NCBI RefSeq assembly: GCF_028285745.1
Contig: NZ_JANQOP010000046.1
Location: 1-64,000 of the forward strand
DNA: 64,000 nt
Source: Acaryochloris sp. IP29b_bin.137
GTDB lineage: Bacteria; Cyanobacteriota; Cyanobacteriia; Thermosynechococcales; Thermosynechococcaceae
Direction: 5' to 3'
Positions 1-64,000 of the stretch are shown here, in pieces (position 1 is the stretch's first letter; each line of letters begins with the position of its first letter). The notes under the pieces were generated by a model. The model was not told the origin of the DNA and searched no databases. It was given only the letters and a program-made list of their open reading frames with translations. The translations under genes were made by a program, and so were the position numbers.

Positions 1-21
1 ATTCTAAATACGTCATAGCGG

Positions 22-230
22 TCAACGATGGATTTGTAATGAATGGTCATTCATGGGCACTATGCCATGTTTATCTGTTTTTTGCAGCTTCAAGTCATCT
101 ATCGAGAGGATTTCAGCATCAATGTAACGGGCAGAGGGTGCCTCGACTAGCAAACTCAAGGGCCTCCTTGTCCACAGCCCCATTAAAACGAAGCGGAATG
201 AGTTTTCCCTGAGAGATTCCCGATTTCTAG
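22..230 (-). pseudogene. Decayed gene remnant, unknown family
   Basis: Two adjacent minus-strand reading frames look coding but cannot be joined without a frameshift. One frame contains QGKLIPLRFNGAVDKEAL and runs into a stop. The next frame continues plausibly with ARYIDAEILSIDDLKL and ends at a TGA at 24-22. There is no start codon or ribosome site. I do not recognise the family. It is most likely the end of a dead gene. The call rests only on amino-acid composition and the smooth join across the shift. Confidence 0.3.
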
Positions 231-653
231 ATAAAAGTCAGGGCCTTCCACCTGGATTTAAAGACGTTTTGGTAAGAGGGAAGAGAAAGTATCAATTTAT
301 ACCATATGGATTTATTTTGTAGTGTTTGATACAAGAAAAAATCGGGTTATTTTTTCTTTCTAAACCCTTTTTATTGGGCTTGTAAGATAATTGTCCGTCA
401 AAAAAATGATTTTCTAATCCCTTTGCATCATCCTTCTTTATTAATGGGTAAACTAGGGAATGGATGCCTAATGTGATTATTCTCAGAGAGTTTGAGCGCT
501 TTCACTAACTCGATCAACGTTATATATAACGCTCCTTTCGAAGATATTTTTGTGCTTGAGTTCTGCTAACTTTTAATAGCACCTACTATCTGTCAATAAC
601 ATCCTTGCCTAAGTTCTAGAATTGGGCTTCATATTATTTTGGGGGAGAATCTA
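231..653. other. Upstream region of the chemosensory operon
   Basis: This stretch of about 420 bp is AT-rich and I see no gene in it. It must hold the promoter of the downstream chemosensory operon, but I could not pick a convincing -35/-10 pair. A GGGGGAG ribosome-binding sequence at 641-647 belongs to the first operon gene. Confidence 0.4.
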
Positions 654-1808
654 ATGCTTCAATTTGAAGCGGGACAATTACAAAAGACACTGGATCAGCT
701 GCATCACAATCAATTTTCGGGTGCAGCTCATATTGATGTATCCATTGGACATTCTGAAGAAGTTAGATCTCGGGTTGTTTTCTTCCAGAAGGGGGCGATT
801 ACCTACGTTGGCAAGACCCTACCCACTCCCCCTGAGTTTTCAACACTGATTGGAGAGAAGTTGAAGCTCAAGGTGATGAAGGCTGCGATGCAGTTGGCAA
901 ATAAAAAGGTTGAAGATGCTCACTCCATCCAGGCTTACTTAGCGATTTATTTACGCCTGGGCTTATTTGATTGGCATGCCCTGGAGAAGGCGATGCGATC
1001 GCAGGTCGTATTGTGCCTCGATCAACTTTGGCCCCATGCAGGTACCCTATGCCTAGAAGAAACGACAGATTTCGATTTAGCCTACGGCCAGGATCAGCAT
1101 GGGTTTGACTGGCAACAGCTTTGCCTATCCTTAGCTCAACGGCAACAGGCCTGGGCCTCCTTGACCCCTGCAATCCCGTCCATGGATGCCATCCCGCATC
1201 CCCAGGTACCTGGGGATGGTCAGACCGTCGCCGATGAATATGCCCAACAGCATCTAAGCGTATGGATTGATGGTGAGCGCTCGCTGCTGGACATTGCCGA
1301 AGGGCTGCAACGCGATCCACTGGAGTTGGGGCATCTATACCTCCATTGGCAAAAAATGAGTTGGGTCACATTCTCTGGCGATCAACCTCAATATATGGGG
1401 GAGAGTCCCAATACCACCGCTCTCCAGCGCTTGCCTTTGATTTTAAGTGTGGATGACAGCTTAGTGGTGCAAACTATGCTTAAACGGACCCTTTGTGATT
1501 TTTATCAGGTCTTGACTGCTAGCAATGCCGTGGATGCTCTCAGCCTTTTGAATAGCCAACCGGTAGATCTGATGTTGTTGGATGTCACCATGCCGGATAT
1601 TGATGGCTTGGAATTTTGTAAAACCGTTCGGGGAATTTCTAAGTTCAGAGATCTACCCGTGGTTATGCTGACGGCCAAGGATGGCTTGGTCAACAAAGTG
1701 AAAGGCCAAATGGCAGGCTCAACCCATTACCTAACCAAGCCCGTCAGGAAAGACAAGCTACTGAATGCGATCGACAAATACCTGCCGTCCAGTAAAGTAT
1801 CGGCTTAA
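654..1808 (+). CDS. PatA-like response regulator (PATAN domain + receiver), copy 1
   Basis: This 384-residue protein belongs to the cyanobacterial PatA/PixG/PilG regulator family, which acts as the output regulator of taxis and pilus systems. The first two thirds match the PATAN-type region (start MLQFEAGQLQKTLDQL, then VVFFQKGAITYVG). The last 120 residues are a receiver with the acidic pair in LSVDDS, the phospho-accepting Asp in LLDVTMPDIDG and the Lys in LTKPV. A TTG fifteen bases upstream is possible, but the ATG at 654 sits correctly behind GGGGGAG and aligns with the start of the paralogue that follows. It is the first gene of a six-gene operon. The specific stimulus cannot be told from sequence. 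Confidence 0.88.
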   Translation: MLQFEAGQLQKTLDQLHHNQFSGAAHIDVSIGHSEEVRSRVVFFQKGAITYVGKTLPTPPEFSTLIGEKLKLKVMKAAMQLANKKVEDAHSIQAYLAIYLRLGLFDWHALEKAMRSQVVLCLDQLWPHAGTLCLEETTDFDLAYGQDQHGFDWQQLCLSLAQRQQAWASLTPAIPSMDAIPHPQVPGDGQTVADEYAQQHLSVWIDGERSLLDIAEGLQRDPLELGHLYLHWQKMSWVTFSGDQPQYMGESPNTTALQRLPLILSVDDSLVVQTMLKRTLCDFYQVLTASNAVDALSLLNSQPVDLMLLDVTMPDIDGLEFCKTVRGISKFRDLPVVMLTAKDGLVNKVKGQMAGSTHYLTKPVRKDKLLNAIDKYLPSSKVSA

Positions 1809-2191
1809 AGAATAGTTGAATTCCTTTCCCTGAGAAGGATTCAAGGATCATAGATGTGCGATATAGGGAGATGTTGCTGGCATTAGGACATTCAAGCTAA
1901 AAAAATTAATTTTTCCTTTACGAAAGATCCAAAAGAGTCGTTGTCGGATGGGCACGCTAGAGAATGTATCTTCTGCAGTCCCACCCATAGGATGTTCAAC
2001 ATGTACATCGCCAAACAACCTAGGTCGATGATTGCGATTGGTCACTTTTAGTATAGGGTTCAGTTATTTGATAAAAAAGACTCATTCAAGACGTCTATCA
2101 GGGCTTCTTATTATTCACTGAATATCCTGGGTTTGGCGTCTTCAATCCTGTACTTAAAGAGAAAAATAATGCTTTATCTGGATGGTAAATA
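1809..2191. other. Spacer between the two PatA-like genes
   Basis: This 383-bp spacer separates two tandem paralogues. The short open frames in it have no family signature or ribosome site. It is long enough to carry a second promoter or a processing site, but I see no clear element. Confidence 0.4.
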
Positions 2192-3343
2192 ATGCTTCAG
2201 TTTCAAACTGGAAAATTACTACAGTCTTTGGAGGATTTACATCAAAAAGGCTTTACGGGAGCAGCCTACGTCGATGTATCTATTAATAGCCAGAACACCG
2301 TACGCTCCCAAATTATTTTCTTTAAAGAAGGAGCCATTACTTATGTGGGTGAGGCCTTGCCTAATCCCACTCATTTCTCTCAAGATATTGGTAAAAGGCT
2401 GAATCTAAAAATCATGAATGCTGCCATTAAAATGGCAGAAAAAAAGGTTAAAGATTCAAACTCTATTCACGCCTATTTATCCATTTATACCCGCATCAAT
2501 CTGTTTGAGTGGAATGAGATTGAAACGTTGATGTATAACCAAGCGGTGTTGAGGCTGGACCTGCTTTTACCCTACGAAGGTCGACTGGTTGTCAACCCTC
2601 AAACGGCCTTTGATCTGGTTTATGGCGAAGATCGCCATGGACTGGATTGGCAAAAGCTCAAAACTTCCCTTGAGAAACGCCAACAAGCTTGGGCTGCCCT
2701 AGCTCCAGATATCCCCTCAATGGACGCGGTACCCCATACCATTCGGGTGAATAAAACCCATACCGTAGACGATGTTTTTGCCCAGCAACATTTGCAAACT
2801 TGGATTGATGGGCAGCGGTCCTTGCTCCAAATTGCTGCCGAAGCCAAGCAAGATCCATTGGCCTTAGGAAAACAATATCTGCAGTGGCACAAGCAGGGGT
2901 GGATCACTTTTACGGGGGGTCAGCCTGAGATTGTGGCTCCGCTAATCGGTTCAGAGCGGAAGGACTTGCCCGTCATTTTAAGTGTGGATGACAGCCTCGT
3001 GGTGCAAACCCTGATTAAACGAGCTATCGGCGAATACTATCAGGTCTTGACCGCCAATAGCGCCATTGATGCCCTGCATGTCCTCAACAATAACTCCGTG
3101 GAGCTATTGCTGCTGGACGTGACCATGCCGGATATTGATGGTTTTGAACTCTGCCGCACCGTACGCTCTATTGGTCAATTTCAGGATCTGCCGGTGATTA
3201 TGCTGACGGCTAAGGACGGATTGCTCAACAAAATGAAAGGGCAAATGGCGGGATCAACCCACTATTTAACCAAACCGATTGAAAAAGAAAAATTACTCGC
3301 TGCTATCGAAAAATATATCCCTTCTCCTCAAGTGAGTCGGTAG
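2192..3343 (+). CDS. PatA-like response regulator (PATAN domain + receiver), copy 2
   Basis: This is a 383-residue paralogue of the preceding gene with the same architecture: a PATAN-type N-terminal region followed by a receiver. The receiver keeps LSVDDS, LLLDVTMPDIDG and YLTKPIEK, so it should be phosphorylatable. The two receivers are nearly identical in their motifs, while the middle parts differ more, which points to an old tandem duplication. Paired PatA-like genes could give two outputs from one CheA, or a phosphate sink. The ATG at 2192 gives the same MLQF start as copy 1, although the ribosome site is weak. Confidence 0.88.
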   Translation: MLQFQTGKLLQSLEDLHQKGFTGAAYVDVSINSQNTVRSQIIFFKEGAITYVGEALPNPTHFSQDIGKRLNLKIMNAAIKMAEKKVKDSNSIHAYLSIYTRINLFEWNEIETLMYNQAVLRLDLLLPYEGRLVVNPQTAFDLVYGEDRHGLDWQKLKTSLEKRQQAWAALAPDIPSMDAVPHTIRVNKTHTVDDVFAQQHLQTWIDGQRSLLQIAAEAKQDPLALGKQYLQWHKQGWITFTGGQPEIVAPLIGSERKDLPVILSVDDSLVVQTLIKRAIGEYYQVLTANSAIDALHVLNNNSVELLLLDVTMPDIDGFELCRTVRSIGQFQDLPVIMLTAKDGLLNKMKGQMAGSTHYLTKPIEKEKLLAAIEKYIPSPQVSR

Positions 3344-3376
3344 CGGGTTCGATATTCTTCGTAAGGACGTATTGTT

Positions 3377-4648
3377 ATGGACAGTCAAGCTTATCTGATC
3401 TTTCAGCTGCAAGAGTTGCGGTATGGAATTGATGCTGAGCTCGTAAAAGAAGTTTTTCCGTTACCGGAACTAACACCTCTGGCAGAAGCACCGCCCGATA
3501 TTATCGGTATGCTGAATCTACGGGGAAAAATTGTCCCTGTTATGCATTTAGCTTGTCGATTGGGCCAATCTCAGCCTAATTGTAAGCTCAAGGATGCCGT
3601 CATCGTTATGGACTGGCAAGGCATTCAAGTCGGAATCGTCGTTAATCAAGTCCAAGATGTACTCACGTTTGACGCGTCTGCGATTGATACATCGGTTGAA
3701 TACGGAAGACCTCAAGCTTCTTCTTACATCAAAGGCGTCACCCGGGAATTAGAGGTTCCTATTGTGTTTCTCAACCCAGATTCCCTGGTCCGCCAGCCGG
3801 ACCAGGTCGCTAGCCTGGTCTGGGAATCTGAACTGGATAGGGCAGAGCCTGACTTTCCGGAAATTCCACTCAACCTAGAATCAGAGCAATCATCAGAGTC
3901 ACTGGAAGAGGTTGAAGATCCAGATGAGATCGCAGCCCTGCATCAACAGTGGGAGGCGCTACTGGAAGGCTCTGAGTCTGATTCAGAGCAAATGTTAATG
4001 GCTGATCTAGAAGCAGCTGAGTCTGAATCAGATCAGCCATTAGAGACTGGTTTGGAAGAGGCATTTGACCCTGAACCCACCACCATTCAACCTCCTAAGC
4101 TAGGCACTTTTTTCGAGCGCTACTGCCCCGACGCATCTGAGGCTGATCAAGACGTTTTTCGGCAGCGGGCAGCCAGTTTAAGGGAGGCACTCACCGACAC
4201 CGATCCTGCTGATTTGCGGTCTCTAGCCGTTGTGGGCCTGGGCAATCAGTATTTTGGTCTGGACTTAAGTTGGGTTCGGGAATTTATCAATATTCGGTCC
4301 GTGACCCCCATTCCCTGTTGCCCCCAACATATTGTGGGCAATATCAATTTAAGGGGGGAAGTCATGACCTTGGTGAATATCCAAAAAGCTTTAAATCTGT
4401 CCGACGAATCCAGTGATTCTCCCCAAAAAGCAGTCGTATTCGAGGTGAATGATGTGGTGGCGGGTCTCACCGTTGATGAGGTGATCGATGTGACCGCTTT
4501 ATCATCAGCCCAGATTGCCCCAATTCCAGCCGCTGTCTCCGCTACTTACCGTGAGTTTTTGCAGGGAATGATTCTCTATGACAATCAATACCTCAATCTT
4601 CTGGATCTACCCAAAATGATTAGCCAAGGAGTCTTGAGTGTGGCTTAA
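3377..4648 (+). CDS. CheW-like adaptor with two CheW domains
   Basis: At 423 residues this is far longer than a normal CheW (about 160). It has one CheW domain at about 1-150 (YLIFQLQELRYGIDAELVKE, LNLRGKIVPVMHL) and a second at about 270-423 (INLRGEVMTLVNI). An acidic, low-complexity linker rich in E, S and D lies between them. CheW couples chemoreceptors to the CheA kinase on the cytoplasmic face of the membrane. Double-CheW proteins occur in cyanobacterial phototaxis loci. A GTAAGGA site lies before the ATG, and the gene follows copy 2 of the PatA-like regulator by 33 bp. Confidence 0.88.
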   Translation: MDSQAYLIFQLQELRYGIDAELVKEVFPLPELTPLAEAPPDIIGMLNLRGKIVPVMHLACRLGQSQPNCKLKDAVIVMDWQGIQVGIVVNQVQDVLTFDASAIDTSVEYGRPQASSYIKGVTRELEVPIVFLNPDSLVRQPDQVASLVWESELDRAEPDFPEIPLNLESEQSSESLEEVEDPDEIAALHQQWEALLEGSESDSEQMLMADLEAAESESDQPLETGLEEAFDPEPTTIQPPKLGTFFERYCPDASEADQDVFRQRAASLREALTDTDPADLRSLAVVGLGNQYFGLDLSWVREFINIRSVTPIPCCPQHIVGNINLRGEVMTLVNIQKALNLSDESSDSPQKAVVFEVNDVVAGLTVDEVIDVTALSSAQIAPIPAAVSATYREFLQGMILYDNQYLNLLDLPKMISQGVLSVA

Positions 4649-4750
4649 CTGAGCTGACCTAGGGCCAGGAATGGCCAATCAATCTTTACGTGACCGCTAT
4701 TTGCGGACTTCTTATCAAACTTTTATCAGTCAGAGGACACAAGGAATCCC

Positions 4751-6109
4751 ATGAAAATTACGAACCAACTCCGATGGACCGTTGCCGGCTTGACGGTTTT
4801 TGCCCTAGGCACCACTGCTTACACCGTTAGCAATATTGGTCGCAACACAAACGACGGTACGGTTGTGAACAACGCCGGTATTGTTCGGGGGGCAACCCAG
4901 CGCTTGGTTAAATTAGAGACGAATGGCAAAGCGGATAATCAACTTCGCCAGAAAATTGATGGTCTCATCAACGGATTGATTAACGGAGATGCTGAACTGG
5001 GTCTGCCCAAGGCCACAGATGCCGCGTTCCTAGACAAAATTCAGGCTGTAGAAGCTGAATGGCAAGTATTGGGACAGATGATTGAGCAATATCGGTCAAA
5101 TCCTAGTATGAAAGCTCAGGTCATTGATGAGAGCGAAAAATTCTTTGAATTAACCAACGAAGCTGTGTTTGCCGCTGAAAATGCAGCCACGAATAACGTT
5201 CAAGGGCTAAGCAATACCCAGTACGTTGTGTTGGCATTGAACCTGATCGTTCTGGGATTTATTTTCTGGACCATTCAGCAAGCTTCAAAAGTGTTGACCA
5301 GTTCTGTGGGATCTGTGGCCACCAGCTCTTACGCGATTGCGGAAACCGTTGGCAAACAAGAGCAAATCATCAACGAACAAACCCAATCCGTTAAAGATAC
5401 AACGGTCACCATTGAAGGTCTAGGGATGTCTTCTATGCAAGCGGCCCAGCAAGCTGATTTATCAGCCAAAGGGGCACAAGAAGCCCTGGAACTCTCCAAG
5501 AATGGAACTCAATCCGTGGCAGAAACCGTGGAAGGGATTGGCGAACTCCGAACCAAAGTAGGAGAAATTGCCGAACAGATTATGCAGTTGAGTGAACAAA
5601 CCGGGCAGATTTCGACGGTGTCTCAGCTGGTGGCTGGCATTGCAGACCAAACGAACATGCTGGCCCTAAACGCTGCGGTGGAAGCAGCTCGAGCCGGTGA
5701 GGAAGGAAAAGGTTTCGCGGTGGTTGCCGGTGAAATTCGGAAGCTGGCAGACCAAAGTCGCAGTTCCGCCGACAAGATTAATACCCTGGTGGGTGACATT
5801 CAAGCTTCCATTAACAGCACCGTGATGGTAACCGATGAAGGGACTAAAACGGCAACGAAAGGGATTGAACTAGCGGAATCCACCAATGAGGTGATTCTCA
5901 AAATGGCCCAGTCGATTCAAGACGTGTTTGATAGTAGTCAAACGATTGCTAAAAGTTCTAAGCAACAGGCGGTTGTGGTTCAGCAAGCGGTTTCCGCGAT
6001 TAACACCATTAACCTCGGTGCCCAAGAAACCGCCTCTGCTGTGAGTGAGGTGAATACCACCACAGAACAGCTAACAGACGTTGCTCAACAATTGGCTGTT
6101 ACGGTTTAA
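4751..6109 (+). CDS. Methyl-accepting chemotaxis protein (PilJ/PixJ-like)
   Basis: This 452-residue transducer has an N-terminal membrane segment at about 8-25, a short extracytoplasmic part (about 30-155) and a second membrane segment at about 158-177. The long cytoplasmic signalling helix carries the hairpin tip [20 protein letters not shown]. No HAMP or GAF photosensory domain is evident, so the stimulus is unknown and a light-sensing role is not supported. The sensor region has the compact PilJ-like layout ([15 protein letters not shown]). AAGGA stands seven bases before the ATG. Confidence 0.9.
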
Positions 6110-6126
6110 GACGGCCTTATTTTTAG

Positions 6127-6157
6127 GAAAGAAACCCTTGATTGCCTGGGTTCTTTC
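6127..6157 (+). terminator. Possible hairpin after the MCP gene
   Basis: GAAAGAAACCC is followed after ten bases by GGGTTCTTTC, which can pair with one bulge. There is no T-run, so this is more likely a processing or attenuation hairpin than a full terminator. Confidence 0.3.
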
Positions 6158-6220
6158 GACTCCCAAGCGAAGGCTCTTTCCTACTTTTCCCCACCCTTTA
6201 TCTAAGCAAGCATAACAACC

Positions 6221-8554
6221 ATGTTCATCGAAGATGACGAACTGCGTGGACTTTACAAAGCTGCCAGTGCCGAACATATCGAAACCATAGAAGCAGGTTT
6301 GATCCATTTGGAAAAAAACCCAGGGGATCAACAGCAGTTACAAGCTCTCCTAAGAGCAACCCATTCCCTTAAGGGGGATTCGCGGATGCTAGGGGTTGGT
6401 GATGCTGAGACCGTGACCCATCAGATGGAAGATCTTTTGTCTGAGGTTGAGCAAGGGGATCGAGTTTTATCGTCTGGGTTATGTGATCGCCTTTACTCTG
6501 GTTTGGATGCAGTTCGTAAAATTGCCCATACGGCAGTGACTGGGGAACAGACAGATGTGAGTGTTTTCCACGTCATGGCTCAGTTGATGGCTGGCGATGA
6601 TGCGGACATCCCTTCAGGACCTGCAGCGACCCTAGATATCATCCAAGGGGATGAAACGGTAGAGATTGACCCTGCTGCCACCTTGATACAAGTAGCGGAA
6701 GAGACTGAGCCCGATTTAGCGGCTGAACTGAATCAACTTCTCAAACAATCTCCCTCCGATCAGGGACAATCTAAGCCCGCTGAAACACCGACCACCTCTC
6801 CTTATCAGGTGGATACCGTGCGGGTAGAGGCAGCCAAGCTGGATCAATTGATGACTCAGGCGAGTGAGTTGGCTGTTACGAAACTTCGGATTGCCCAGAG
6901 ACTTGGGGAAGTGGAACAATTAGCCACCCTTAGGGAGCAATGGACCACTGATTTACAAGCCCATCAGTTGAGTTTAACGCCGCTAAAACAGCAACTCTCT
7001 GCGGCCGATGCCATGTTGGTGGATCAGGTCTTGCAAGTTCATCAACAGCGTCTCTCAGCCCTCAGTTTTCAGATTGAAAATCTAAAGGCCCAAGTGGGAG
7101 AAGATTCAACTCGCTTGGATATTACGGCGAACCAATTAGAAGTCGGCATTCGCAATTTGCGCATGTTGCCCGTGGCCGGTCTATTTCAACTCTTCCCTCG
7201 CATGGTGCGGGATCTTGCCAAACAACAGCAAAAACAGATTGAGCTGGTTCTAGAAGGTACAGAGACCCTGGCAGATAAAAACATTTTGGAACAGATGCAG
7301 GCTCCCTTAACCCACTTGGTTCGCAATGCCATCGACCATGGCATCGAGACAACAACCGAACGAATGGCGATGGGTAAGCCGGAAACAGCTACCCTCCGCT
7401 TAAGGGCGTATCAATTAGGCAGTAGTATTGCCATTGAACTCACCGACGATGGCCGAGGGTTGGAGCTGGCCAAAATCCAAGAAACGGCCATCAGACGAGG
7501 GCTACATACTGAGGCCGAGTTAGCCCGCATGACCACCAGCCAAGTCCAATCTCTGATCTTTGCACCCGGTTTTTCAACGCGGACCCAAGTGACAGAGATT
7601 TCGGGCCGAGGGGTCGGCTTGGATGTGGTTCGTGCCAACGTGGAACGACTACAAGGCACCATTCAAGTTCGTTCGATTCCCAGCCAAGGCTGTACCTTTC
7701 AGCTCACTCTCAGCTCTAGCTTAACCACCACTGCAGTCCTTATTGTTGAGGTAAATCAGCATCCTTACGCGATTCCCTTGGAATATGTGGACAAGATGAT
7801 CAGTGTCACCCCTGACCAAATCTTTTCGTTGGAAGGGCATCCTACCATTACGGATCAAGACCAACCCTTATCTGTAATGTGGCTAAGTGATGTTCTTGAA
7901 TTACCAACCGAACAGGATAGACACGAAACTGAACGCACCAATATTCCTTGTGTCATTCTCCAAATTGGTTCAGAACGCTTGGGGTTATTTATCGATCAAC
8001 TCGTAGATCAGCAGGATATTGTGCTAAAACCCCAGAGTAAATTGCTGAAACGCATTCGGAACATTACCGGGGCCACTATTCTGGGAAATGGTGAGATTTG
8101 TATGGTACTCAATCCTCAAGATTTCCTACAAGCCACCCAAGGCATGGACGATCTAACCTTGTCCGAACATCTGCATGAGGCCGTGACATCAAAGGTGTTG
8201 TTGGTTGAAGATTCCATACCAATCCGAACGCAAATGAAACGGATTCTGCAAGGAGCTGGGTATGACGTCACTGCAGCAGTAGACGGTCAAGAGGGATTGG
8301 AGAAGCTGCAGGCTGATCGCTTTGATGCGGTGGTGTCTGATGTGGAAATGCCCAATTTAACTGGACTGGAAATGACGGCCCAGATTCGTCAGAGACAGGA
8401 ATACCAGCAGCTTCCCATTGTGTTGGTCACGACCCTAGCGAAGGAAGAAGACAAACGTCGCGGTCAGGAAGCGGGGGCCAACGCTTACCTAACCAAAGGT
8501 GATTTTGATCAAACATTGCTTATCGAGACCTTAAGGAGGTTAATTGCGTCATGA
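6221..8554 (+). CDS. Hybrid CheA histidine kinase with C-terminal receiver
   Basis: This 777-residue kinase drives the pathway. The HPt domain at about 1-110 has the phospho-accepting His in RATHSLKGDSRMLG. A dimerisation region follows, then a catalytic domain with the N box LVRNAIDHGIE and glycine-rich boxes DDGRGLE and GRGVGLDVV. A CheW-like domain lies at about 510-640, and a receiver at about 657-775 has VEDS, SDVEMPN and LTKGD. CheA-receiver fusions are usual in cyanobacterial PilL/PixL systems. No ribosome site is obvious before the ATG. The stop overlaps the next start as ATGA. Confidence 0.93.
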   Translation: MFIEDDELRGLYKAASAEHIETIEAGLIHLEKNPGDQQQLQALLRATHSLKGDSRMLGVGDAETVTHQMEDLLSEVEQGDRVLSSGLCDRLYSGLDAVRKIAHTAVTGEQTDVSVFHVMAQLMAGDDADIPSGPAATLDIIQGDETVEIDPAATLIQVAEETEPDLAAELNQLLKQSPSDQGQSKPAETPTTSPYQVDTVRVEAAKLDQLMTQASELAVTKLRIAQRLGEVEQLATLREQWTTDLQAHQLSLTPLKQQLSAADAMLVDQVLQVHQQRLSALSFQIENLKAQVGEDSTRLDITANQLEVGIRNLRMLPVAGLFQLFPRMVRDLAKQQQKQIELVLEGTETLADKNILEQMQAPLTHLVRNAIDHGIETTTERMAMGKPETATLRLRAYQLGSSIAIELTDDGRGLELAKIQETAIRRGLHTEAELARMTTSQVQSLIFAPGFSTRTQVTEISGRGVGLDVVRANVERLQGTIQVRSIPSQGCTFQLTLSSSLTTTAVLIVEVNQHPYAIPLEYVDKMISVTPDQIFSLEGHPTITDQDQPLSVMWLSDVLELPTEQDRHETERTNIPCVILQIGSERLGLFIDQLVDQQDIVLKPQSKLLKRIRNITGATILGNGEICMVLNPQDFLQATQGMDDLTLSEHLHEAVTSKVLLVEDSIPIRTQMKRILQGAGYDVTAAVDGQEGLEKLQADRFDAVVSDVEMPNLTGLEMTAQIRQRQEYQQLPIVLVTTLAKEEDKRRGQEAGANAYLTKGDFDQTLLIETLRRLIAS

Positions 8555-8967
8555 CAGATCCGATCAAAGTAGTTCTAGTTGAAGATTCTGGAGTTGCCCT
8601 CCAGATTCTCAATCGATTGCTGGATTCTGCCCCAGAAGTCAACGTTGTGGGAACCGCCCAGGACGGGAATGAAGGGTTAAGAGTCATTGCTCAAACCATG
8701 CCAGATGTCATTTGCACCGATTTGCAGATGCCCAATATGGACGGTTTAGAATTCACCGAAAAGGTGATGAAGGACTTTCCCCGTCCCATACTAGTCATCA
8801 GCAATAGTGTGCATCCTTCCGATGTAGACAATATTTTTAATCTGATGCAGGCAGGTGCCCTAGACTTTTTCCCTAAACCGAATTCTGGGTCTGCAACGGA
8901 TTATGAGATTTTGAAAAAGACGCTAGTGACGAAAATTAAGGTGTTGGCTTCCAAAAAAGTGGGTTAG
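8551..8967 (+). CDS. CheB-like receiver lacking the methylesterase domain
   Basis: This 138-residue single-domain response regulator is closest in motifs to the CheB receiver (LVEDSGVALQILNRLLDS, TDLQMPNMDGLEFTEKVM, AGALDFFPKP). CheB normally continues with a linker and a methylesterase domain of about 200 residues. Here the protein ends right after the receiver fold, and the following sequence is the end of a convergent gene. An ideal AAGGAGGT site inside the CheA end drives translation. It may act as a CheY-like output or phosphate sink. No methyltransferase CheR is present in the operon. Confidence 0.85.
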   Translation: MTDPIKVVLVEDSGVALQILNRLLDSAPEVNVVGTAQDGNEGLRVIAQTMPDVICTDLQMPNMDGLEFTEKVMKDFPRPILVISNSVHPSDVDNIFNLMQAGALDFFPKPNSGSATDYEILKKTLVTKIKVLASKKVG

Positions 8968-8970
8968 CCC

Positions 8971-10182
8971 TTAGCGAGTTAACCAGTCTAGGTGCTGGGG
9001 CAATAGCTTTGCTAAGTCATAGGTTTTCTGAATGGTCTGACGGGCATTGGCTCGGAGTTCGGCCATGCCGTCAGGGTGATCGAGGGCTTCTTGGATGCGA
9101 TCGCACACCTGTTGCGGCGAGAAAAAGTCCACGAGTAGGCCATTCTGGCCATCCTTAATCACTTCCGTTACTGGGGCCGTATCGGATGCCACCAGTAAAC
9201 AGCCCGCGGACATAGATTCCAGCATGGACCAAGACAAGACAAAGGGCCGAGTTAAATAAACATGCACGGAAGAAGCTTGTAACACCTGCAAATACTGGCT
9301 ATAGGGCAACCGCCCCGTAAAATGTAGCCGCGACAGATCTAGGGGCAAGGTCTCCAACATATGCTGCTTATAGGTTTTGCCATTGGGCAGCTTTTTGCCA
9401 TAAGCTACCCGATCCGCCCCTACTATGACTGCATGACAATGGGGTCGTTTTTGCTGCAACAGAGCCATAGCTTCCATAAACTGAGGAAACCCCCGATAAG
9501 GTTCCATGCCCCGTGCCACATAGGTGACGACTTCATCCACGGCTGACAAATCCAGATTAATGTCAGGCAAAACTAGTTTGGCACCGGGTTTAGGCTGAAA
9601 ATACTCCGTATCGATGCCGTCGTGTAAAACCTTGATCTTGCTATGGAATTCTGGCGGGAATTGATGGCGCTGCCATTGAGTAGGGGATAGGCCATAATCG
9701 CAACTCGCCAAATCCAATAAAATCGGGGCATTTTTAATCCGAATACGGGCTTCTGCATCAGCATCTAAGGGATCAGCGGGGTCAAAATCAGCATCAGTGC
9801 CGTGGGCATGGTAGTACCACTCGAAAAAGCAGCAGAACTTGGCCTTCGGGAAAATATCCTTTACGAATAATCCCGGTCCCCACCCAGAATGGGCATAGAC
9901 CACATCCGGCACAAATCCCCGCTCGCTCAATTGCTGGGCAATCCGATACACCGCCTGTCCTTCCAACACCGCGCTCTCTAGAGGGCGAACATAGTGATGG
10001 GTTTCGGGGCGGACTTCCCGTGACGGTTTGTACAGAATCTTCTGGACTCCTTGAATCTGTCCCTCTTCCCGAGCCGTCCCATACACCACTTGATGCTTTG
10101 GACTCTTCGCTAACACCATCGCCAAATGCCGAAACTGAGCCGGGAAATTGGGATGGAGGAACAGAATTCGTTGAAGCGCCAT
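8971..10182 (-). CDS. GT4-family glycosyltransferase
   Basis: This 403-residue protein has the two-domain GT-B layout. The N-terminal half starts with the acceptor-binding motif ILFLHPNFPAQFRHLA. The C-terminal half has the donor-binding region with the E-x7-E signature spread over SMLESMSAGCLLVASDTAPV. It most likely transfers a sugar from a nucleotide donor into a cell-surface polysaccharide or lipid; donor and acceptor are unknown. Its ATG overlaps the stop of the upstream epimerase gene by one base (TAATG), so the two are co-translated. Confidence 0.85.
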   Translation of the reverse strand: MALQRILFLHPNFPAQFRHLAMVLAKSPKHQVVYGTAREEGQIQGVQKILYKPSREVRPETHHYVRPLESAVLEGQAVYRIAQQLSERGFVPDVVYAHSGWGPGLFVKDIFPKAKFCCFFEWYYHAHGTDADFDPADPLDADAEARIRIKNAPILLDLASCDYGLSPTQWQRHQFPPEFHSKIKVLHDGIDTEYFQPKPGAKLVLPDINLDLSAVDEVVTYVARGMEPYRGFPQFMEAMALLQQKRPHCHAVIVGADRVAYGKKLPNGKTYKQHMLETLPLDLSRLHFTGRLPYSQYLQVLQASSVHVYLTRPFVLSWSMLESMSAGCLLVASDTAPVTEVIKDGQNGLLVDFFSPQQVCDRIQEALDHPDGMAELRANARQTIQKTYDLAKLLPQHLDWLTR

Positions 10183-11102
10183 TAGGTCAAAATCTGTTGA
10201 AGGGCCGAGTCAATGGTCTCATATTTATATTGGAATCCATCGGCCTGAGTTTTCTCTGGTCGTACGTTTTGTCCTTCCAAAACTAATTGGGCCGCTTCCC
10301 CCAAAAGTAGCTCCAACGCAATGTCTGGAACTGGAAGCCAGGAAGGACGATTAAGGACTTTGCCAAGAGACTCACACAGTTCAGCCATCCGCACTGGATT
10401 GGGGGCCGTGGCATTGTAAACGCCAGATTTATGGGTATCCGTCAGGGCCGTGAGGATAAGGTTGACCAAGTCATCTCGATGTACCCAGGAAAACCACTGT
10501 TTGCCACTGCCAATGGGCCCCCCCGCAAACATCTGAAACGGCGGCAGCATTTTGGCTAAGGCCCCGCCATTGCCTAAAACAATGCCGATGCGAAAAATAA
10601 CTAATCGTATCCCAGCATCCGAGGCAGTTTGGGCTGCTTTCTCCCAGGTTTGACAAACTTCTGCCAAAAAATCATTGCCAGGGCCGCTCGATTCATCAAA
10701 AGTGGCCGTTTCACTGGTGCCATAAAAGCCAATCGCAGACGCATTCACCAGGACTGATGGCTTGTCCTCAACCGCAGCAATAGCCTCGACCAGTTTCTGC
10801 GTGCCCACGGCGCGGCTGTTGATAATTTCTTTTTTACGGCTGGGGGTCCAGCGATCCCCCACAAGGGGTTCTCCTGCTAAATTGACAACCCCATCCCAAC
10901 CGGATAGCGCTTTTTGCCAGTCCCCTGAAACTTGGGGCTCATAGCCTTGAATCTCGACGTTAGGGAACTGTTGGGCGGGGAAAAGCTGAGCCGCTTTATC
11001 GGGACTTCGGACTAATGCTAAAACTTGATGGCCTTCTTCTTGCAACCGTTCAACGAGGCGTTGGCCTACAAATCCGGTTGCTCCTGTTACGACTACGTTC
11101 AT
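10182..11102 (-). CDS. TIGR01777-family NAD(P)-dependent sugar epimerase-like protein
   Basis: This 306-residue extended short-chain dehydrogenase begins with the Rossmann motif [13 protein letters not shown] and continues with VNLAGEPL and a SAIGFYG active-site region. This matches the TIGR01777 (YfcH-like) family, whose substrate is not established. The length is standard. It is coupled to the downstream glycosyltransferase through overlapping stop and start codons, which suggests a joint role in envelope sugar metabolism. Confidence 0.88.
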
Positions 11103-11207
11103 GGGGATGCCAGCTGCTTGTTTCTTCTGATCATACAGAAGGCCAGCCCCAAGATCACAGGCGAGGTCAATCTCAAATTTCCGGCATTAAGCGCGGCGTC
11201 AAAGCGG

Positions 11208-11600
11208 TTAATGCCCTAATCGATTCTGCTCAATCCAGTGCATGGCAACACCGAAGGATTCAGCATTGAAAGTTTTACCAGAGCGAGGATCGGCGACATG
11301 CCACCATTCTTCACCTTTGGCGGTGATCCGGCGTTCGATGCTGAGTTGTGTTCGAGAGGTTATGCTTCTCGCCATGCGCTGCCACAGCTGGGCAAGTCTT
11401 GGCATTTGTAGAGTGAGTGATGGAGCCTGACGCCAGCGAGATTTAAGTTGAGTGCGCTCATTCCTGAGCAATTTAAGTAAGCGATGATCATGCTTGGCCT
11501 TGGCAACATCTATGCGATGTTGCAAGCTTGTCATCATGTTGGATTGTTGCTGGGTAGACGTTGGAGATAAGTCCAATTTTTTAGGTGATTTGATATTCAT
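11208..11600 (-). CDS. Hypothetical basic protein, 130 aa
   Basis: I recognise no family. The N-terminal half is rich in K, R and Q and probably helical. The C-terminal part (residues about 85-130) has an ordered look with GEEWWHVADPRSGKTF and ends with HWIEQNRLGH. The composition is consistent with a real cyanobacterial protein rather than a random frame. No ribosome site is clear before the ATG at 11600. It lies 105 bp before the epimerase gene on the same strand. Confidence 0.6.
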   Translation of the reverse strand: MNIKSPKKLDLSPTSTQQQSNMMTSLQHRIDVAKAKHDHRLLKLLRNERTQLKSRWRQAPSLTLQMPRLAQLWQRMARSITSRTQLSIERRITAKGEEWWHVADPRSGKTFNAESFGVAMHWIEQNRLGH

Positions 11601-11827
11601 AAGACACTTTATTTATATGGTGCTTACTTTTTTCTAACCAGTTTTTTGTATTATCCGATACTTACTTGATCAAATCATAGACAACTTTACTTTTCCTTAA
11701 TTTAAGTGAGTGAATAATTTCCAATGCCTAATTGTTTTTAAGTCGAATACCAATAAGGGTCTTCTTTGAGCCAATCATTGCTCACAGTTGCTTCAGCAGG
11801 GTGATCATGCTAAATTGAGTAGCCCAA

Positions 11828-11899
11828 GGGCGATTAGCACAGGGGTAGCGCGCTTCCTTCACACGGAAGAGGGCACTGGTTCAAATCCAGTATCGCCCA
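11828..11899 (+). tRNA. tRNA-Val (anticodon CAC)
   Basis: The 72-base gene folds as a cloverleaf. The acceptor arms GGGCGAT and ATCGCCC pair fully, the anticodon stem CTTCC/GGAAG encloses the loop TTCACAC, and the T arm carries GGTTCAAATCC. The central CAC reads the valine codon GTG. A discriminator A follows, and CCA is not encoded. It stands just before the accessory cassette that follows, a common place for insertions, but I found no duplicated 3' end that would prove integration. Confidence 0.93.
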
Positions 11900-12303
11900 C
11901 TTTGATGACAATTTATTCCTGATAAGGCTTTTAGAGATTCAAAACAGCTCCTAAAGTTCATTTTTTATGCTGAGTAACTAGAAGGCGGTTTTGAGGAACT
12001 TTGATTATCGCTGGTTTCCTTATTCTTTAAGCAGTCGACTTCTTCAAGTCAGTGTTGAAGCACCTCTTGCAGGCGCAATACCAGATCAACTCACTATTCA
12101 TTTGATTGTTGGATTAGTTGCTCACGATTTGCAAGGGATGGTATTCGGAAGGGGGCATATTGATACCCTAGCCATTCCCTCTGTTTTATCAATCCCTTAC
12201 CACCTAAATCCTTACGTTTAAAGAACTCTTATATCCATAGTATTCAAGCCGAATTTGTGTGATAAAGGGAATAATTTATGCTTTTTATCAAAAATTATTA
12301 GTT
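11900..12303. other. Spacer between tRNA-Val and the amyloid-motif cassette
   Basis: About 400 bp. A 76-codon frame from TTG at 11991 to 12221 is open, but it has no recognisable family and no ribosome site, so I leave it uncalled. The rest is AT-rich and presumably carries the promoter of the cassette. Confidence 0.4.
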
Positions 12304-12747
12304 ATGGATATTATCGCGCTGACTTCATTCTTAGCTCCCTGTTTGCCATTCCTGATGAAAAAAGTTGGTGCTTCAGCATTAGATGGGGCCGCCAAAAAGT
12401 TAGGGGAGGATACCTGGGGAAAAGCAAAAGCGATTTGGGGTAAGTTGCACCCTAAGGTAAAGTCTGAAGCTGCAGCGCAGATCGCTGCTGAGAAGCTGGC
12501 GACATCTCCCGATAGTGCTGCTTGGAAGGAAGCCTTGCAAGAGGAATTAGCAGCGATTTTGGCCAATGATTCAGAATTAGAAGCTGCTATTGCAGAAATC
12601 TTTGCGGATATTCAACCTTCAGCTAACCAAAATGTTGCTCAGCAAAATGTTGATGAGAACCAAGGGGTTGTGATTGGTCAGATGTCAGGCGGCAACGTTA
12701 ACAATATCGGCGTAATTGACTCTGTTCAAGGTGATATAAAACTATAA
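12304..12747 (+). CDS. Small protein with hydrophobic N-terminus and C-terminal amyloid-like motif
   Basis: This 147-residue protein starts at the ATG of MDIIALTSFLAPCLPF; an upstream GTG at 12259 is less likely. Residues 1-20 are hydrophobic. An alanine-rich helical part (about 25-105) follows, then a linker (NVAQQNVDENQ) and the C-terminal segment VIGQMSGGNVNNIG. That segment resembles RHIM-like amyloid signalling motifs of bacterial NLR-type immune systems, and the next gene repeats it. By the logic of those systems this would be an effector or membrane-acting partner that receives a templating signal. That role is inference; the repeated motif is seen directly. Confidence 0.68.
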   Translation: MDIIALTSFLAPCLPFLMKKVGASALDGAAKKLGEDTWGKAKAIWGKLHPKVKSEAAAQIAAEKLATSPDSAAWKEALQEELAAILANDSELEAAIAEIFADIQPSANQNVAQQNVDENQGVVIGQMSGGNVNNIGVIDSVQGDIKL

Positions 12748-12783
12748 GCCTAAAATTTACGCCTTTAGTGTGATCTGCCCCCA

Positions 12784-13878
12784 ATGCATCCATCGCCAGA
12801 GAGTTCTCCAGAGCCAAGCCCAAAGCCAACCAATCAGGCTCAACAGGATATGGGCAAAAATCTGGGGCAGGCTTTTGGACAGATGTCTGGGGGGAATGCG
12901 AATAATATATCCGGGAGCAACGTCTATTTTGTTGATAGTAACGGGATAGCCCTAGATCAGAAAGGTTTGAGCGCAATGCCAGTCATTCCGTCGCTCTTGC
13001 CTTATTTACCTGATCGAACGGATCAGGAGTTTACGCTGAGTCAAGCGATACAAAGATGGCACTCACGGCCCCAACAACAACCTTTAATCTGTCTGATACA
13101 TGGGGATGAGTTACAAAGTCATGACAAGTTCTTAGAACGTTTGCGTAAGGTTTCCTTACCCCGTCTCTTAAACCTTGACCTCAAGCAAACTGCGATTAAA
13201 GAACATCACCTGACATGGCCCTCTACGCTCAAGAAGTTGGAGCAGCTCTCTGCACGACTCACTAAGAACTTAGCGGATACTGTTGAGAATAATAGTTATG
13301 CTTCCGCTGAGGAAATTAACAAGACTTTTGGTAAACATCCCGGCCCTGTTATCGTACATTTACACCTGCTGACAGACGATTGGCGTCGGTTAGGACCAGG
13401 CTTACTGCATAAAATCTTAGAATTTTGGCAGCAATGGCCGGAATTAGGGATTAATCAAACTCTGATCGTTTGCATCTTTATCAAATATCAACTCAAGCGT
13501 TCAGCACAAAAGCAGAAACGTGGGTGGTTGATCAACCCTTTTGCTTGGTTGAAAAGATTTCTAAAATGTCGCCGATGTCAAAAGCTGAATCGTGAGATTA
13601 CGGAGCACCTAGAAACTCTGGATGCATCAGAATTTAAAGAATTTAATCACTTCACGGGTACTGTTTTACCCAAGCTCAGCAATGTAAACCGTAACCATGT
13701 TGAAGACTGGGTGCGTTGCCCTGATACTAAAACTTTCGCGGGGGAAGCAGTCTTAGAGCAACTGTTGAGTGCTGTGCGTCAGATGTTTGAGCAAGAAGAG
13801 ACAATGCCGATGGATCAAGTTGCAGACCAATTAAGAGATCTGCTTAAAAAGGCGGTTATCAGTGGGAGGCAACTTTGA
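12784..13878 (+). CDS. Amyloid-motif protein with STAND-like or iSTAND-like region
   Basis: This 364-residue protein opens with a proline-rich stretch and then GQAFGQMSGGNANNISG, nearly the same motif as the C-terminus of the preceding protein. After a spacer comes a region beginning PLICLIHGDELQSHDKFLER. This resembles the start of a P-loop-type fold but has no Walker A lysine, and it recalls the inactive-STAND domains described in bacterial conflict systems. Around residue 250 there is a short basic stretch with CRRCQK. No catalytic motif is seen. Its stop overlaps the MoxR start (TGATG). I am confident of the gene and unsure of the fold. Confidence 0.7.
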   Translation: MHPSPESSPEPSPKPTNQAQQDMGKNLGQAFGQMSGGNANNISGSNVYFVDSNGIALDQKGLSAMPVIPSLLPYLPDRTDQEFTLSQAIQRWHSRPQQQPLICLIHGDELQSHDKFLERLRKVSLPRLLNLDLKQTAIKEHHLTWPSTLKKLEQLSARLTKNLADTVENNSYASAEEINKTFGKHPGPVIVHLHLLTDDWRRLGPGLLHKILEFWQQWPELGINQTLIVCIFIKYQLKRSAQKQKRGWLINPFAWLKRFLKCRRCQKLNREITEHLETLDASEFKEFNHFTGTVLPKLSNVNRNHVEDWVRCPDTKTFAGEAVLEQLLSAVRQMFEQEETMPMDQVADQLRDLLKKAVISGRQL

Positions 13879-14888
13879 TGGAACTCCCATTTTATCGGGG
13901 AGATGCCAGTGGGAACCGTCGCCAGGTGGCGGCTAGCTTACCAATCCCTCAGCGTTCTCGATTACTCAATCCTGAAAGCTATATTGCAGATGACGGGTTA
14001 CGAGATGCCTGTAATGTGGCGTTACTGCTGGGTCAGCCTTTGCTGCTGACTGGGGAACCAGGCACTGGGAAAACTCAATTTGCCTATAACTTGGCTTGGG
14101 AATTGGGGTTTGAACCTCCGCTCAAATTTGAAACCAAGTCTGATAGTACCGCGCGTGATCTGTTTTATACCTACGACGCCCTTAAGCGGTTCCAAGATAT
14201 TCAAAGTGGCTTGGAGTCGAGCACGATCTTGAACTACATCTCCTATCAAGCTTTAGGGTTAGCTATTCTACGTACTCGACCGTGGGATGAGGTCAAACCT
14301 TACCTCCCCGCCGATTTTGGGGCGTTTCAACCCCAGCGCTCTGTGGTATTGATTGATGAAGTGGATAAAGCCCCACGGGACTTCCCAAATGATCTGCTCA
14401 ACGAGCTGGAGCAACTGTATTTCAAGGTCAGCGAGTTGGAGAATGCCAAGATCGAAGCAGATCCTGCCCTCCAGCCGCTGGTTGTAATTACTAGCAATTC
14501 AGAAAAAGACCTGCCAGATGCCTTTCTACGGCGGTGTATTTACTACAATGTGCCATTCCCCACGAAGGAGCGGTTAACGCATATTATTGCCAGCCACCTA
14601 GGAACGAATACTGATATCAACAATGCATTTTTGAGAACGGCATTGGATATATTTGATCGCTTACGTGCACCTGAGAACGGCCTGCGTAAAAAGCCTGCAA
14701 CGGCTGAACTACTGGGCTGGGTGTTGACACTACAGCGATTTGGAGAGGGCAAATCTAACCCCTTAGAAGATCGGAGTCTGGTATTGAAGACTTTGAGTAG
14801 TTTGATCAAAACGGCTGAAGATATCCCCAAAGCCAGAGGTGTTATTGAACGATGGAGTCAGGAACAGCAACCACTCCAGAATGGGTAG
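13878..14888 (+). CDS. MoxR-family AAA+ ATPase
   Basis: This 336-residue ATPase has Walker A GEPGTGKT, Walker B VVLIDEVDKAP, sensor 1 in LVVITSNSEKDLP and an arginine finger region AFLRRCIYY. This pattern fits the MoxR branch, which remodels partners that carry a vWA domain. The ATG at 13878 overlaps the previous stop by one base behind GGGAGG; a TTG just before it is unnecessary. The end overlaps the vWA–WD40 gene by 37 bp. The pairing matches MoxR/vWA modules known both as chaperones and in predicted immunity cassettes. Confidence 0.88.
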   Translation: MELPFYRGDASGNRRQVAASLPIPQRSRLLNPESYIADDGLRDACNVALLLGQPLLLTGEPGTGKTQFAYNLAWELGFEPPLKFETKSDSTARDLFYTYDALKRFQDIQSGLESSTILNYISYQALGLAILRTRPWDEVKPYLPADFGAFQPQRSVVLIDEVDKAPRDFPNDLLNELEQLYFKVSELENAKIEADPALQPLVVITSNSEKDLPDAFLRRCIYYNVPFPTKERLTHIIASHLGTNTDINNAFLRTALDIFDRLRAPENGLRKKPATAELLGWVLTLQRFGEGKSNPLEDRSLVLKTLSSLIKTAEDIPKARGVIERWSQEQQPLQNG

Positions 14889-17800
14889 CGTCTGAACTGC
14901 TAGTTCAGTTTTTGGATGATCTGCGAGATGCAGGTTACAACATTGGCATTCAGCAATATATTGCCGTTCAGGATCTGGTTTTAACCCTGGCGACTCAAGG
15001 TGAACTGCCTGACTTAAGGAATTTAAGGTCCTTTATTGGCCCCATCGTCTGCAGTTCTGCCATAGAACAGATTGATTTCCAAGAGCGATTCGATGGATGG
15101 ACAAAACAGCTGAATCTAGACGATTTTCGGCAGCTGAATCTAGAAGATTTTCGTCGTCATGAAATTCCAGAACATAACGCTAAAAGCTTGGTAGAGGATT
15201 TGGACCGTATTCAAAGGGGAGGCAAGACTTTAACACGGCTCTTAACAGGAGTTGTTATTATCTGCGCAGTGCTATTATTCCCGAGCCATAAACTGCAAAA
15301 AGATATTCCCCTAAGTCATTCAACAAGTACTCCATTGCCGGAGCCGACGTCTGCAACTCGCCCTAGTAATGCTCCCCAACCTAGCGAAGTACCTAGTCCC
15401 CAACCTAGCGAAGTACCTAGCCCCCAACCTAGCGAAGTACCTAGCCTCCAACCTAGCGAAGTACCTGACCCATTCTCATTAGAAACTCCTCTCCCACCAT
15501 CTTCAATGGTTAAAAATGAACGATTTCAATGGAGAGCCATTCTTTTTTTTGGAGTAGTTGTAGCAACTCTATTGATTTGGCGCTTCTGGTGGTATCGAAG
15601 CGCCCGTCAGTTTCTCAATCGTCGAGAAAGCAACCATTCGCCTGAACTCCAGAAGCTTTCAATGCAGGGCATCGAAAGTTCGCTATTTTCATCCAACCTT
15701 GTATTTCAAACGGCCCAGCAGTTACGCCGACGAACCCGACAATTTGCCAACACTCTTGACATACAGCAAACTCTTCTAGCTTCTATCAAGCAAGGAGGAT
15801 GGCTAACACCGATTTATTGCACAAAAAAAACCATACCTGAATATCTGTTTTTAATCGATCGTGCCAGTTATGCGGATCACCAAGCTAAGCTAACGGAAGA
15901 ATTAATTCAACAACTTCAACAAAACGGGGTCTACATCAAACGCTTTTTCTTTGACGAGGATGCTCAGGTTTGTTATCCAGAACTCCAGAGCCATTACCCC
16001 CAGTCATTGCAAGACCTATTCAGTCAATACGGCAGAGATCGGCTAGTAATTGTGGTCGAAGCAGAGATCCTATTTAGCCATCAAACGGGGAAACCAAAAA
16101 CCTGGCTCGATCTGCTTCAAGCCTGGGAGCAACGGGTGCTTTTAACCCCTAACCCCGTGGAAAGTTGGAGTCAATGGGAATTGAATTTGATGCAGAAGTT
16201 TATTGTGCTACCCTTAACCCCCCAAGGCATCGCTGCATTTCCACAAATTTTCCTTAAAGGTTCTACTGTCTATCGATTGGCTGAAACGCCTTCAACACCT
16301 TTTCCTGAGATGCTAGCGATCCGGTCACAGCAGTGGTTGGGAAGGTATCCACCAAGAGCGGAAAAAGGGCAACAGATGCTATCAGAACTTGCCACGTATT
16401 TGGAAGAATCAGGCTTGTATTGGTTTGCCGCTTGCGCTGTATTTCCTGAACTCCATTGGACAATAACGGTTTACTTAGGAAATGTGCTTAAGAATACTGA
16501 GGGGCGAGCTTTGTTATCTGGTCCTATCCTTTCAAAGCTGGTACGTTTACCGTGGTTTCGCTATGGCTACATTCCCGATTGGTTAAGGCGGTATCTAGTA
16601 TTAAATTTGACACCAGATCAAAATAAGGCAGTACGTCAAGCTTTTCGACAACTGATGGTAATGGCAGTGAGAGGAGACATTGGGCCGCTTCAGTTAGAGA
16701 TTGCTCAGCAGTATCAGCAAACATTACCCAACTTAACCCGTCCCCTACTACGATTGCTATCACGTCAAACAAGCGATGAAGCTCCGTTACGTGACTTTAT
16801 TTTTCTGGACTTTATGACCAAAGAATCACTGCTAACAGTGGCGATTCCTGAAGATCTCAAGCCTTTATTCCATGGAAGTCAATATGAGAAAATTCTCCGC
16901 CGTCAGAAATTAAGGTTAACTGTTGTTATTGGTTTCATCTTTGTTTCAGTAGGTCTTTATGCTTGGTGGACAATTACAGCTCCCACCAGGCACATGAATC
17001 AACTTTTACATGACGCTCGGGCGCTGACAGTAGCGAATAATCACCTAGATGCCTTGGTGATGCTCACTCAGGTTGGACAAATGCTAAGGGCTTCAAACAA
17101 TCAAGATTCAACCATTCTGTCTTCCACAACCAGCTTGTTTTTAAAGAATGTGTCCATCAGAAACAATGCTGTTTCGAGTAGTCCACCTAGCTTCCACCAA
17201 CATAATCAATTAAATAGTCACCAAGCTGGTGTTATCAGTGTGGTCTTTAGTCCTGATGGAAACACCCTCATCTCTGCCAGTGAGGACAACACCATCAAGT
17301 TATGGGATCGAAGTGGGAAACTCCTCAACTCCCTCAAAGAGCATACTGATACTGTCTATAGTGTGGCCTTTAGTCCTGATAGAAACACCCTCACCTCTGC
17401 AAGTAGGAACGGCACCATCAAGTTATGGGATCGAAGTGAGGAACTCCTCAACTCCCTCAAAGGGCATATTGATACTGGCTATAGTGTGGCCTTTAGTCCT
17501 GATAGAAACACCCTCGCCTCTGTTAGTGAGGATAACACTATCAAGTTATGGGATCGAAGTGGGAAACTTCTCAACTCCCTCAAAGGGCATACTGATACTG
17601 TTATCAGTGTGGCCTTTAGTCCTGATGGAAACATCCTTGCCTCTGCCAGTGAGGACAACACTATCAAGTTATGGGATCGAAGTGGGAAACTTCTCAACAC
17701 TCTCAAAGGACATACAACTGCTGTCAATAATGTGGCCTTTAGTCCTGATGGAAACATCCTTGCCTCTGCCAGTAGTGACACAACCATCAAACTGTGGCCT

Positions 17801-17905
17801 TGGTCGATAGATCTTTTCGTGGCACATAGCTGTAATTGGCTGAAGGATTACCTGCTCACAAATCCAAATGTATCTAAGGAGGACAAAGAACTTTGCGGTC
17901 TGTAA
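14852..17905 (+). CDS. Membrane protein with vWA-like region and C-terminal WD40 repeats
   Basis: At 1017 residues, the order is as follows. An N-terminal domain (1-125) is followed by a membrane segment near 131-148 and a Pro/Ser repeat of 24-bp units. A second membrane segment lies at about 226-246. A vWA-like region at about 300-480 begins EYLFLIDRASYADHQAKL; its metal site is degenerate, because the usual DxSxS reads DRASY. A third membrane segment lies near 690-710. Five WD40 units (about 800-985, SPDGNTLISASEDNTIKLWD type) follow. The protein probably anchors the MoxR partner at the membrane and uses the WD40 blades to sense or bind a target. It overlaps the MoxR gene by 37 bp. The function is predicted only from architecture. 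Confidence 0.78.
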   Translation: MESGTATTPEWVASELLVQFLDDLRDAGYNIGIQQYIAVQDLVLTLATQGELPDLRNLRSFIGPIVCSSAIEQIDFQERFDGWTKQLNLDDFRQLNLEDFRRHEIPEHNAKSLVEDLDRIQRGGKTLTRLLTGVVIICAVLLFPSHKLQKDIPLSHSTSTPLPEPTSATRPSNAPQPSEVPSPQPSEVPSPQPSEVPSLQPSEVPDPFSLETPLPPSSMVKNERFQWRAILFFGVVVATLLIWRFWWYRSARQFLNRRESNHSPELQKLSMQGIESSLFSSNLVFQTAQQLRRRTRQFANTLDIQQTLLASIKQGGWLTPIYCTKKTIPEYLFLIDRASYADHQAKLTEELIQQLQQNGVYIKRFFFDEDAQVCYPELQSHYPQSLQDLFSQYGRDRLVIVVEAEILFSHQTGKPKTWLDLLQAWEQRVLLTPNPVESWSQWELNLMQKFIVLPLTPQGIAAFPQIFLKGSTVYRLAETPSTPFPEMLAIRSQQWLGRYPPRAEKGQQMLSELATYLEESGLYWFAACAVFPELHWTITVYLGNVLKNTEGRALLSGPILSKLVRLPWFRYGYIPDWLRRYLVLNLTPDQNKAVRQAFRQLMVMAVRGDIGPLQLEIAQQYQQTLPNLTRPLLRLLSRQTSDEAPLRDFIFLDFMTKESLLTVAIPEDLKPLFHGSQYEKILRRQKLRLTVVIGFIFVSVGLYAWWTITAPTRHMNQLLHDARALTVANNHLDALVMLTQVGQMLRASNNQDSTILSSTTSLFLKNVSIRNNAVSSSPPSFHQHNQLNSHQAGVISVVFSPDGNTLISASEDNTIKLWDRSGKLLNSLKEHTDTVYSVAFSPDRNTLTSASRNGTIKLWDRSEELLNSLKGHIDTGYSVAFSPDRNTLASVSEDNTIKLWDRSGKLLNSLKGHTDTVISVAFSPDGNILASASEDNTIKLWDRSGKLLNTLKGHTTAVNNVAFSPDGNILASASSDTTIKLWPWSIDLFVAHSCNWLKDYLLTNPNVSKEDKELCGL
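15377..15472 (+). repeat. Four 24-bp tandem repeats encoding a Pro/Ser linker
   Basis: CAACCTAGCGAAGTACCTAG recurs at 15377, 15401, 15425 and 15449. Each unit encodes QPSEVPSP or a close variant. The units are nearly identical, so copy number could change by slippage. It forms a flexible spacer between two membrane segments. Confidence 0.9.
17240..17820 (+). repeat. Five 123-bp repeats encoding WD40 units
   Basis: The unit boundary (GTG before the SPD motif) recurs at 17240, 17363, 17486, 17609 and 17732, exactly 123 bp apart. The copies are highly similar at DNA level, so the +2 frame also stays open along the array. Such sequence homogeneity suggests recent expansion or gene conversion. 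Confidence 0.9.
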
Positions 17906-18066
17906 CCCATAACTTCATCTCCAACTCCGAAACCTTTACCTAGTAGGGGTACTTGAAGGGGCGACACTGTTGGCGAATTCATAAAAGTCATACTGGTACT
18001 GCTTGAAGTACCCTCTTGCATAGTCTTCCAATTGAGAGAGGGCTGGGGGGTGAGGGCTAAACTTGA

Positions 18067-19947
18067 CTATCGCTGAGGCGGTGGATCTTCTAATAGCAGC
18101 AATCGCAGGGGATCCAAGTAAACAGTCCATGGTTGAGGCTGATCCTTCAGCGCAACCCATTTTTCTTTAAATACTTCTGCCTGCAGGTGATAGTCTTGCC
18201 CATGGTTCGGGGGACCATGCAACTTTAAGTAAAGGGTCATCCGATGGGGCGTTTCACTGGTAGCCGCCAGCCAGCAGGGAAAAGTATTGGGGGAGGCAGA
18301 TGAAGGAGAGTGGGTAGAGAAGCAAAGCTGGTGAGCCCGAATTCCAATCTGGCTCAACTGGGGAGGTAAGGGTTCGAAGGTCTGAAGCAGACAATGCCAG
18401 TTGAGCGCTTCCACTTGGTTAGGCCCCCGGGCCACGGCGAGAGAAAAGTTTTTACAGCCCGTCAGGCGAGCCGCCTTGACGGTATGGGGCCGTTCAAAAA
18501 TCTTATGTTTGGGGCCAATGGCAATAATGGTACCGTTGTCTATCATCAGTAAACCGTGACACATTCGAAAGGCTTCTTCTAAATTGTGAGTTACCAGGAG
18601 AGTGATGCCGGGGTAACCCTGCAGCCGGAGGATCAGTTGCCGCTCGATTAGGTTGCGAAGGTGAGTATCGAGGGCGGAAAAGGGTTCATCCAGCAGTAAT
18701 ACTTGAGGCTGATTCGCCAGGGCACGGGCCAGCGCAACCCGCTGCTGCTGCCCCCCTGATAGCTGATGGGGATAGCGGTGGGCCAAGGACGCCAGGTGAA
18801 GGAGGCTCAGTTGCTGGTTGACCGCAGCCTTGATCTGAGTGGACGAGAGTTGCCGACGCCGATAAAGGCCAAAGGCGACATTTTGAGCGACGGTTAAGTG
18901 GGGAAACAAGGCGTAGTTTTGGAAAAGCATCCCGACGTTGCGATCGCAACTTGTGACGTCAATCCCCAAGTCAGCATCAAACAGCACCCGACCATTGAGT
19001 ACAATGCGGCCCTGGTCGGGTCTTTCGATGCCCGCAATACAGCGCAAAATCAGGCTCTTCCCCATCCCCGAGGCCCCTAAAATCCCCAAGGGTTGGTCCG
19101 CTGCCATAAACTTGACCGATAGGGTAAATCCTGGCAATCGCTTCTCAATATCCACCTCTAATTGAGGGGATGGCAATACGGGGTCATGGAGTGCCCAGCC
19201 TTGAATCTCAGAAACCTCAGAATTAACGACAATACTACGGAGTTGGGGGTCTCTGTTCTCAACCCGCTTAGGAGGGCGACGCGGCTGGGGTTGAAACCGC
19301 CCACAGTGGATGCCATTCGCTAGTACAATCCCCCCCAAAGACAAGCCCAGGACAAGGGTCGACCATTGAGCCGCTTCCCGTAAATCTCCCGCTTCAACCG
19401 CGAAGTAGATCGCCATCGGCAGGGTCTGGGTCCGTCCGGGAATATTGCCCGCCAACATTAAGGTTGCGCCAAATTCGCCGAGGGCACGGGCAAAGGCCAG
19501 AGTGGTCCCGGCTAAAAGCCCTGGCAAGGAAAGGGGCAGAGTAATCCGCAAAAAAACGGTTCGTTCTGAAGCCCCTAAGGTCCGGGCCGCCTGTTGGAGG
19601 TTACGGTCAATTTGCTCAAAGGCTCCCAAGGTCGTTTTGTACATCAGGGGAAAGGCGGCCATGGTGGCGGTAATGACTGCGGCGTACCAAGTAAACACCA
19701 GGTTGAAGCCCACGGCCGAAAATAGGAACCCAAATGGACCATTCTTCCCCAAAAGCATGAGTAATAAGAAGCCCAGCACGGTGGGAGGCAAGACCATCGG
19801 GGCTAGCAAGAGACTATCCAGGAGAGATCGCCATTGTCCCCGATAATGCTGCATAGCATTGGCAGCAGCAATCCCTAAACAGAATGTGATGGCGGTGGCA
19901 ATCGTCGCAATGCGGAGGGAGATCCAGAGAGCAGAAAGATCATGCAT
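18067..19947 (-). CDS. modBC: Molybdate ABC transporter permease–ATPase fusion
   Basis: This 626-residue protein joins ModB and ModC. Residues about 1-225 are a permease with several membrane segments and the EAA-type loop around AARTLGASERTVF. Residues about 260-500 are an ABC ATPase with Walker A GASGMGKS, signature LSGGQQQRVALARAL and Walker B VLLLDEPFSALD. The C-terminal 120 residues are TOBE-like. It imports molybdate for nitrogenase cofactor and other Mo enzymes. Fused ModBC is known in cyanobacteria. The ATG at 19947 follows modA by 26 bp; a TTG three codons upstream has no support. Confidence 0.92.
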   Translation of the reverse strand: MHDLSALWISLRIATIATAITFCLGIAAANAMQHYRGQWRSLLDSLLLAPMVLPPTVLGFLLLMLLGKNGPFGFLFSAVGFNLVFTWYAAVITATMAAFPLMYKTTLGAFEQIDRNLQQAARTLGASERTVFLRITLPLSLPGLLAGTTLAFARALGEFGATLMLAGNIPGRTQTLPMAIYFAVEAGDLREAAQWSTLVLGLSLGGIVLANGIHCGRFQPQPRRPPKRVENRDPQLRSIVVNSEVSEIQGWALHDPVLPSPQLEVDIEKRLPGFTLSVKFMAADQPLGILGASGMGKSLILRCIAGIERPDQGRIVLNGRVLFDADLGIDVTSCDRNVGMLFQNYALFPHLTVAQNVAFGLYRRRQLSSTQIKAAVNQQLSLLHLASLAHRYPHQLSGGQQQRVALARALANQPQVLLLDEPFSALDTHLRNLIERQLILRLQGYPGITLLVTHNLEEAFRMCHGLLMIDNGTIIAIGPKHKIFERPHTVKAARLTGCKNFSLAVARGPNQVEALNWHCLLQTFEPLPPQLSQIGIRAHQLCFSTHSPSSASPNTFPCWLAATSETPHRMTLYLKLHGPPNHGQDYHLQAEVFKEKWVALKDQPQPWTVYLDPLRLLLLEDPPPQR

Positions 19948-19973
19948 GAATGCCAAGGGGGGGTAAGGGTAGC

Positions 19974-20777
19974 CTAGACACGGCCAAATCCAAAGCGTTC
20001 GAAGGTGTTTTGTGCCGTTTCTGTGTTCAGGAAATCAATAAAAGCTTGAGCTGCTGCAGGATGGGATGCATTCTGCACCACCCCAATGGGATAGACAATC
20101 GGCGAGTGGGATTTGGTGGGTATGGTGGTCAACACCTTTACCTGTGGAGAAAGCACGGCATCGGTAGCATAAACCATTCCGAGTTCAGCATTGCCACTTT
20201 CCACGGCAGCGAGAACCGCGCGAACGTTATTGCCAAACACAAACTTAGATTGAAGGGATTCTAACAAATCCAGATTCGCAAAAACTTGTTCAGCATATTG
20301 TCCGGCAGGAACACTACGGAATTCACCAACCGCGAAGCGGCGAATGTCAACGCTTTTGAGCTGCTCAAGATGAGTGATGTCTTGTTGGGAGGTGGCGGGG
20401 GCAACCAGAACTAATCGGTTCGTCACTAAGGGGCGATGACTACCGGATACAATCAGTCCTTGCTTTGATAGCTGATCCATGGGCTTCACACCGGCGGAGA
20501 AAAACAGATCGGCGGGAGCGCCCTGCTCAATTTGCCGCTGAAGCGCCCCAGATGACCCAAAGTTGTAATCCACGTTGATTTGAGGATAGGCCGTTTGAAA
20601 CTGGGGTGCGATCGCATCTAGGACATCTTGCAAACTAGCAGCGGCAGAAACCGTGATGGTCACGGATGCTGTGCCCTGAGCGCTTGAGGTCAACTGGTAA
20701 ATTTGGGAGCTACAACTCATCCCTAAACAGGAAAGCAACCCCACCAGAAACCAGATTAGAAATGGGCGACGTTTCAT
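19974..20777 (-). CDS. modA: Molybdate-binding periplasmic protein
   Basis: This 267-residue substrate-binding protein begins with MKRRPFLIWFLVGLLSC, a signal sequence with a likely lipobox cysteine (LLSC). The mature part shows the ModA pattern: VTVSAAASLQDVLDAIAPQF, NFGSSGALQRQIEQGAP and DLFFSAG. It captures molybdate and delivers it to the ModBC fusion encoded just downstream. The start at 20777 is chosen because the signal peptide begins there. Proximity to the nif block suggests shared demand for Mo. Confidence 0.92.
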   Translation of the reverse strand: MKRRPFLIWFLVGLLSCLGMSCSSQIYQLTSSAQGTASVTITVSAAASLQDVLDAIAPQFQTAYPQINVDYNFGSSGALQRQIEQGAPADLFFSAGVKPMDQLSKQGLIVSGSHRPLVTNRLVLVAPATSQQDITHLEQLKSVDIRRFAVGEFRSVPAGQYAEQVFANLDLLESLQSKFVFGNNVRAVLAAVESGNAELGMVYATDAVLSPQVKVLTTIPTKSHSPIVYPIGVVQNASHPAAAQAFIDFLNTETAQNTFERFGFGRV

Positions 20778-20830
20778 GATTACACTCACAGATAGGGTCT
20801 CCACGTTTATGAGCCATACTGCTAAGCAGC

Positions 20831-21097
20831 CTAGGTTTTTGCTTCAGTCGTAGGGTAGAGTCCCAACTGTCGGGACAGCTCCCTGGCGATAAAAATGAGG
20901 AACTTCGCTGCATCAGGATTATCTTGATGGGCAAAATAGCTAGCTGCTTGCATCAATGCCTGCACAAACGCTGCATCCAGCAAGTCAGGTTCAGCCTCCA
21001 GAATTTCAGGCTCTTGACCATTGGGGCAGGCCAGTAATCGATCGATCAACGCATAATAACGCGCTTGACGAGGATTGTCGGCGGGGGGAGCTGTCAT
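20831..21097 (-). CDS. Small conserved-type protein, 88 aa
   Basis: The pattern YYALIDRLLACPNGQEPEIL and DLLDAAFVQALMQAA matches a short segment that I know as the N-terminal part of many cyanobacterial TPR or CHAT proteins. Here it stands alone. The ATG at 21097 lies inside the spacer after cysK; a TTG at 21115 would overlap the cysK stop. The function is unknown. It lies between cysK and modA on the same strand, so it may be in one transcript with them. Confidence 0.6.
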   Translation of the reverse strand: MTAPPADNPRQARYYALIDRLLACPNGQEPEILEAEPDLLDAAFVQALMQAASYFAHQDNPDAAKFLIFIARELSRQLGLYPTTEAKT

Positions 21098-21111
21098 GAT
21101 ATTAGTTCCAT

Positions 21112-22116
21112 TCAAGCAACCGGATTAGGGATCGAATAGTTTGCTGGCAGACTATCGGGCACCAGGGTCGGATAGGCAGGTTCTAAATCTTTAAATAAAG
21201 CACTACTTAAGTAGCGTTCGCCAAAGCTGGGTTGGATCATAACAATTAACTTGCCAGCATTTTCAGCTCGCTGACCCACTTGGATCGCTGCTGCGAGGGC
21301 AGCACCCGTGGAAATCCCAGAGAGGAGACCTTCTTCGCGGGCAAGGCGACGACCCAAGGCAAGGGCCGCCTCGTTTGTCACCGTAACCACCTCATCAATA
21401 CAATCAACATTGAGAACTGCAGGAATAAAGCCAGCTCCAATCCCCTGGATTGTGTGGGAGCCAGACTCACCTCCAGAGAGTACTGGACTATTGACGGGTT
21501 CGACTGCGATCGCACGCAATTCGGGTTTACAGTCTTTCAACACCTCAGCAACGCCGGTAATCGTGCCCCCCGTGCCGACCCCTGCCACCACGATATCGAC
21601 CTGTCCTTCGGTGTCAGCCCAAATTTCTTCAGCAGTGGTATCACGATGAACTTGAGGATTCGCAGGATTATTAAACTGCTGAAGCATATAGGCATTGGCC
21701 AATGTCGCCGCAATTTCCTCCGCTTTAGTGATAGCCCCCTTCATTCCTTGTTGTCTAGGGGTGAGCACTAATTCTGCACCATAGGCCTGCAGCATGGCCC
21801 GACGTTCTAAACTCATGGACTCTGGCATGGTGAGGATAAGGCGGTAGCCCTTAGCGGCTGCAACCATCGCTAGGGCAATTCCCGTATTCCCAGAGGTGGG
21901 TTCCACCAGCACTGTTTTCCCAGGTGCGATCGCACCCGCCAATTCTGCAGCTTGGACCATGCTGAAGCCGATGCGGTCTTTAACGGACGACGCTGGATTC
22001 ATACCCTCAAGCTTGATCACAATTTGGGCGACACAGCCCTCTGCTTGAGGAATGTTGTTCAACTGTACTAGGGGTGTGTGGCCAATTAGCTCAGTCACAT
22101 CTTTGGCAATTGGCAT
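21112..22116 (-). CDS. cysK: Cysteine synthase (O-acetylserine thiol-lyase)
   Basis: This 334-residue PLP enzyme makes cysteine from O-acetylserine and sulfide. The PLP lysine is in [11 protein letters not shown], the substrate loop is [11 protein letters not shown], and the phosphate-binding glycine loop is [10 protein letters not shown]. The ATG at 22116 stands eight bases behind GAGGAGG, which settles the start against a longer frame. The nif region also holds a serine acetyltransferase (nifP), so both steps of cysteine supply for FeS cluster assembly are encoded near nifS and nifU. Confidence 0.94.
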
Positions 22117-22241
22117 TGGTAACCCTCCTCGTGGAATCAATATTCATTTCCAGTTAAATTTGGAAAGTTTTTGTATGGACAGGGATGACCTACAAGGTAA
22201 AACGCAGAACTCAACTCAGCTCAAGGGTAAGAAATCTATGC

Positions 22242-22887
22242 CTAACCCCGTTTGCGCGCAACAATATTGTATAAATGCCAATACTTTTCCTCGCCGAGGA
22301 CATTACGGCCCAGATGTTCTTCTTCATCAAAAACTTCTAGATCAAACGGCTCAAACAGCTGCTCAATCTGATCTGGCGTCAGATAGTTAAAATTAGGGTC
22401 TGTTGCCCAGTAGTCGCGATCACCGGATAGATATCCACAAAATCTGCCTCCAGCTTTTAGGGAGTGCACGATTGCGTCCCAAAGCTGGTGAAAGGTTGCA
22501 GGAGGACAAAAAAGTAGACCAAAGCCGGCATTAATTCAGATCAACACCAGTGGGCAAAAACCCGTTTTTAGGGTGCTGCATCCGTGTATCTAGATGGGGG
22601 GGATCGAAATTCTGACGCCGATGCCATCTAGGAGGCTTGTCTGGTTCTCCCTCCATGGATAGAACCTGCCACTTTCGCCGCAGTAACTCCACGGTGTCAC
22701 ATCCATCTTGGTAACCCAAATTGATGGCACACCGGGCTGGAGATGAAGGGACTCCCTCATACCGTTCAAGTGCTGCCACCAACATCTCACTTGGATGCCC
22801 CCTGGCAACAGCCTGAAAATAATCAGCCCTTTGACGATACACTCGCTTGGAATTCAGTCTTGGAGCTGGATTTAGGGTGGTGATCAT
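22242..22887 (-). pseudogene. Frameshifted class I SAM-dependent methyltransferase
   Basis: The N-terminal frame reads LERYEGVPSSPARCAINLG and VELLRRKWQVLSMEGEP up to GVDLN, then stops. Removing one A near 22532 restores the frame: VDL-INAGFGLLFCPPATF, then HSLKAGGRFCGYLSGDRDYW, to the natural end at 22242. The SAM-binding glycine motif is also damaged (LGYQDG where DLGCGDG-type is expected), so the gene looks genuinely dead, not mis-sequenced. The family is a TehB-like methyltransferase. Confidence 0.8.
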
Positions 22888-22979
22888 GTTGTATCTCCTC
22901 CTAGGATACTGGGACTAGGTTTGACGGGTGACTAGAGTTGATCGCACACCATCCGGCCAAACATCTGGGGGATCACGGG

Positions 22980-23510
22980 TTAAGCAACCTGAAATGGAAA
23001 GTCTGCTTTGAGAATGTCTAGCCAGTTGGCAATCCGCTGCTCGGTTTTATCGCTTTCATTCACTTCATCAAGGGGTAAACCCACGAATTTGCCATCCCGA
23101 ATCGCAGTGGATTTTTCAAAGGAATAGCCCTCCGCGGGAACTGCCCCGACAATCCTTGCGCCTAGCGCTTTGAATTGGTCATAGAGGATCCCCAGAGCAC
23201 CGACAAAATGTTTGCTGTGACCTTGACAATCACCTGGACCAAAAAGGGCAATGGTTTTGCCGGAGAAATCAGGTTTCTCGACTTCCATATCAAACAATGG
23301 CTCACGCCAGTCATTCTGGACCTCTCCAGCCCCCCAGGTAGAACAGCCCAGCAATAAATAGTCGTATTGCAAGAGATCCTCGACATCATCAAAATCTTCT
23401 TCCATACTGTATAAATCACAGATTTCCGATCCAAGTTCCTCATAAATTTTTTCTGCGATCTCTTCTGTGACGCCGGAGGTACTGCCGTAAAAAATACCGA
23501 TTTTTGCCAT
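22980..23510 (-). CDS. Flavodoxin (long-chain type)
   Basis: This 176-residue FMN protein has the phosphate-binding loop FYGSTSGVTEEIAEKI, the first flavin loop STWGAGEVQNDW and the second GPGDCQGHSKHFVGA. The length and the inserted loop fit long-chain flavodoxins, which can carry electrons to nitrogenase reductase (NifF role) or replace ferredoxin under iron shortage (IsiB). Being last in the nif block favours a role in nitrogenase electron supply, but sequence cannot separate the two. AGGAG precedes the ATG at 23510. Confidence 0.9.
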   Translation of the reverse strand: MAKIGIFYGSTSGVTEEIAEKIYEELGSEICDLYSMEEDFDDVEDLLQYDYLLLGCSTWGAGEVQNDWREPLFDMEVEKPDFSGKTIALFGPGDCQGHSKHFVGALGILYDQFKALGARIVGAVPAEGYSFEKSTAIRDGKFVGLPLDEVNESDKTEQRIANWLDILKADFPFQVA

Positions 23511-23594
23511 GGTTTTTGCTCCTAATGAATGCAGGGTGATGAGAACTTTGTTACTCAGAATGAAAATCAAAACAGAGTAATCATGGATTCACTG

Positions 23595-23840
23595 TTATGC
23601 CACTTGAGGCCGCACATCAACGGCCTCAATCATGGCCTGAGTTAATGCCAACGGCCCCTGGCGGGTGCGAACCACAAACCGAGGAGACCGCTGCTCCAGG
23701 GCAATCCAAGCACCGGGAGATAAGCCGAGCCTTTTTAACTTTTCGGCAACGGCTGGATTAACGCCACTAATGGTCGCAATCACCCCTCGTTCTCCAATCT
23801 TCAGTCGTTTGAGGGAAGCCTTCGAGTTTAAGCTCAGCAT
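23595..23840 (-). CDS. FeoA-like SH3-fold protein of the nif cluster
   Basis: This is an 81-residue FeoA-domain protein (LKIGERGVIATISG, LKRLGLSPGAWIALEQ). FeoA proteins are SH3-like regulators of the iron importer FeoB, but no feoB is present. Stand-alone FeoA genes near fdxH are found in other cyanobacterial nif clusters, where their function is not settled. GGAGG seven bases upstream selects the ATG at 23840 over an earlier one. Confidence 0.82.
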   Translation of the reverse strand: MLSLNSKASLKRLKIGERGVIATISGVNPAVAEKLKRLGLSPGAWIALEQRSPRFVVRTRQGPLALTQAMIEAVDVRPQVA

Positions 23841-23876
23841 CTGTAACCTCCAACGGTTTAACGGTAGCAATTCTGA

Positions 23877-24272
<396 letters not shown>

Positions 24273-24641
24273 TTAGGAACAAGGCACACCCGCAGGGCTG
24301 CAGTCCTTGGCTGTCTGAAAAGATTTTCCACAGCCGCAGGTGTCCGTGGCATTGGGATTCGTGAATTTAAAGCCGCTCTCTATCATTCCATCGACGTAGT
24401 CCACCACGATGCCATCCAAGAGGGGAGCACTGCTGGGGTCAATAAAAATCTTGAGGCTGCCCGTATCGGTAATTTCATCATCTGCTTTTGGTGCCTCGGC
24501 TACTTTGATGTCGTATTCATAACCGTTGCAGCCCCCCTCGTTCACGGCCAGTCGAATGCCTCGGGTGGGTGTTGGGTTAGGGGTACCTCGAACAAAGGTT
24601 CGTAGCCGAAGTTCTGCAAGTTCAGTCAAGGTAACAGTCAT
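24273..24641 (-). CDS. hesB: HesB/IscA-type iron–sulfur carrier
   Basis: This 122-residue A-type carrier has the three conserved cysteines, in NEGGCNGYEYD and the C-terminal DTCGCGKSF. It takes part in delivery of Fe or FeS clusters to nif proteins. The extra tail after CGCG is typical of the HesB branch. AGGAG precedes the ATG. It sits in the usual hesA-hesB-fdxH order, separated from hesA by one small membrane-protein gene. Confidence 0.92.
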   Translation of the reverse strand: MTVTLTELAELRLRTFVRGTPNPTPTRGIRLAVNEGGCNGYEYDIKVAEAPKADDEITDTGSLKIFIDPSSAPLLDGIVVDYVDGMIESGFKFTNPNATDTCGCGKSFQTAKDCSPAGVPCS

Positions 24642-24749
24642 AGGAATTCTCCTGATATGGGTTATTAGCTAATAGAGAGGAGCCGTTGAGTCACCATCAC
24701 AATGGCTGGCAGACTGCTGTCCATGAAGATGTTTGATAAGAAAACGTGT

Positions 24750-25022
24750 TTAACGAGTCATATGACATTGTTTCCGTCTCAGACACAGCTGAGAACAGGT
24801 ATTTTTCTCTCGAAATCTAGAGGCAAGGGGACAGTGGGGATTAAAGAGTAAAACCAGAAGAATGAAACTCTTTAAGAGAACATGAGCAAAGGCGAGACCG
24901 ATAATCAGACAGGTTACGGAAGCAAGGTAGGCAAGGACTTGAACAACATCCTTAGAGTATCGATGGCCGAATCGCCAAAATTCAATCGCAAGTACCAAGA
25001 AACAAAGAGAGGTCCAAAACAT
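24750..25022 (-). CDS. Small two-helix membrane protein between hesA and hesB
   Basis: This 90-residue protein has two hydrophobic segments, about residues 2-15 and 30-60, and a basic, cysteine-containing tail. I do not recognise a family. It starts 15 bp after the hesA stop and is on the same strand. No ribosome site is clear. The strong membrane pattern and tight spacing argue for a real gene, but conservation would have to confirm it. Confidence 0.5.
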   Translation of the reverse strand: MFWTSLCFLVLAIEFWRFGHRYSKDVVQVLAYLASVTCLIIGLAFAHVLLKSFILLVLLFNPHCPLASRFREKNTCSQLCLRRKQCHMTR

Positions 25023-25037
25023 GGGTCTAAACAGAAC

Positions 25038-25865
25038 TCAACAAAGGGGAGGCAGCGCAACGATTGCCGGTTGATCCTCAGGCATCTTTGCAGCTACAGG
25101 ATCGGATCGGGTTACTTCAGGCATTGGTCCACAAACTGGGCACTGAGGATCGTGGTAGGGTCGACGTTTTGCGAATTCAGCTCGGGCCAAATCCATCGTC
25201 AATAGCTGCCCTAGTAGCGGTTCCCCTAAGCCGGTCACGAGCTTGATAACCTCCAGGGCCGCAAGACAGGCTAAGGTCCCTGACACAGCTCCCAGAACAC
25301 CGAAGCCCCAACGATCCCATTCGGGTTTTTCGGGGAACAGGCAAGTTAGACAAGGGGTTTGTCTCGGGACAATGGTCGTTAGATAAGCTTCCATCCCGTT
25401 CATCGCCGCTTCGATCATGGGTTTCCCCCAGCGAACACAGGCAGCATTCAGGGCGTCCCGTTCCGCGAAGTCAAAGGCACAATCGAGGGCAATATCAGCC
25501 CGCTGTACCAGCGCGTCAATGTTATCGGCACTGACATATTCACAAATAGCCTCGATTTCAATATCAGGATTAAGGTTGGTCAAGGTTTCTTGGGCTTTGA
25601 AGACCCGAGGTTGCCCTACCCAGTCATCGGTCATGAGGATTTGCCGATTTAGGTCATCCCGCTGCAAGTTGCCACCGCGCATGAGGATCAATTTGCCAAC
25701 CCCTGCCACAGCCAGGTAGAGTGCCGCAGTTCCACCTAGCCCACCGACACCAGTCACTAACGCCGTTGTCTTCTTTAACTGCCGCTGGCCCGTTTCACCT
25801 AGGCCGGGCAGCATGATTTGGCGGCGGTAGCGTTCAACTTCAGTGGGGGTTAAGGATGGCAGCAT
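25038..25865 (-). CDS. hesA: HesA, E1-like (ThiF/MoeB family) protein
   Basis: This 275-residue protein has the nucleotide-binding motif VTGVGGLGGTAALYLA, the adenylation-type region DLNRQILM and two CxxC pairs for zinc (CLTCLFP, CPVCGP). HesA belongs to the MoeB/ThiF family and is thought to help molybdenum or sulfur handling for nitrogenase cofactor. I take the ATG at 25865 because MLPSLTPTEVERY aligns with the usual HesA start. A GTG at 25904 behind AGAAGG is a possible longer start. Confidence 0.92.
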   Translation of the reverse strand: MLPSLTPTEVERYRRQIMLPGLGETGQRQLKKTTALVTGVGGLGGTAALYLAVAGVGKLILMRGGNLQRDDLNRQILMTDDWVGQPRVFKAQETLTNLNPDIEIEAICEYVSADNIDALVQRADIALDCAFDFAERDALNAACVRWGKPMIEAAMNGMEAYLTTIVPRQTPCLTCLFPEKPEWDRWGFGVLGAVSGTLACLAALEVIKLVTGLGEPLLGQLLTMDLARAEFAKRRPYHDPQCPVCGPMPEVTRSDPVAAKMPEDQPAIVALPPLC

Positions 25866-25916
25866 GGTTTTAGCGCTAAGCGTGATAAATGATGGAGACC
25901 TCACCTTCTGACAAGG

Positions 25917-26234
25917 CTATTCCACGGTAATGTCTGAAACCCTAACCACATCTTTGGGTTTCTCCTTAAAAACCTTGAATAGTTTCTGCTCCACCGAAGA
26001 GGAGGTTAAAAACAGGTCATAGGCAGTTTGTAAGGCTTTGCGGTAGGCATTTAGTTTTTCTTCTTCCCTGAGGTCTTTCTCTTCCGCCTCTACAAGCTGG
26101 GAGAACTTCCGTAGAATATGTAAACGATTTACGTTCAAGACCTGTGGATCAAAGGGGAGATTAAAAAATTGAAAATAATCCTCAGCATCTTTGAGCTGAT
26201 TAAACTGAGCGAGCGATAATTCTGTGGGTGTCAT
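25917..26234 (-). CDS. nifW: NifW, nitrogenase-protective protein
   Basis: This 105-residue protein matches NifW (FNQLKDAEDYFQFFNLPFD, VNRLHILRKFSQLV). NifW binds the MoFe protein and is linked to its maturation or oxygen protection. GGAGG lies before the ATG, and the start overlaps the previous stop as ATGA, so translation is coupled. Confidence 0.93.
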   Translation of the reverse strand: MTPTELSLAQFNQLKDAEDYFQFFNLPFDPQVLNVNRLHILRKFSQLVEAEEKDLREEEKLNAYRKALQTAYDLFLTSSSVEQKLFKVFKEKPKDVVRVSDITVE

Positions 26235-26452
26235 GGATTGGCCTCCAAAGTTTTGAGCTGTTGCTTAAGATCACGGAGTTGACAATAAATGAGGTAGGTT
26301 TCCTCAGCAGCTGCTGGGAGTTTTTCGAGATCAGTGGGAAGACCTTCAGCAATGTCATGAAGATCCATTTTCATCTGCCCTGCTTTACTGTTGAGCTTTC
26401 TGATTCGGGTTTTCAGTGTATCGATGGTTTCGGAAACAGTTGTGGGTGTCAT
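26231..26452 (-). CDS. CCE_0567-type nif-associated small protein
   Basis: This 73-residue helical protein (TIDTLKTRIRKLNSKAGQMK, MDLHDIAEGLPTDLEKL) matches the small coiled-coil protein encoded between the DUF269 gene and nifW in most cyanobacterial and many proteobacterial nif clusters. Its role is unproven. The ATG at 26452 is preferred because the earlier codons do not resemble the family. Its stop overlaps the nifW start by four bases. Confidence 0.85.
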   Translation of the reverse strand: MTPTTVSETIDTLKTRIRKLNSKAGQMKMDLHDIAEGLPTDLEKLPAAAEETYLIYCQLRDLKQQLKTLEANP

Positions 26453-26495
26453 CGGTAGAAATGGGGGCGACAGGACACAAGAAAGATAGCCTGGG

Positions 26496-26975
26496 CTAAA
26501 TATCACAAACTTGTGGATATGTTTGACTCAGGGCAATCCCTTTTTGCACGAGCTTTTCGCCTTCGGCGTTGAGCTTTTCTAAGGAATCAAAGCCAAATCG
26601 TTGAGCATCTCGTAGCGTTTTGGAAACCAGGATGAGGCGACCCGAGAAGATCAGCGCCCAACCAAAGCCTTCGTGACTCAAATCGACGACAACCTGAGAG
26701 AGCTGGCCGGTTTCTTGTTCAATTTGAGCGGCGATCGCCCGATAAAATCCTAGGATTCGGCTTTGGGTAATCACATCAACTTCACCTTCTACAGAGATCT
26801 CTCGGCGCTTTTTCTTGGGAATGATATAAGGCTTCAGTAGCGTCTCATCAGCCCAATTACGATAGGTGCCATAGGCATCGTTAGCGCGAATCTGCTGGAC
26901 GATGGCTTTGAGAAAGGGGGAGCTGTCAATCGCTACGGCTTCCTGGACAGGGGTGGGGGTTTCAGTCGAACTCAT
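26496..26975 (-). CDS. NifX-associated protein (DUF269)
   Basis: This 159-residue protein belongs to the DUF269 family found beside nifX (FLKAIVQQIRANDAYGTYRN, VDLSHEGFGWALIFSGRL). It is conserved in diazotrophs, but its reaction is not known; a role in FeMo-co trafficking or regulation is suspected from context. It overlaps the nifX stop as ATGA. Confidence 0.92.
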   Translation of the reverse strand: MSSTETPTPVQEAVAIDSSPFLKAIVQQIRANDAYGTYRNWADETLLKPYIIPKKKRREISVEGEVDVITQSRILGFYRAIAAQIEQETGQLSQVVVDLSHEGFGWALIFSGRLILVSKTLRDAQRFGFDSLEKLNAEGEKLVQKGIALSQTYPQVCDI

Positions 26976-27400
26976 ACGGTGATTTCCTCCTCGATAGTGG
27001 TTTCAAACTCGTCTTCAAAAGTGTGGCTTTGGCCTTTGGATAGAGCTTTCCGTAGCCATGGGGGTGGACTGCCATTGAGGGTCTTTACTAGCCGCAATAG
27101 GACATCCTGAATTTCGTCATTTTCTGATTGGGCCTTAATCGGTGTAATGTTTTTCTGAATCAAGCGGGCGGCAGCACTGCCTCCAATTGCAGAAACATAA
27201 ACAATGGCACAGTCTTTCAGGGCCTGGAGCTTGGGCTGTAGCTTATCTTCGTTGCCATCTTCTTTGAGGTCATCTTCAAATTTCAGAGTTTCTAGAAAGG
27301 CGTAGCCTCGATCATTGGCGTCATAGACATCAATCTGGCTAGCCGAGCCAAAATGGGCGTTAATGTGAACCGAGTCGCGGGTGGTGAATCCAATTTTCAT
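26972..27400 (-). CDS. nifX: NifX, FeMo-cofactor carrier
   Basis: This 142-residue protein has the dinitrogenase Fe-Mo cofactor-binding fold (VHINAHFGSASQIDVYDA, CAIVYVSAIGGSAAARLI). NifX carries NifB-co or VK-cluster between NifB and NifEN. GGAGG lies about ten bases before the ATG. It follows the fused nifEN gene, as expected, and precedes the DUF269 gene with a 4-bp overlap. Confidence 0.94.
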   Translation of the reverse strand: MKIGFTTRDSVHINAHFGSASQIDVYDANDRGYAFLETLKFEDDLKEDGNEDKLQPKLQALKDCAIVYVSAIGGSAAARLIQKNITPIKAQSENDEIQDVLLRLVKTLNGSPPPWLRKALSKGQSHTFEDEFETTIEEEITV

Positions 27401-27498
27401 GAGTGGTGGGCCTCCTTCAGATGGGGTCTACTGGCAAAGGGATAGTTGCGAAGGTCTCCAATTTGCCTTTGGCAATCGCAAACGAGACCAACCATCCC

Positions 27499-30306
27499 CT
27501 ACAAATTGCCGGTTCGCCAGGCATGAACCTGGGCGTGAGCCGTGTTCTCATCAGCTTCCAGAAAAATATTGCCGATATCGAATAGGAGCTGGATCGTCCC
27601 CTCATAGCCAATGGTGCAGCGTTGACCATTGCCGAGGCGATCCAACACGGGGAACCCAAGGCGATAAAGGGGAATGTTCAACTGTTTAGAAAGGGCTTTG
27701 GCATTAGAGTTGGCGATCAGCAGGTCCGCACCCGAAGCCAGATCGGCAAAGTCTTCTAGATCGCCAATGGTGACAGTGTCAATGGGCAGATTCTTGAGTA
27801 GTTTTGATTTTGTGGTCGTAACTGCAGCATGGACTTCAGCTCCAGTGGTGGTCAGCCACCAGGCAATGGTATGGAGTAGGTCCGGTTCTAGAGCTAGAGC
27901 CACGCGCTTGCGGCCAAAGAAAAAGTGGGTATCCAGAATAGCATCCTGCAGTTGGTGACGCTGGTGCCGGAAGGGTTCAGGGACGGGGCGATCGCTAATC
28001 TCTGAGAGGGTTTGCAGAAAGCGATCGACGTTCTCCAGTCCCGTGAGGCCATCAAAGAGTCTGTACTCGGTACCGAAACGCTGTTGTAAAATTTCAGCAG
28101 CTAGTTTCATGCTTTGACCGATGGCTAGGGTAAAGGCAGAGTGAGGGAGGGATTTGAGCTGAATGAGGGTTGTCCCCCCACTGGTCAACCCCGAAGAGCC
28201 TGCAGCCAAATGGCCATCTAAAGATGTCGATAGATCCGGCACCAACACAGGATTGAGGCCAAAGGCACTTACCATCGTTTTGATCGCCTGTACATCTCCT
28301 GGGGCGAGAGAGGGACCAGCCAAGATCGTCACCTGGGACGGCAGGCCGGTGGTATAGAACGGGCCATAGGCATTTTCTTGCTGTGAGCCTTCGTCCCAGT
28401 CGTGATCAGGAATATCTCGGACAAGGGACTCTACCGCCGCGGCGAAGCCATCTTGCAAGGCCCCTTTAAAGTCAGGCGTGGAAGCAAAGGCAATCGGGAG
28501 AGCTGCAATCTGGGAATTGCGCTGGCGTAACTCTCTCAAGATCCCCCGCATATCATCCCCACGAGTTTCCGTGAGTCCTGTCGTACACAGCCCCACGATC
28601 TCAGGCTTTGATTTTTCTACGAGTGTCGAGAGAGCGGTTTCAATATTCTCTTCACCACCGAGGATGGTCGTCACCTCTGTCATCGCAGTCGTTGATAGAG
28701 GGATGGCCTCCCGGAAATGTCGAACGAGCATCACTTTTGCAAATGCCGTACATCCCTGGGAGCCGTGAAACAAGGGCATCATTCCCTTGACACCCAGGTA
28801 AGCAAGGGCTGCGCCCAGAGGCTGGCTTTGCTTAAGAGGATTGACTGCGACGGATTTTCGACGGGCTAAAACTTTCGTTGCAGGTGTGGGAGAGGGTAGG
28901 GGCTCCACCTCTTTGTTAGCCTTCTTGATCCGAGACGTCTTCTCCCAAGGTGCCTGCCGTCGAACCTGCGACCAAATTGGGCTATGTAGCGCTTCATCGA
29001 GTTCCTTTGCCATCTCAATCATGCCTAGATAGCCAGCATAGGGATGATGGCGTTCCTGATTAATGTCCAGGAAGGGGATTTTTGCTTTTAGGGCAGTATA
29101 TTGATTGCGACCGCCGGCGATCAGCATGTCGGCATTGGTTCTTGCAATCACCTTCAGGAGTTCCTGGGCGTTCCCTTTGGGCATCATGATGCCATCTTTG
29201 CCCAATAGATCTTTGATACGGGCTTTGTCTTCTTCGGTGCTCTTTTTGGTGCTGGTAGCAACGATATTGATGCCCAGATCTTTGGCAGCGGAGATGATTG
29301 ACCAGCTTTTGACACCGCCGGTATACAGGACAACCCGCTTCCCTTTTAGTCGCTGACGATAAGGGCCGAGGGCCTCGTCTAATTTGCGAGTTTCAGTCTC
29401 AATGAGTTGTTCAACCCGAGCTTGGAGATCCGCATTGCCCAGTTGAGTTGCGATCGCACGCAGCAAATGGTTCATATCTTCCACGCCGTAGATCGACGCT
29501 TCGATATAGGGGATGCCATATCGCTCCTGCATCTTGTGAGCCATATTGATCAGCGCCTTGGAGCAGATCATGACGTTGAGCTTGGCCCGATGAGCACAAG
29601 TAATCTCGTGGTAGCGGGCATCCCCTGTAATCTTGGCGAGGACACGAATGCCCAGCTTTTCGAGCAGCGGCAGCAGACCCCACATTTCCCCGGCAATGTT
29701 GTACTCACCAATCAGGTTGATGTCATAGGGGGTCGTGTATTCAGGTTCCTCAGTGCCCACGACATAATCCAGCAAGGCTTCGCCGCCCATGCGATTGCCG
29801 AGGTTTTTGCTGCCCATAAACCCTGGAGACGTGACGGGCACCACCGGAATATCGAATTTCTCACTGGCGGCTTGACACACTGCATCTAAATCGTCACCAA
29901 TCAAGGCGGGGACACAGGTGAGGTAAACAAAAATTGCAGCGGGACTGTAGCGTTCTTTAACTTCACGGATGGCTTTGTAGAGTTTCTTCTCACCCCCGAA
30001 GATAATGTCGTTTTCATTCAGATCTGTGGTGAAGCCCATTTTGTATATCATCGGTCCCGACGATAGGCTACCCCGACTGCCCCAAGAATTCCCGGAACAG
30101 GCGATCGGACCGTGAACTAAATGGGCAACGTCGGTAACGGGAACAAGGGCAATACTAGCGCCATCAAAGGCACATCCACCCTGGGCAGCACCCGGTTGGG
30201 CTTGCTGCTGACAAGCTTTCTTTTTGGCCTTGCCGTCTTTCTTGTGATTGTGTTCACAACCGTGCTGGGTAAGAAGTTCGTTGATTTTACCTGTCGTCAT
30301 TTTCAT
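27499..30306 (-). CDS. nifEN: NifE–NifN fusion, FeMo-cofactor scaffold
   Basis: This single frame of 935 residues contains complete NifE (about 1-460; [24 protein letters not shown]) and complete NifN (from about 480; [33 protein letters not shown]). A Pro/Thr-rich linker around [10 protein letters not shown] joins them. NifEN is normally an α2β2 scaffold made from two genes, on which the FeMo-cofactor precursor matures. I see no frameshift or stop at the junction. The ATG at 30306 ([12 protein letters not shown]) is the family start; the 35 codons before it are low-complexity. Confidence 0.93.
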
Positions 30307-30377
30307 GGCAATGAAGGGATGAAGGGGCAGGGAGAGAGGGTAGGAGCTTGGGTCAGGATATGGGGAGAGACTCAGAA

Positions 30378-30692
30378 TCAACAGAGGTAGGGGGTTATAT
30401 CTTCGCCACAACAGTCAGCCAGATAGGTCAGTGCTCGAAAACGCAAGTTCACGATTTCGTTGTAAAGCGGGTTGAGTTTGCACAGTGCGGGGATATGCAA
30501 TGTGTAACTAAAAAGGGTGATATCTCGTTCAAAGGGGCAAGCACAAGGAATGACTTGACACAGAAGTTGTGCAAAAGCACGGTCTTCGATTTCAATGTGA
30601 TCAATCCAGCGTCGGAGGGGCCTCAGAATATCAAAGCTGGGGGGCTTCGGAGCGTTCGGTATCAGAGAGTTATGGTGAGTTGCGTGTACCAT
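30378..30692 (-). CDS. Mo-dependent nitrogenase C-terminal-domain protein
   Basis: This 104-residue protein matches the Mo_nitro_C family ([49 protein letters not shown]). The family is widespread in cyanobacteria; its function is unknown despite the name. Here it lies between nifZ and nifEN on the nif strand, a place where most cyanobacteria have only a short spacer. Confidence 0.85.
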
Positions 30693-30714
30693 CAGTCGTG
30701 GCCCAATTGTGTGA

Positions 30715-30996
30715 TTAGAGTGAAACTGTTTTTTGGTCTTCCGTTAGCTCTAGCTCTTTGCCCAGGCAACCGACCACGAAGTTACTTTCTAGAAAATGCA
30801 CTGAATAGATATAGGCTCGTTGTAGGTAGGTACCGATGCCAACGATGTAGCCAATGTCCCCTTTCTTGGCCAGGTGAAAGCCAACTGCTTTGCCGGGATA
30901 GGTGCCGTCATTGCGAATTACTTTACGAACCCGAACCCGGCTGCCCATCTCATACTGAGGGGGGGAATCAATTTCGATTTCTTCACTCAGACGCAT
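30715..30996 (-). CDS. nifZ: NifZ
   Basis: This 93-residue protein shows the NifZ pattern (GSRVRVRKVIRNDGTYPGK, KKGDIGYIVGIGTYLQ, VHFLESNFVVGC). NifZ helps form the second P-cluster of the MoFe protein. In many cyanobacteria nifZ follows nifV and precedes nifT. Here nifT is still behind nifV, but nifZ sits directly after nifK. GGAGG eight bases before ATG 30996 sets the start; a TTG two codons earlier is not needed. Confidence 0.9.
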   Translation of the reverse strand: MRLSEEIEIDSPPQYEMGSRVRVRKVIRNDGTYPGKAVGFHLAKKGDIGYIVGIGTYLQRAYIYSVHFLESNFVVGCLGKELELTEDQKTVSL

Positions 30997-31018
30997 GGTC
31001 AATTCCTCCAGAGGGCTA

Positions 31019-31045
31019 CCAGAGACGCAGGATGTGCGTCTCTGG
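31019..31045 (-). terminator. Hairpin between nifK and nifZ
   Basis: CCAGAGACGCA and TGCGTCTCTGG form a perfect 11-bp stem with a five-base loop (GGATG). No T-run follows. It lies just after nifK and could stabilise the nifHDK message or reduce read-through into nifZ-nifEN. Confidence 0.75.
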
Positions 31046-31055
31046 ACAATATGAA

Positions 31056-32624
31056 CTAGCGAATCAGGTCAAAGGAGATGTCTGTCTTCGCCGGTACGAT
31101 GGTCTGGCGATCGAGTTCATCTAGGATTGTGTTGATAATCCAGTTGAACAGATTGATCGCCCCTTGATAGCCCAGCGTGGGATAGCGGTGCATATGGTGA
31201 CGATCAAAGATGGGATAGCCAATGCGGACTAAAGGAGTGTGGGTGTCACGCCACAGGTACTTGCCGTAGGAGTTGCCGATTAAGAGATCAACTGGCTCTG
31301 TGAATAGGAGCGATCGCAAGTGCCACAGGTCCTTCTTGCCCCACACCGTGGCCTCTTGTCCGTAGGGACTGTTGGTCAGCAGCTCACGAATTTCGGCCTC
31401 AAACTCTTCATTAGAGTTAGTGACCACAATGTGAACTGGCTCAGCCCCTGTTTCCAGCAAGAACTGGGTAAGGTTGAATACATGGTCAGGGTCGCCGTAC
31501 AGGGCAATCCGCTTGCCATGAATCCAAGCTTGAGAATCCGTGAGGGCATCCACCGCACGTCCCCGCTCCTGCTGGAGTTCTTGCGGAATCGGCTTGCCGG
31601 TGATGGCAGAGAGATTCATCAAAAACTCATCCGTTCCTTTGATGCCAAAAGGTCGGAAGTTGTAAGTCTTCTGCTCCCAGTCTTTGGCAATCAACTCCTG
31701 AGTTTTAGGTGTTGTATACGTCTGAAAGAAGAAGGTACCTTCCGCATTGATAGAATCAGCTGTCTCTTCTAGGGTGGTGAGTCCGTTGTACATCTTGAAT
31801 TCGCCCGTATTGGGAGAGTCAAAGGTATCGGAGTTGTCGGACAGGATGGTGTAATCAATGCCAAACAAACCCAGAATCCGCTTTAGCTCACGAATGTTGC
31901 CGACATAGGGATCGAACCCCAGGTTGAAGTTGAACTTGCCGTTGGTAGTTTCTGCCTTTTTATCCTTAGTGAGGGTTTTGAGAATCGCCTTCAGCATGTT
32001 GTCATATCCGGTAATATGGGAACCGACAAAACTGGGGGTGTGTGCCCAAGGTACTGGCAGTTCCTGCGGAATGTGGCCTTCGTTCTTGGCCGTGGCCACA
32101 AATCCACCCAGGTCATCCCCAATGACTTCCGCCATACAGGTTGTGCACAGGGCAATCATCTTCGGCTTATAGAGGGTATAGGCGTTTTCCAGACCCTGTT
32201 TCATGTTATTTAGACCACCAAAGACCGCCGCATCCTCGGTCATGGAGGAAGAAACTGCTTGGAATGGCTCTTTGTAGTTGCGTGTTAAGTGTGTGCGGAA
32301 GTAAGCGACGCAACCTTGGGATCCGTGACTGTAGGGCAAAGTCCCTTCAAAACCAGAGGCCACAAATAGAGAGCCTAGCGGCTGACAGGCCTTAGCTGGA
32401 TTGACGGTCAGGGCTTCGCGGGCAAAGTTTTTTTCCCGATAGTCCCAAGACTTCGTCCATTCAGCGACTTCAGCAACCTTGTTGGAACTATGGGCTCCTT
32501 CAAACTGACGCTTGTAGGCAAACAGGTCTTGGTATTCGTCGTTTTGGAACAGATCAAAGTGATCCTGAATTTTGCCCGGTTCAGGGGCGGGAATGTTTTG
32601 GGTATTGTCAACGGTATCAGTCAT
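31056..32624 (-). CDS. nifK: Nitrogenase MoFe protein β subunit
   Basis: This 522-residue subunit has P-cluster cysteine motifs CQPLGSLFVASGFEG, HGSQGCVAYFRTHL and CTTCMAEVIGDD, plus SSSMTEDAAVFGG. With NifD it forms the α2β2 dinitrogenase that reduces N2. The ATG at 32624 stands behind AAGGAG; the longer frame upstream is spacer. The length is typical of the cyanobacterial Mo enzyme. Confidence 0.97.
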   Translation of the reverse strand: MTDTVDNTQNIPAPEPGKIQDHFDLFQNDEYQDLFAYKRQFEGAHSSNKVAEVAEWTKSWDYREKNFAREALTVNPAKACQPLGSLFVASGFEGTLPYSHGSQGCVAYFRTHLTRNYKEPFQAVSSSMTEDAAVFGGLNNMKQGLENAYTLYKPKMIALCTTCMAEVIGDDLGGFVATAKNEGHIPQELPVPWAHTPSFVGSHITGYDNMLKAILKTLTKDKKAETTNGKFNFNLGFDPYVGNIRELKRILGLFGIDYTILSDNSDTFDSPNTGEFKMYNGLTTLEETADSINAEGTFFFQTYTTPKTQELIAKDWEQKTYNFRPFGIKGTDEFLMNLSAITGKPIPQELQQERGRAVDALTDSQAWIHGKRIALYGDPDHVFNLTQFLLETGAEPVHIVVTNSNEEFEAEIRELLTNSPYGQEATVWGKKDLWHLRSLLFTEPVDLLIGNSYGKYLWRDTHTPLVRIGYPIFDRHHMHRYPTLGYQGAINLFNWIINTILDELDRQTIVPAKTDISFDLIR

Positions 32625-32681
32625 GATGCTCTCCTTATTAGGGACGTGCTTAATCAGGGGAGAAAACGGAAGTGGAGGGGG

Positions 32682-32704
32682 GAAGTGGGATACACTCCCA
32701 CTTC
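32682..32704 (-). terminator. Hairpin between nifD and nifK
   Basis: GAAGTGGGA and TCCCACTTC form a perfect nine-base stem around TACAC. It stands directly after nifD and is likely to act as an mRNA processing or stabilising structure. Confidence 0.7.
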
Positions 32705-32714
32705 TGGTCACGCC

Positions 32715-34160
32715 CTACTCATTCCAAGGGGCATTGATCAACCCCCAGGTGGGATTGTTAATCGCTAAGTCCATATCACGGGCAAACACTTCAAACCCTT
32801 CATAGCCGTGGTAAGGACCGGAATAATCCCAGGAGTGCATTTGGCGGAAGGGTAGCGCCATTTTCTGGAAGACGTACTTCTCTTTGATGCCAGCGGCAAT
32901 CAGGTCGGGGTTGAGTTGCTTGGCAAACTCTTCGAATTCGTAGCCGCTCACATCGTCGTAGATGACGGTGCCTTCTTTGACATAATCAGCGGTGCGCTTG
33001 TAGTCATCTCCGTGGCCAAACTCATAGCCAGTGCCAATCACCTTCATCCCCAGATCTTCAAAGGCGGGGATGACGTGGCGAGGTCGCAAGCCGCCCACCA
33101 TCATCATCACGGTTTTACCTTCTAGGCGAGGACGATATTTGGCGATGATTTCGTCCATCCGAGCCTGGTTCTCCGCAATCACCTGTTCGGCGCCTGCCTG
33201 GATGGTTTCATCAAACTGCGCCGCGATCTTGCGCAAGGACTTGGCAATTTGGGTAGGACCAAAGAAGTTATATTCCAACCAGCCAATGCCGTACTTCTCT
33301 TCCATAAACCGGCAGATGTAGTTCATGGACCGATAGCAGTGGATAAGGTTAAGCTTGGCGAGGGGCGTCATCACCACTTCATTAAAGGTGCCATCCCCAG
33401 AGAACTGAGCAATCACCCGCAGACCCATATCTTCCAGGAGTTTGCGGCTGGGCCAGGCGTCACCTCCGATGTTGTAGTCACCAATGATATTGACATCGTA
33501 GGGACTGGGCTCAAATCCGTCGGGAAGTTCACGGTACTCATCGGCTTTGGGCAGCACCCAATCTCGAACCGTGTCGTTGGCAATATGGTGACCCAGGGAT
33601 TGAGACACGCCTCGAAATCCTTCACACCGCACCGGCACAACGGGTTTTCCGTATTCTTTGTTCTTTGTCCTGGCAACAGCTTCAATGTCGTCACCAATCA
33701 GACCCACAGGGCATTCAGATTCAATGGTGGTGCCCTTGCTGAGAGGGAAAAGAATTTCAAGCTCATCGATCAGCTTGGCCAGCTTTTTGTCGCCACCAAA
33801 GACAATATCCCGTTCCTGAAAGTCAGAGGTAAATTGCATGGTACCGAAGGTGTCAACCCCGGTGGTGCCGATGTAATAGTTGCGGCGACCGGACCAGGAG
33901 TAGTAACCGCAGCCCACTGGACCGTGGCTAATGTGAATCATGTCCTTCACCGGACCCCAAACCACCCCTTTCGCGCCTGCATAGGCACAGCCACGGGTTG
34001 TCATGACGCCAGGAACAGACTTTTTGTTGGATTTGACGCCGCAGTCGGACGCGCCTTCCTCCGCAACATTGAGATGCTTCGAACGTCTCTTTTGGGCTTT
34101 TTCGGGATACGCGTCCAGGACTTCCTGAACCAGTGCTTTTCTATCTTCTACAGTAGTCAT
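32715..34160 (-). CDS. nifD: Nitrogenase MoFe protein α subunit
   Basis: This 481-residue subunit carries P-cluster motifs [30 protein letters not shown] and [10 protein letters not shown]. The FeMo-cofactor cysteine is in [13 protein letters not shown] and the cofactor histidine in [15 protein letters not shown]. No excision element interrupts the gene, unlike in many heterocyst formers. It follows nifH after a structured spacer of about 135 bp. Confidence 0.97.
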
Positions 34161-34213
34161 GGTGCCCTCACTTTCGGCTTTAGGAGTAGTGTTTTGAGAA
34201 GGAGGAGGGGAAT

Positions 34214-34287
34214 GTCTGACTCGATGCGAGAGATGCCCCGAATGCTAACTCGCAAGTGATTTGGGCCTGTGTCGCTCGAGTTCAGAC
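34214..34287 (-). promoter_or_regulatory. Nested hairpins between nifH and nifD
   Basis: An outer pair GTCTGACTCGA (34214-34224) and TCGAGTTCAGAC (34276-34287) encloses an inner pair TGCGAG (34225-34230) and CTCGCA (34249-34254). Such structures after nifH are common and usually raise nifH message level relative to nifDK. Confidence 0.65.
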
Positions 34288-34296
34288 AGTTAGGGA

Positions 34297-35211
<915 letters not shown>

Positions 35212-35398
35212 TCAAGATGGGTCTTGAGAAACCAAAACTCTGGTGTTTGAGCAGAATTCTGGAAAGGCTTAGGAGCTTCGGGTTCAGGCTGGGGGCGATC
35301 GCCCAAAATGAATGCAGGGGTTGGGGGAGGGCATTAGAAACAACGTTCCCTTTCCCCTTCAGTGGTGAGTACACCCCTGAGAGGGGGTTAACAACGGA

Positions 35399-36280
35399 CT
35401 AAACCGTGACTTCTTCAACGATGAGGGTAGGGAGCACCTGCTCCCGCAACTTGGCTTCAATGGCATATTTAACGGTCGAGGTGCTGCTGGCGCAGTCGCC
35501 GCAGGCTCCTTTGAGGGATACCTGAACGCGATCGCCATCAACATCAAATAGCTCGACATCGCCACCATCTGCCACCAAAATGGGGCGGATTTCTTCATCC
35601 AGTACTTGTTGAATGCGATTGATTTTTTGGATAGGGGTCAGGGGGGCTGCGTTAGCCATCTCAGCGGCCACCCGCTCGGGAACAGCCGCCCGCTCACGTT
35701 GAACCTCCAGCAGCGTATCTTCGATGCTGGCTAGACAGGAACCGCAACCGCCTCCAGCTTTGACGTAGTTTGTCACCTGTTCGACGGTGGTGAGGTCGTT
35801 TTCAATAATCACCCGCCGAATTTTAGGTTCGGTAATGCCGTAGCATTCGCAAACAAGGTGACCTTCATCGTCATCATGTTGCTCGACTTCGATCCCCCGA
35901 TACTTGAAGATGGCCGCTTCTAGGGCTTCTTGCCCCATGACGGAACAATGCATCTTCGCCTCTGGCAACCCACCCAGATACTGGGCTATATCTTGGTTCG
36001 TAATATTGAGGGCTTGATCGAGGGTTTTGCCCTTAATGATTTCGGTGAGAGCAGAAGAGGATGCGATCGCACTCGTGCAGCCAAAGGTTTGAAACTGGGC
36101 ATCCAAGATCGTGTCGACAGACTCTTGAATCTTTAGATGTAGCCGCAGCGCATCACCACAGGCAATACTGCCCACTTCACCGTAGACTACAGCGATATCA
36201 GGCTCGTTAGGGTCTACGATCGCCCCTTGGTTGACGGGGTTATAGAACAGATCGAGTACTTTTTCAGAATAGTCCCACAT
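35399..36280 (-). CDS. nifU: NifU, Fe–S cluster scaffold
   Basis: This 293-residue protein has all three NifU parts. These are the IscU-like scaffold (IACGDALRLHLKIQ, FGCTSAIASSSALTEII, MHCSVMG), the central [2Fe-2S] ferredoxin-like part (CECYGITEPKIRRVI, GGGCGSC) and the C-terminal Nfu domain (LKGACGDCASSTSTVK). It assembles clusters with sulfur from NifS for nitrogenase. Confidence 0.96.
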   Translation of the reverse strand: MWDYSEKVLDLFYNPVNQGAIVDPNEPDIAVVYGEVGSIACGDALRLHLKIQESVDTILDAQFQTFGCTSAIASSSALTEIIKGKTLDQALNITNQDIAQYLGGLPEAKMHCSVMGQEALEAAIFKYRGIEVEQHDDDEGHLVCECYGITEPKIRRVIIENDLTTVEQVTNYVKAGGGCGSCLASIEDTLLEVQRERAAVPERVAAEMANAAPLTPIQKINRIQQVLDEEIRPILVADGGDVELFDVDGDRVQVSLKGACGDCASSTSTVKYAIEAKLREQVLPTLIVEEVTV

Positions 36281-36384
36281 GGTTCTTTTGGGGGGTAGAG
36301 GGTGGACAGGAGAGTTTTGAGCGATGGTGAATGTTTTGATTGAGTAAGGTGTGAGGAGTGAGCTAAATTCAAACCTCGTCTTTC

Positions 36385-37578
36385 CTAAGCGCTATAGGCA
36401 AGGTCGCGACCTTGCAACCAGTCGGACTCGTCATGGTTGAATGGCGATATTGCTCGGAGTTTTTCGACAATACCGGGCATAACGGCTAGGACCTGCTGGA
36501 TTTCCGCTTCCGTGGTAAACCGTGACAAGCTAAAGCGAATCGACCCATGCAAAATGGTGTAGGGCAATCCCATCGCTGTAAGCACATGGGATGGATCGAG
36601 GGAGCCTGAGGTGCAGGCTGATCCTGACGAAGCGCAAATCTCTTGCTGATTGAGCATAAACAAGATGGCTTCCCCTTCGATGTACTTAAACCCAATGTTG
36701 GTGGTGTTGGGGAGTCGGGTCGTACCGCCGCCATTGACTTCGCAGTCTGGAATTCGCTCCAGTAGTTGCCTCTCTAACCAGTCCCGGAGCTGACGCTCCT
36801 GATCGATATTCGCCAGATGCTGATGGGCTAAATCAGCCGCTTTCCCCAAACCGATAATGCTGGGGACGTTGTGCGTGCCTGCCCGTCGTCCTCGCTCCTG
36901 GTGACCGCCGAGTAGGAAGGGGCGAAACCGGAACCCTCGACGCACATAGAGGGCACCTACGCCTTTAGGCGCGTGAAGCTTATGGCCAGAAAGGGTGAGC
37001 ATATCAATGGTGCTGTTTTGCAAATGGATGGGAACTTTGCCAACGGCTTGGACGGCGTCCACATGGAACGTGGCGCCATACTCTTTGGCGATCGCCCCAA
37101 TCTGCTCCACCGGGAAAATTACGCCAGTTTCGTTATTGGCATACATCGTGGTGACTAAGGCTGTGCCCCCGGTCATGGCCGCCTCGACTTCCATTAGATC
37201 TAGCTGGCCGCGTCGATCAACCGACAGATAAGTTACGGTATACCCCTTCTTCTCTAGGTGCTTACACACATTGAGAATGGCCGGGTGCTCCACCGCTGTG
37301 GTGACAATATGGCGCTTCTCCGGCTGGGCTGCCAGGGCGGCATGAATCGCCGTGTTATTGCCCTCACTCCCGCAGCTATTGAAGATAATTTCGGTATCTT
37401 CCACCCCGAAGAGATCGGCGACTTGGACTCTGGCATCTTGGATCGCTGCCCCGACTTGTCCCCCAAAGCTGTGCATTGAAGAAGGATTGCCGTAGAGGTC
37501 ACTTAAGTAGGGCAGCATCGCCTCCAAAACGTCGGGGTCAACCCGAGTGGTTGCATTGTTGTCTAGATAAATGACCAT
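36385..37578 (-). CDS. nifS: NifS cysteine desulfurase
   Basis: This 397-residue PLP enzyme has the lysine site TLSGHKLHAPKGVGALYV, the cofactor region NSCGSEGNNTAI and the sulfur-carrying cysteine in SSGSACTSGSLDPSHVL. It releases sulfur from cysteine for NifU. The ATG at 37578 is behind GGAG; a GTG one codon earlier is possible. nifS and nifU follow fdxN in the usual cyanobacterial order. Confidence 0.96.
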   Translation of the reverse strand: MVIYLDNNATTRVDPDVLEAMLPYLSDLYGNPSSMHSFGGQVGAAIQDARVQVADLFGVEDTEIIFNSCGSEGNNTAIHAALAAQPEKRHIVTTAVEHPAILNVCKHLEKKGYTVTYLSVDRRGQLDLMEVEAAMTGGTALVTTMYANNETGVIFPVEQIGAIAKEYGATFHVDAVQAVGKVPIHLQNSTIDMLTLSGHKLHAPKGVGALYVRRGFRFRPFLLGGHQERGRRAGTHNVPSIIGLGKAADLAHQHLANIDQERQLRDWLERQLLERIPDCEVNGGGTTRLPNTTNIGFKYIEGEAILFMLNQQEICASSGSACTSGSLDPSHVLTAMGLPYTILHGSIRFSLSRFTTEAEIQQVLAVMPGIVEKLRAISPFNHDESDWLQGRDLAYSA

Positions 37579-37637
37579 CACATTAACTCCATTGACGGTG
37601 TGAATAGGGGCGATATGGGAAACGAGTGACAGCCAGG

Positions 37638-38039
37638 CTATGGAACCAAGGGCGGGGTCGTACCCGTTTGGGACTGGGTCTGTAAATTCTTTAAAGATTG
37701 AGAGTAGGCATGGGACCAGCGTTGCCAGTAGCCCTGTTGCTGCGAAGCCTGGAGACGTGCAATCCGATTGTTATAAGTTTCAAACCAGGCACTCCAGTAG
37801 TCGGTGGCCGTTTCGAGTTGGGTCCCGAGCGAAACAGCCTGTAGGTCAGTTAGGAGGACGCAAGCCCCAAGGGTCGGACAGGCAGCCCGACATTGGGCCA
37901 CGCTGTAAGCGCCTTGGCAATCATTGCAGCGATCGGCGTTAATCCTAAAGGTGGTTCCATCGGTTTCAATGGCACCTGTTGGACAGGTCTGGAGACAACG
38001 ATGGCAACTAATGCATTGATCGGTGATGACATAAGTCAT
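37638..38039 (-). CDS. fdxN: Bacterial-type ferredoxin of the nifB-fdxN-nifSU operon
   Basis: This 133-residue protein starts with two [4Fe-4S] motifs (CISCHRCLQTCPTGAI, and CNDCQGAYSVAQCRAACP). An extra helical tail of about 60 residues follows (WSAWFETYNNRIARLQ), as in cyanobacterial FdxN. It is believed to supply electrons to NifB. No excision element interrupts the gene. GGAGGA precedes the ATG at 38039. Confidence 0.93.
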   Translation of the reverse strand: MTYVITDQCISCHRCLQTCPTGAIETDGTTFRINADRCNDCQGAYSVAQCRAACPTLGACVLLTDLQAVSLGTQLETATDYWSAWFETYNNRIARLQASQQQGYWQRWSHAYSQSLKNLQTQSQTGTTPPLVP

Positions 38040-38071
38040 GGCTCGATTCCTCCATGTAAGAGAAGACAGGA

Positions 38072-38090
38072 GTCCTACGTTACGTAGGAC
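38072..38090 (-). terminator. Hairpin between nifB and fdxN
   Basis: GTCCTACG and CGTAGGAC form a perfect eight-base stem with loop TTA directly after the nifB stop. No T-run follows, so partial termination or RNA processing is more likely than full stop. Confidence 0.6.
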
Positions 38091-38099
38091 CCATGACAT

Positions 38100-39581
38100 C
38101 TACGCTGGACTCGGGGCTAAAATATGCTCGTCGTAAAACTGTCGGGCAACGGTTTCGATGACGTCATAGGCCTCGACCACTACCAGTCCAGCTTTTTGTA
38201 GTTCTTTCTGCGGACAAGGTCCCACTTTCGAGGCCAACACAGCTTTGCAATCTGAAACCGTGTCGATGATGCCAGTGAGCGTGGCTTCTTCGCCATAGCC
38301 GCCCTGGCAGTAGTCCGCCACCTTCCGATGACCCACAAACTTTGCCTCGTTGGCATCCACTTCGTAAATCATGAACTCCTTGGCATGGCCGAAGTGCTGG
38401 TTAATTAGGCCCCCACCTTTGGTGGCAACGGCCACTAAAACCTTTGGAGAATCAGCAACCTTTACACTCGCCGCTGCCTGTTTTTTCGCTGCAACAGCCG
38501 CTTTATTGGCTTCAATATCCTGATGGGCCGCCTGACGGGCTTCTAGGTTGTAAGCCTCGGGCATTTCCATGAACTTCTCTTTGGTGAATTCCTGACTGCG
38601 GTCTTCACCGAGCAGACCCACGGCATCGGCACGACACTGGCGGCAGTGGCGCATCATTTTCATGTTGCCAGAACACTTATCTTGAACAGCCTTCAGTTCT
38701 TTGGGCTTCGGTCCCCGTTGGCCATTTAAGCCGAAATAGGTGCCATGCTCTGGGGCTGAAATCAGCGGCATGATGTTATGGAGAAAAGCACCGCGAGCAC
38801 GAATGGCTTGATTCACTTCCGGCATATGCTCATCATTGATGCCGGGAATGAGCACCGAGTTGACCTTGCACAGAATGTCTGCTTCTTGGAGAGCCTGCAA
38901 ACCTTCCATCTGGCGTTCATGCAGGATTTTGACTCCTTCAATCCCTCGATAGCGTTTGCGTCGATAGTGTACCCAGGGATAGATTTTCTCACCCACAGTG
39001 GGGTCCACCATATTAATGGTGATGGTGACGTGATCCACATTCAACTGTTTGATCCGATCCACATAATCGGGCAGCATCAGACCATTCGTGGAGAGACAAA
39101 GCTTGATATCCGGTGCTTTGTCAGCAATCAGTTCAAAGGTTCGGAAGGTTTTCTCGGGATTAGCCAGGGGGTCGCCGGGACCGGCAATACCCAGGACTGT
39201 CATTTGGGGAATTTTTCCGGCGACAACCAATACTTTGTGGGCGGCTTCTTCGGGGGTGAGTAACTCACTCACCACCCCAGGGCGGCTTTCATTGGCACAG
39301 TCATATTTGCGGTTGCAGTAATTACATTGGATGTTGCAGGCTGGAGCCACGGCAACATGCATACGGGCATAGTGATGGTGGGCTTCTTCGCTGTAGCAGG
39401 GATGCTTTTCAATACGAGCTTTTAGAGTTTCGCTCATGCTAGTTGAAGCATCGTTTTTGCTACTACAGCCGCAGCCACCGCCAGACGTCTTGACCGTTGT
39501 TTGGGTTTTGGTCAAGGTAATGTCCAGCTCGGGCGTCGTTGTTGGCGCAGGGGCAAGGGCAGTAGATGGCGGTGGCGTCAT
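38100..39581 (-). CDS. nifB: NifB, radical SAM FeMo-cofactor synthase
   Basis: This 493-residue protein (ATG start) has the radical SAM motif [15 protein letters not shown]. Further conserved cysteines lie in [16 protein letters not shown], and a C-terminal NifX-like domain starts at about residue 400 ([20 protein letters not shown]). It builds NifB-co, the core of FeMo-co. The frame stays open and coding-like for 35 codons upstream to a TTG at 39686, but no ribosome site supports that start. The three-box promoter lies about 400 bp upstream. Confidence 0.95.
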
Positions 39582-39906
39582 TGTTTTACGGATGTAAAGG
39601 ACAAAGTCGTCGAGGAAAAATAACGGTGTTGGATTGACGGCATCAGGTCCGTAAACACGGATGAGTTGTTCTACTAGGGCTGCCAAAGCCGGAGAACCAA
39701 GTTAGATACCTGACAATCCAACGTCCGTTTTTTCAAAGTGTGGTGCATTCTCCGAAGCATCCAATCCTTCTCATCACCAATAGATTTCCGAGAGGCAAAA
39801 GCAGTTGGTCTGTTGGCTTTCCCTTAGTAAAGCCACAGATAGAGCCTCAAGAAGGGGTATTACGCCTGAAATCGATTGAGCGAGTAATTTATTGGCTGCT
39901 CGGTGT
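39582..39906 (-). other. nifB leader
   Basis: If transcription starts near 39907, nifB has a leader of about 325 nt. Part of it (39582-39686) is open in the nifB frame and could encode an N-terminal extension ([20 protein letters not shown]). I see no riboswitch or strong hairpin here. Confidence 0.4.
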
Positions 39907-40176
39907 TGAATGAGTTATATCAATGGCTCTAGCAGTGTTGAGAAGAGCCGCCCTGATAGGTTTTATTGGATGATTAACGCTGTACTCAAATACTACAACC
40001 CTTGGCATTCAAGCAATTAATTTTTTTCCTTGATCAGGGTACAGGTATTTCCTGGTCAATCACCTAGCTTTTTGTAGTCTTTACTCTGTAATTTCTGCAC
40101 TCAGCCTAATGCTTGTACTGGTCAGCAATAAGCACTCTTTTTAAGCTCGACTCAGGGACTATTATTTAAGTACTCA
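39907..40176 (-). promoter_or_regulatory. nifB promoter with three TGAGTAC-like boxes
   Basis: On the minus strand TGAGTAC starts at 40176, TGAGTGC at 40103 and TGAGTAC at 39988, giving spacings of 73 and 115 bp. The proximal box lies in GTTGTAGTATTTGAGTACAG. Sixty-nine bases after it stands TATAAC (39919-39914), a likely -10, which puts the start near 39907. The nifP and 61-kb regions repeat this layout. From known Leptolyngbya work, CnfR acts on an element about 76 bp before the nifB and nifP starts, which fits. Confidence 0.75.
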
Positions 40177-40604
40177 AGTTCTCCTTTTTTGCTAGATTCG
40201 ATACCAATAAGAGTGCCGATATTAAGGGCTGAAAATATATCTGTATCCTTTGTGTCAAAAACGCCTATTTATTAGTATCAGATATGACAGTCCTATATTA
40301 AGTGATCTGAAGAGAACCCTAAGTTAGAGACTGTGGATCAACGTTGAATGGAAAATATTAGGAGAGTTTTCAATCAGAATGAGAGTAATCTATAATCCTA
40401 AGCTTTGTATATATAAAGCTGTACTTCGACTGATCGCCAACATCATAATGGGTAAGCCCACTTTGATATCTATCAAGCGTTAACTCAGTATTAGTACATC
40501 AACTAAGATTGTTAAGGAAGACTCAACTAATTAAATGTAATTTTGCAAGATCTGCTACATTTTTAATTCATGACTTATGTATAAAACATTCACAAAATAA
40601 ACTT
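40177..40604. other. Central part of the nifB–nifP intergenic region
   Basis: This AT-rich stretch of about 430 bp lies between the two divergent promoter arrays. I see no gene, tRNA or strong hairpin in it. Confidence 0.5.
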
Positions 40605-40876
40605 TGAGTACATAGAAAACTGCTTTAAGACCAGGTCAATTAAAAAGGCATTAATCTTATCAATAAAGGCTTTGAACTGAGTACAAAAAAACTTGTGCCC
40701 TAGGTTTAAAATACCTGCCCCTTAACGCTAAAACACCCGTCCCTTGTCCCCCAATAATTTTGAAATGCTTGGTACATCAATGTTGTAACCGTTGAGTATA
40801 AGGTTAATAGTTCTAGTAATTCTGGATTGGGCCTTCGCGATCGCAATTCAGAAACCACAATTGCTATAAGCAGAGA
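40605..40876 (+). promoter_or_regulatory. nifP promoter with three TGAGTAC-like boxes
   Basis: TGAGTAC begins at 40605 and 40678 and TGAGTAT at 40793, giving spacings of 73 and 115 bp as for nifB. The proximal box context is GTTGTAACCGTTGAGTATA. TATAAG at 40865-40870 is a likely -10, 72 bp after the box start, which puts transcription near 40876, about 20 bp before the nifP ATG. Confidence 0.75.
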
Positions 40877-40896
40877 AAGACATTCCCCTCTGTGCC

Positions 40897-41622
40897 ATGT
40901 CCCCCTCCCTGTCCCGCATCTCTATCCAGCCTCTCTTGCTGTGGGCAGGAGAACTTCAGTGCTCGATCTTAGAGGACTTCGCCATTATCTTTAAGCGTGA
41001 TCCAGCCGCTCGCAACTGGCTGGAGGTCCTGTGCTGTTATCCGGGGCTGCACGCCCTTGCCGCTCATCGGCTGGCCCATACGCTCCACCGTCGAGGGGTC
41101 TCTTTTTTACCTCGCTTCATTTCTCATCTCGCTCGCTTATTGACCGGGATTGAAATCCATCCTGGTGCCCAACTCGGTAAGGGCGTTTTTATTGATCACG
41201 GCATGGGGGTTGTCATTGGTGAAACCGCCATTGTTGGTGACTACACTCTTATTTATCAAGGTGTCACCTTAGGTGGCACTGGCAAGGAAACAGGCAAGCG
41301 CCACCCCACTGTAGGCAGCCGGGTGGTGGTGGGTACTGGAGCCAAGGTCCTCGGTGATATTCAAATTGGCAACCACGCCCGCATTGGAGCGAACTCTGTT
41401 GTCTTAAAAGATGTGCCGCCAGACTGCACGGCAGTTGGCATTCCCAGCCGGAATGTCTGCAAATATAACACCGCCATTCCACCTCTAGAGCATAATCGGC
41501 TCCCTGATGTAGAGGCATCGACGTTGCGGTTGCTCTTGGATCGCATCGAAACCTTAGAGAGCCAGATGCAAAATCTTACCCGCCCATCCCTTTCACCCCT
41601 GGAGTCCCATCCCCATGAATAA
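40897..41622 (+). CDS. nifP: Serine O-acetyltransferase (NifP)
   Basis: This 241-residue CysE-type enzyme has the left-handed β-helix hexapeptides ([29 protein letters not shown]) and the catalytic loop [13 protein letters not shown]. It makes O-acetylserine, the carbon partner of sulfide in cysteine synthesis. Its place at the head of a nif transcript marks it as the nif-dedicated copy (NifP), raising cysteine for NifS. No strong ribosome site is seen. Confidence 0.92.
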
Positions 41623-41881
41623 GTCTACGTCTACTGTCCCAGAATGGGGACATATTGTCTCTGTGCATCAAGGTGATCGCTGGTCGGTCAAGCATCGTTT
41701 GCAAGAACTTAAGATTCCTTGTGCCTGCCCCTCTGATGGAACCCTTCGCGTCAAGGTTCACCACCCCTTGGCATTGGTGTTGGTACATAGTGTTGTTCGA
41801 CGATTCACACTATCCCGACAAGTAGGCGTAGATTGGCTTGAACGTTGTTGGGGAACTAAGGTTGCCTGCCCAAACCATTAG
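41615..41881 (+). CDS. Small hypothetical protein after nifP
   Basis: This 88-residue protein starts inside the end of nifP (8-bp overlap). It contains [20 protein letters not shown] and ends with two further cysteines. I do not recognise a named family, but small genes of this kind follow nifP in other cyanobacterial nif clusters. The translational coupling supports a function linked to nif. Confidence 0.65.
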
Positions 41882-41951
41882 GTTTGAATTTTGAATTCCA
41901 CCATGCATCAGTCATGACTCGTAACTAGATCACCTCATCGGAGTACTTTAT

Positions 41952-42500
41952 ATGACCTCTCAACTCGATCAAAATCTTGTCCGGGCCTTTGGTGAAGTGG
42001 GGGACAACCCCGTGGGCCTTGAATCAGATGTGACTATTGTTATCTGTGAAGGACTTAATCTTGTCTATGCCAGCTTTCAAGCCCTTTATCTCCAGTATCA
42101 GAAACATCATTTTGTGGTTGAAGGGGCAGAATTCTATTCAATCCATGAATTCTTTCAAGAAAGCTATGGGGCAACCCAAGAACATGGCCACGATGTTGCT
42201 GAACGCCTCAATGGTTTGGGCGGTGTCCCCGTTGGCAATTTTACCTCCCTCGCCGAACATTGCTGCTTTCCCCCAGAGACGGATGGAATTTATACCTGCC
42301 GTCAGATGCTAGAAAACGATTTAACTGCAGAACAAATGATTATTGCGCTACTCCGGCGTCTTGCCACCCAGGCTGAAAGTGTGGGAGATCGCGCCACCCG
42401 CTACCTCTACGATGAGATTTTACTGAAAACAGAAGATCGAGCCTTTCACTTGGCTCACTTCCTTGCTCAAGATAGCCTCACGGGTGTCTTGTCGACGTGA
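41952..42500 (+). CDS. Dps-type ferritin with atypical ferroxidase site
   Basis: This 182-residue mini-ferritin matches Dps ([46 protein letters not shown]). Dps oxidises Fe(II) at sites between subunits and stores iron in a 12-mer. By hand alignment to E. coli Dps, Asp78 is His here and Asp67 is Gln, while the two site histidines and Glu82 remain. Such a His-type centre is known from a cyanobacterial Dps class (Nostoc Dps4) that reacts with O2. In a nif operon it could store iron and consume oxygen; that role is inference. Confidence 0.85.
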
Positions 42501-42861
42501 ATTGAACCCAAAGCTTACCCAGCCCGAATCCAACTTCCTTGTTAACAGAGGAGAGAGCAACCTCTGCTCCTTCATATCCATGGAGTACCTAACTTTGGAC
42601 AATCAACTCATGTGGGAGACCTTGCTCATACAACTTTTAAGATTTTGGGTGATCTGTTGTGCCTTGGGCTGTTATCTCTTGCTTGAGGATCAAGAAAATG
42701 AGGGAGAGTGCACAACTCTCTGCTGGTATCAAACTTTTAATGCCATCCGATGTCGGCAATGTACAGCTGGGACACGGTGCCACCTCTGACACCTATGCAC
42801 GCACACCCAGCCCCACATCTATTCCCTTACGACTAGTCCTACCTGCCTTTTGGAGGTTGTA
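42501..42861. other. Spacer between dps and nifV
   Basis: These 361 bp hold no certain gene. A 69-codon frame from ATG at 42580 to 42789 has one hydrophobic helix (LLIQLLRFWVICCALGCYLL) and a Cys-rich tail; it could be a small membrane protein, but it has no ribosome site. GGAGG at 42852-42856 serves nifV. Confidence 0.4.
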
Positions 42862-44004
42862 ATGACGACTCCGCCCCAGATTTACATTAATGACACCACC
42901 CTACGAGATGGTGAACAGGCTGCAGGAATTGCTTTCAATGTAGAAGAAAAAATTGAGATCGCAACCTTCCTCGACCGCATCGGGGTTCATGAACTAGAGG
43001 TCGGTATTCCTGCCATGGGCGGGGACGAAGCGGCTGCAATTCGTGAGATCGTTAACCTCGACCTCAATGCCCATCTGCTGGGATGGAACCGCGCCGTCCT
43101 TTCAGATATTCAAGCTTCTATTCAATGTGGCCTGAAGCGAATTCACATTTCCATTCCCGTTTCTGACATCCAAATTCAAGTTAAGTTTCAAGGCAACTGG
43201 ACCCGCGCTCTGGATCAACTGAGAGAGGCTATCACCTTTGCTCGCGATCATGGCCTAGCCGTGAGCGTTGGCGGTGAAGATAGCTCCCGTGCTAACGAGC
43301 ACTTCTTGATAGACGTTGCTCAATCTGCCGCAGAATGGGGTGCGTTCCGCTTCCGTTTTTGTGACACCGTGGGCATTCTTGATCCATTTACCACCCATCA
43401 AAAAGTACAGGCCCTGGTTGCTGCCCTCCCGATTCCTGTAGAAATGCACACCCATAACGACCTAGGCATGGCAACTGCCAATGCCCTTGCGGGTGTCCGA
43501 GCTGGAGCCATCTCCATTAACACCACTGTCAACGGTTTAGGAGAACGGGCAGGTAATGCGGCGATAGAAGAAGTGGTTATGGCTCTGAAGCAAACCTATG
43601 GCCTCAAAACCGGCATCCAAACCCAACATTTTTTATCACTATCCCGCTTGATCGCGAAAACAATAAACTGTCCAGTGCCACCCTGGAAAGCAATCGTTGG
43701 CGATAATACTTTTGCCCATGAATCGGGTATTCACGCTCACGGCGTGCTAGAGAATCCACAGACTTACGAACCTTTTGCCCCCCAAGACGTGGGGTGGCAT
43801 CGCCGTTTAGTAGTTGGTAAGCACTCGGGTCGTCACCTCCTCAATCAAATCCTCCAGCACCACGGTATCAGCCTCCCCCCAACCCAAAGTCAATCCGTAC
43901 TGGATGCAGTCCGTGATTATGCCACCCAGGTGAAAAGGGGCCTCACGGCCGATGAACTCCTCAACCTTGTCCCCCCTGGGATGAGTGGCCCCTCTTTTCC
44001 TTAG
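42862..44004 (+). CDS. nifV: Homocitrate synthase
   Basis: This 380-residue enzyme condenses acetyl-CoA and 2-oxoglutarate to homocitrate, the organic ligand of FeMo-co. The signatures are INDTTLRDGEQAAGIAF, the metal histidines in EMHTHNDLGMATANAL and VNGLGERAGNAAIEE. The ATG at 42862 is placed correctly behind GGAGG; a TTG at 42850 precedes the ribosome site and is not used. Confidence 0.95.
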   Translation: MTTPPQIYINDTTLRDGEQAAGIAFNVEEKIEIATFLDRIGVHELEVGIPAMGGDEAAAIREIVNLDLNAHLLGWNRAVLSDIQASIQCGLKRIHISIPVSDIQIQVKFQGNWTRALDQLREAITFARDHGLAVSVGGEDSSRANEHFLIDVAQSAAEWGAFRFRFCDTVGILDPFTTHQKVQALVAALPIPVEMHTHNDLGMATANALAGVRAGAISINTTVNGLGERAGNAAIEEVVMALKQTYGLKTGIQTQHFLSLSRLIAKTINCPVPPWKAIVGDNTFAHESGIHAHGVLENPQTYEPFAPQDVGWHRRLVVGKHSGRHLLNQILQHHGISLPPTQSQSVLDAVRDYATQVKRGLTADELLNLVPPGMSGPSFP

Positions 44005-44058
44005 CCTTTCACTTTAATCTTGTCTTCTTCCCTCAATCATCTCTCTCAGGATCGCCCT

Positions 44059-44262
44059 ATGAAAGTCATGCTCCACACCAACCGCACTGGCCAACTCATG
44101 GTCTACGTCGCCAAAAAAGATCTCGAAGCACCCGTTGTCAAACAAGCTCAGGCAAAAAACGCTCATATTTTTACTCTATCTAATGGTTGGGAGTTATTGG
44201 TGACAGGGCTCAGTGATCCCATTCAAACCCCCCAAACCGTCCGAGCGACCCGTTTGAACTAA
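44059..44262 (+). CDS. nifT: NifT/FixU
   Basis: This 67-residue protein (MKVMLHTNRTGQLMVYVAKK, DLEAPVV) matches NifT/FixU, a small conserved nif protein without a known activity. The ATG at 44059 agrees with the family start; the frame opens further upstream with TTG, but those codons are not NifT-like. The usual neighbour nifZ has moved to the nifK side. Confidence 0.9.
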   Translation: MKVMLHTNRTGQLMVYVAKKDLEAPVVKQAQAKNAHIFTLSNGWELLVTGLSDPIQTPQTVRATRLN

Positions 44263-44301
44263 GTCCATTACCGCCTGTTTGATGGGCAGAGGAGAACACC
44301 C

Positions 44302-44952
44302 ATGTCAACCACTCCACCTTGGATTTTTAATTTAGAAGGCACTTTTCTGGGGTTCTTTGGTAACGATCCAGATCAACCCAAATCACTCCTGCTTGAGGTA
44401 GAGGAAGAAGAAATTCCCATCAAGCTCCCTAAACCTCTGCGGGCGTCCCTACGACAACGTCTCAAGCTGGGCGATCGCATCTGTTGTATTGGTCGCAGCC
44501 AAATCCATGGAGAGGCGGGTGTGATTAAGCTACAAGCTTATACTCTCTTTTCTCTCCCACCTCACTCAGGGGGCAGATCAGGCCCGTGCCCTCCCTCACC
44601 TCCCGCTGTGTCCCACATTGGGCTAACACATAACCCTAAATTGGAGTGTCCGTTGGATCAACCACAGCGTAAGCGGGCCAAAATCTTGGTTTGCAAAAAG
44701 TCTGGCTGCCAAAAGCAAGGTGGGTATCAACTCATGGCAGCCCTGGAAGGGCTCCTTCAAGCGCATCAGCTCCAGGATCAAGTTGAGATCCAATACTCAG
44801 GCTGTCAAAAGCGTTGCTCAAAAGCTCCCAGTCTGACGGTTATGCCGGGCAAGCATCGTTACGAACGGCTCACCCCAGAGCGCTTAATGACCATCATCCA
44901 AACACATTTTTGTGTTTCAGAGCCTCATTCTCTATCCCACCATGTTGACTAA
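44302..44952 (+). CDS. 2Fe-2S thioredoxin-like ferredoxin domain protein
   Basis: This 216-residue protein has an N-terminal β-rich part (ICCIGRSQIHGEAGVIKLQA, OB-like), a proline-rich linker and a C-terminal thioredoxin-like [2Fe-2S] domain. Its likely ligands lie in VCKKSGCQKQGG and YSGCQKRCSKAPSLTVMPG. Such proteins are common in cyanobacterial nif regions and may carry electrons or clusters; the partner is unknown. Its end overlaps the next gene by 11 bp. Confidence 0.8.
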   Translation: MSTTPPWIFNLEGTFLGFFGNDPDQPKSLLLEVEEEEIPIKLPKPLRASLRQRLKLGDRICCIGRSQIHGEAGVIKLQAYTLFSLPPHSGGRSGPCPPSPPAVSHIGLTHNPKLECPLDQPQRKRAKILVCKKSGCQKQGGYQLMAALEGLLQAHQLQDQVEIQYSGCQKRCSKAPSLTVMPGKHRYERLTPERLMTIIQTHFCVSEPHSLSHHVD

Positions 44953-45499
44953 TCCGACTGCTAACACCGTTCAATCCCCTCGGGCGGGTCGCTCCATCGA
45001 CGCTGCGAACGCTATAGGCCCGCATTTTTATTATTTTGCCTATGGATCCTGTATGTGCCCGGTGGATCTCAAGCGCTCTCTAGGGGAGAAGACCCATCCC
45101 TACGTTGTTGGTCCTGCAAAATTGCAGGGATATCGCTTGGGCTTTCACTACTATTCTGCCCACCGCCAATGTGGTGCCCTCGATCTCTTGCCCGAGCAAG
45201 GCAGTGTCGTCCACGGCGTACTCTATCGATTGCCCTGGCGACTCAGCGATCGCTTGGATCAACGGGAAGGGGTTGAGCAGGGTGGCTATCGTCATGAACA
45301 GGTAACTGTCCAAAGGAATAACCAGACCTATCACCCAGTTCGGACCTATCTCGCTGTGCAAAAAACTACAGCTGAAGTTCCCCCGAATGATTGGTACTTC
45401 AATGTAGTCATGCGAGGTGCCACTACCTGTAAGTTGCCAGAGCAATACTGCTGGCAACTATTTCAACATATGCATAGCCTCCAATTGGCCTATGTCTAA
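44942..45499 (+). CDS. Gamma-glutamylcyclotransferase-like protein
   Basis: This 185-residue protein has the GGCT fold signature FYYFAYGSCMCPVDLKR, then YRLGFHYYSAHRQCGALDL and the catalytic Glu region DQREGVEQGGY. GGCT enzymes cleave γ-glutamyl peptides to 5-oxoproline. The real substrate here is unknown. I use the ATG at 44942, not a GTG at 44912. It overlaps its neighbours on both sides, so the four genes from 44302 are translationally linked. Confidence 0.78.
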   Translation: MLTNPTANTVQSPRAGRSIDAANAIGPHFYYFAYGSCMCPVDLKRSLGEKTHPYVVGPAKLQGYRLGFHYYSAHRQCGALDLLPEQGSVVHGVLYRLPWRLSDRLDQREGVEQGGYRHEQVTVQRNNQTYHPVRTYLAVQKTTAEVPPNDWYFNVVMRGATTCKLPEQYCWQLFQHMHSLQLAYV

Positions 45500-46532
45500 G
45501 CCCATCACGCTCACTGCATCGGGAGGTCTAGTCACGATGGAACGTAACAGTAAACACCCCCCCACTTCGCTGATGGGGAGTGAGATCGCCATCCCGGTCG
45601 GAGACAATATTCCCCAGCTCAAAAAGGCCATAGAAGATTTAAAGTCTGATGCTGTTCCATCCTATGCAGTCCCTGTTGATCGGATCATTCCACTCCAACT
45701 ACCGGAAAATATGAAGCAGCCAAGGCTGTATTTCGATCCTCGAAAAATGGAATTGCTCCAAGACTCTATCCATAAATATGGGGTGCTTGAACCTATTCTG
45801 TTGAGACCCAGTCAAGGTAGTTTTTTTGAGGTCGTTAGCGGTGAACGACGATGGCGATGTTGTCAGACCCTCGCGCTCAAGACTATTCCTGGCATTGTGC
45901 GCGACATGTCCGACACAGTAGCGTTAGAAGCAGCCATTATTGCCCATCTCCTCAGCGAAGATATTTCGCTGATTGAACAAACCGAAAGTATCCTGGGCCT
46001 CCTCGCTTTAAGACTTTGTCTATCGTTTGAGGATCTGAAGGTATCACTGTATAAAGTCAAGAATTCACAAGCTCGGGGGGCTGTAAATCCGGGTGTGTTT
46101 AGCGATCAACAGTATAAAGTCATTCAAGAGATATTGGGCGAGTTTGGACTCAAACTATCGAGTTTTGTTTCCAATCGTCTGCCATTACTTAAGTTAGCTC
46201 CCAGCATCTTAGCCTCAGTTCGAGCCGGTGAACTCTCACCCACCAATGCTATATTAATCAACCGCCAGCCCCCTGAATATCATGATTCTTTAATCTCTCA
46301 GGCTCAGGGAAAGACGAAAAGTGAGGTCAGGGCACTGATCAGGGCCATAGGGTATTCAGCGCCACCATCCATCGCCAAAAACTGTATATCTGAGCAGATA
46401 TTCGAACGAATCAAGTCGTTTCACAAGAAAAAACCATTGTTCGATCAGCCGGAAATTATCGATCGTCTGATGAAAATAGATTTGTTGCTAGGGGAGATCG
46501 AAGCGCTTGCTCAGCAAATAAAGCAACATTGA
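45492..46532 (+). CDS. ParB-like N-terminal domain protein in the nif operon
   Basis: This 346-residue protein has a ParB/Srx-type domain (VPVDRIIPLQL, LLQDSIHKYGVLEPILLRPS, EVVSGERRWRCCQTLAL) and a helical ParB-like middle (HLLSEDISLIEQTESILGLL). No ParA is near, so chromosome partition is unlikely; it may be a regulator or a CTPase-type switch. The start at 45492 overlaps the GGCT stop by eight bases. An ATG at 45537 is an alternative. Confidence 0.8.
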   Translation: MSKPITLTASGGLVTMERNSKHPPTSLMGSEIAIPVGDNIPQLKKAIEDLKSDAVPSYAVPVDRIIPLQLPENMKQPRLYFDPRKMELLQDSIHKYGVLEPILLRPSQGSFFEVVSGERRWRCCQTLALKTIPGIVRDMSDTVALEAAIIAHLLSEDISLIEQTESILGLLALRLCLSFEDLKVSLYKVKNSQARGAVNPGVFSDQQYKVIQEILGEFGLKLSSFVSNRLPLLKLAPSILASVRAGELSPTNAILINRQPPEYHDSLISQAQGKTKSEVRALIRAIGYSAPPSIAKNCISEQIFERIKSFHKKKPLFDQPEIIDRLMKIDLLLGEIEALAQQIKQH

Positions 46533-46664
46533 CGCCACAGACTATCCAGATTCAACCACCATTGCCCGCTAATTCAAGTTTGTAAGCATCCTGTTTGTGT
46601 GCCAACAGCCTTGTTCCAAGATGTCTCCATCCATCTGTAATCGTTGTTCTTCGGTAAGCCCTTG

Positions 46665-48323
46665 ATGAACCAAACTACTACTCAACCCCGCTTAAATGCA
46701 AAACGACCCATGCAGGTAGATTCGATTTTCCCGCGGGCCGATGACATTCCAGAGGCCTTTCATTTGCAAGCCCCTATCCACCAACGTGAGTACCTCATCA
46801 ACGGAGAGCTTCGCCATTGGCAAGGCGAGATGGAAACGGTACTATCTCCCATTCACCTTGAAACGGAGGAAGGGTTAGTCCCTGCAACGGTGGGTTATTT
46901 CCCTTTGCACACGGAGGCAGAATCTCTGGCCGCGCTTGACGCAGCTGTTGCAGCCTATGACCGGGGTCGAGGAGTATGGCCCACCTCGTCTGTGGCTCAG
47001 CGCATCGAACATATGCAAGACTTTGCTTATCGCATGAAGGAGCAACGGGAGCTAGTCGTAAAGCTCCTGATGTGGGAAATTGGTAAGTCCTATAAAGACT
47101 CCCAAAAGGAGTTTGACCGCACCGTTATCTATATTGAAGACACCATTGATGCCCTAAAGAACTTGGATCGAGTATCGTCTCGGTTTGAAATCACTGAAGG
47201 CGTGATTGGTCAAATTCGGCGGGCACCGCTAGGCGTCGTTCTATGTATGGGGCCCTCCAACTATCCCCTCAATGAAACCTTTACGCTGTTGATTCCAGCT
47301 CTGATCATGGGCAATACGGTAGTGATGAAACTGCCCCGTCCAGGTGTATTGCTCTGCACCCCGCTGCTTGAAGCCTTTCAGAAAGCCTTTCCCCCTGGCG
47401 TTGTGAATACCGTCTATGGGAGTGGTCGGGTGGTCACTCCACCAATGATGGCCTCGGGCAAGATCAGCGCCTTTGCGTTTATTGGGTCAAGTCGGGCTGC
47501 CAACGATTTGAAAAAGCGACATCCTAAGCTAAATCGTCTCCGCACCATTTATGGATTGGAGGCCAAAAATCCAGCCATCATCCTACCCAATGCTGATCTT
47601 GATCTGACGGTGCAAGAATGTGTGCTAGGGACGCTTTCCTTTAATGGGCAACGATGTACGGCTTTAAAGATTTTGTTTGTACATCGTCAGATTGTGGATG
47701 CTTTTCTGGAAAAATTTGTGGCTGCGATCGCAACCCTCACGGTCGGTATGCCCTGGGATGAAGGCGTGATGATTACCCCCTTACCCGAGGTAGAGAGGAC
47801 TCGGTATTTCACCGCACTGGTCGAGGATGCCATCCACCATGGTGCCTCAGTGATCAACCCCAATGGCGGCACCGTTAGGGCCTCTATCTTTTATCCAGCC
47901 GTGGTGTTTCCTGTAACCCCAGTCATGCGACTTTACATGGAAGAACAGTTTGGTCCAGTCATCCCTGTGGTTCCCTACGACAACATTGAGACGCCGATTG
48001 ATTACATTGTGAACTCCGACTATGGCCAGCAGGTCAGCATCTTTGGTCAAGATACCGATGCGATTACCAATCTGATTGACCCCCTCGTCAGCCAGGTCTG
48101 CCGGGTCAACTTGAACAGTCAATGTCAGCGCGGTCCAGATACCTTCCCGTTTACGGGGCGTAAAGATTCAGCCGTGGGCACCCTGTCGGTTTCAGACGCT
48201 TTGCGATCGTTTTCCATTCGCACCCTCGTTGCAGCCAAAGATAAGCCATTGAACAAGGCCATCATCACAGAGATTGTCCGAGAACGGAAATCGAATTTCT
48301 TATCCACAGACTTCATCTTGTAA
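46665..48323 (+). CDS. Aldehyde dehydrogenase, GAPN-like
   Basis: This 552-residue enzyme resembles NADP-dependent non-phosphorylating glyceraldehyde-3-phosphate dehydrogenase. It shows MGPSNYPLNETFTLLIPALI, the Cys nucleophile in FNGQRCTALK and MEEQFGPVIPVVPY. GAPN would yield NADPH without ATP, useful as reductant for nitrogenase. The normal ELGGK general-base motif reads GLEAK, so the glutamate is two places off. The substrate is uncertain. The ATG at 46665 has no clear ribosome site. Confidence 0.78.
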   Translation: MNQTTTQPRLNAKRPMQVDSIFPRADDIPEAFHLQAPIHQREYLINGELRHWQGEMETVLSPIHLETEEGLVPATVGYFPLHTEAESLAALDAAVAAYDRGRGVWPTSSVAQRIEHMQDFAYRMKEQRELVVKLLMWEIGKSYKDSQKEFDRTVIYIEDTIDALKNLDRVSSRFEITEGVIGQIRRAPLGVVLCMGPSNYPLNETFTLLIPALIMGNTVVMKLPRPGVLLCTPLLEAFQKAFPPGVVNTVYGSGRVVTPPMMASGKISAFAFIGSSRAANDLKKRHPKLNRLRTIYGLEAKNPAIILPNADLDLTVQECVLGTLSFNGQRCTALKILFVHRQIVDAFLEKFVAAIATLTVGMPWDEGVMITPLPEVERTRYFTALVEDAIHHGASVINPNGGTVRASIFYPAVVFPVTPVMRLYMEEQFGPVIPVVPYDNIETPIDYIVNSDYGQQVSIFGQDTDAITNLIDPLVSQVCRVNLNSQCQRGPDTFPFTGRKDSAVGTLSVSDALRSFSIRTLVAAKDKPLNKAIITEIVRERKSNFLSTDFIL

Positions 48324-48422
48324 GGGTTCGGTCCTGAACAGTCAGGCACGTAAAGTCGTCATTGGACTAGACGGTTCAACCATGGCAACGACATTGCCCC
48401 AAACATTCGCAGGAAAGCCAAT

Positions 48423-48902
48423 ATGCAAATCGAGTATTATCCTATCGGTGTGGTGCACAGCCCGTTTATTACGGTGGAAGGTACGCCTATCCAACTTTCC
48501 CGCGCGAGGCAGGCTAAGGGAACGGTGGAAGTGTGGGATGAGTATATCGAAGGTCTGAGTGATTTGGAGGGGTTTTCTCATCTGGTTCTGTTGTGTCACC
48601 TCCATGCATCGAGGGACTACAACCTCAAGGTCTTACCCTTTTTGGATACAGAACTGCGGGGTGTCTTTGCAACCCGTGCTCCTATGAGACCCAATCCCAT
48701 TGGCCTTTCCATTGTGAAACTGTGTGGAATTAAAGCCCATACATTGCACATTGAGGATATCGATTTCTTGGAGGGCACGCCCGTACTGGATATCAAGCCC
48801 TATGTGGGGGAGTTTGACAACCGGGCTGGAGCAAGATTTGGATGGCTAGAAGGCGCGAGGAAACAAACTGAGGTTGCCGATGCCCGGTTCAAAGCAGTCT
48901 GA
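48423..48902 (+). CDS. TrmO/TsaA-family protein
   Basis: This 159-residue protein belongs to the YaeB/TrmO β-barrel family (YYPIGVVHSPF, TRAPMRPNPIGLSIVKL, LDIKPYVGEFD). E. coli TrmO methylates t6A37 in tRNA. Members also occur in metal-cofactor and nif clusters, where their task is unclear. It lies between the GAPN-like and NafY-like genes on the nif strand. Confidence 0.82.
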   Translation: MQIEYYPIGVVHSPFITVEGTPIQLSRARQAKGTVEVWDEYIEGLSDLEGFSHLVLLCHLHASRDYNLKVLPFLDTELRGVFATRAPMRPNPIGLSIVKLCGIKAHTLHIEDIDFLEGTPVLDIKPYVGEFDNRAGARFGWLEGARKQTEVADARFKAV

Positions 48903-48943
48903 GCCTTAACGCAAAATTAACGACCCCATTCAGGAGCAAAGTG

Positions 48944-49681
48944 ATGAAAAACCAACCCTTTTCTGACGAAGTCGCCATCAGAATTGCCTTAGCCGCTAGG
49001 GCATTACCGGATGTTTCAGTTGGCGAGTTAATTGAGGCACTGCAAACCCATCTCAGCGATGACATTAACGAAGAGTCCCTAGGGACATTAACTGTCACCC
49101 AACTCAAACGATCCTTTGGCAACATTTACGATGTAGACGATGGGGACTGGGAAGGCGAAGATGCCGATAACCAAGATATTGCGGCCTTTAAAGAAGCCGT
49201 TCAGATCCTGTGGGGCGAACAGGAGGAGGCTGAACCCTACTTGCCGGTTGAACATTATCGGGATGGCGATATGCCCAATTCCGTTCGGATCGCCGTTGCA
49301 TCCAACACGGCTGAGGAATTAGATGGACATTTTGGATCTTGCCAACGGTACTTAATTTATCAACTCTCTGCTGATGACCTCAAACTCATTGAGGTTCGCT
49401 CGGCCATGGGAGCAAAGCTGAGTGAGGATAAAAACCGATTTCGGGTCCAGTTAATCAAAGATTGTCCGATTCTCTATGTGGTTTCCATTGGAGGACCCGC
49501 TGCCGCCAAGGTGATTCAAGCCAATATCTATCCGATGAAGATTGAAACAGGAGGCCCTATCAGAGAAATCCTCGCAGACTTACAGCATGCGATCGCAACT
49601 TCGCCGCCCCCTTGGCTAGCCAAAATCTTAGGAGTTGGAGCCGAGCAACGGGTGAAAAATTATCAGGCCGTTAGCAGTTAG
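48944..49681 (+). CDS. NafY-like FeMo-cofactor-binding protein
   Basis: This 245-residue protein has two parts. An N-terminal helical domain (about 1-105, SVGELIEALQTHLSDDINEE) is like the NafY domain that binds apo-dinitrogenase. A C-terminal NifX/NafY core follows (VRIAVASNTAEELDGHFGSC, ILYVVSIGGPAAAKVIQAN). NafY carries FeMo-co to apo-NifDK. AGGAG seven bases upstream selects the ATG at 48944 over the GTG just before it. Confidence 0.87.
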   Translation: MKNQPFSDEVAIRIALAARALPDVSVGELIEALQTHLSDDINEESLGTLTVTQLKRSFGNIYDVDDGDWEGEDADNQDIAAFKEAVQILWGEQEEAEPYLPVEHYRDGDMPNSVRIAVASNTAEELDGHFGSCQRYLIYQLSADDLKLIEVRSAMGAKLSEDKNRFRVQLIKDCPILYVVSIGGPAAAKVIQANIYPMKIETGGPIREILADLQHAIATSPPPWLAKILGVGAEQRVKNYQAVSS

Positions 49682-49731
49682 CATGCTAAGTCATGTCCGT
49701 AGACCGATAGCACTCCCTGTAAAGCACCGTG

Positions 49732-50076
49732 ATGAATACTCAATCTAATCCAGACCGAGTTGGGGAAATCCAACAGATTACCGGCCTTAGACCCACCCAT
49801 TTTGCCGATCTGATCCGAGTTGCACAGATCATTTACGATCCAACTGGCGGGATTGCCCGGAGAGCCATAACCGTGCACTGGCTAGATTTTGGAATTCCAG
49901 AAACAGTCGCTGAAAATTTGCGATCGCTGGGTAAAACATACCAGTACGAGTCTCCCCATGTTGACCTCGACCTTATTTGGGATGCATTAACCCCTGAATC
50001 CCGTAGTTGGTTTATCGCCCACAGAAGTATCCTCTGGGAAATTGAAGAGTCTTTTCCTGCTTTGGATGAAGACTAG
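49732..50076 (+). CDS. Hypothetical protein, 114 aa, nif operon
   Basis: I do not recognise a family. It is a compact soluble protein (LRPTHFADLIRVAQIIYDPT, VHWLDFGIPETVAENL, IWDALTPESRSWFIAH) with an acidic end. It follows the NafY-like gene by 50 bp on the same strand, and the composition is that of a real gene. GTG directly before the ATG is an alternative start. Confidence 0.68.
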   Translation: MNTQSNPDRVGEIQQITGLRPTHFADLIRVAQIIYDPTGGIARRAITVHWLDFGIPETVAENLRSLGKTYQYESPHVDLDLIWDALTPESRSWFIAHRSILWEIEESFPALDED

Positions 50077-50121
50077 TTCTCTCCTTCAGGTTCTCGATCA
50101 ATGCTAATTTCTTGGTCTGGA

Positions 50122-51735
50122 TCAGCATGAAATATTTAGCGTCTTTTGCAGTTGAGCCTGATCCTCAGGACTAATGCTAAATCGACCTTTTTCAATATCG
50201 CGAATCCAGCTCTGACTTTTGCCAAGACGATCAGCCAAGGCCCGTTGGCTCAGCCTTTGCGCTTGACGCGCCGCTTTCACTGCATGGCCGGAGAGTTGGC
50301 CTGACCGATTTTGGGCCGAAGTCTGCCTTTTGGAGGATCGACTCCGTTTCTTGTTCGTACGGCGACTCACCGTTTGCTGCCATATCTCCGGTAGCTCAAA
50401 CCCTAGCAGGCGCGCATTTAGGAGCCGCTGCCACTTGTCCCGTGGGGCTGCATCCGTCAGACTAAAGGACTGGTTTGCATCTTCAACCCAAAATTCCAAT
50501 GCCTCATCAACATCATCTGGAATATCACTCACCCTTGCCCACAGCGGTTGAATTTCTGAAGGATAGGTTTCTGAATCAAATATCGGTTTTAAGCCATAGT
50601 AATAAATATGTTCCAGACTATTTTCAAAGGACTTCAGAAGACGCTTATGGGCCCCTCGAACAGAGGTTGCCTCTTTTAATCGTTCATCGCCATAGGCAAT
50701 GCGAAGCAGGGTACGGACTTTTAGCCGATGATCGCCCCCCAAGCGTAGTTTAAACAATAGCCATAAGAGCAAACGGATTGCACCTGGGTGTTGTTGCCAA
50801 TGGCCCATTACTTCTGTGAGTAAGGACTGGGGCAGCGTACCATACTGGTAGAAAACGGTTTGACGACGGTAATTTTGCTTGTTGAGAAAATACTCAGCCC
50901 AACGCCCAGCTCGGACTGTAAAGCTTAAACCAATTAAATGGCGATAGCCATGAGCATCCTGTTCAAAGTAGTACTGAGTATCGAGTAGGTGCCAAATTGG
51001 ATATTCCCCGATGGAAAAGGCTTGCACTTTTCCTTGGCGGGGCCAGTCCATCGCCACCAGAATTTGGCAGGTTTGAGACACCAGCTTTTTAATTAAGGTG
51101 AGCTTCTCTAATTTGGTCAAATCTTTACGCTTATCGAGTCCTAAGTACTGCTCAATATGTTGATCGTTCAATACAAAAGTATCCTGCCAAGCACAATCAA
51201 CCGTCATTGCGTAGGCCGCAAAAATCAAATGAATACAGGTCGCGCGAATGTCGAAACATTTAAGCGCATCCATTGCCTGTTTCACTGGCATGGCAGCAGG
51301 GGAAGTATCTTCGGGATTTGCAGCCAGTCGAAATCGCATTTCTCCCAGACCTCGACGCACAGACCGACGATATTCAAGACACCCCTCAAGATCAGTTTGC
51401 CAGGGTAAGCGCTGCTGCATCGCTAAGATATTGCAGGCTTCCCAAATCACCATGGAAGAAGCAAAGGGGGTGGATTTGCCATTGAGAAAAATATCAGGAA
51501 TTGCTGCAGGCAGCAGGGTACTTTTATAGCGTCCTTTTTTGGCTTGCAGGGGAGATAAGGCCCCTACACTACAGACTTGGACACAATGGGGTATCTCAAT
51601 ATCTTGGCAACCATCGCAAAGGGTTGGATCAATCCAGTAGCCGTCTGATTCAGCTTCAGGCTTGATGGCCCCAATCGGACATTGGGGGTAGCAGTTTTCG
51701 CAAACATTACAGCTATCTTTGATGGTATAAGTCAT
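50122..51735 (-). CDS. cnfR: CnfR/PatB-type master regulator of nif genes
   Basis: This 537-residue protein has an N-terminal ferredoxin domain with two [4Fe-4S] motifs (CNVCENCYPQCPIGAI and CDGCQDIEIPHCVQVCSVGAL). A long middle part follows, then a basic stretch (TNKKRSRSSKRQ) and a C-terminal Xre-type helix-turn-helix (LSQRALADRLGKSQSWIRDI). This is the CnfR/PatB layout. CnfR switches on nif genes under low oxygen, with the clusters as the likely O2 sensor. It converges on the nifP transcript. The repeated three-box promoters in this window are its probable targets. Confidence 0.93.
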   Translation of the reverse strand: MTYTIKDSCNVCENCYPQCPIGAIKPEAESDGYWIDPTLCDGCQDIEIPHCVQVCSVGALSPLQAKKGRYKSTLLPAAIPDIFLNGKSTPFASSMVIWEACNILAMQQRLPWQTDLEGCLEYRRSVRRGLGEMRFRLAANPEDTSPAAMPVKQAMDALKCFDIRATCIHLIFAAYAMTVDCAWQDTFVLNDQHIEQYLGLDKRKDLTKLEKLTLIKKLVSQTCQILVAMDWPRQGKVQAFSIGEYPIWHLLDTQYYFEQDAHGYRHLIGLSFTVRAGRWAEYFLNKQNYRRQTVFYQYGTLPQSLLTEVMGHWQQHPGAIRLLLWLLFKLRLGGDHRLKVRTLLRIAYGDERLKEATSVRGAHKRLLKSFENSLEHIYYYGLKPIFDSETYPSEIQPLWARVSDIPDDVDEALEFWVEDANQSFSLTDAAPRDKWQRLLNARLLGFELPEIWQQTVSRRTNKKRSRSSKRQTSAQNRSGQLSGHAVKAARQAQRLSQRALADRLGKSQSWIRDIEKGRFSISPEDQAQLQKTLNISC

Positions 51736-52556
51736 GATTTAGATGAGTCACGCAGATCATTGGGCTCACATTGCCGTATTGATGAGTCTGATTAACAGAA
51801 CCTGCATCAAGAAGCTCTTCACTGAGCCCTTTTTAAGGAAAGAGATACAAACACCTAGAGTTTGTGTAGAGATAACTCACTCGACACCGAGAAGCCGGAT
51901 AAAAGCTTGTACTTAATTGGAGATAAACTCAGATATCTTGCTATAAGATATATCAATCTGAGAGCTGTTTTTTTATATCGATAAATACGGTTTAATGATT
52001 TATTAACTATTTTTGTTCTGCCCTCTACTTTGGAGGAATCAGCCATTATCTCTGCATAGGTTAGGGTTTCTTGATAATAGAGGATTATTCTTTAGTTTTT
52101 TCTTCTAAATTAACTCCAAAATATTCCTGAATCATGGATAGTCTGAATATATTTAATCTGGGATAAATTTGCCAGCTATAGGAAGTAGGTTTTAATTTGC
52201 TTAGGCGTATGACATTTGCTTGATAAGCTTTTGCTGAATTGATCTTGAAATAGATATGATTTTATATTCTTCAAAGAAGCTTTTATTTTATTTCTTAATC
52301 TAATTGATTGCCTACTTTATATAGTTGATTAAAACGATTAGTTATTCTAGGATTTGTATTTACTGATACTGAATAATTTTACAGATTTAAAATAGCCTAA
52401 ATACAAGGTGTATAAAACTATAAATGTCTTATCGATAGACCTGATCGATCACTACAGAACTAGTTGAGTCTATCTTTCCAAGATTATCTATCGTTAGGGT
52501 TTTTGGCATTCACCTGCTTAATTTTTTTGATCAGTATCTATTACATGTGAAGCATA
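51736..52556. other. AT-rich intergenic region between cnfR and the small-gene operon
   Basis: These 821 bp are strongly AT-rich. A 63-codon minus-strand frame (51855-52046) is basic and lacks family signs. I find no three-box array. A lone TTGAGTC at 52464 is a weak resemblance only. Divergent promoters for cnfR and the plus-strand genes must lie here. Confidence 0.45.
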
Positions 52557-53030
52557 ATGACCCCAACAACTTGTGCCTCTTGGATCTCTGGTGCCGATGT
52601 GCCTCAATCCCTGTTGGTGGCAGCTGCCCAGTCCTGGGAAGATACCCAAACCGCATCAGCTTACATTCACCAGGCTTTAGCTGAGCCAGATGTTGAACTC
52701 GATGTGCTGGTGAGTGCTTATCGCTATTTCTTTTACAAGAATGATGATCCTAGGGCGCTAGAGATGGCAGCTTTGATTTGCGATCACATCCATAAGAATG
52801 AGCATTGGCCAGACGCATGGTCTGACCTTCAACCTATCCTTCAGGAACGGCTGGATGATCCAAATGCCCGTCTCTATCTCAGCGCCTATACTGCATCGGG
52901 ACTCGTCTTGGCCCGGCTCGGTCGTCTAGAAGAGGTGCAAGTTATTGGGGAGCGAGTACTGCAAATCGAAGCCAAAGAATTTGGGGCTGAAGTGCTGTTC
53001 AGTATTCTCAATCCATCAGAGGAGGACTAA
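52557..53030 (+). CDS. TPR-like helical protein, 157 aa
   Basis: This is an all-helical protein (LLVAAAQSWEDTQTASAYIH, LVSAYRYFFYKNDDPRALEM, SGLVLARLGRLEEVQVIGER) with a TPR-like look. It is the first of a small operon whose second gene is the nitrogenase-associated ArsC-like gene, so it is probably nif-linked. The function is unknown. Confidence 0.7.
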   Translation: MTPTTCASWISGADVPQSLLVAAAQSWEDTQTASAYIHQALAEPDVELDVLVSAYRYFFYKNDDPRALEMAALICDHIHKNEHWPDAWSDLQPILQERLDDPNARLYLSAYTASGLVLARLGRLEEVQVIGERVLQIEAKEFGAEVLFSILNPSEED

Positions 53031-53034
53031 CACT

Positions 53035-53445
53035 ATGGTGAGAGTGGATTTTTACGAAAAACCCGGTTGCGCCGGAAATGCGAAACAGAAACACCTTCTA
53101 AAGAAGGCTGGGCATCAGGTAAAGGTGCATAATCTGCTGGCCGAGTCCTGGACCCAAGGCCGACTACGGCCCTTTTTTGGCGACCGCCCTGTGGCGGAAT
53201 GGTTTAACCCTACGGCTCCAGCCATCACCGCTGGGGAGGTTTGCCCCAAGCAGCTCAGCGTGGAAGCCGCTCTAGCCTTGATGGTGAAACAACCCATTTT
53301 GATCTGGCGACCCCTCATGCAGGTGTGAAAACGTTGTATTTCAGGATTTGGCTTGGCAGAAGTGGACCACTGGATTGGATTGGCATCAGATAGCGATCTG
53401 ACTCGGGATGTCCAGACCTGTATGAGTGATAGCAGTTACAGCTAG
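53035..53445 (+). pseudogene. Nitrogenase-associated ArsC-like protein, interrupted by in-frame TGA
   Basis: The frame starts at ATG 53035 behind GGAGGA. It reads VDFYEKPGCAGNAKQKHLLK and RPLMQV, then meets TGA at 53326-53328. Without leaving the frame it continues plausibly (KRCISGFGLAEVDHWIGLA) to a TAG at 53443-53445. The full span gives 136 residues, the usual size of the thioredoxin-fold nitrogenase-associated (TIGR01616, NifO-like) family; the stop leaves only 97. Family members have Gly at this point (GGA to TGA is one change). It could be a nonsense mutation, a base error or, least likely, read-through. Confidence 0.72.
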
Positions 53446-53486
53446 CCTCCTGACAAGAATGACCTTGATATTGGAGAACAAGAACG

Positions 53487-53804
53487 ATGATGACTTTAGG
53501 TTCGACGGATGCCGAAACCTTGGCCATAGAATTTTTAATGTCAGACTTAGATATCCCAGCCGTAGACCAAGATTTCTTCGCTGTACTGGCCACCCGAGAA
53601 TCAGGCAGTACCTGGTATACCGTAGAAATTGGTGTTCCGGAGTTACCGGACAAATGGGTGCTGCAGGTCTTTGATACGGGCCAGTGCGATCCTTGCTATA
53701 CCTTTATATCTCCAATGCCCAAAGGGGAAGATGCAGATCTAAAAGAATTTCCTGAACGTATTGCTGAAGTACTGGCGATGGAGCGCCAAGGTATCAGTCT
53801 CTAA
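53487..53804 (+). CDS. Hypothetical protein, 105 aa
   Basis: This acidic soluble protein (STWYTVEIGVPELPDKWVLQ, TGQCDPCYTFISPMPKGE) has a CxxC pair that could bind metal or be redox-active. The family is unknown to me. It lies 41 bp after the ArsC-like frame on the same strand, with GGAG before the double ATG. The context suggests a nif accessory role, which is inference. Confidence 0.68.
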   Translation: MMTLGSTDAETLAIEFLMSDLDIPAVDQDFFAVLATRESGSTWYTVEIGVPELPDKWVLQVFDTGQCDPCYTFISPMPKGEDADLKEFPERIAEVLAMERQGISL

Positions 53805-53830
53805 CCTCTTCCATTTCCTAGGATAAAGCC

Positions 53831-54193
53831 ATGATTGATCAAGATTTGCCCCCTGATGATTTACCACCGCGTCAGATTACAGACCGAGATATAGCGTTGC
53901 AAAAGCAGCTAGAAGATTCTATCCGCCAATGTTTTTTCTCACACTGTGAGGGTTCTACCCAGGTCCTACTCGCAGAGTGCCAATGGACAATTCGGATCCT
54001 AGAGCCCGTGACGTTGATTATCTATTGTTCGAGTCAAGCTAAAAACTGGCAGATACTCAACCATATGGTGGACTTTGCCAACCAGCTTAACCAATTTAGT
54101 CCGAGCGCTAGAATTAAAGTCTATCCGCCCGCAGGTAAAGGAGCCCCATTTGATATGCGAATTGATGAACGTTCGGCGTATCAAAGCAGTTGA
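53831..54193 (+). CDS. Hypothetical protein, 120 aa
   Basis: This protein opens with an acidic, proline-rich stretch (DQDLPPDDLPPRQITDRDI). A folded part follows (VLLAECQWTIRILEPVTLII, YCSSQAKNWQILNHMVDFAN). I do not recognise the family. It is the last gene of the small operon and follows its neighbour by 26 bp. Confidence 0.65.
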   Translation: MIDQDLPPDDLPPRQITDRDIALQKQLEDSIRQCFFSHCEGSTQVLLAECQWTIRILEPVTLIIYCSSQAKNWQILNHMVDFANQLNQFSPSARIKVYPPAGKGAPFDMRIDERSAYQSS

Positions 54194-54397
54194 TGAATAT
54201 CAGGGGTATATCCAAATGTCGCTGATGTAGTTTTCTTGGATGCTAACGATACTATCCGCCGAGTAGAGGCCTTTCAATTCAGCGAACAGCGAAAACTGAT
54301 AATTCTAGAATTATCAATGGTCAATAGACTGATCGTTTATCAAAGGCAAGGATAGATCAATCCATTCGCAAGCATGATGTAATGGGACTCGCGTGAC

Positions 54398-55909
54398 TCA
54401 CGCCCCCATTCGATGCATCAACTGTTCCCCAACCCGCAGTGCATTAGCTATCACTGTTAAGGCAGGACTGACACCGGGACAGGACGGGAAGAAACTACTA
54501 TCGACGATGTAGAGATTATCGATCTCATGGGTGCGACAGTTGAGATCTAAGACGGATGTTGTAGAATCGGTCCCCATGCGACAGGTTCCGCTTTGGTAAC
54601 CGACCACTTGCAGCGGCACTTCTCCCCGCGGATAAACGCCGCTGCGTTGTAAATTTTCGGTTTTTTCCACGGCCTTAAGCACTTCTAGCCACTTGTAAAC
54701 GAGCCGATCGTGGGCTTCAGTATTGTTGGGCGTAAACTCGTAGCGGAGTTTCCCATTTTGAAAGTACACACGATTGTTGGGATCGGGTAATACACCGGTT
54801 TGGGCACGCCAGCCAATCGAACGAGCGGCCAGTTGCTTCAGACCCGCTCCCGGCATGATTTGGGCGAGCACCGATAGCAGGGGTGGCGATTCAGCAAAAA
54901 TGACATCTTGCAGTAGGCCACCAGTATTTTCAATATGGCCCATAGGGTAGCTATAGTCACCATCTCCCCAGTAAAAGTCATTGATGCTAACGCTATGGGG
55001 AAAGGTGCCCGAGTTTGGCGTGGCTGCACGTTCCACAATGACGGTCATCTGATGCTTCATCAAATTGCGGCCTAACTGGCCGGAGTGGTTGGCAAGTCCG
55101 TTGGGGTGCTTTTCATTGGCCGATACCAGCATCAACGCGGCTGAGTTGACGGCACCACAGGCTAATACCACCACTTGTCCCGTAAACAGGATTGGCTGTC
55201 CGTTGACGTCAGCCTGCACGCCTTTGATTTCAGTCCCGCTGGGGTTGGTGTGCAAACTTACCACCCGTGCCGAGGTTTTTAAGGTAACGTTGTCATAACT
55301 GAGCGCTGGATTGATGCCAAACACTTCTGCGTCGCCGGTGGGATCATCGCCTTGCTGGTTCAAGCTGACCGGTAATGGGGTAGGGTGGAGTCCCTGGCGT
55401 GAAATCGCATCTACAATCGGCTGCATCACCGGCTCATGATCCACCGCCGGATAGGGATACCCCTCACTATGGTGAGGCTCCGTTGGATCTTGCTGATAGT
55501 CGCCATGCACCTGATAGAGCTGTTCAGCCGCCGTATAGTAAGGCTCAAAGTCAGCATATTTCAGAGGCCATTCGGGGGCTATGCCATCCTGGTAAGGGAC
55601 GGCATCGAAGTCGCGATCGCGCATCCGCATCAGGGATGCCCCATAGATCTTGGTATTGCCGCCAATCGCATAATTCGTTTGGGGTGAAAACGGCTCACCC
55701 GATTGGTCATACCATTGTTCAGGAGCATGGTAGCGCTTGTTCTTCAACACATCGACCCCCGCCGGATTTTGGTCCTTTAGCGCCATGGCTATCCCGCGCT
55801 CCAGAATCAAAATTCGTTTGCCTGTGGGTGCCAGTTTTTGGGCCAAGGTGCCCCCACCCGCCCCCGTCCCCACAATGATAATGTCGTAGTGCTGATCATT
55901 AATAATCAT
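54398..55909 (-). CDS. GMC-family FAD oxidoreductase
   Basis: This 503-residue flavoprotein has the FAD-binding motif DIIIVGTGAGGGTLAQKLA and the GMC signature regions NYAIGGNTKIYGASLMRMRD and VVLACGAVNSAALML. The C-terminal end reads LYIVDSSFFPSCPGVSPALT. GMC enzymes oxidise alcohols or sugars. The final base often is a His pair; here the end region has SCPGVSPALT, so the substrate is unclear. It follows coxC by about 70 bp on the same strand and may feed electrons to the same respiratory chain. Confidence 0.85.
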   Translation of the reverse strand: MIINDQHYDIIIVGTGAGGGTLAQKLAPTGKRILILERGIAMALKDQNPAGVDVLKNKRYHAPEQWYDQSGEPFSPQTNYAIGGNTKIYGASLMRMRDRDFDAVPYQDGIAPEWPLKYADFEPYYTAAEQLYQVHGDYQQDPTEPHHSEGYPYPAVDHEPVMQPIVDAISRQGLHPTPLPVSLNQQGDDPTGDAEVFGINPALSYDNVTLKTSARVVSLHTNPSGTEIKGVQADVNGQPILFTGQVVVLACGAVNSAALMLVSANEKHPNGLANHSGQLGRNLMKHQMTVIVERAATPNSGTFPHSVSINDFYWGDGDYSYPMGHIENTGGLLQDVIFAESPPLLSVLAQIMPGAGLKQLAARSIGWRAQTGVLPDPNNRVYFQNGKLRYEFTPNNTEAHDRLVYKWLEVLKAVEKTENLQRSGVYPRGEVPLQVVGYQSGTCRMGTDSTTSVLDLNCRTHEIDNLYIVDSSFFPSCPGVSPALTVIANALRVGEQLMHRMGA

Positions 55910-55980
55910 GGCTATTTCCTTCCCATTCTGCAGTGTGCGCTATCCATGTACCTGATGGTCATAACAAAGGATGGGGTGGA

Positions 55981-56583
55981 CTATTGCCACACGTAAATCA
56001 GCATAAAGAGCACAATCCAGATCACATCGACAAAGTGCCAGAAGATAGACGTTGCCGCGACGCCAAACTCCCCCCCACTATAGTTATTGGGGATAAATGA
56101 ACGGGTCAGCATAATGCTCTGCAATAGCACCCCAGTTAAGACATGCAGGCCGTGAAAGCCCGTCAGTAAATAAAATGTGCCGCCAAACACGCCTGACTTA
56201 AAGCCAAAGGGCAAACTCATCCATTCCACAGCTTGACCATAAAGAAAGTAGCTACCCATTGCCATGGTTAACAACCAAAAGGCTCGAAATCCCCACAGAT
56301 TATCGCGATGCAAACAACGCTCGGCCAAGTAGATGATGAAGCTGCTAGAGACCAGGACAATTGTATTGATCAGGGGCTCATGGACCTCTAACCCTGCCAC
56401 ACCCGCCGGTAGCCAGTCAGTGACACTCGTTTTATAAACGGTGTAGCCCACAAAAAAGCTGATGAAGATGATGCTTTCTGATAACAGAAAGATGATGAAG
56501 CCAAACATGCGGTGGTCTTCTTCATGAGCCGTTTCCTGGATAACCTGAGCTTCGAGGGCCGGATCAAGATTCGCTGGGTTCAC
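55981..56583 (-). CDS. coxC: Terminal oxidase subunit III
   Basis: This 200-residue membrane protein has five likely helices (FIIFLLSESIIFISFFVGYT, LTGFHGLHVLTGVLLQSIML, FWHFVDVIWIVLFMLIYVW). It matches heme-copper oxidase subunit III. The start is GTG at 56583 behind AAGGAG and overlaps coxA by 20 bp. Confidence 0.92.
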   Translation of the reverse strand: MNPANLDPALEAQVIQETAHEEDHRMFGFIIFLLSESIIFISFFVGYTVYKTSVTDWLPAGVAGLEVHEPLINTIVLVSSSFIIYLAERCLHRDNLWGFRAFWLLTMAMGSYFLYGQAVEWMSLPFGFKSGVFGGTFYLLTGFHGLHVLTGVLLQSIMLTRSFIPNNYSGGEFGVAATSIFWHFVDVIWIVLFMLIYVWQ

Positions 56584-58252
56584 TGGCTAGCTCCTTCGTC
56601 GGATCGTTTGCGGTCAAAGGTTCATCGCTGCCATAACCGTAGGGAGCCGACAGGATGATCGGAATTTGTTCAAAGTTCTCATGGGGAGGCGGCGAGGCAA
56701 TCAACCATTCCAGTCCAATGGCCCGCCAGGGATTGTCCTTCGCGGTTTCACCCCGAACCCAAGAACTGAGCATATTTAAGATAAAGGGCAGGGTAGAAAC
56801 CCCTAACAGAAAGGCTCCCAGGCTTGCCAACACATTCCAGAAGGCAAACTCTGGATCGTAGGAAGCCACGCGACGGGGCATTCCTTGTAGCCCTAAGGGA
56901 TGCATCGGCAAAAAGTTGAGATTTAGGCCAATAAAGGTTAAGGCAAAGTGGAGTTTCCCCAAGCCTTCGTAATACATCCGCCCCGTCATTTTCGGAAACC
57001 AGTGGTAAATCGCTGCATAGAAGCCCATCACTACGGCCCCATTAATAACGTAGTGGAAATGGCCTACGACAAAGTAGGTATTATTGACATGAATATCAAA
57101 GGGAGCCGACGCCAACATAATCCCAGTAATTCCGGCAAATAGGAACATCGTCAGTCCCCCCAAGCCAAATAGCATCGAAGTGGTCAGGCGCAGCTTACCG
57201 CCCCAGATGGTGGCGACCCAAGCGAAGACTTTGATGCCTGTGGGCACTGAAATTGCCATGGTCGTGAACATGAACAACATCCGCATCCAGCCGGGGGTGC
57301 CGCTGGCAAACATATGATGGACCCAGACAATGCCGCTCAGTCCCGTAATGATTAGGGAGGACACCGCCACAACTTTGTAGCCAAACAGAGGTTTGCGGGC
57401 ATAGACCGGAAAAACCTCTGAAAACACGCCAAAGATGGGCAGAATAATCACGTACACCGCTGGGTGGGAATAGAACCAGAAGAAATGCTGATACAGCACC
57501 GGATCGCCACCGCGAGACGGTTCAAAGAAGCTTGTTCCCACCGTCAGATCGAGCAGCAGCATCACAGCCCCTGCTGTTAGTGCGGGTAAGCCGAAGAGCT
57601 GAATAATCTGGGCAGATAAAACGGTCCAGCAAAAGGCGGGCATTTTGAACCAGCCCATGCCGGGGGCTCGCATTCTGACAATGGTGGTGACAATATTGAC
57701 CGCTCCCATAATCGAGGACACCCCTGACAGGGCCACCGCCAACAACCAGAGGGATTGTCCATTAATCAGATTTCCCGTCGGGTTTTGTAAGCTGACAGGC
57801 GGATAGGCCCACCAGCCAGACTGGGAGGGGCCACCCGGCACAAAGAAGCTAATGATCAAGATCACGCCAAATATGGGAACCAGCCAAAACGCCACTGCGT
57901 TCAGGCGAGGAAAGGCCATATCCCGTGCCCCAATCATCAGCGGCACCAAATAGTTGGCAAGCCCATTGAGCATGGGAAAAGTCCACATAAACAGCATGAT
58001 AGTGCCATGCATGGTGAACAGACCGTTGTACACGGTGCGATCGACCAGATCAGAATCAGGGGTAATCAGTTCGCCCCGCATCACCATGGCGAGCAGCCCA
58101 CCGAACAGAAAGAAGAAGAAGGCGAGGACAATATACTGAATCCCGATCACTTTGTGATCGGTGCTGAAACTAAAAAATCTGCGCCAGTTATCGGGGGCCC
58201 CCGGTTGGGGCTGACGGCTGGGTGGCGTCAACGGCAAAGAAGCATCACTCAT
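56564..58252 (-). CDS. coxA: Terminal oxidase subunit I
   Basis: This 562-residue subunit has the heme and CuB histidines in LFTMHGTIMLFMW, FWFYSHPAVYVIILP, WVHHMFASG and VGHFHYVINGAVVMGFY. The SHPAVY region carries the His-Tyr pair of the active site. It reduces O2 to water and pumps protons. In a nif region its value would be fast O2 removal and ATP supply. Confidence 0.95.
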   Translation of the reverse strand: MSDASLPLTPPSRQPQPGAPDNWRRFFSFSTDHKVIGIQYIVLAFFFFLFGGLLAMVMRGELITPDSDLVDRTVYNGLFTMHGTIMLFMWTFPMLNGLANYLVPLMIGARDMAFPRLNAVAFWLVPIFGVILIISFFVPGGPSQSGWWAYPPVSLQNPTGNLINGQSLWLLAVALSGVSSIMGAVNIVTTIVRMRAPGMGWFKMPAFCWTVLSAQIIQLFGLPALTAGAVMLLLDLTVGTSFFEPSRGGDPVLYQHFFWFYSHPAVYVIILPIFGVFSEVFPVYARKPLFGYKVVAVSSLIITGLSGIVWVHHMFASGTPGWMRMLFMFTTMAISVPTGIKVFAWVATIWGGKLRLTTSMLFGLGGLTMFLFAGITGIMLASAPFDIHVNNTYFVVGHFHYVINGAVVMGFYAAIYHWFPKMTGRMYYEGLGKLHFALTFIGLNLNFLPMHPLGLQGMPRRVASYDPEFAFWNVLASLGAFLLGVSTLPFILNMLSSWVRGETAKDNPWRAIGLEWLIASPPPHENFEQIPIILSAPYGYGSDEPLTANDPTKELASEPSES

Positions 58253-59159
58253 GGGGGTCGTTCTCTGAACTGGCGTAATTTACAACAGGGGCTGGGGCAG
58301 GCTTCACCGTTTCCCAGCCTAAGTCAAGGGCACTTTGCGTCTCTTGATTGAATTCTTCATAGGCAACGTTCTGGGCAGCGAAGGGAGGCGTGGCTACCGC
58401 GGTCGCTAACCACTGTTGATAGTCCTCTGCAGATTCCACCACCACATCGGTCTGATTGGCAGCAAAGTAGGTGCCGCTGTACTCCGAATCTCGCAAGCGG
58501 TAGCGCCCTTTGCGGATGGGGGTAAATTCAAAGCTAATGTCTCGTCCGGGAACCACATCTTGTTTGACCCTAAAGGCGGGAATAAAAAAGCCATGCAGCA
58601 CATCCTCTGAAGACAGTAGCAGCCGTGCCCTCTGATCCACCGGCAGATGCAGCTCAGTACTGCGAATATCCGGGTCGGGATAGTGAAACTCCCAAGCCCA
58701 CTGCCGAGCATAAACGTTGATGGGGGCTGGCTCCGCTTCAGTAGGAGCAACGGATGCCGCTTCTGCCATCGGCATTCCCATCGCCATTGGCCCCATGCCG
58801 CCTAGAATCCCCATGCGATCGTAGGTTTGGTAGCTTACCGTGGCAATCCAAATCACTAACACAATGGGAATGGCAGTCCAGACCACCTCTAGCTTGACGT
58901 TGCCTTCGATGGCCGGGCCGTCGCTCGTATCGTATTTAGCGGCGCGTTGAAAGAGAACGGCGTACAGAAGTGTTCCCATCACCCCCAAAAAGATAAAGCT
59001 ACCCAGGGTGGTCATAAAGCTGAAGAGATGATCCACCAGCAGCGCCTCTGCTGACGCTTGGGGAGGCATCCAGTGGTAGGCCTGCTGACCGATCCACAGA
59101 CTGATCAGTAAATCCGCGATCGCAAGTCCCACCAAGATCAAAAGTGTACGTCGATTCAT
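58245..59159 (-). CDS. coxB: Terminal oxidase subunit II without CuA site (ARTO type)
   Basis: This 304-residue protein has two N-terminal membrane helices and a cupredoxin-like domain (HGFFIPAFRVKQDVVPGRD). In cytochrome c oxidases the CuA loop reads CSEYCGxxH. Here it is DSEYSGTYFAANQ: both cysteines and the histidine are gone. CuA is therefore absent, as in the alternative respiratory terminal oxidase (ARTO) of cyanobacteria, thought to take electrons from quinol. It overlaps coxA by eight bases. Confidence 0.92.
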   Translation of the reverse strand: MNRRTLLILVGLAIADLLISLWIGQQAYHWMPPQASAEALLVDHLFSFMTTLGSFIFLGVMGTLLYAVLFQRAAKYDTSDGPAIEGNVKLEVVWTAIPIVLVIWIATVSYQTYDRMGILGGMGPMAMGMPMAEAASVAPTEAEPAPINVYARQWAWEFHYPDPDIRSTELHLPVDQRARLLLSSEDVLHGFFIPAFRVKQDVVPGRDISFEFTPIRKGRYRLRDSEYSGTYFAANQTDVVVESAEDYQQWLATAVATPPFAAQNVAYEEFNQETQSALDLGWETVKPAPAPVVNYASSENDPHE

Positions 59160-59168
59160 AGGAGATTC

Positions 59169-59789
59169 CTAGGGTTGAACCAATAAATTGAGGGGATCAT
59201 TGGGATCCATCCCGGCCCGCAGCAAACGATCCGCACTGACATGAATGCCAAAGTCGGCTCCCAAATGAGCTCCCAAGGTTCCGTGGATAAACATCAAGGC
59301 AAAGATGCCCAGGCCCGCCAGCAAATAGCCCCATTGCACCTGGCGAACCCGATCGGACCGCCACACAAAGCGCTGAAATCCCCGCCATACCGTCATGGCC
59401 ACAATCAACCCTAGCAGCAATACACCTCCCACCCCATGCCACAGCATGGTATTCAGGGCACTCAACCCCCAAGGGCTAACCTGATCCATTGGTGGGTCTG
59501 CAAGCAGAATCTCATAGAATCCAGCAGCCACTGTAAAGAAAGTGATGATTGCTGCTGCCACCATGTTGTACCAGCCCACGTCGTACAGACTAGAGCTGGT
59601 GGCGGGAATGGCCAGGAACTTGAAAATGGGTTTTTCCAGGGGATAAAGGGTCGCAACGATGTCGAATGCGATCGCAACGATAAACAAGCCCAACGTCAGA
59701 TGAACCAAGTTGGGATGAATCGGCAGGGCATAGGGTAACCCATTCGCCCCTACGCCCAAGCTGAGAAATGCAGAACAGCCACCTATCAC
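59169..59789 (-). CDS. DUF2231 membrane protein 2
   Basis: This 206-residue protein has about five membrane helices (LPIHPNLVHLTLGLFIVAIA, LWHGVGGVLLLGLIVAMTV) and the His-containing DUF2231 pattern. The start is GTG at 59789, behind GGGGAGG, and overlaps the previous stop as GTGA. Two such proteins precede coxBAC in ARTO operons of other cyanobacteria. They may bind heme or help the oxidase; the function is unknown. Confidence 0.82.
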   Translation of the reverse strand: MIGGCSAFLSLGVGANGLPYALPIHPNLVHLTLGLFIVAIAFDIVATLYPLEKPIFKFLAIPATSSSLYDVGWYNMVAAAIITFFTVAAGFYEILLADPPMDQVSPWGLSALNTMLWHGVGGVLLLGLIVAMTVWRGFQRFVWRSDRVRQVQWGYLLAGLGIFALMFIHGTLGAHLGADFGIHVSADRLLRAGMDPNDPLNLLVQP

Positions 59790-60289
59790 TGCAATAGACC
59801 TCCCCGCATGGCTTCGACAACGGCTTCGGTATGTAAACCGTAGACCCACACCAGCTTATCCCCCAAATAAATCTGAAAAAGGACAATGAACGTTAAGATC
59901 ACATTGCCTCCGATATAAGGTAATGGAAGAACCTCTGGGGCACGCAAACGAATGGTGTAGCGCCACCCAGTAATAAGTGCCAGAAGGCCAGAAAGCGCCC
60001 AGCCAATGAGCGTATGCAAGCTTAGATCCCGAGTGGCAGCAGCATAGGGCATGGCCAATCCTGCCTCAATTTGCCCAAAAATCACCGCAATAAAAACCGA
60101 AATTGTTGCAAACATCAAATTCCACCAGCCCACCTCATATAAGCGGGAATTTCGAGTGAAATATCCAACTCCATCACAAAGAACAGCGAATAGAACCATC
60201 GCGATCACAAAATGCACCACGATGGGATGAAGGGTGTCGGGATAGGGCAGGTTATGGCTATTGAGCGGTGGCAATAAATCCTGGAACAT
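59786..60289 (-). CDS. DUF2231 membrane protein 1
   Basis: This 167-residue protein has four membrane helices and the motif LHPIVVHFVIAMVLFAVL near the start, with a conserved His pattern (LSLHTLIGWALSGLLALITG). It is the first gene of the cox operon and is translationally coupled to the second DUF2231 gene. Confidence 0.82.
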   Translation of the reverse strand: MFQDLLPPLNSHNLPYPDTLHPIVVHFVIAMVLFAVLCDGVGYFTRNSRLYEVGWWNLMFATISVFIAVIFGQIEAGLAMPYAAATRDLSLHTLIGWALSGLLALITGWRYTIRLRAPEVLPLPYIGGNVILTFIVLFQIYLGDKLVWVYGLHTEAVVEAMRGGLLQ

Positions 60290-60923
60290 TGACTTACCCT
60301 ACAAAAGAAAAGTGATTTCCTTAACACAATTGGAGCTGATTGGTTAACTAAATCTCAAGAAAGTTGCCTTTTGTGAAGGCCAGGAACGTTTGTACTTTCT
60401 GAACCATTCATTTTTGCTTCTTAGAAGCCCTTCCTATCTTTAGAGATTTTACTGCTTACTAAAGTTAATATTAGGGTGGGTAATCATTGATAATTATCAA
60501 CTCTATTCGCATATTTACCTTAAAAATCAAATAGTAAACTAAGGAAAACCTAGTTAGGGATTTGCAGAACTTAGAGAACCCAGAACTTGCTTTTAAATAT
60601 ATCACTCTAGAACTCGAAGAGCAGGTATCAAAGTAGTAGTCAGCTTCTTAGACTAGTCTGATAAATATCTATTTTTATTCTCCAAATCATGAATTTCAAA
60701 TTATCTTCTAGCGATTTAAAGCTTAAGTATTGAGACAAAAATTAAAAGGTAGTAGAGACGGAATATAGAGCTAGATAGAAAAATACTTATCATATGAATT
60801 AATATTAAAGGGCTAGGGATTTAAGAGAAAAATCTAAAAATTGCAGCGATAGATACAGATTAAGATTTTGTAAACCTGTGCGATCAATCTATTCTGTATC
60901 AAAGATAGCAAAAATGGTCAATT
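60290..60923. other. Upstream region of the cox operon
   Basis: This AT-rich stretch of about 630 bp must include the minus-strand cox promoter. I see no gene here and no three-box array in the cox direction. Confidence 0.45.
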
Positions 60924-61190
60924 TGAGTACTCAAGCAATGGAACTTTTTTAGAGTGCTATTCGAGTTGATCTCTTACAGACCCATTCATTGTGCTGAGTA
61001 CATGAATTAGCAGACTGAAGTAGAAAAATACTCGTCCACAGGGTTAACAATACTAGTCCATTCGTCCCCAAAATATATTTTCCCCAGAACACCTCTCGGT
61101 TGTAGCGCTTGAGTACAGCGCTAATGATCCAATAAACCCTATCGAAACATCATTGAATGGCCCAGAAGGAGTCTTTGCTATAAAACGTCC
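60924..61190 (+). promoter_or_regulatory. Third nif-type three-box promoter, without a nif gene
   Basis: TGAGTAC begins at 60924, 60995 and 61110, giving spacings of 71 and 115 bp, matching the nifB and nifP arrays. The proximal context GTTGTAGCGCTTGAGTACAG and the following CGCTAATGATCCAATAAA align closely with the nifB copy over about 45 bp. TATAAA at 61179-61184 is exactly 69 bp after the proximal box, as at nifB. The first box is a palindrome (TTGAGTACTCAA), so it might also serve the cox side. Confidence 0.7.
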
Positions 61191-61700
61191 AATGCTAAAC
61201 ACTCAATCTTCAAGACTCGGCTCAACTCGTTGAAATCAACGGAACACAACACCAGCTTTAGCTCAGTTAGAGCAAATTTACCCTTTGGATGCTTTGTCTT
61301 CCTGATTTCAACGTTTTAGTAATGCATGATTACGATCTCAGATGTCCTCAACTGTTTTGGGTGATCCTCATTCCCACTTACGGGATAAACGAGCACATCC
61401 ACCATCAGAACGCTTAGAGATCGATCCCTGCTACCGTGAGATTATTTTTGGGTTGCAATGGCATCGAACGTTTTGACAGGCGTTGCATTAACCGTTCAAT
61501 ATCCAACCAGTTTCTGGGGTTGATTCCGCTCTGCTTTGTACAACTTGCCTGTATTAACTGGTTTGAAAGGTTAGTGCAATGCGCCGTCTTTCTCCTTTAC
61601 CTTTAGATTCCCTAACGTCAAGAATGAATTTGTGTATTCTGCAATTTATCCAAGATTAAGGGAAAAACCAGCTGCTATCTATTTTTCGAGGTCAATCAAT
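61191..61700 (+). other. Region after the third nif-type promoter, no intact gene
   Basis: These 510 bp have only broken frames. One reads TTPALAQLEQIYPLDALSS before a stop, and another, from ATG 61344, reads MSSTVLGDPHSHLRDKRAHP and ends after 44 codons. They may be remnants of a lost gene or a long leader. I cannot assign them to a family. Confidence 0.4.
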
Positions 61701-62075
61701 ATGCGGGAGATCCTTAATATAGGGGTTAGGTCCAGCAGTATTTTCCGTTTAATAATACGCTGGTGGACCCAGTGGAGCCGTATTGCCGATGGCCAATGGA
61801 CACAACCCTCCATTCCTATCCACCGTCAGGTACAAAATGGATGGATAGATTTCTTCCTAGGTGATAGTCAAGATAGCCAATGTCATCGATTGTTGGACAG
61901 CCAGTCGAGGGTGGGGCTGCATTATAGAAAGTCAGATCTAGAGGCCATTTTTTGGATGGATTGTCCGTCTGCAGAAATTCCTGATCGTTTATGGCGACAA
62001 CTACAAGAACAATATGTCAGGTGGTATTCCAAATATTCTCGTTTTTCTAGTTACTCAAGGATATTTACGAAGTAA
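61701..62075 (+). CDS. Hypothetical basic protein, 124 aa
   Basis: The start at ATG 61701 (MREILNIGVRSS) is preferred to a longer frame from 61632. The protein is rich in W, R and Q (RWWTQWSRIADGQW, HYRKSDLEAIFWMDCPS) and has no recognised domain. It is the first intact frame after the third nif-type promoter, about 510 bp from the predicted start of transcription. Confidence 0.55.
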   Translation: MREILNIGVRSSSIFRLIIRWWTQWSRIADGQWTQPSIPIHRQVQNGWIDFFLGDSQDSQCHRLLDSQSRVGLHYRKSDLEAIFWMDCPSAEIPDRLWRQLQEQYVRWYSKYSRFSSYSRIFTK

Positions 62076-62243
62076 GTAAAGTTTTAGTTCTTTAGTGATA
62101 CAAAACAGGGCTTTTGCATTTTTTGACAAAGGACCATAACTCATCCGCATGAATGGCACTAGCTGGGACCGCCTGAACTTCTCTGTGGTCAATCATCTGA
62201 GCTTTATGACTAGCTGAATGAACTATAAGCTATAGTCCTTACC

Positions 62244-63479
62244 ATGCATGACTCAGAATTAACAGTGTTCACACGACCTGCTGAGCAGGGAAGATGGCTA
62301 CTCATCCCTATAGGAACAAGCGTTTTACTTTGTTTAGGGACCGTTTATTCCTGGAGCATCTTTAGAACCCCCTTAGAAACCGAACTTAATCTTAGTGCCA
62401 CCGAAAGCCTCTTTCCCTATACAGTTGCCTTGGTTTTCTATGCGGCATTTATGCCGATTTCAGGTTTTTATATTCCTTGCATTGGTCCCCGCATCACAAT
62501 GGCCATAGGGGGACTGATAGTTGGTTTGGGCTATATCCTCGCCAGTTTTGCCACGAATATAGGGATGATCATCCTTACCTATGGTGTCATGGCTGGGACT
62601 GGCGTTGGCATTGCCTATGGGGTACCGATGGTTGTGGTTGCTCGTTGGTTTCCTGACAAAAAAGGATTGGCAGTGGGATTGACCATTATCGGGTTTGGGC
62701 TCTCTCCTCTGATCACTGCGCCTGTAGCAAACCACCTTATTGGGGTCTACTCCGTTAGACCCACGCTACGAATGCTAGGCCTTATATTTATGATGATCAT
62801 TCTGGGAATTGCCACTGTCCTGAAATTACCGCCGCGAAACTGGCAGCCTCGTCAGATGTCTGTGGCTACGACCGTCCCTGATCTTCGCTCCTACCCAAAA
62901 CATCTACTCAAAAGTCAATCTTTTTATGGGCTGTGGAGTTGCTATGCGATCGGTACCCTGATCGGATTAAGTGCTATTGGTATCTCGGGGCCAGTGGGGG
63001 AAGAGATTATCAAGATCGATCCGGGGATGGCCGCTGGTAGCGTTTCTTTATTTGCCCTCTTTAATGGTGTGAGTCGTCCCTTGTTTGGCTGGCTCAGTGA
63101 TCGCTTTAAACCCTGCTATGTTGCGATCACATCCTATGTTTTAGTCCTGATTGCCTGCGTTCTGATGATCCATGCTCAACCAGGACAAGTGGTCACCTAT
63201 CTCATTGCCTTTTGTCTGTTTTGGTTTTGTCTAGGCGGTTGGTTAGCGATAGCTCCGATCACCACCCTTCGTTTTTTCAACCCTGAACAGTATGCTCAAA
63301 ATTACGGAATTGTGTTTACAGCCTATGGCGTCGGTGCTTTGGCCGGAACGTTGGTGACTGGACGAATTCGCGATTGGCTGGGTTCGTATACCTATGCCTT
63401 CTATCCAATGGCCCTGCTTGCCATTGTTGGTATTGTCGTTGCAAGTACCCTGCTGAAGCGTGAGCGATCTCTGGTCTGA
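62244..63479 (+). CDS. MFS transporter, oxalate/formate-antiporter-like
   Basis: This 411-residue protein has twelve predicted membrane helices and the OFA-type start (LCLGTVYSWSIFRTPLE). The loop motif GWLSDRFKPCYV and YGVMAGTGVGIAYGVPMVVV follow. Members move organic acids such as oxalate and formate, but the substrate cannot be read from sequence. It lies 168 bp after the small hypothetical gene on the same strand and could share its transcript. Confidence 0.88.
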   Translation: MHDSELTVFTRPAEQGRWLLIPIGTSVLLCLGTVYSWSIFRTPLETELNLSATESLFPYTVALVFYAAFMPISGFYIPCIGPRITMAIGGLIVGLGYILASFATNIGMIILTYGVMAGTGVGIAYGVPMVVVARWFPDKKGLAVGLTIIGFGLSPLITAPVANHLIGVYSVRPTLRMLGLIFMMIILGIATVLKLPPRNWQPRQMSVATTVPDLRSYPKHLLKSQSFYGLWSCYAIGTLIGLSAIGISGPVGEEIIKIDPGMAAGSVSLFALFNGVSRPLFGWLSDRFKPCYVAITSYVLVLIACVLMIHAQPGQVVTYLIAFCLFWFCLGGWLAIAPITTLRFFNPEQYAQNYGIVFTAYGVGALAGTLVTGRIRDWLGSYTYAFYPMALLAIVGIVVASTLLKRERSLV

Positions 63480-63841
63480 GTTTCAATTTGAACGGTCAAG
63501 GGATAGCCAATTTCGTCGTAGAGATTGAGAATAGCAGTCTGATTTGGAGATGGTTCAGGGTGTTGAGTGCGTAACCAATAGGAGTTAAGCACCAGTTTGC
63601 GAACTAAGCGACGGAGAACAGGGAGGCCGTTACTGGGTGACTCAGGAGTAGTCGATCTCAAATAATCTTCCACCTTGGTTAAGAACCGATGGAAACGGTA
63701 GGGAGTTTCCAGTAAATCCCAATCTCGGGGAGTAGGACATGGGGCACATTGTCCACGTTCAGTGACGTGCCAATCCTGATGCTCAGTTTTCTCCTCGTGA
63801 GACTGCCTTTGCCCGTTACCCAAAGCTGTCATCCAAATCAC
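63401..63841 (-). CDS. Hypothetical protein, 146 aa, converging on the MFS gene
   Basis: This protein (PTPRDWDLLETPYRFHRFLT, LPVLRRLVRKLVLNSYWL, LNLYDEIGYPLTVQIETQ) has good coding composition in its middle part, with CAPC near residue 32. I do not recognise the family. Its last 26 codons lie opposite the 3' end of the MFS gene, an unusually long convergent overlap, so the tail may be extended by loss of the original stop. Confidence 0.6.
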   Translation of the reverse strand: MIWMTALGNGQRQSHEEKTEHQDWHVTERGQCAPCPTPRDWDLLETPYRFHRFLTKVEDYLRSTTPESPSNGLPVLRRLVRKLVLNSYWLRTQHPEPSPNQTAILNLYDEIGYPLTVQIETQTRDRSRFSRVLATTIPTMASRAIG

Positions 63842-64000
63842 TTAAACAACTATTCCCAACCCTATCGAGTCGGTTGGCAGATAACTGTGGTTGGGGTTAC
63901 CAACTTTCGGCTATCAAGATGATTGAAGAACGAGCATTGACTGGATAGAAAAGCTGCGCAACTGCGGGGGCGTGATCAATAGGGCAAAAGTCTTCTGGGG

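Follow-up and report, generated by a model that had tools for sequence, protein, structure and literature searches.

Three-box arrays with whole-turn spacings upstream of nifB and nifP, and a third array with no nifB behind it, in an Acaryochloris nif cluster

CnfR has been described as the master switch of cyanobacterial nitrogen fixation and has been used for nitrogenase expression in other hosts; the same source states that it recognises motifs I to IX and that transcription from nifB and nifP is divergent (PMC5943405). PMC8510180 reports three conserved elements, thought to bind CnfR, at nifB1 and nifB2 of Anabaena variabilis and at nifB of Leptolyngbya boryana; about 50% of nifB1 transcription was lost without either of the first two sites, and 75% without both. 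A conserved TGAGTATA motif with an extended -10 is marked upstream of nifB1 and nifB2 in PMC4284476 (Figure 11 legend). The L. boryana nifB/nifP cis-element (Tsujimoto et al. 2016, as cited in PMC5943405 and PMC8510180) resembles the present locus in its divergent promoters, its activator and its multiple motifs (I to IX) upstream of the starts. The A. variabilis sites CS1, CS2 and CS3 at nifB1 and nifB2 likewise number three, with TGAGTATA and an extended -10, and there depend on CnfR1 or CnfR2 (PMC8510180, PMC4284476). In those papers the A. variabilis element is described for nifB, whereas here an array was also found before nifP, along with a third copy that lacks nifB. Nostocales nifB arrays differ in the distance from box 2 to box 3, which at 124-129 bp is one turn longer than the 115 bp measured here. 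A three-box nif control element is already known, and the arrays in this cluster are a further example; the view in the preliminary description that three boxes went beyond the known element was overstated, as PMC8510180 already gives three nifB sites and PMC5943405 motifs I to IX.

The window, a stretch of 64,000 nucleotides, was found to hold a cyanobacterial nif cluster that includes nifB, nifP and cnfR, with cnfR encoded in the same genome as the arrays (Table 1). In the four nearest genomes, CnfR-like proteins share 61-70% identity with the CnfR encoded here. When the sequence was re-examined, the six box positions and the spacings of 73 and 115 bp first described for both nifB and nifP were recovered unchanged, as were the context GTTGTAnnnnTTGAGTAyA at both proximal boxes and a TATAAN hexamer 69 or 72 bp past the proximal box (TATAAC at 39919, TATAAG at 40865). 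Four of the six boxes are exact TGAGTAC, the exceptions starting at 40103 (TGAGTGC) and 40793 (TGAGTAT). All three boxes of each array share one polarity of the TGAGTAC type, and a putative TGnTATAAN extended -10 follows the sites of the nifB, nifP and third arrays, 69-72 bp past box 3. The two main arrays stand upstream of nifB and nifP, and the third stands upstream of neither. No Rfam match was found around the promoters or the third-array leader.

Table 1. Features of the three arrays and of the genes around them, in window coordinates.
Feature	Position	Strand	Detail
nifB	38100..39686	minus	up to 86% identical to NifB of sampled genomes
nifB promoter, putative extended -10	39914..39919	minus	TATAAC in TGATATAAC; starts 39919, 69 bp from box 3
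nifB array, TAAT	39973..39976	minus	conserved; +12 from box 3, then AATAA
nifB array, box 3	39982..39988	minus	TGAGTAC; 115 bp from box 2; context GTTGTAGTATTTGAGTACA
nifB array, region of 22-bp-spaced AAATACYnGTnCCC motifs after box 2	40035..40092	minus	one good copy AAATACCTGTACCC, others degenerate
nifB array, box 2	40097..40103	minus	TGAGTGC; 73 bp from box 1
nifB array, box 1	40170..40176	minus	TGAGTAC; near-palindrome TTGAGTACTTAA
nifP array, box 1	40605..40611	plus	TGAGTAC
nifP array, box 2	40678..40684	plus	TGAGTAC; 73 bp from box 1
nifP array, three AAAyACnnGTnCCC-like motifs	40689..40746	plus	+11, +33, +55 from box 2; 22 bp apart
nifP array, box 3	40793..40799	plus	TGAGTAT; 115 bp from box 2; context GTTGTAACCGTTGAGTATA
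nifP array, TAAT	40805..40808	plus	conserved; +12 from box 3
nifP promoter, putative extended -10	40865..40870	plus	TATAAG in TGCTATAAG; 72 bp from box 3
nifP, nif-linked serine O-acetyltransferase	40897..41622	plus	TIGR01172, 249.6 bits vs cut-off 210.65
cnfR, presumed activator	50122..51735	minus	N-terminal 4Fe-4S motifs, C-terminal helix-turn-helix
cytochrome oxidase genes	near 55981-60289		
third array, box 1	60924..60930	plus	within full palindrome TTGAGTACTCAA
third array, box 2	60995..61001	plus	TGAGTAC; 71 bp from box 1
third array, box 3	61110..61116	plus	TGAGTAC; 115 bp from box 2; context GTTGTAGCGCTTGAGTACA
third array, leader	61117..61590	plus	resembles nifB leaders of Phormidesmis, Nodosilinea, Leptolyngbya relatives
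third array, TAAT	61122..61125	plus	+12 from box 3, then AATAA
third array, putative extended -10	61179..61184	plus	TATAAA in TGCTATAAA; 69 bp from box 3

Exact TGAGTAC occurs 15 times in the window against 4.2 expected, and none of 100 shuffles held as many. With a motif model built from relatives only, the window being left out, the nifP array scored 102 bits, the nifB array 76 and the third array 65, and the best remaining place in the window scored -63 bits. A search of the whole 5.5 Mb genome for three spaced boxes returned the nifB, nifP and third arrays plus one off-spacing chance match. A single-box scan of the genome was uninformative, its 73 matches being approximately equal in number to those of the reversed pattern. 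The three arrays are far beyond chance. What the preliminary description had observed was confirmed, and its interpretation as a whole was partly supported.

The sample for the distribution across the phylum consisted of 386 genomes, 68 with nifB and 318 without. A strict pattern, requiring TAAT at +12 in addition to the three boxes, matched 51 of the 386, all among the 68 nifB-positive genomes and none among the 318 others, and the reversed pattern matched none. A slightly looser pattern matched 57 of the 68, with one reversed-pattern match in all. The region upstream of each nifB was also taken from the 68 genomes without a spacing filter; three-box arrays were present before most of the genes, with a second, oppositely directed array in many. 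Conservation in relatives had been proposed as a check, and all three boxes with their spacing were found to be kept, the two distal boxes included. Among 84,980 named species, at least 114 loci were found, all cyanobacterial except one among the matches listed. That exception (L292, labelled Patescibacteria) has an off-pattern spacing of 81/123 and is consistent with chance, since about one chance match was estimated for a scan of this size. Two genomes, G008 and G306, contain low-complexity TGAGTGC runs that were discounted as chance matches. A CnfR homologue was detected in all 56 of the 68 nifB-positive genomes that were tested, and partial CnfR matches were seen in two nifB-negative genomes. 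No canonical array was found in some nifB-positive genomes that carry cnfR (e.g. G014, G080, G091, G332 and G177).

Nearly all arrays precede nifB, nifP or one further operon, the last conserved in Nostocales. In that order (L140-L156, L158) the operon encodes a small membrane protein, short unknown proteins, a luciferase-like protein and an LPPDDLPP protein; it lies approximately 9-15 kb from cnfR in several genomes, and its box 2 to box 3 distance is very rigid (115-117 bp in 45 arrays). Five proteins of this operon gave no match when compared with Pfam. In the window, the ORFs at 53487-53804 and 53831-54193 beside cnfR are, by eye, likely homologues of its short proteins, and a nitrogenase-associated ArsC-like protein (TIGR01616) is also encoded near cnfR in the region 52557-54193, a stretch that carries no array. 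At L165 (genome G305) the array is followed by a small ORF whose usual place elsewhere is after nifP, which would look like loss of nifP with retention of its promoter.

Aligned by their boxes, the arrays resolve into three rigid blocks, A, B and C, within which spacing varies by hardly a base. Block A consists of box 1, the only box that is palindromic, and that in some arrays only. Block B takes in box 2 itself (TGAGTACA), a TT lying 6-7 bp ahead of it and AAATACTnGTnCCC motifs at +11, +33 and +55; 152 of 160 neighbouring pairs of these motifs were exactly 22 bp apart. Block C comprises GG..TT ahead of box 3, box 3 itself, TAAT at +12, AATAA near +22 and, at +69 to +72, the best -10 hexamer, and the GTTGTAnnnnTTGAGTAyA context is the local form of its start. 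TAAT at +12 was present in 97 of 108 arrays (47/48 with a short and 50/60 with a long distance between boxes 2 and 3), and in all but one of the 108 the -10 lay at +69 to +72 from box 3, regardless of spacing class. The earlier account of the arrays was correct but incomplete: it mentioned neither the third array, nor TAAT at +12 from box 3, nor the 22-bp series. The CnfR-responsive cis-element of L. boryana reportedly lies about 76 bp upstream of the start, a position that presumably corresponds to box 3 here. As judged from sequence, the arrays fit such a CnfR-responsive element, as had been suggested.

At 10.5 bp per DNA turn, distances of 73, 115 and 22 bp amount to approximately 7, 11 and 2 turns. 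Distances between TGAGTRC pairs in the unfiltered nifB regions fell into two shorter classes, 70-75 and 83-84 bp, and two longer ones, 113-117 and 125-129 bp; the ranges 76-82 and 118-124 bp were empty. In 104 non-redundant arrays, a set partly gathered with patterns that admitted about 67-85 and 111-131 bp and informative within those limits (beyond them only the unfiltered nifB set is), box 1 to box 2 measured 70-75 (95 arrays), 80-84 (8) or 61 bp (1), and box 2 to box 3 measured 112-120 (74) or 125-129 bp (30). Blocks A and B are thus separated by about 7 turns and blocks B and C by 11 or 12, evolutionary change being almost only by one turn; in aligned examples the extra turn sits between the last 22-bp motif and box 3, outside the blocks. 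On the gene trees, the box 2 to box 3 class changed at least four times for nifP and at least twice for nifB, and the box 1 to box 2 class three times and once, respectively; these approximately ten independent one-turn steps were counted on quick single-protein trees, some on weakly supported branches, and the starred branches alone force two changes in each of the nifP and nifB trees. A period scan on the spacings gave a broad optimum, and the argument for phase is carried instead by the gap in the distribution and by the steps on the trees.

It is very improbable that the spacing was simply inherited with no functional constraint. The nifB and nifP clusters have a common origin, and close genera share exact spacing, but the classes have switched several times, each by about one turn, where pure inheritance would also drift by half-turns. 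In the window arrays, moreover, poorly conserved columns are 33-41% identical against 68-82% for strongly conserved ones. We infer that whole-turn spacing reflects selection for helical phase, an idea raised in the preliminary description and strengthened by the one-turn variants.

Our main reading, held at a probability of roughly 0.7, is that the divergent nifB and nifP operons are activated through these arrays, as CnfR-responsive elements built of three rigid blocks on which CnfR would assemble in phase, the third array being a copy without nifB. At low oxygen, CnfR would bind the boxes along a single DNA face; molecules bound there would touch each other in a loop, a wrap or an oligomer, and the complex would recruit RNA polymerase at the extended -10 promoter. 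The single polarity of the arrays, in which only box 1 can be palindromic, is a point against this model, and many helix-turn-helix proteins of CnfR's type bind palindromes. The nifB-positive genomes that have cnfR but show no canonical array also speak against it. The model is favoured because array presence tracks nitrogen fixation, the spacings fall into whole-turn classes, the blocks are rigid and the loss of sites has published effects (PMC8510180). An arrangement in which only box 3 with its TAAT and AATAA, near -80, is a CnfR site, and boxes 1 and 2 serve another DNA-binding or DNA-bending protein that helps indirectly, is unlikely. It would suit the locking of block C to the -10, where blocks A and B are shifted by whole turns, and also the 22-bp motifs after box 2, which differ in sequence from the boxes, so that more than one protein may take part. 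Boxes 1 and 2 nevertheless share the TGAGTACA core, the orientation and the degree of conservation of box 3, and in PMC8510180 the loss of a single site gives a partial, additive loss of activity. The CnfR assembly reading can tentatively be widened, at odds well short of even, to a nif promoter that is a modular, helically phased scaffold: block separations would be whole turns, the 22-bp series would form a second binding surface, CnfR would act only as a one-face, multi-site assembly, and the nifB-less copy would extend this control to a gene or RNA outside nif.

The third array also carries GTTGTAgcgcTTGAGTACA, and the approximately 480 bp past it are like a nifB leader, including a segment like AACGTCAACTTTGGCTCAGTTAGAGC that is missing from the window's own nifB leader. 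No nifB coding sequence was found downstream. Compared with the nifB array, its weak columns were 40% identical and its strongly conserved columns 82%, so that it is not a recent copy and its motifs were probably kept by selection. It would represent a second nifB-type promoter with its motifs retained and the nifB gene absent. Candidate targets are the ORF at 61632-62075, the transporter gene at 62244-63479 or a short RNA. The ORF matched no Pfam or NCBIfam family and gave a weak 40% match over 70 residues in one other genome. The transporter, an MFS gene downstream of the array, scored above the NCBIfam cut-off for L-lactate transporters (NF049980); it was not named as the target, its homologues not being tied to nif arrays.

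The chance that the third array drives nothing, as the decaying remnant of a nifB promoter that was duplicated or displaced, falls just below even. Its leader matches the nifB leaders of relatives, and no nifB lies behind it; no clear gene lies in 61180-61630, the next ORF has no family match, and the MFS gene, whose homologues were not seen beside nif arrays, is more than 1 kb from the promoter. Against a relic, the boxes, TAAT, AATAA and -10 are intact in a background whose weak columns have diverged, which suggests that the array is still used.

An AACGTCAACTyTGGCTCAGTTAGAGC-like segment is common to the third-array leader and the nifB leaders of relatives and could form a hairpin; in Nodosilinea both sides of the stem differ, with GCCC/GGGC in place of GCTC/GAGC. 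This segment is part of about 100 bp that are missing from the nifB leader of the window itself. A structured leader RNA is possible.

The whole-turn classes, the 22-bp AAATACTnGTnCCC series and the nifB-less copy were not found described in a literature search whose reach stopped short of the primary element papers, and they may still be known; a search for TGAGTAC returned unrelated matches only. If CnfR promoters need whole-turn spacing, designers of such promoters would have a simple rule to follow, and CnfR assembly could be tested directly. The strict pattern, with 0/318 nifB-less genomes matched, is also usable as a marker of CnfR targets.
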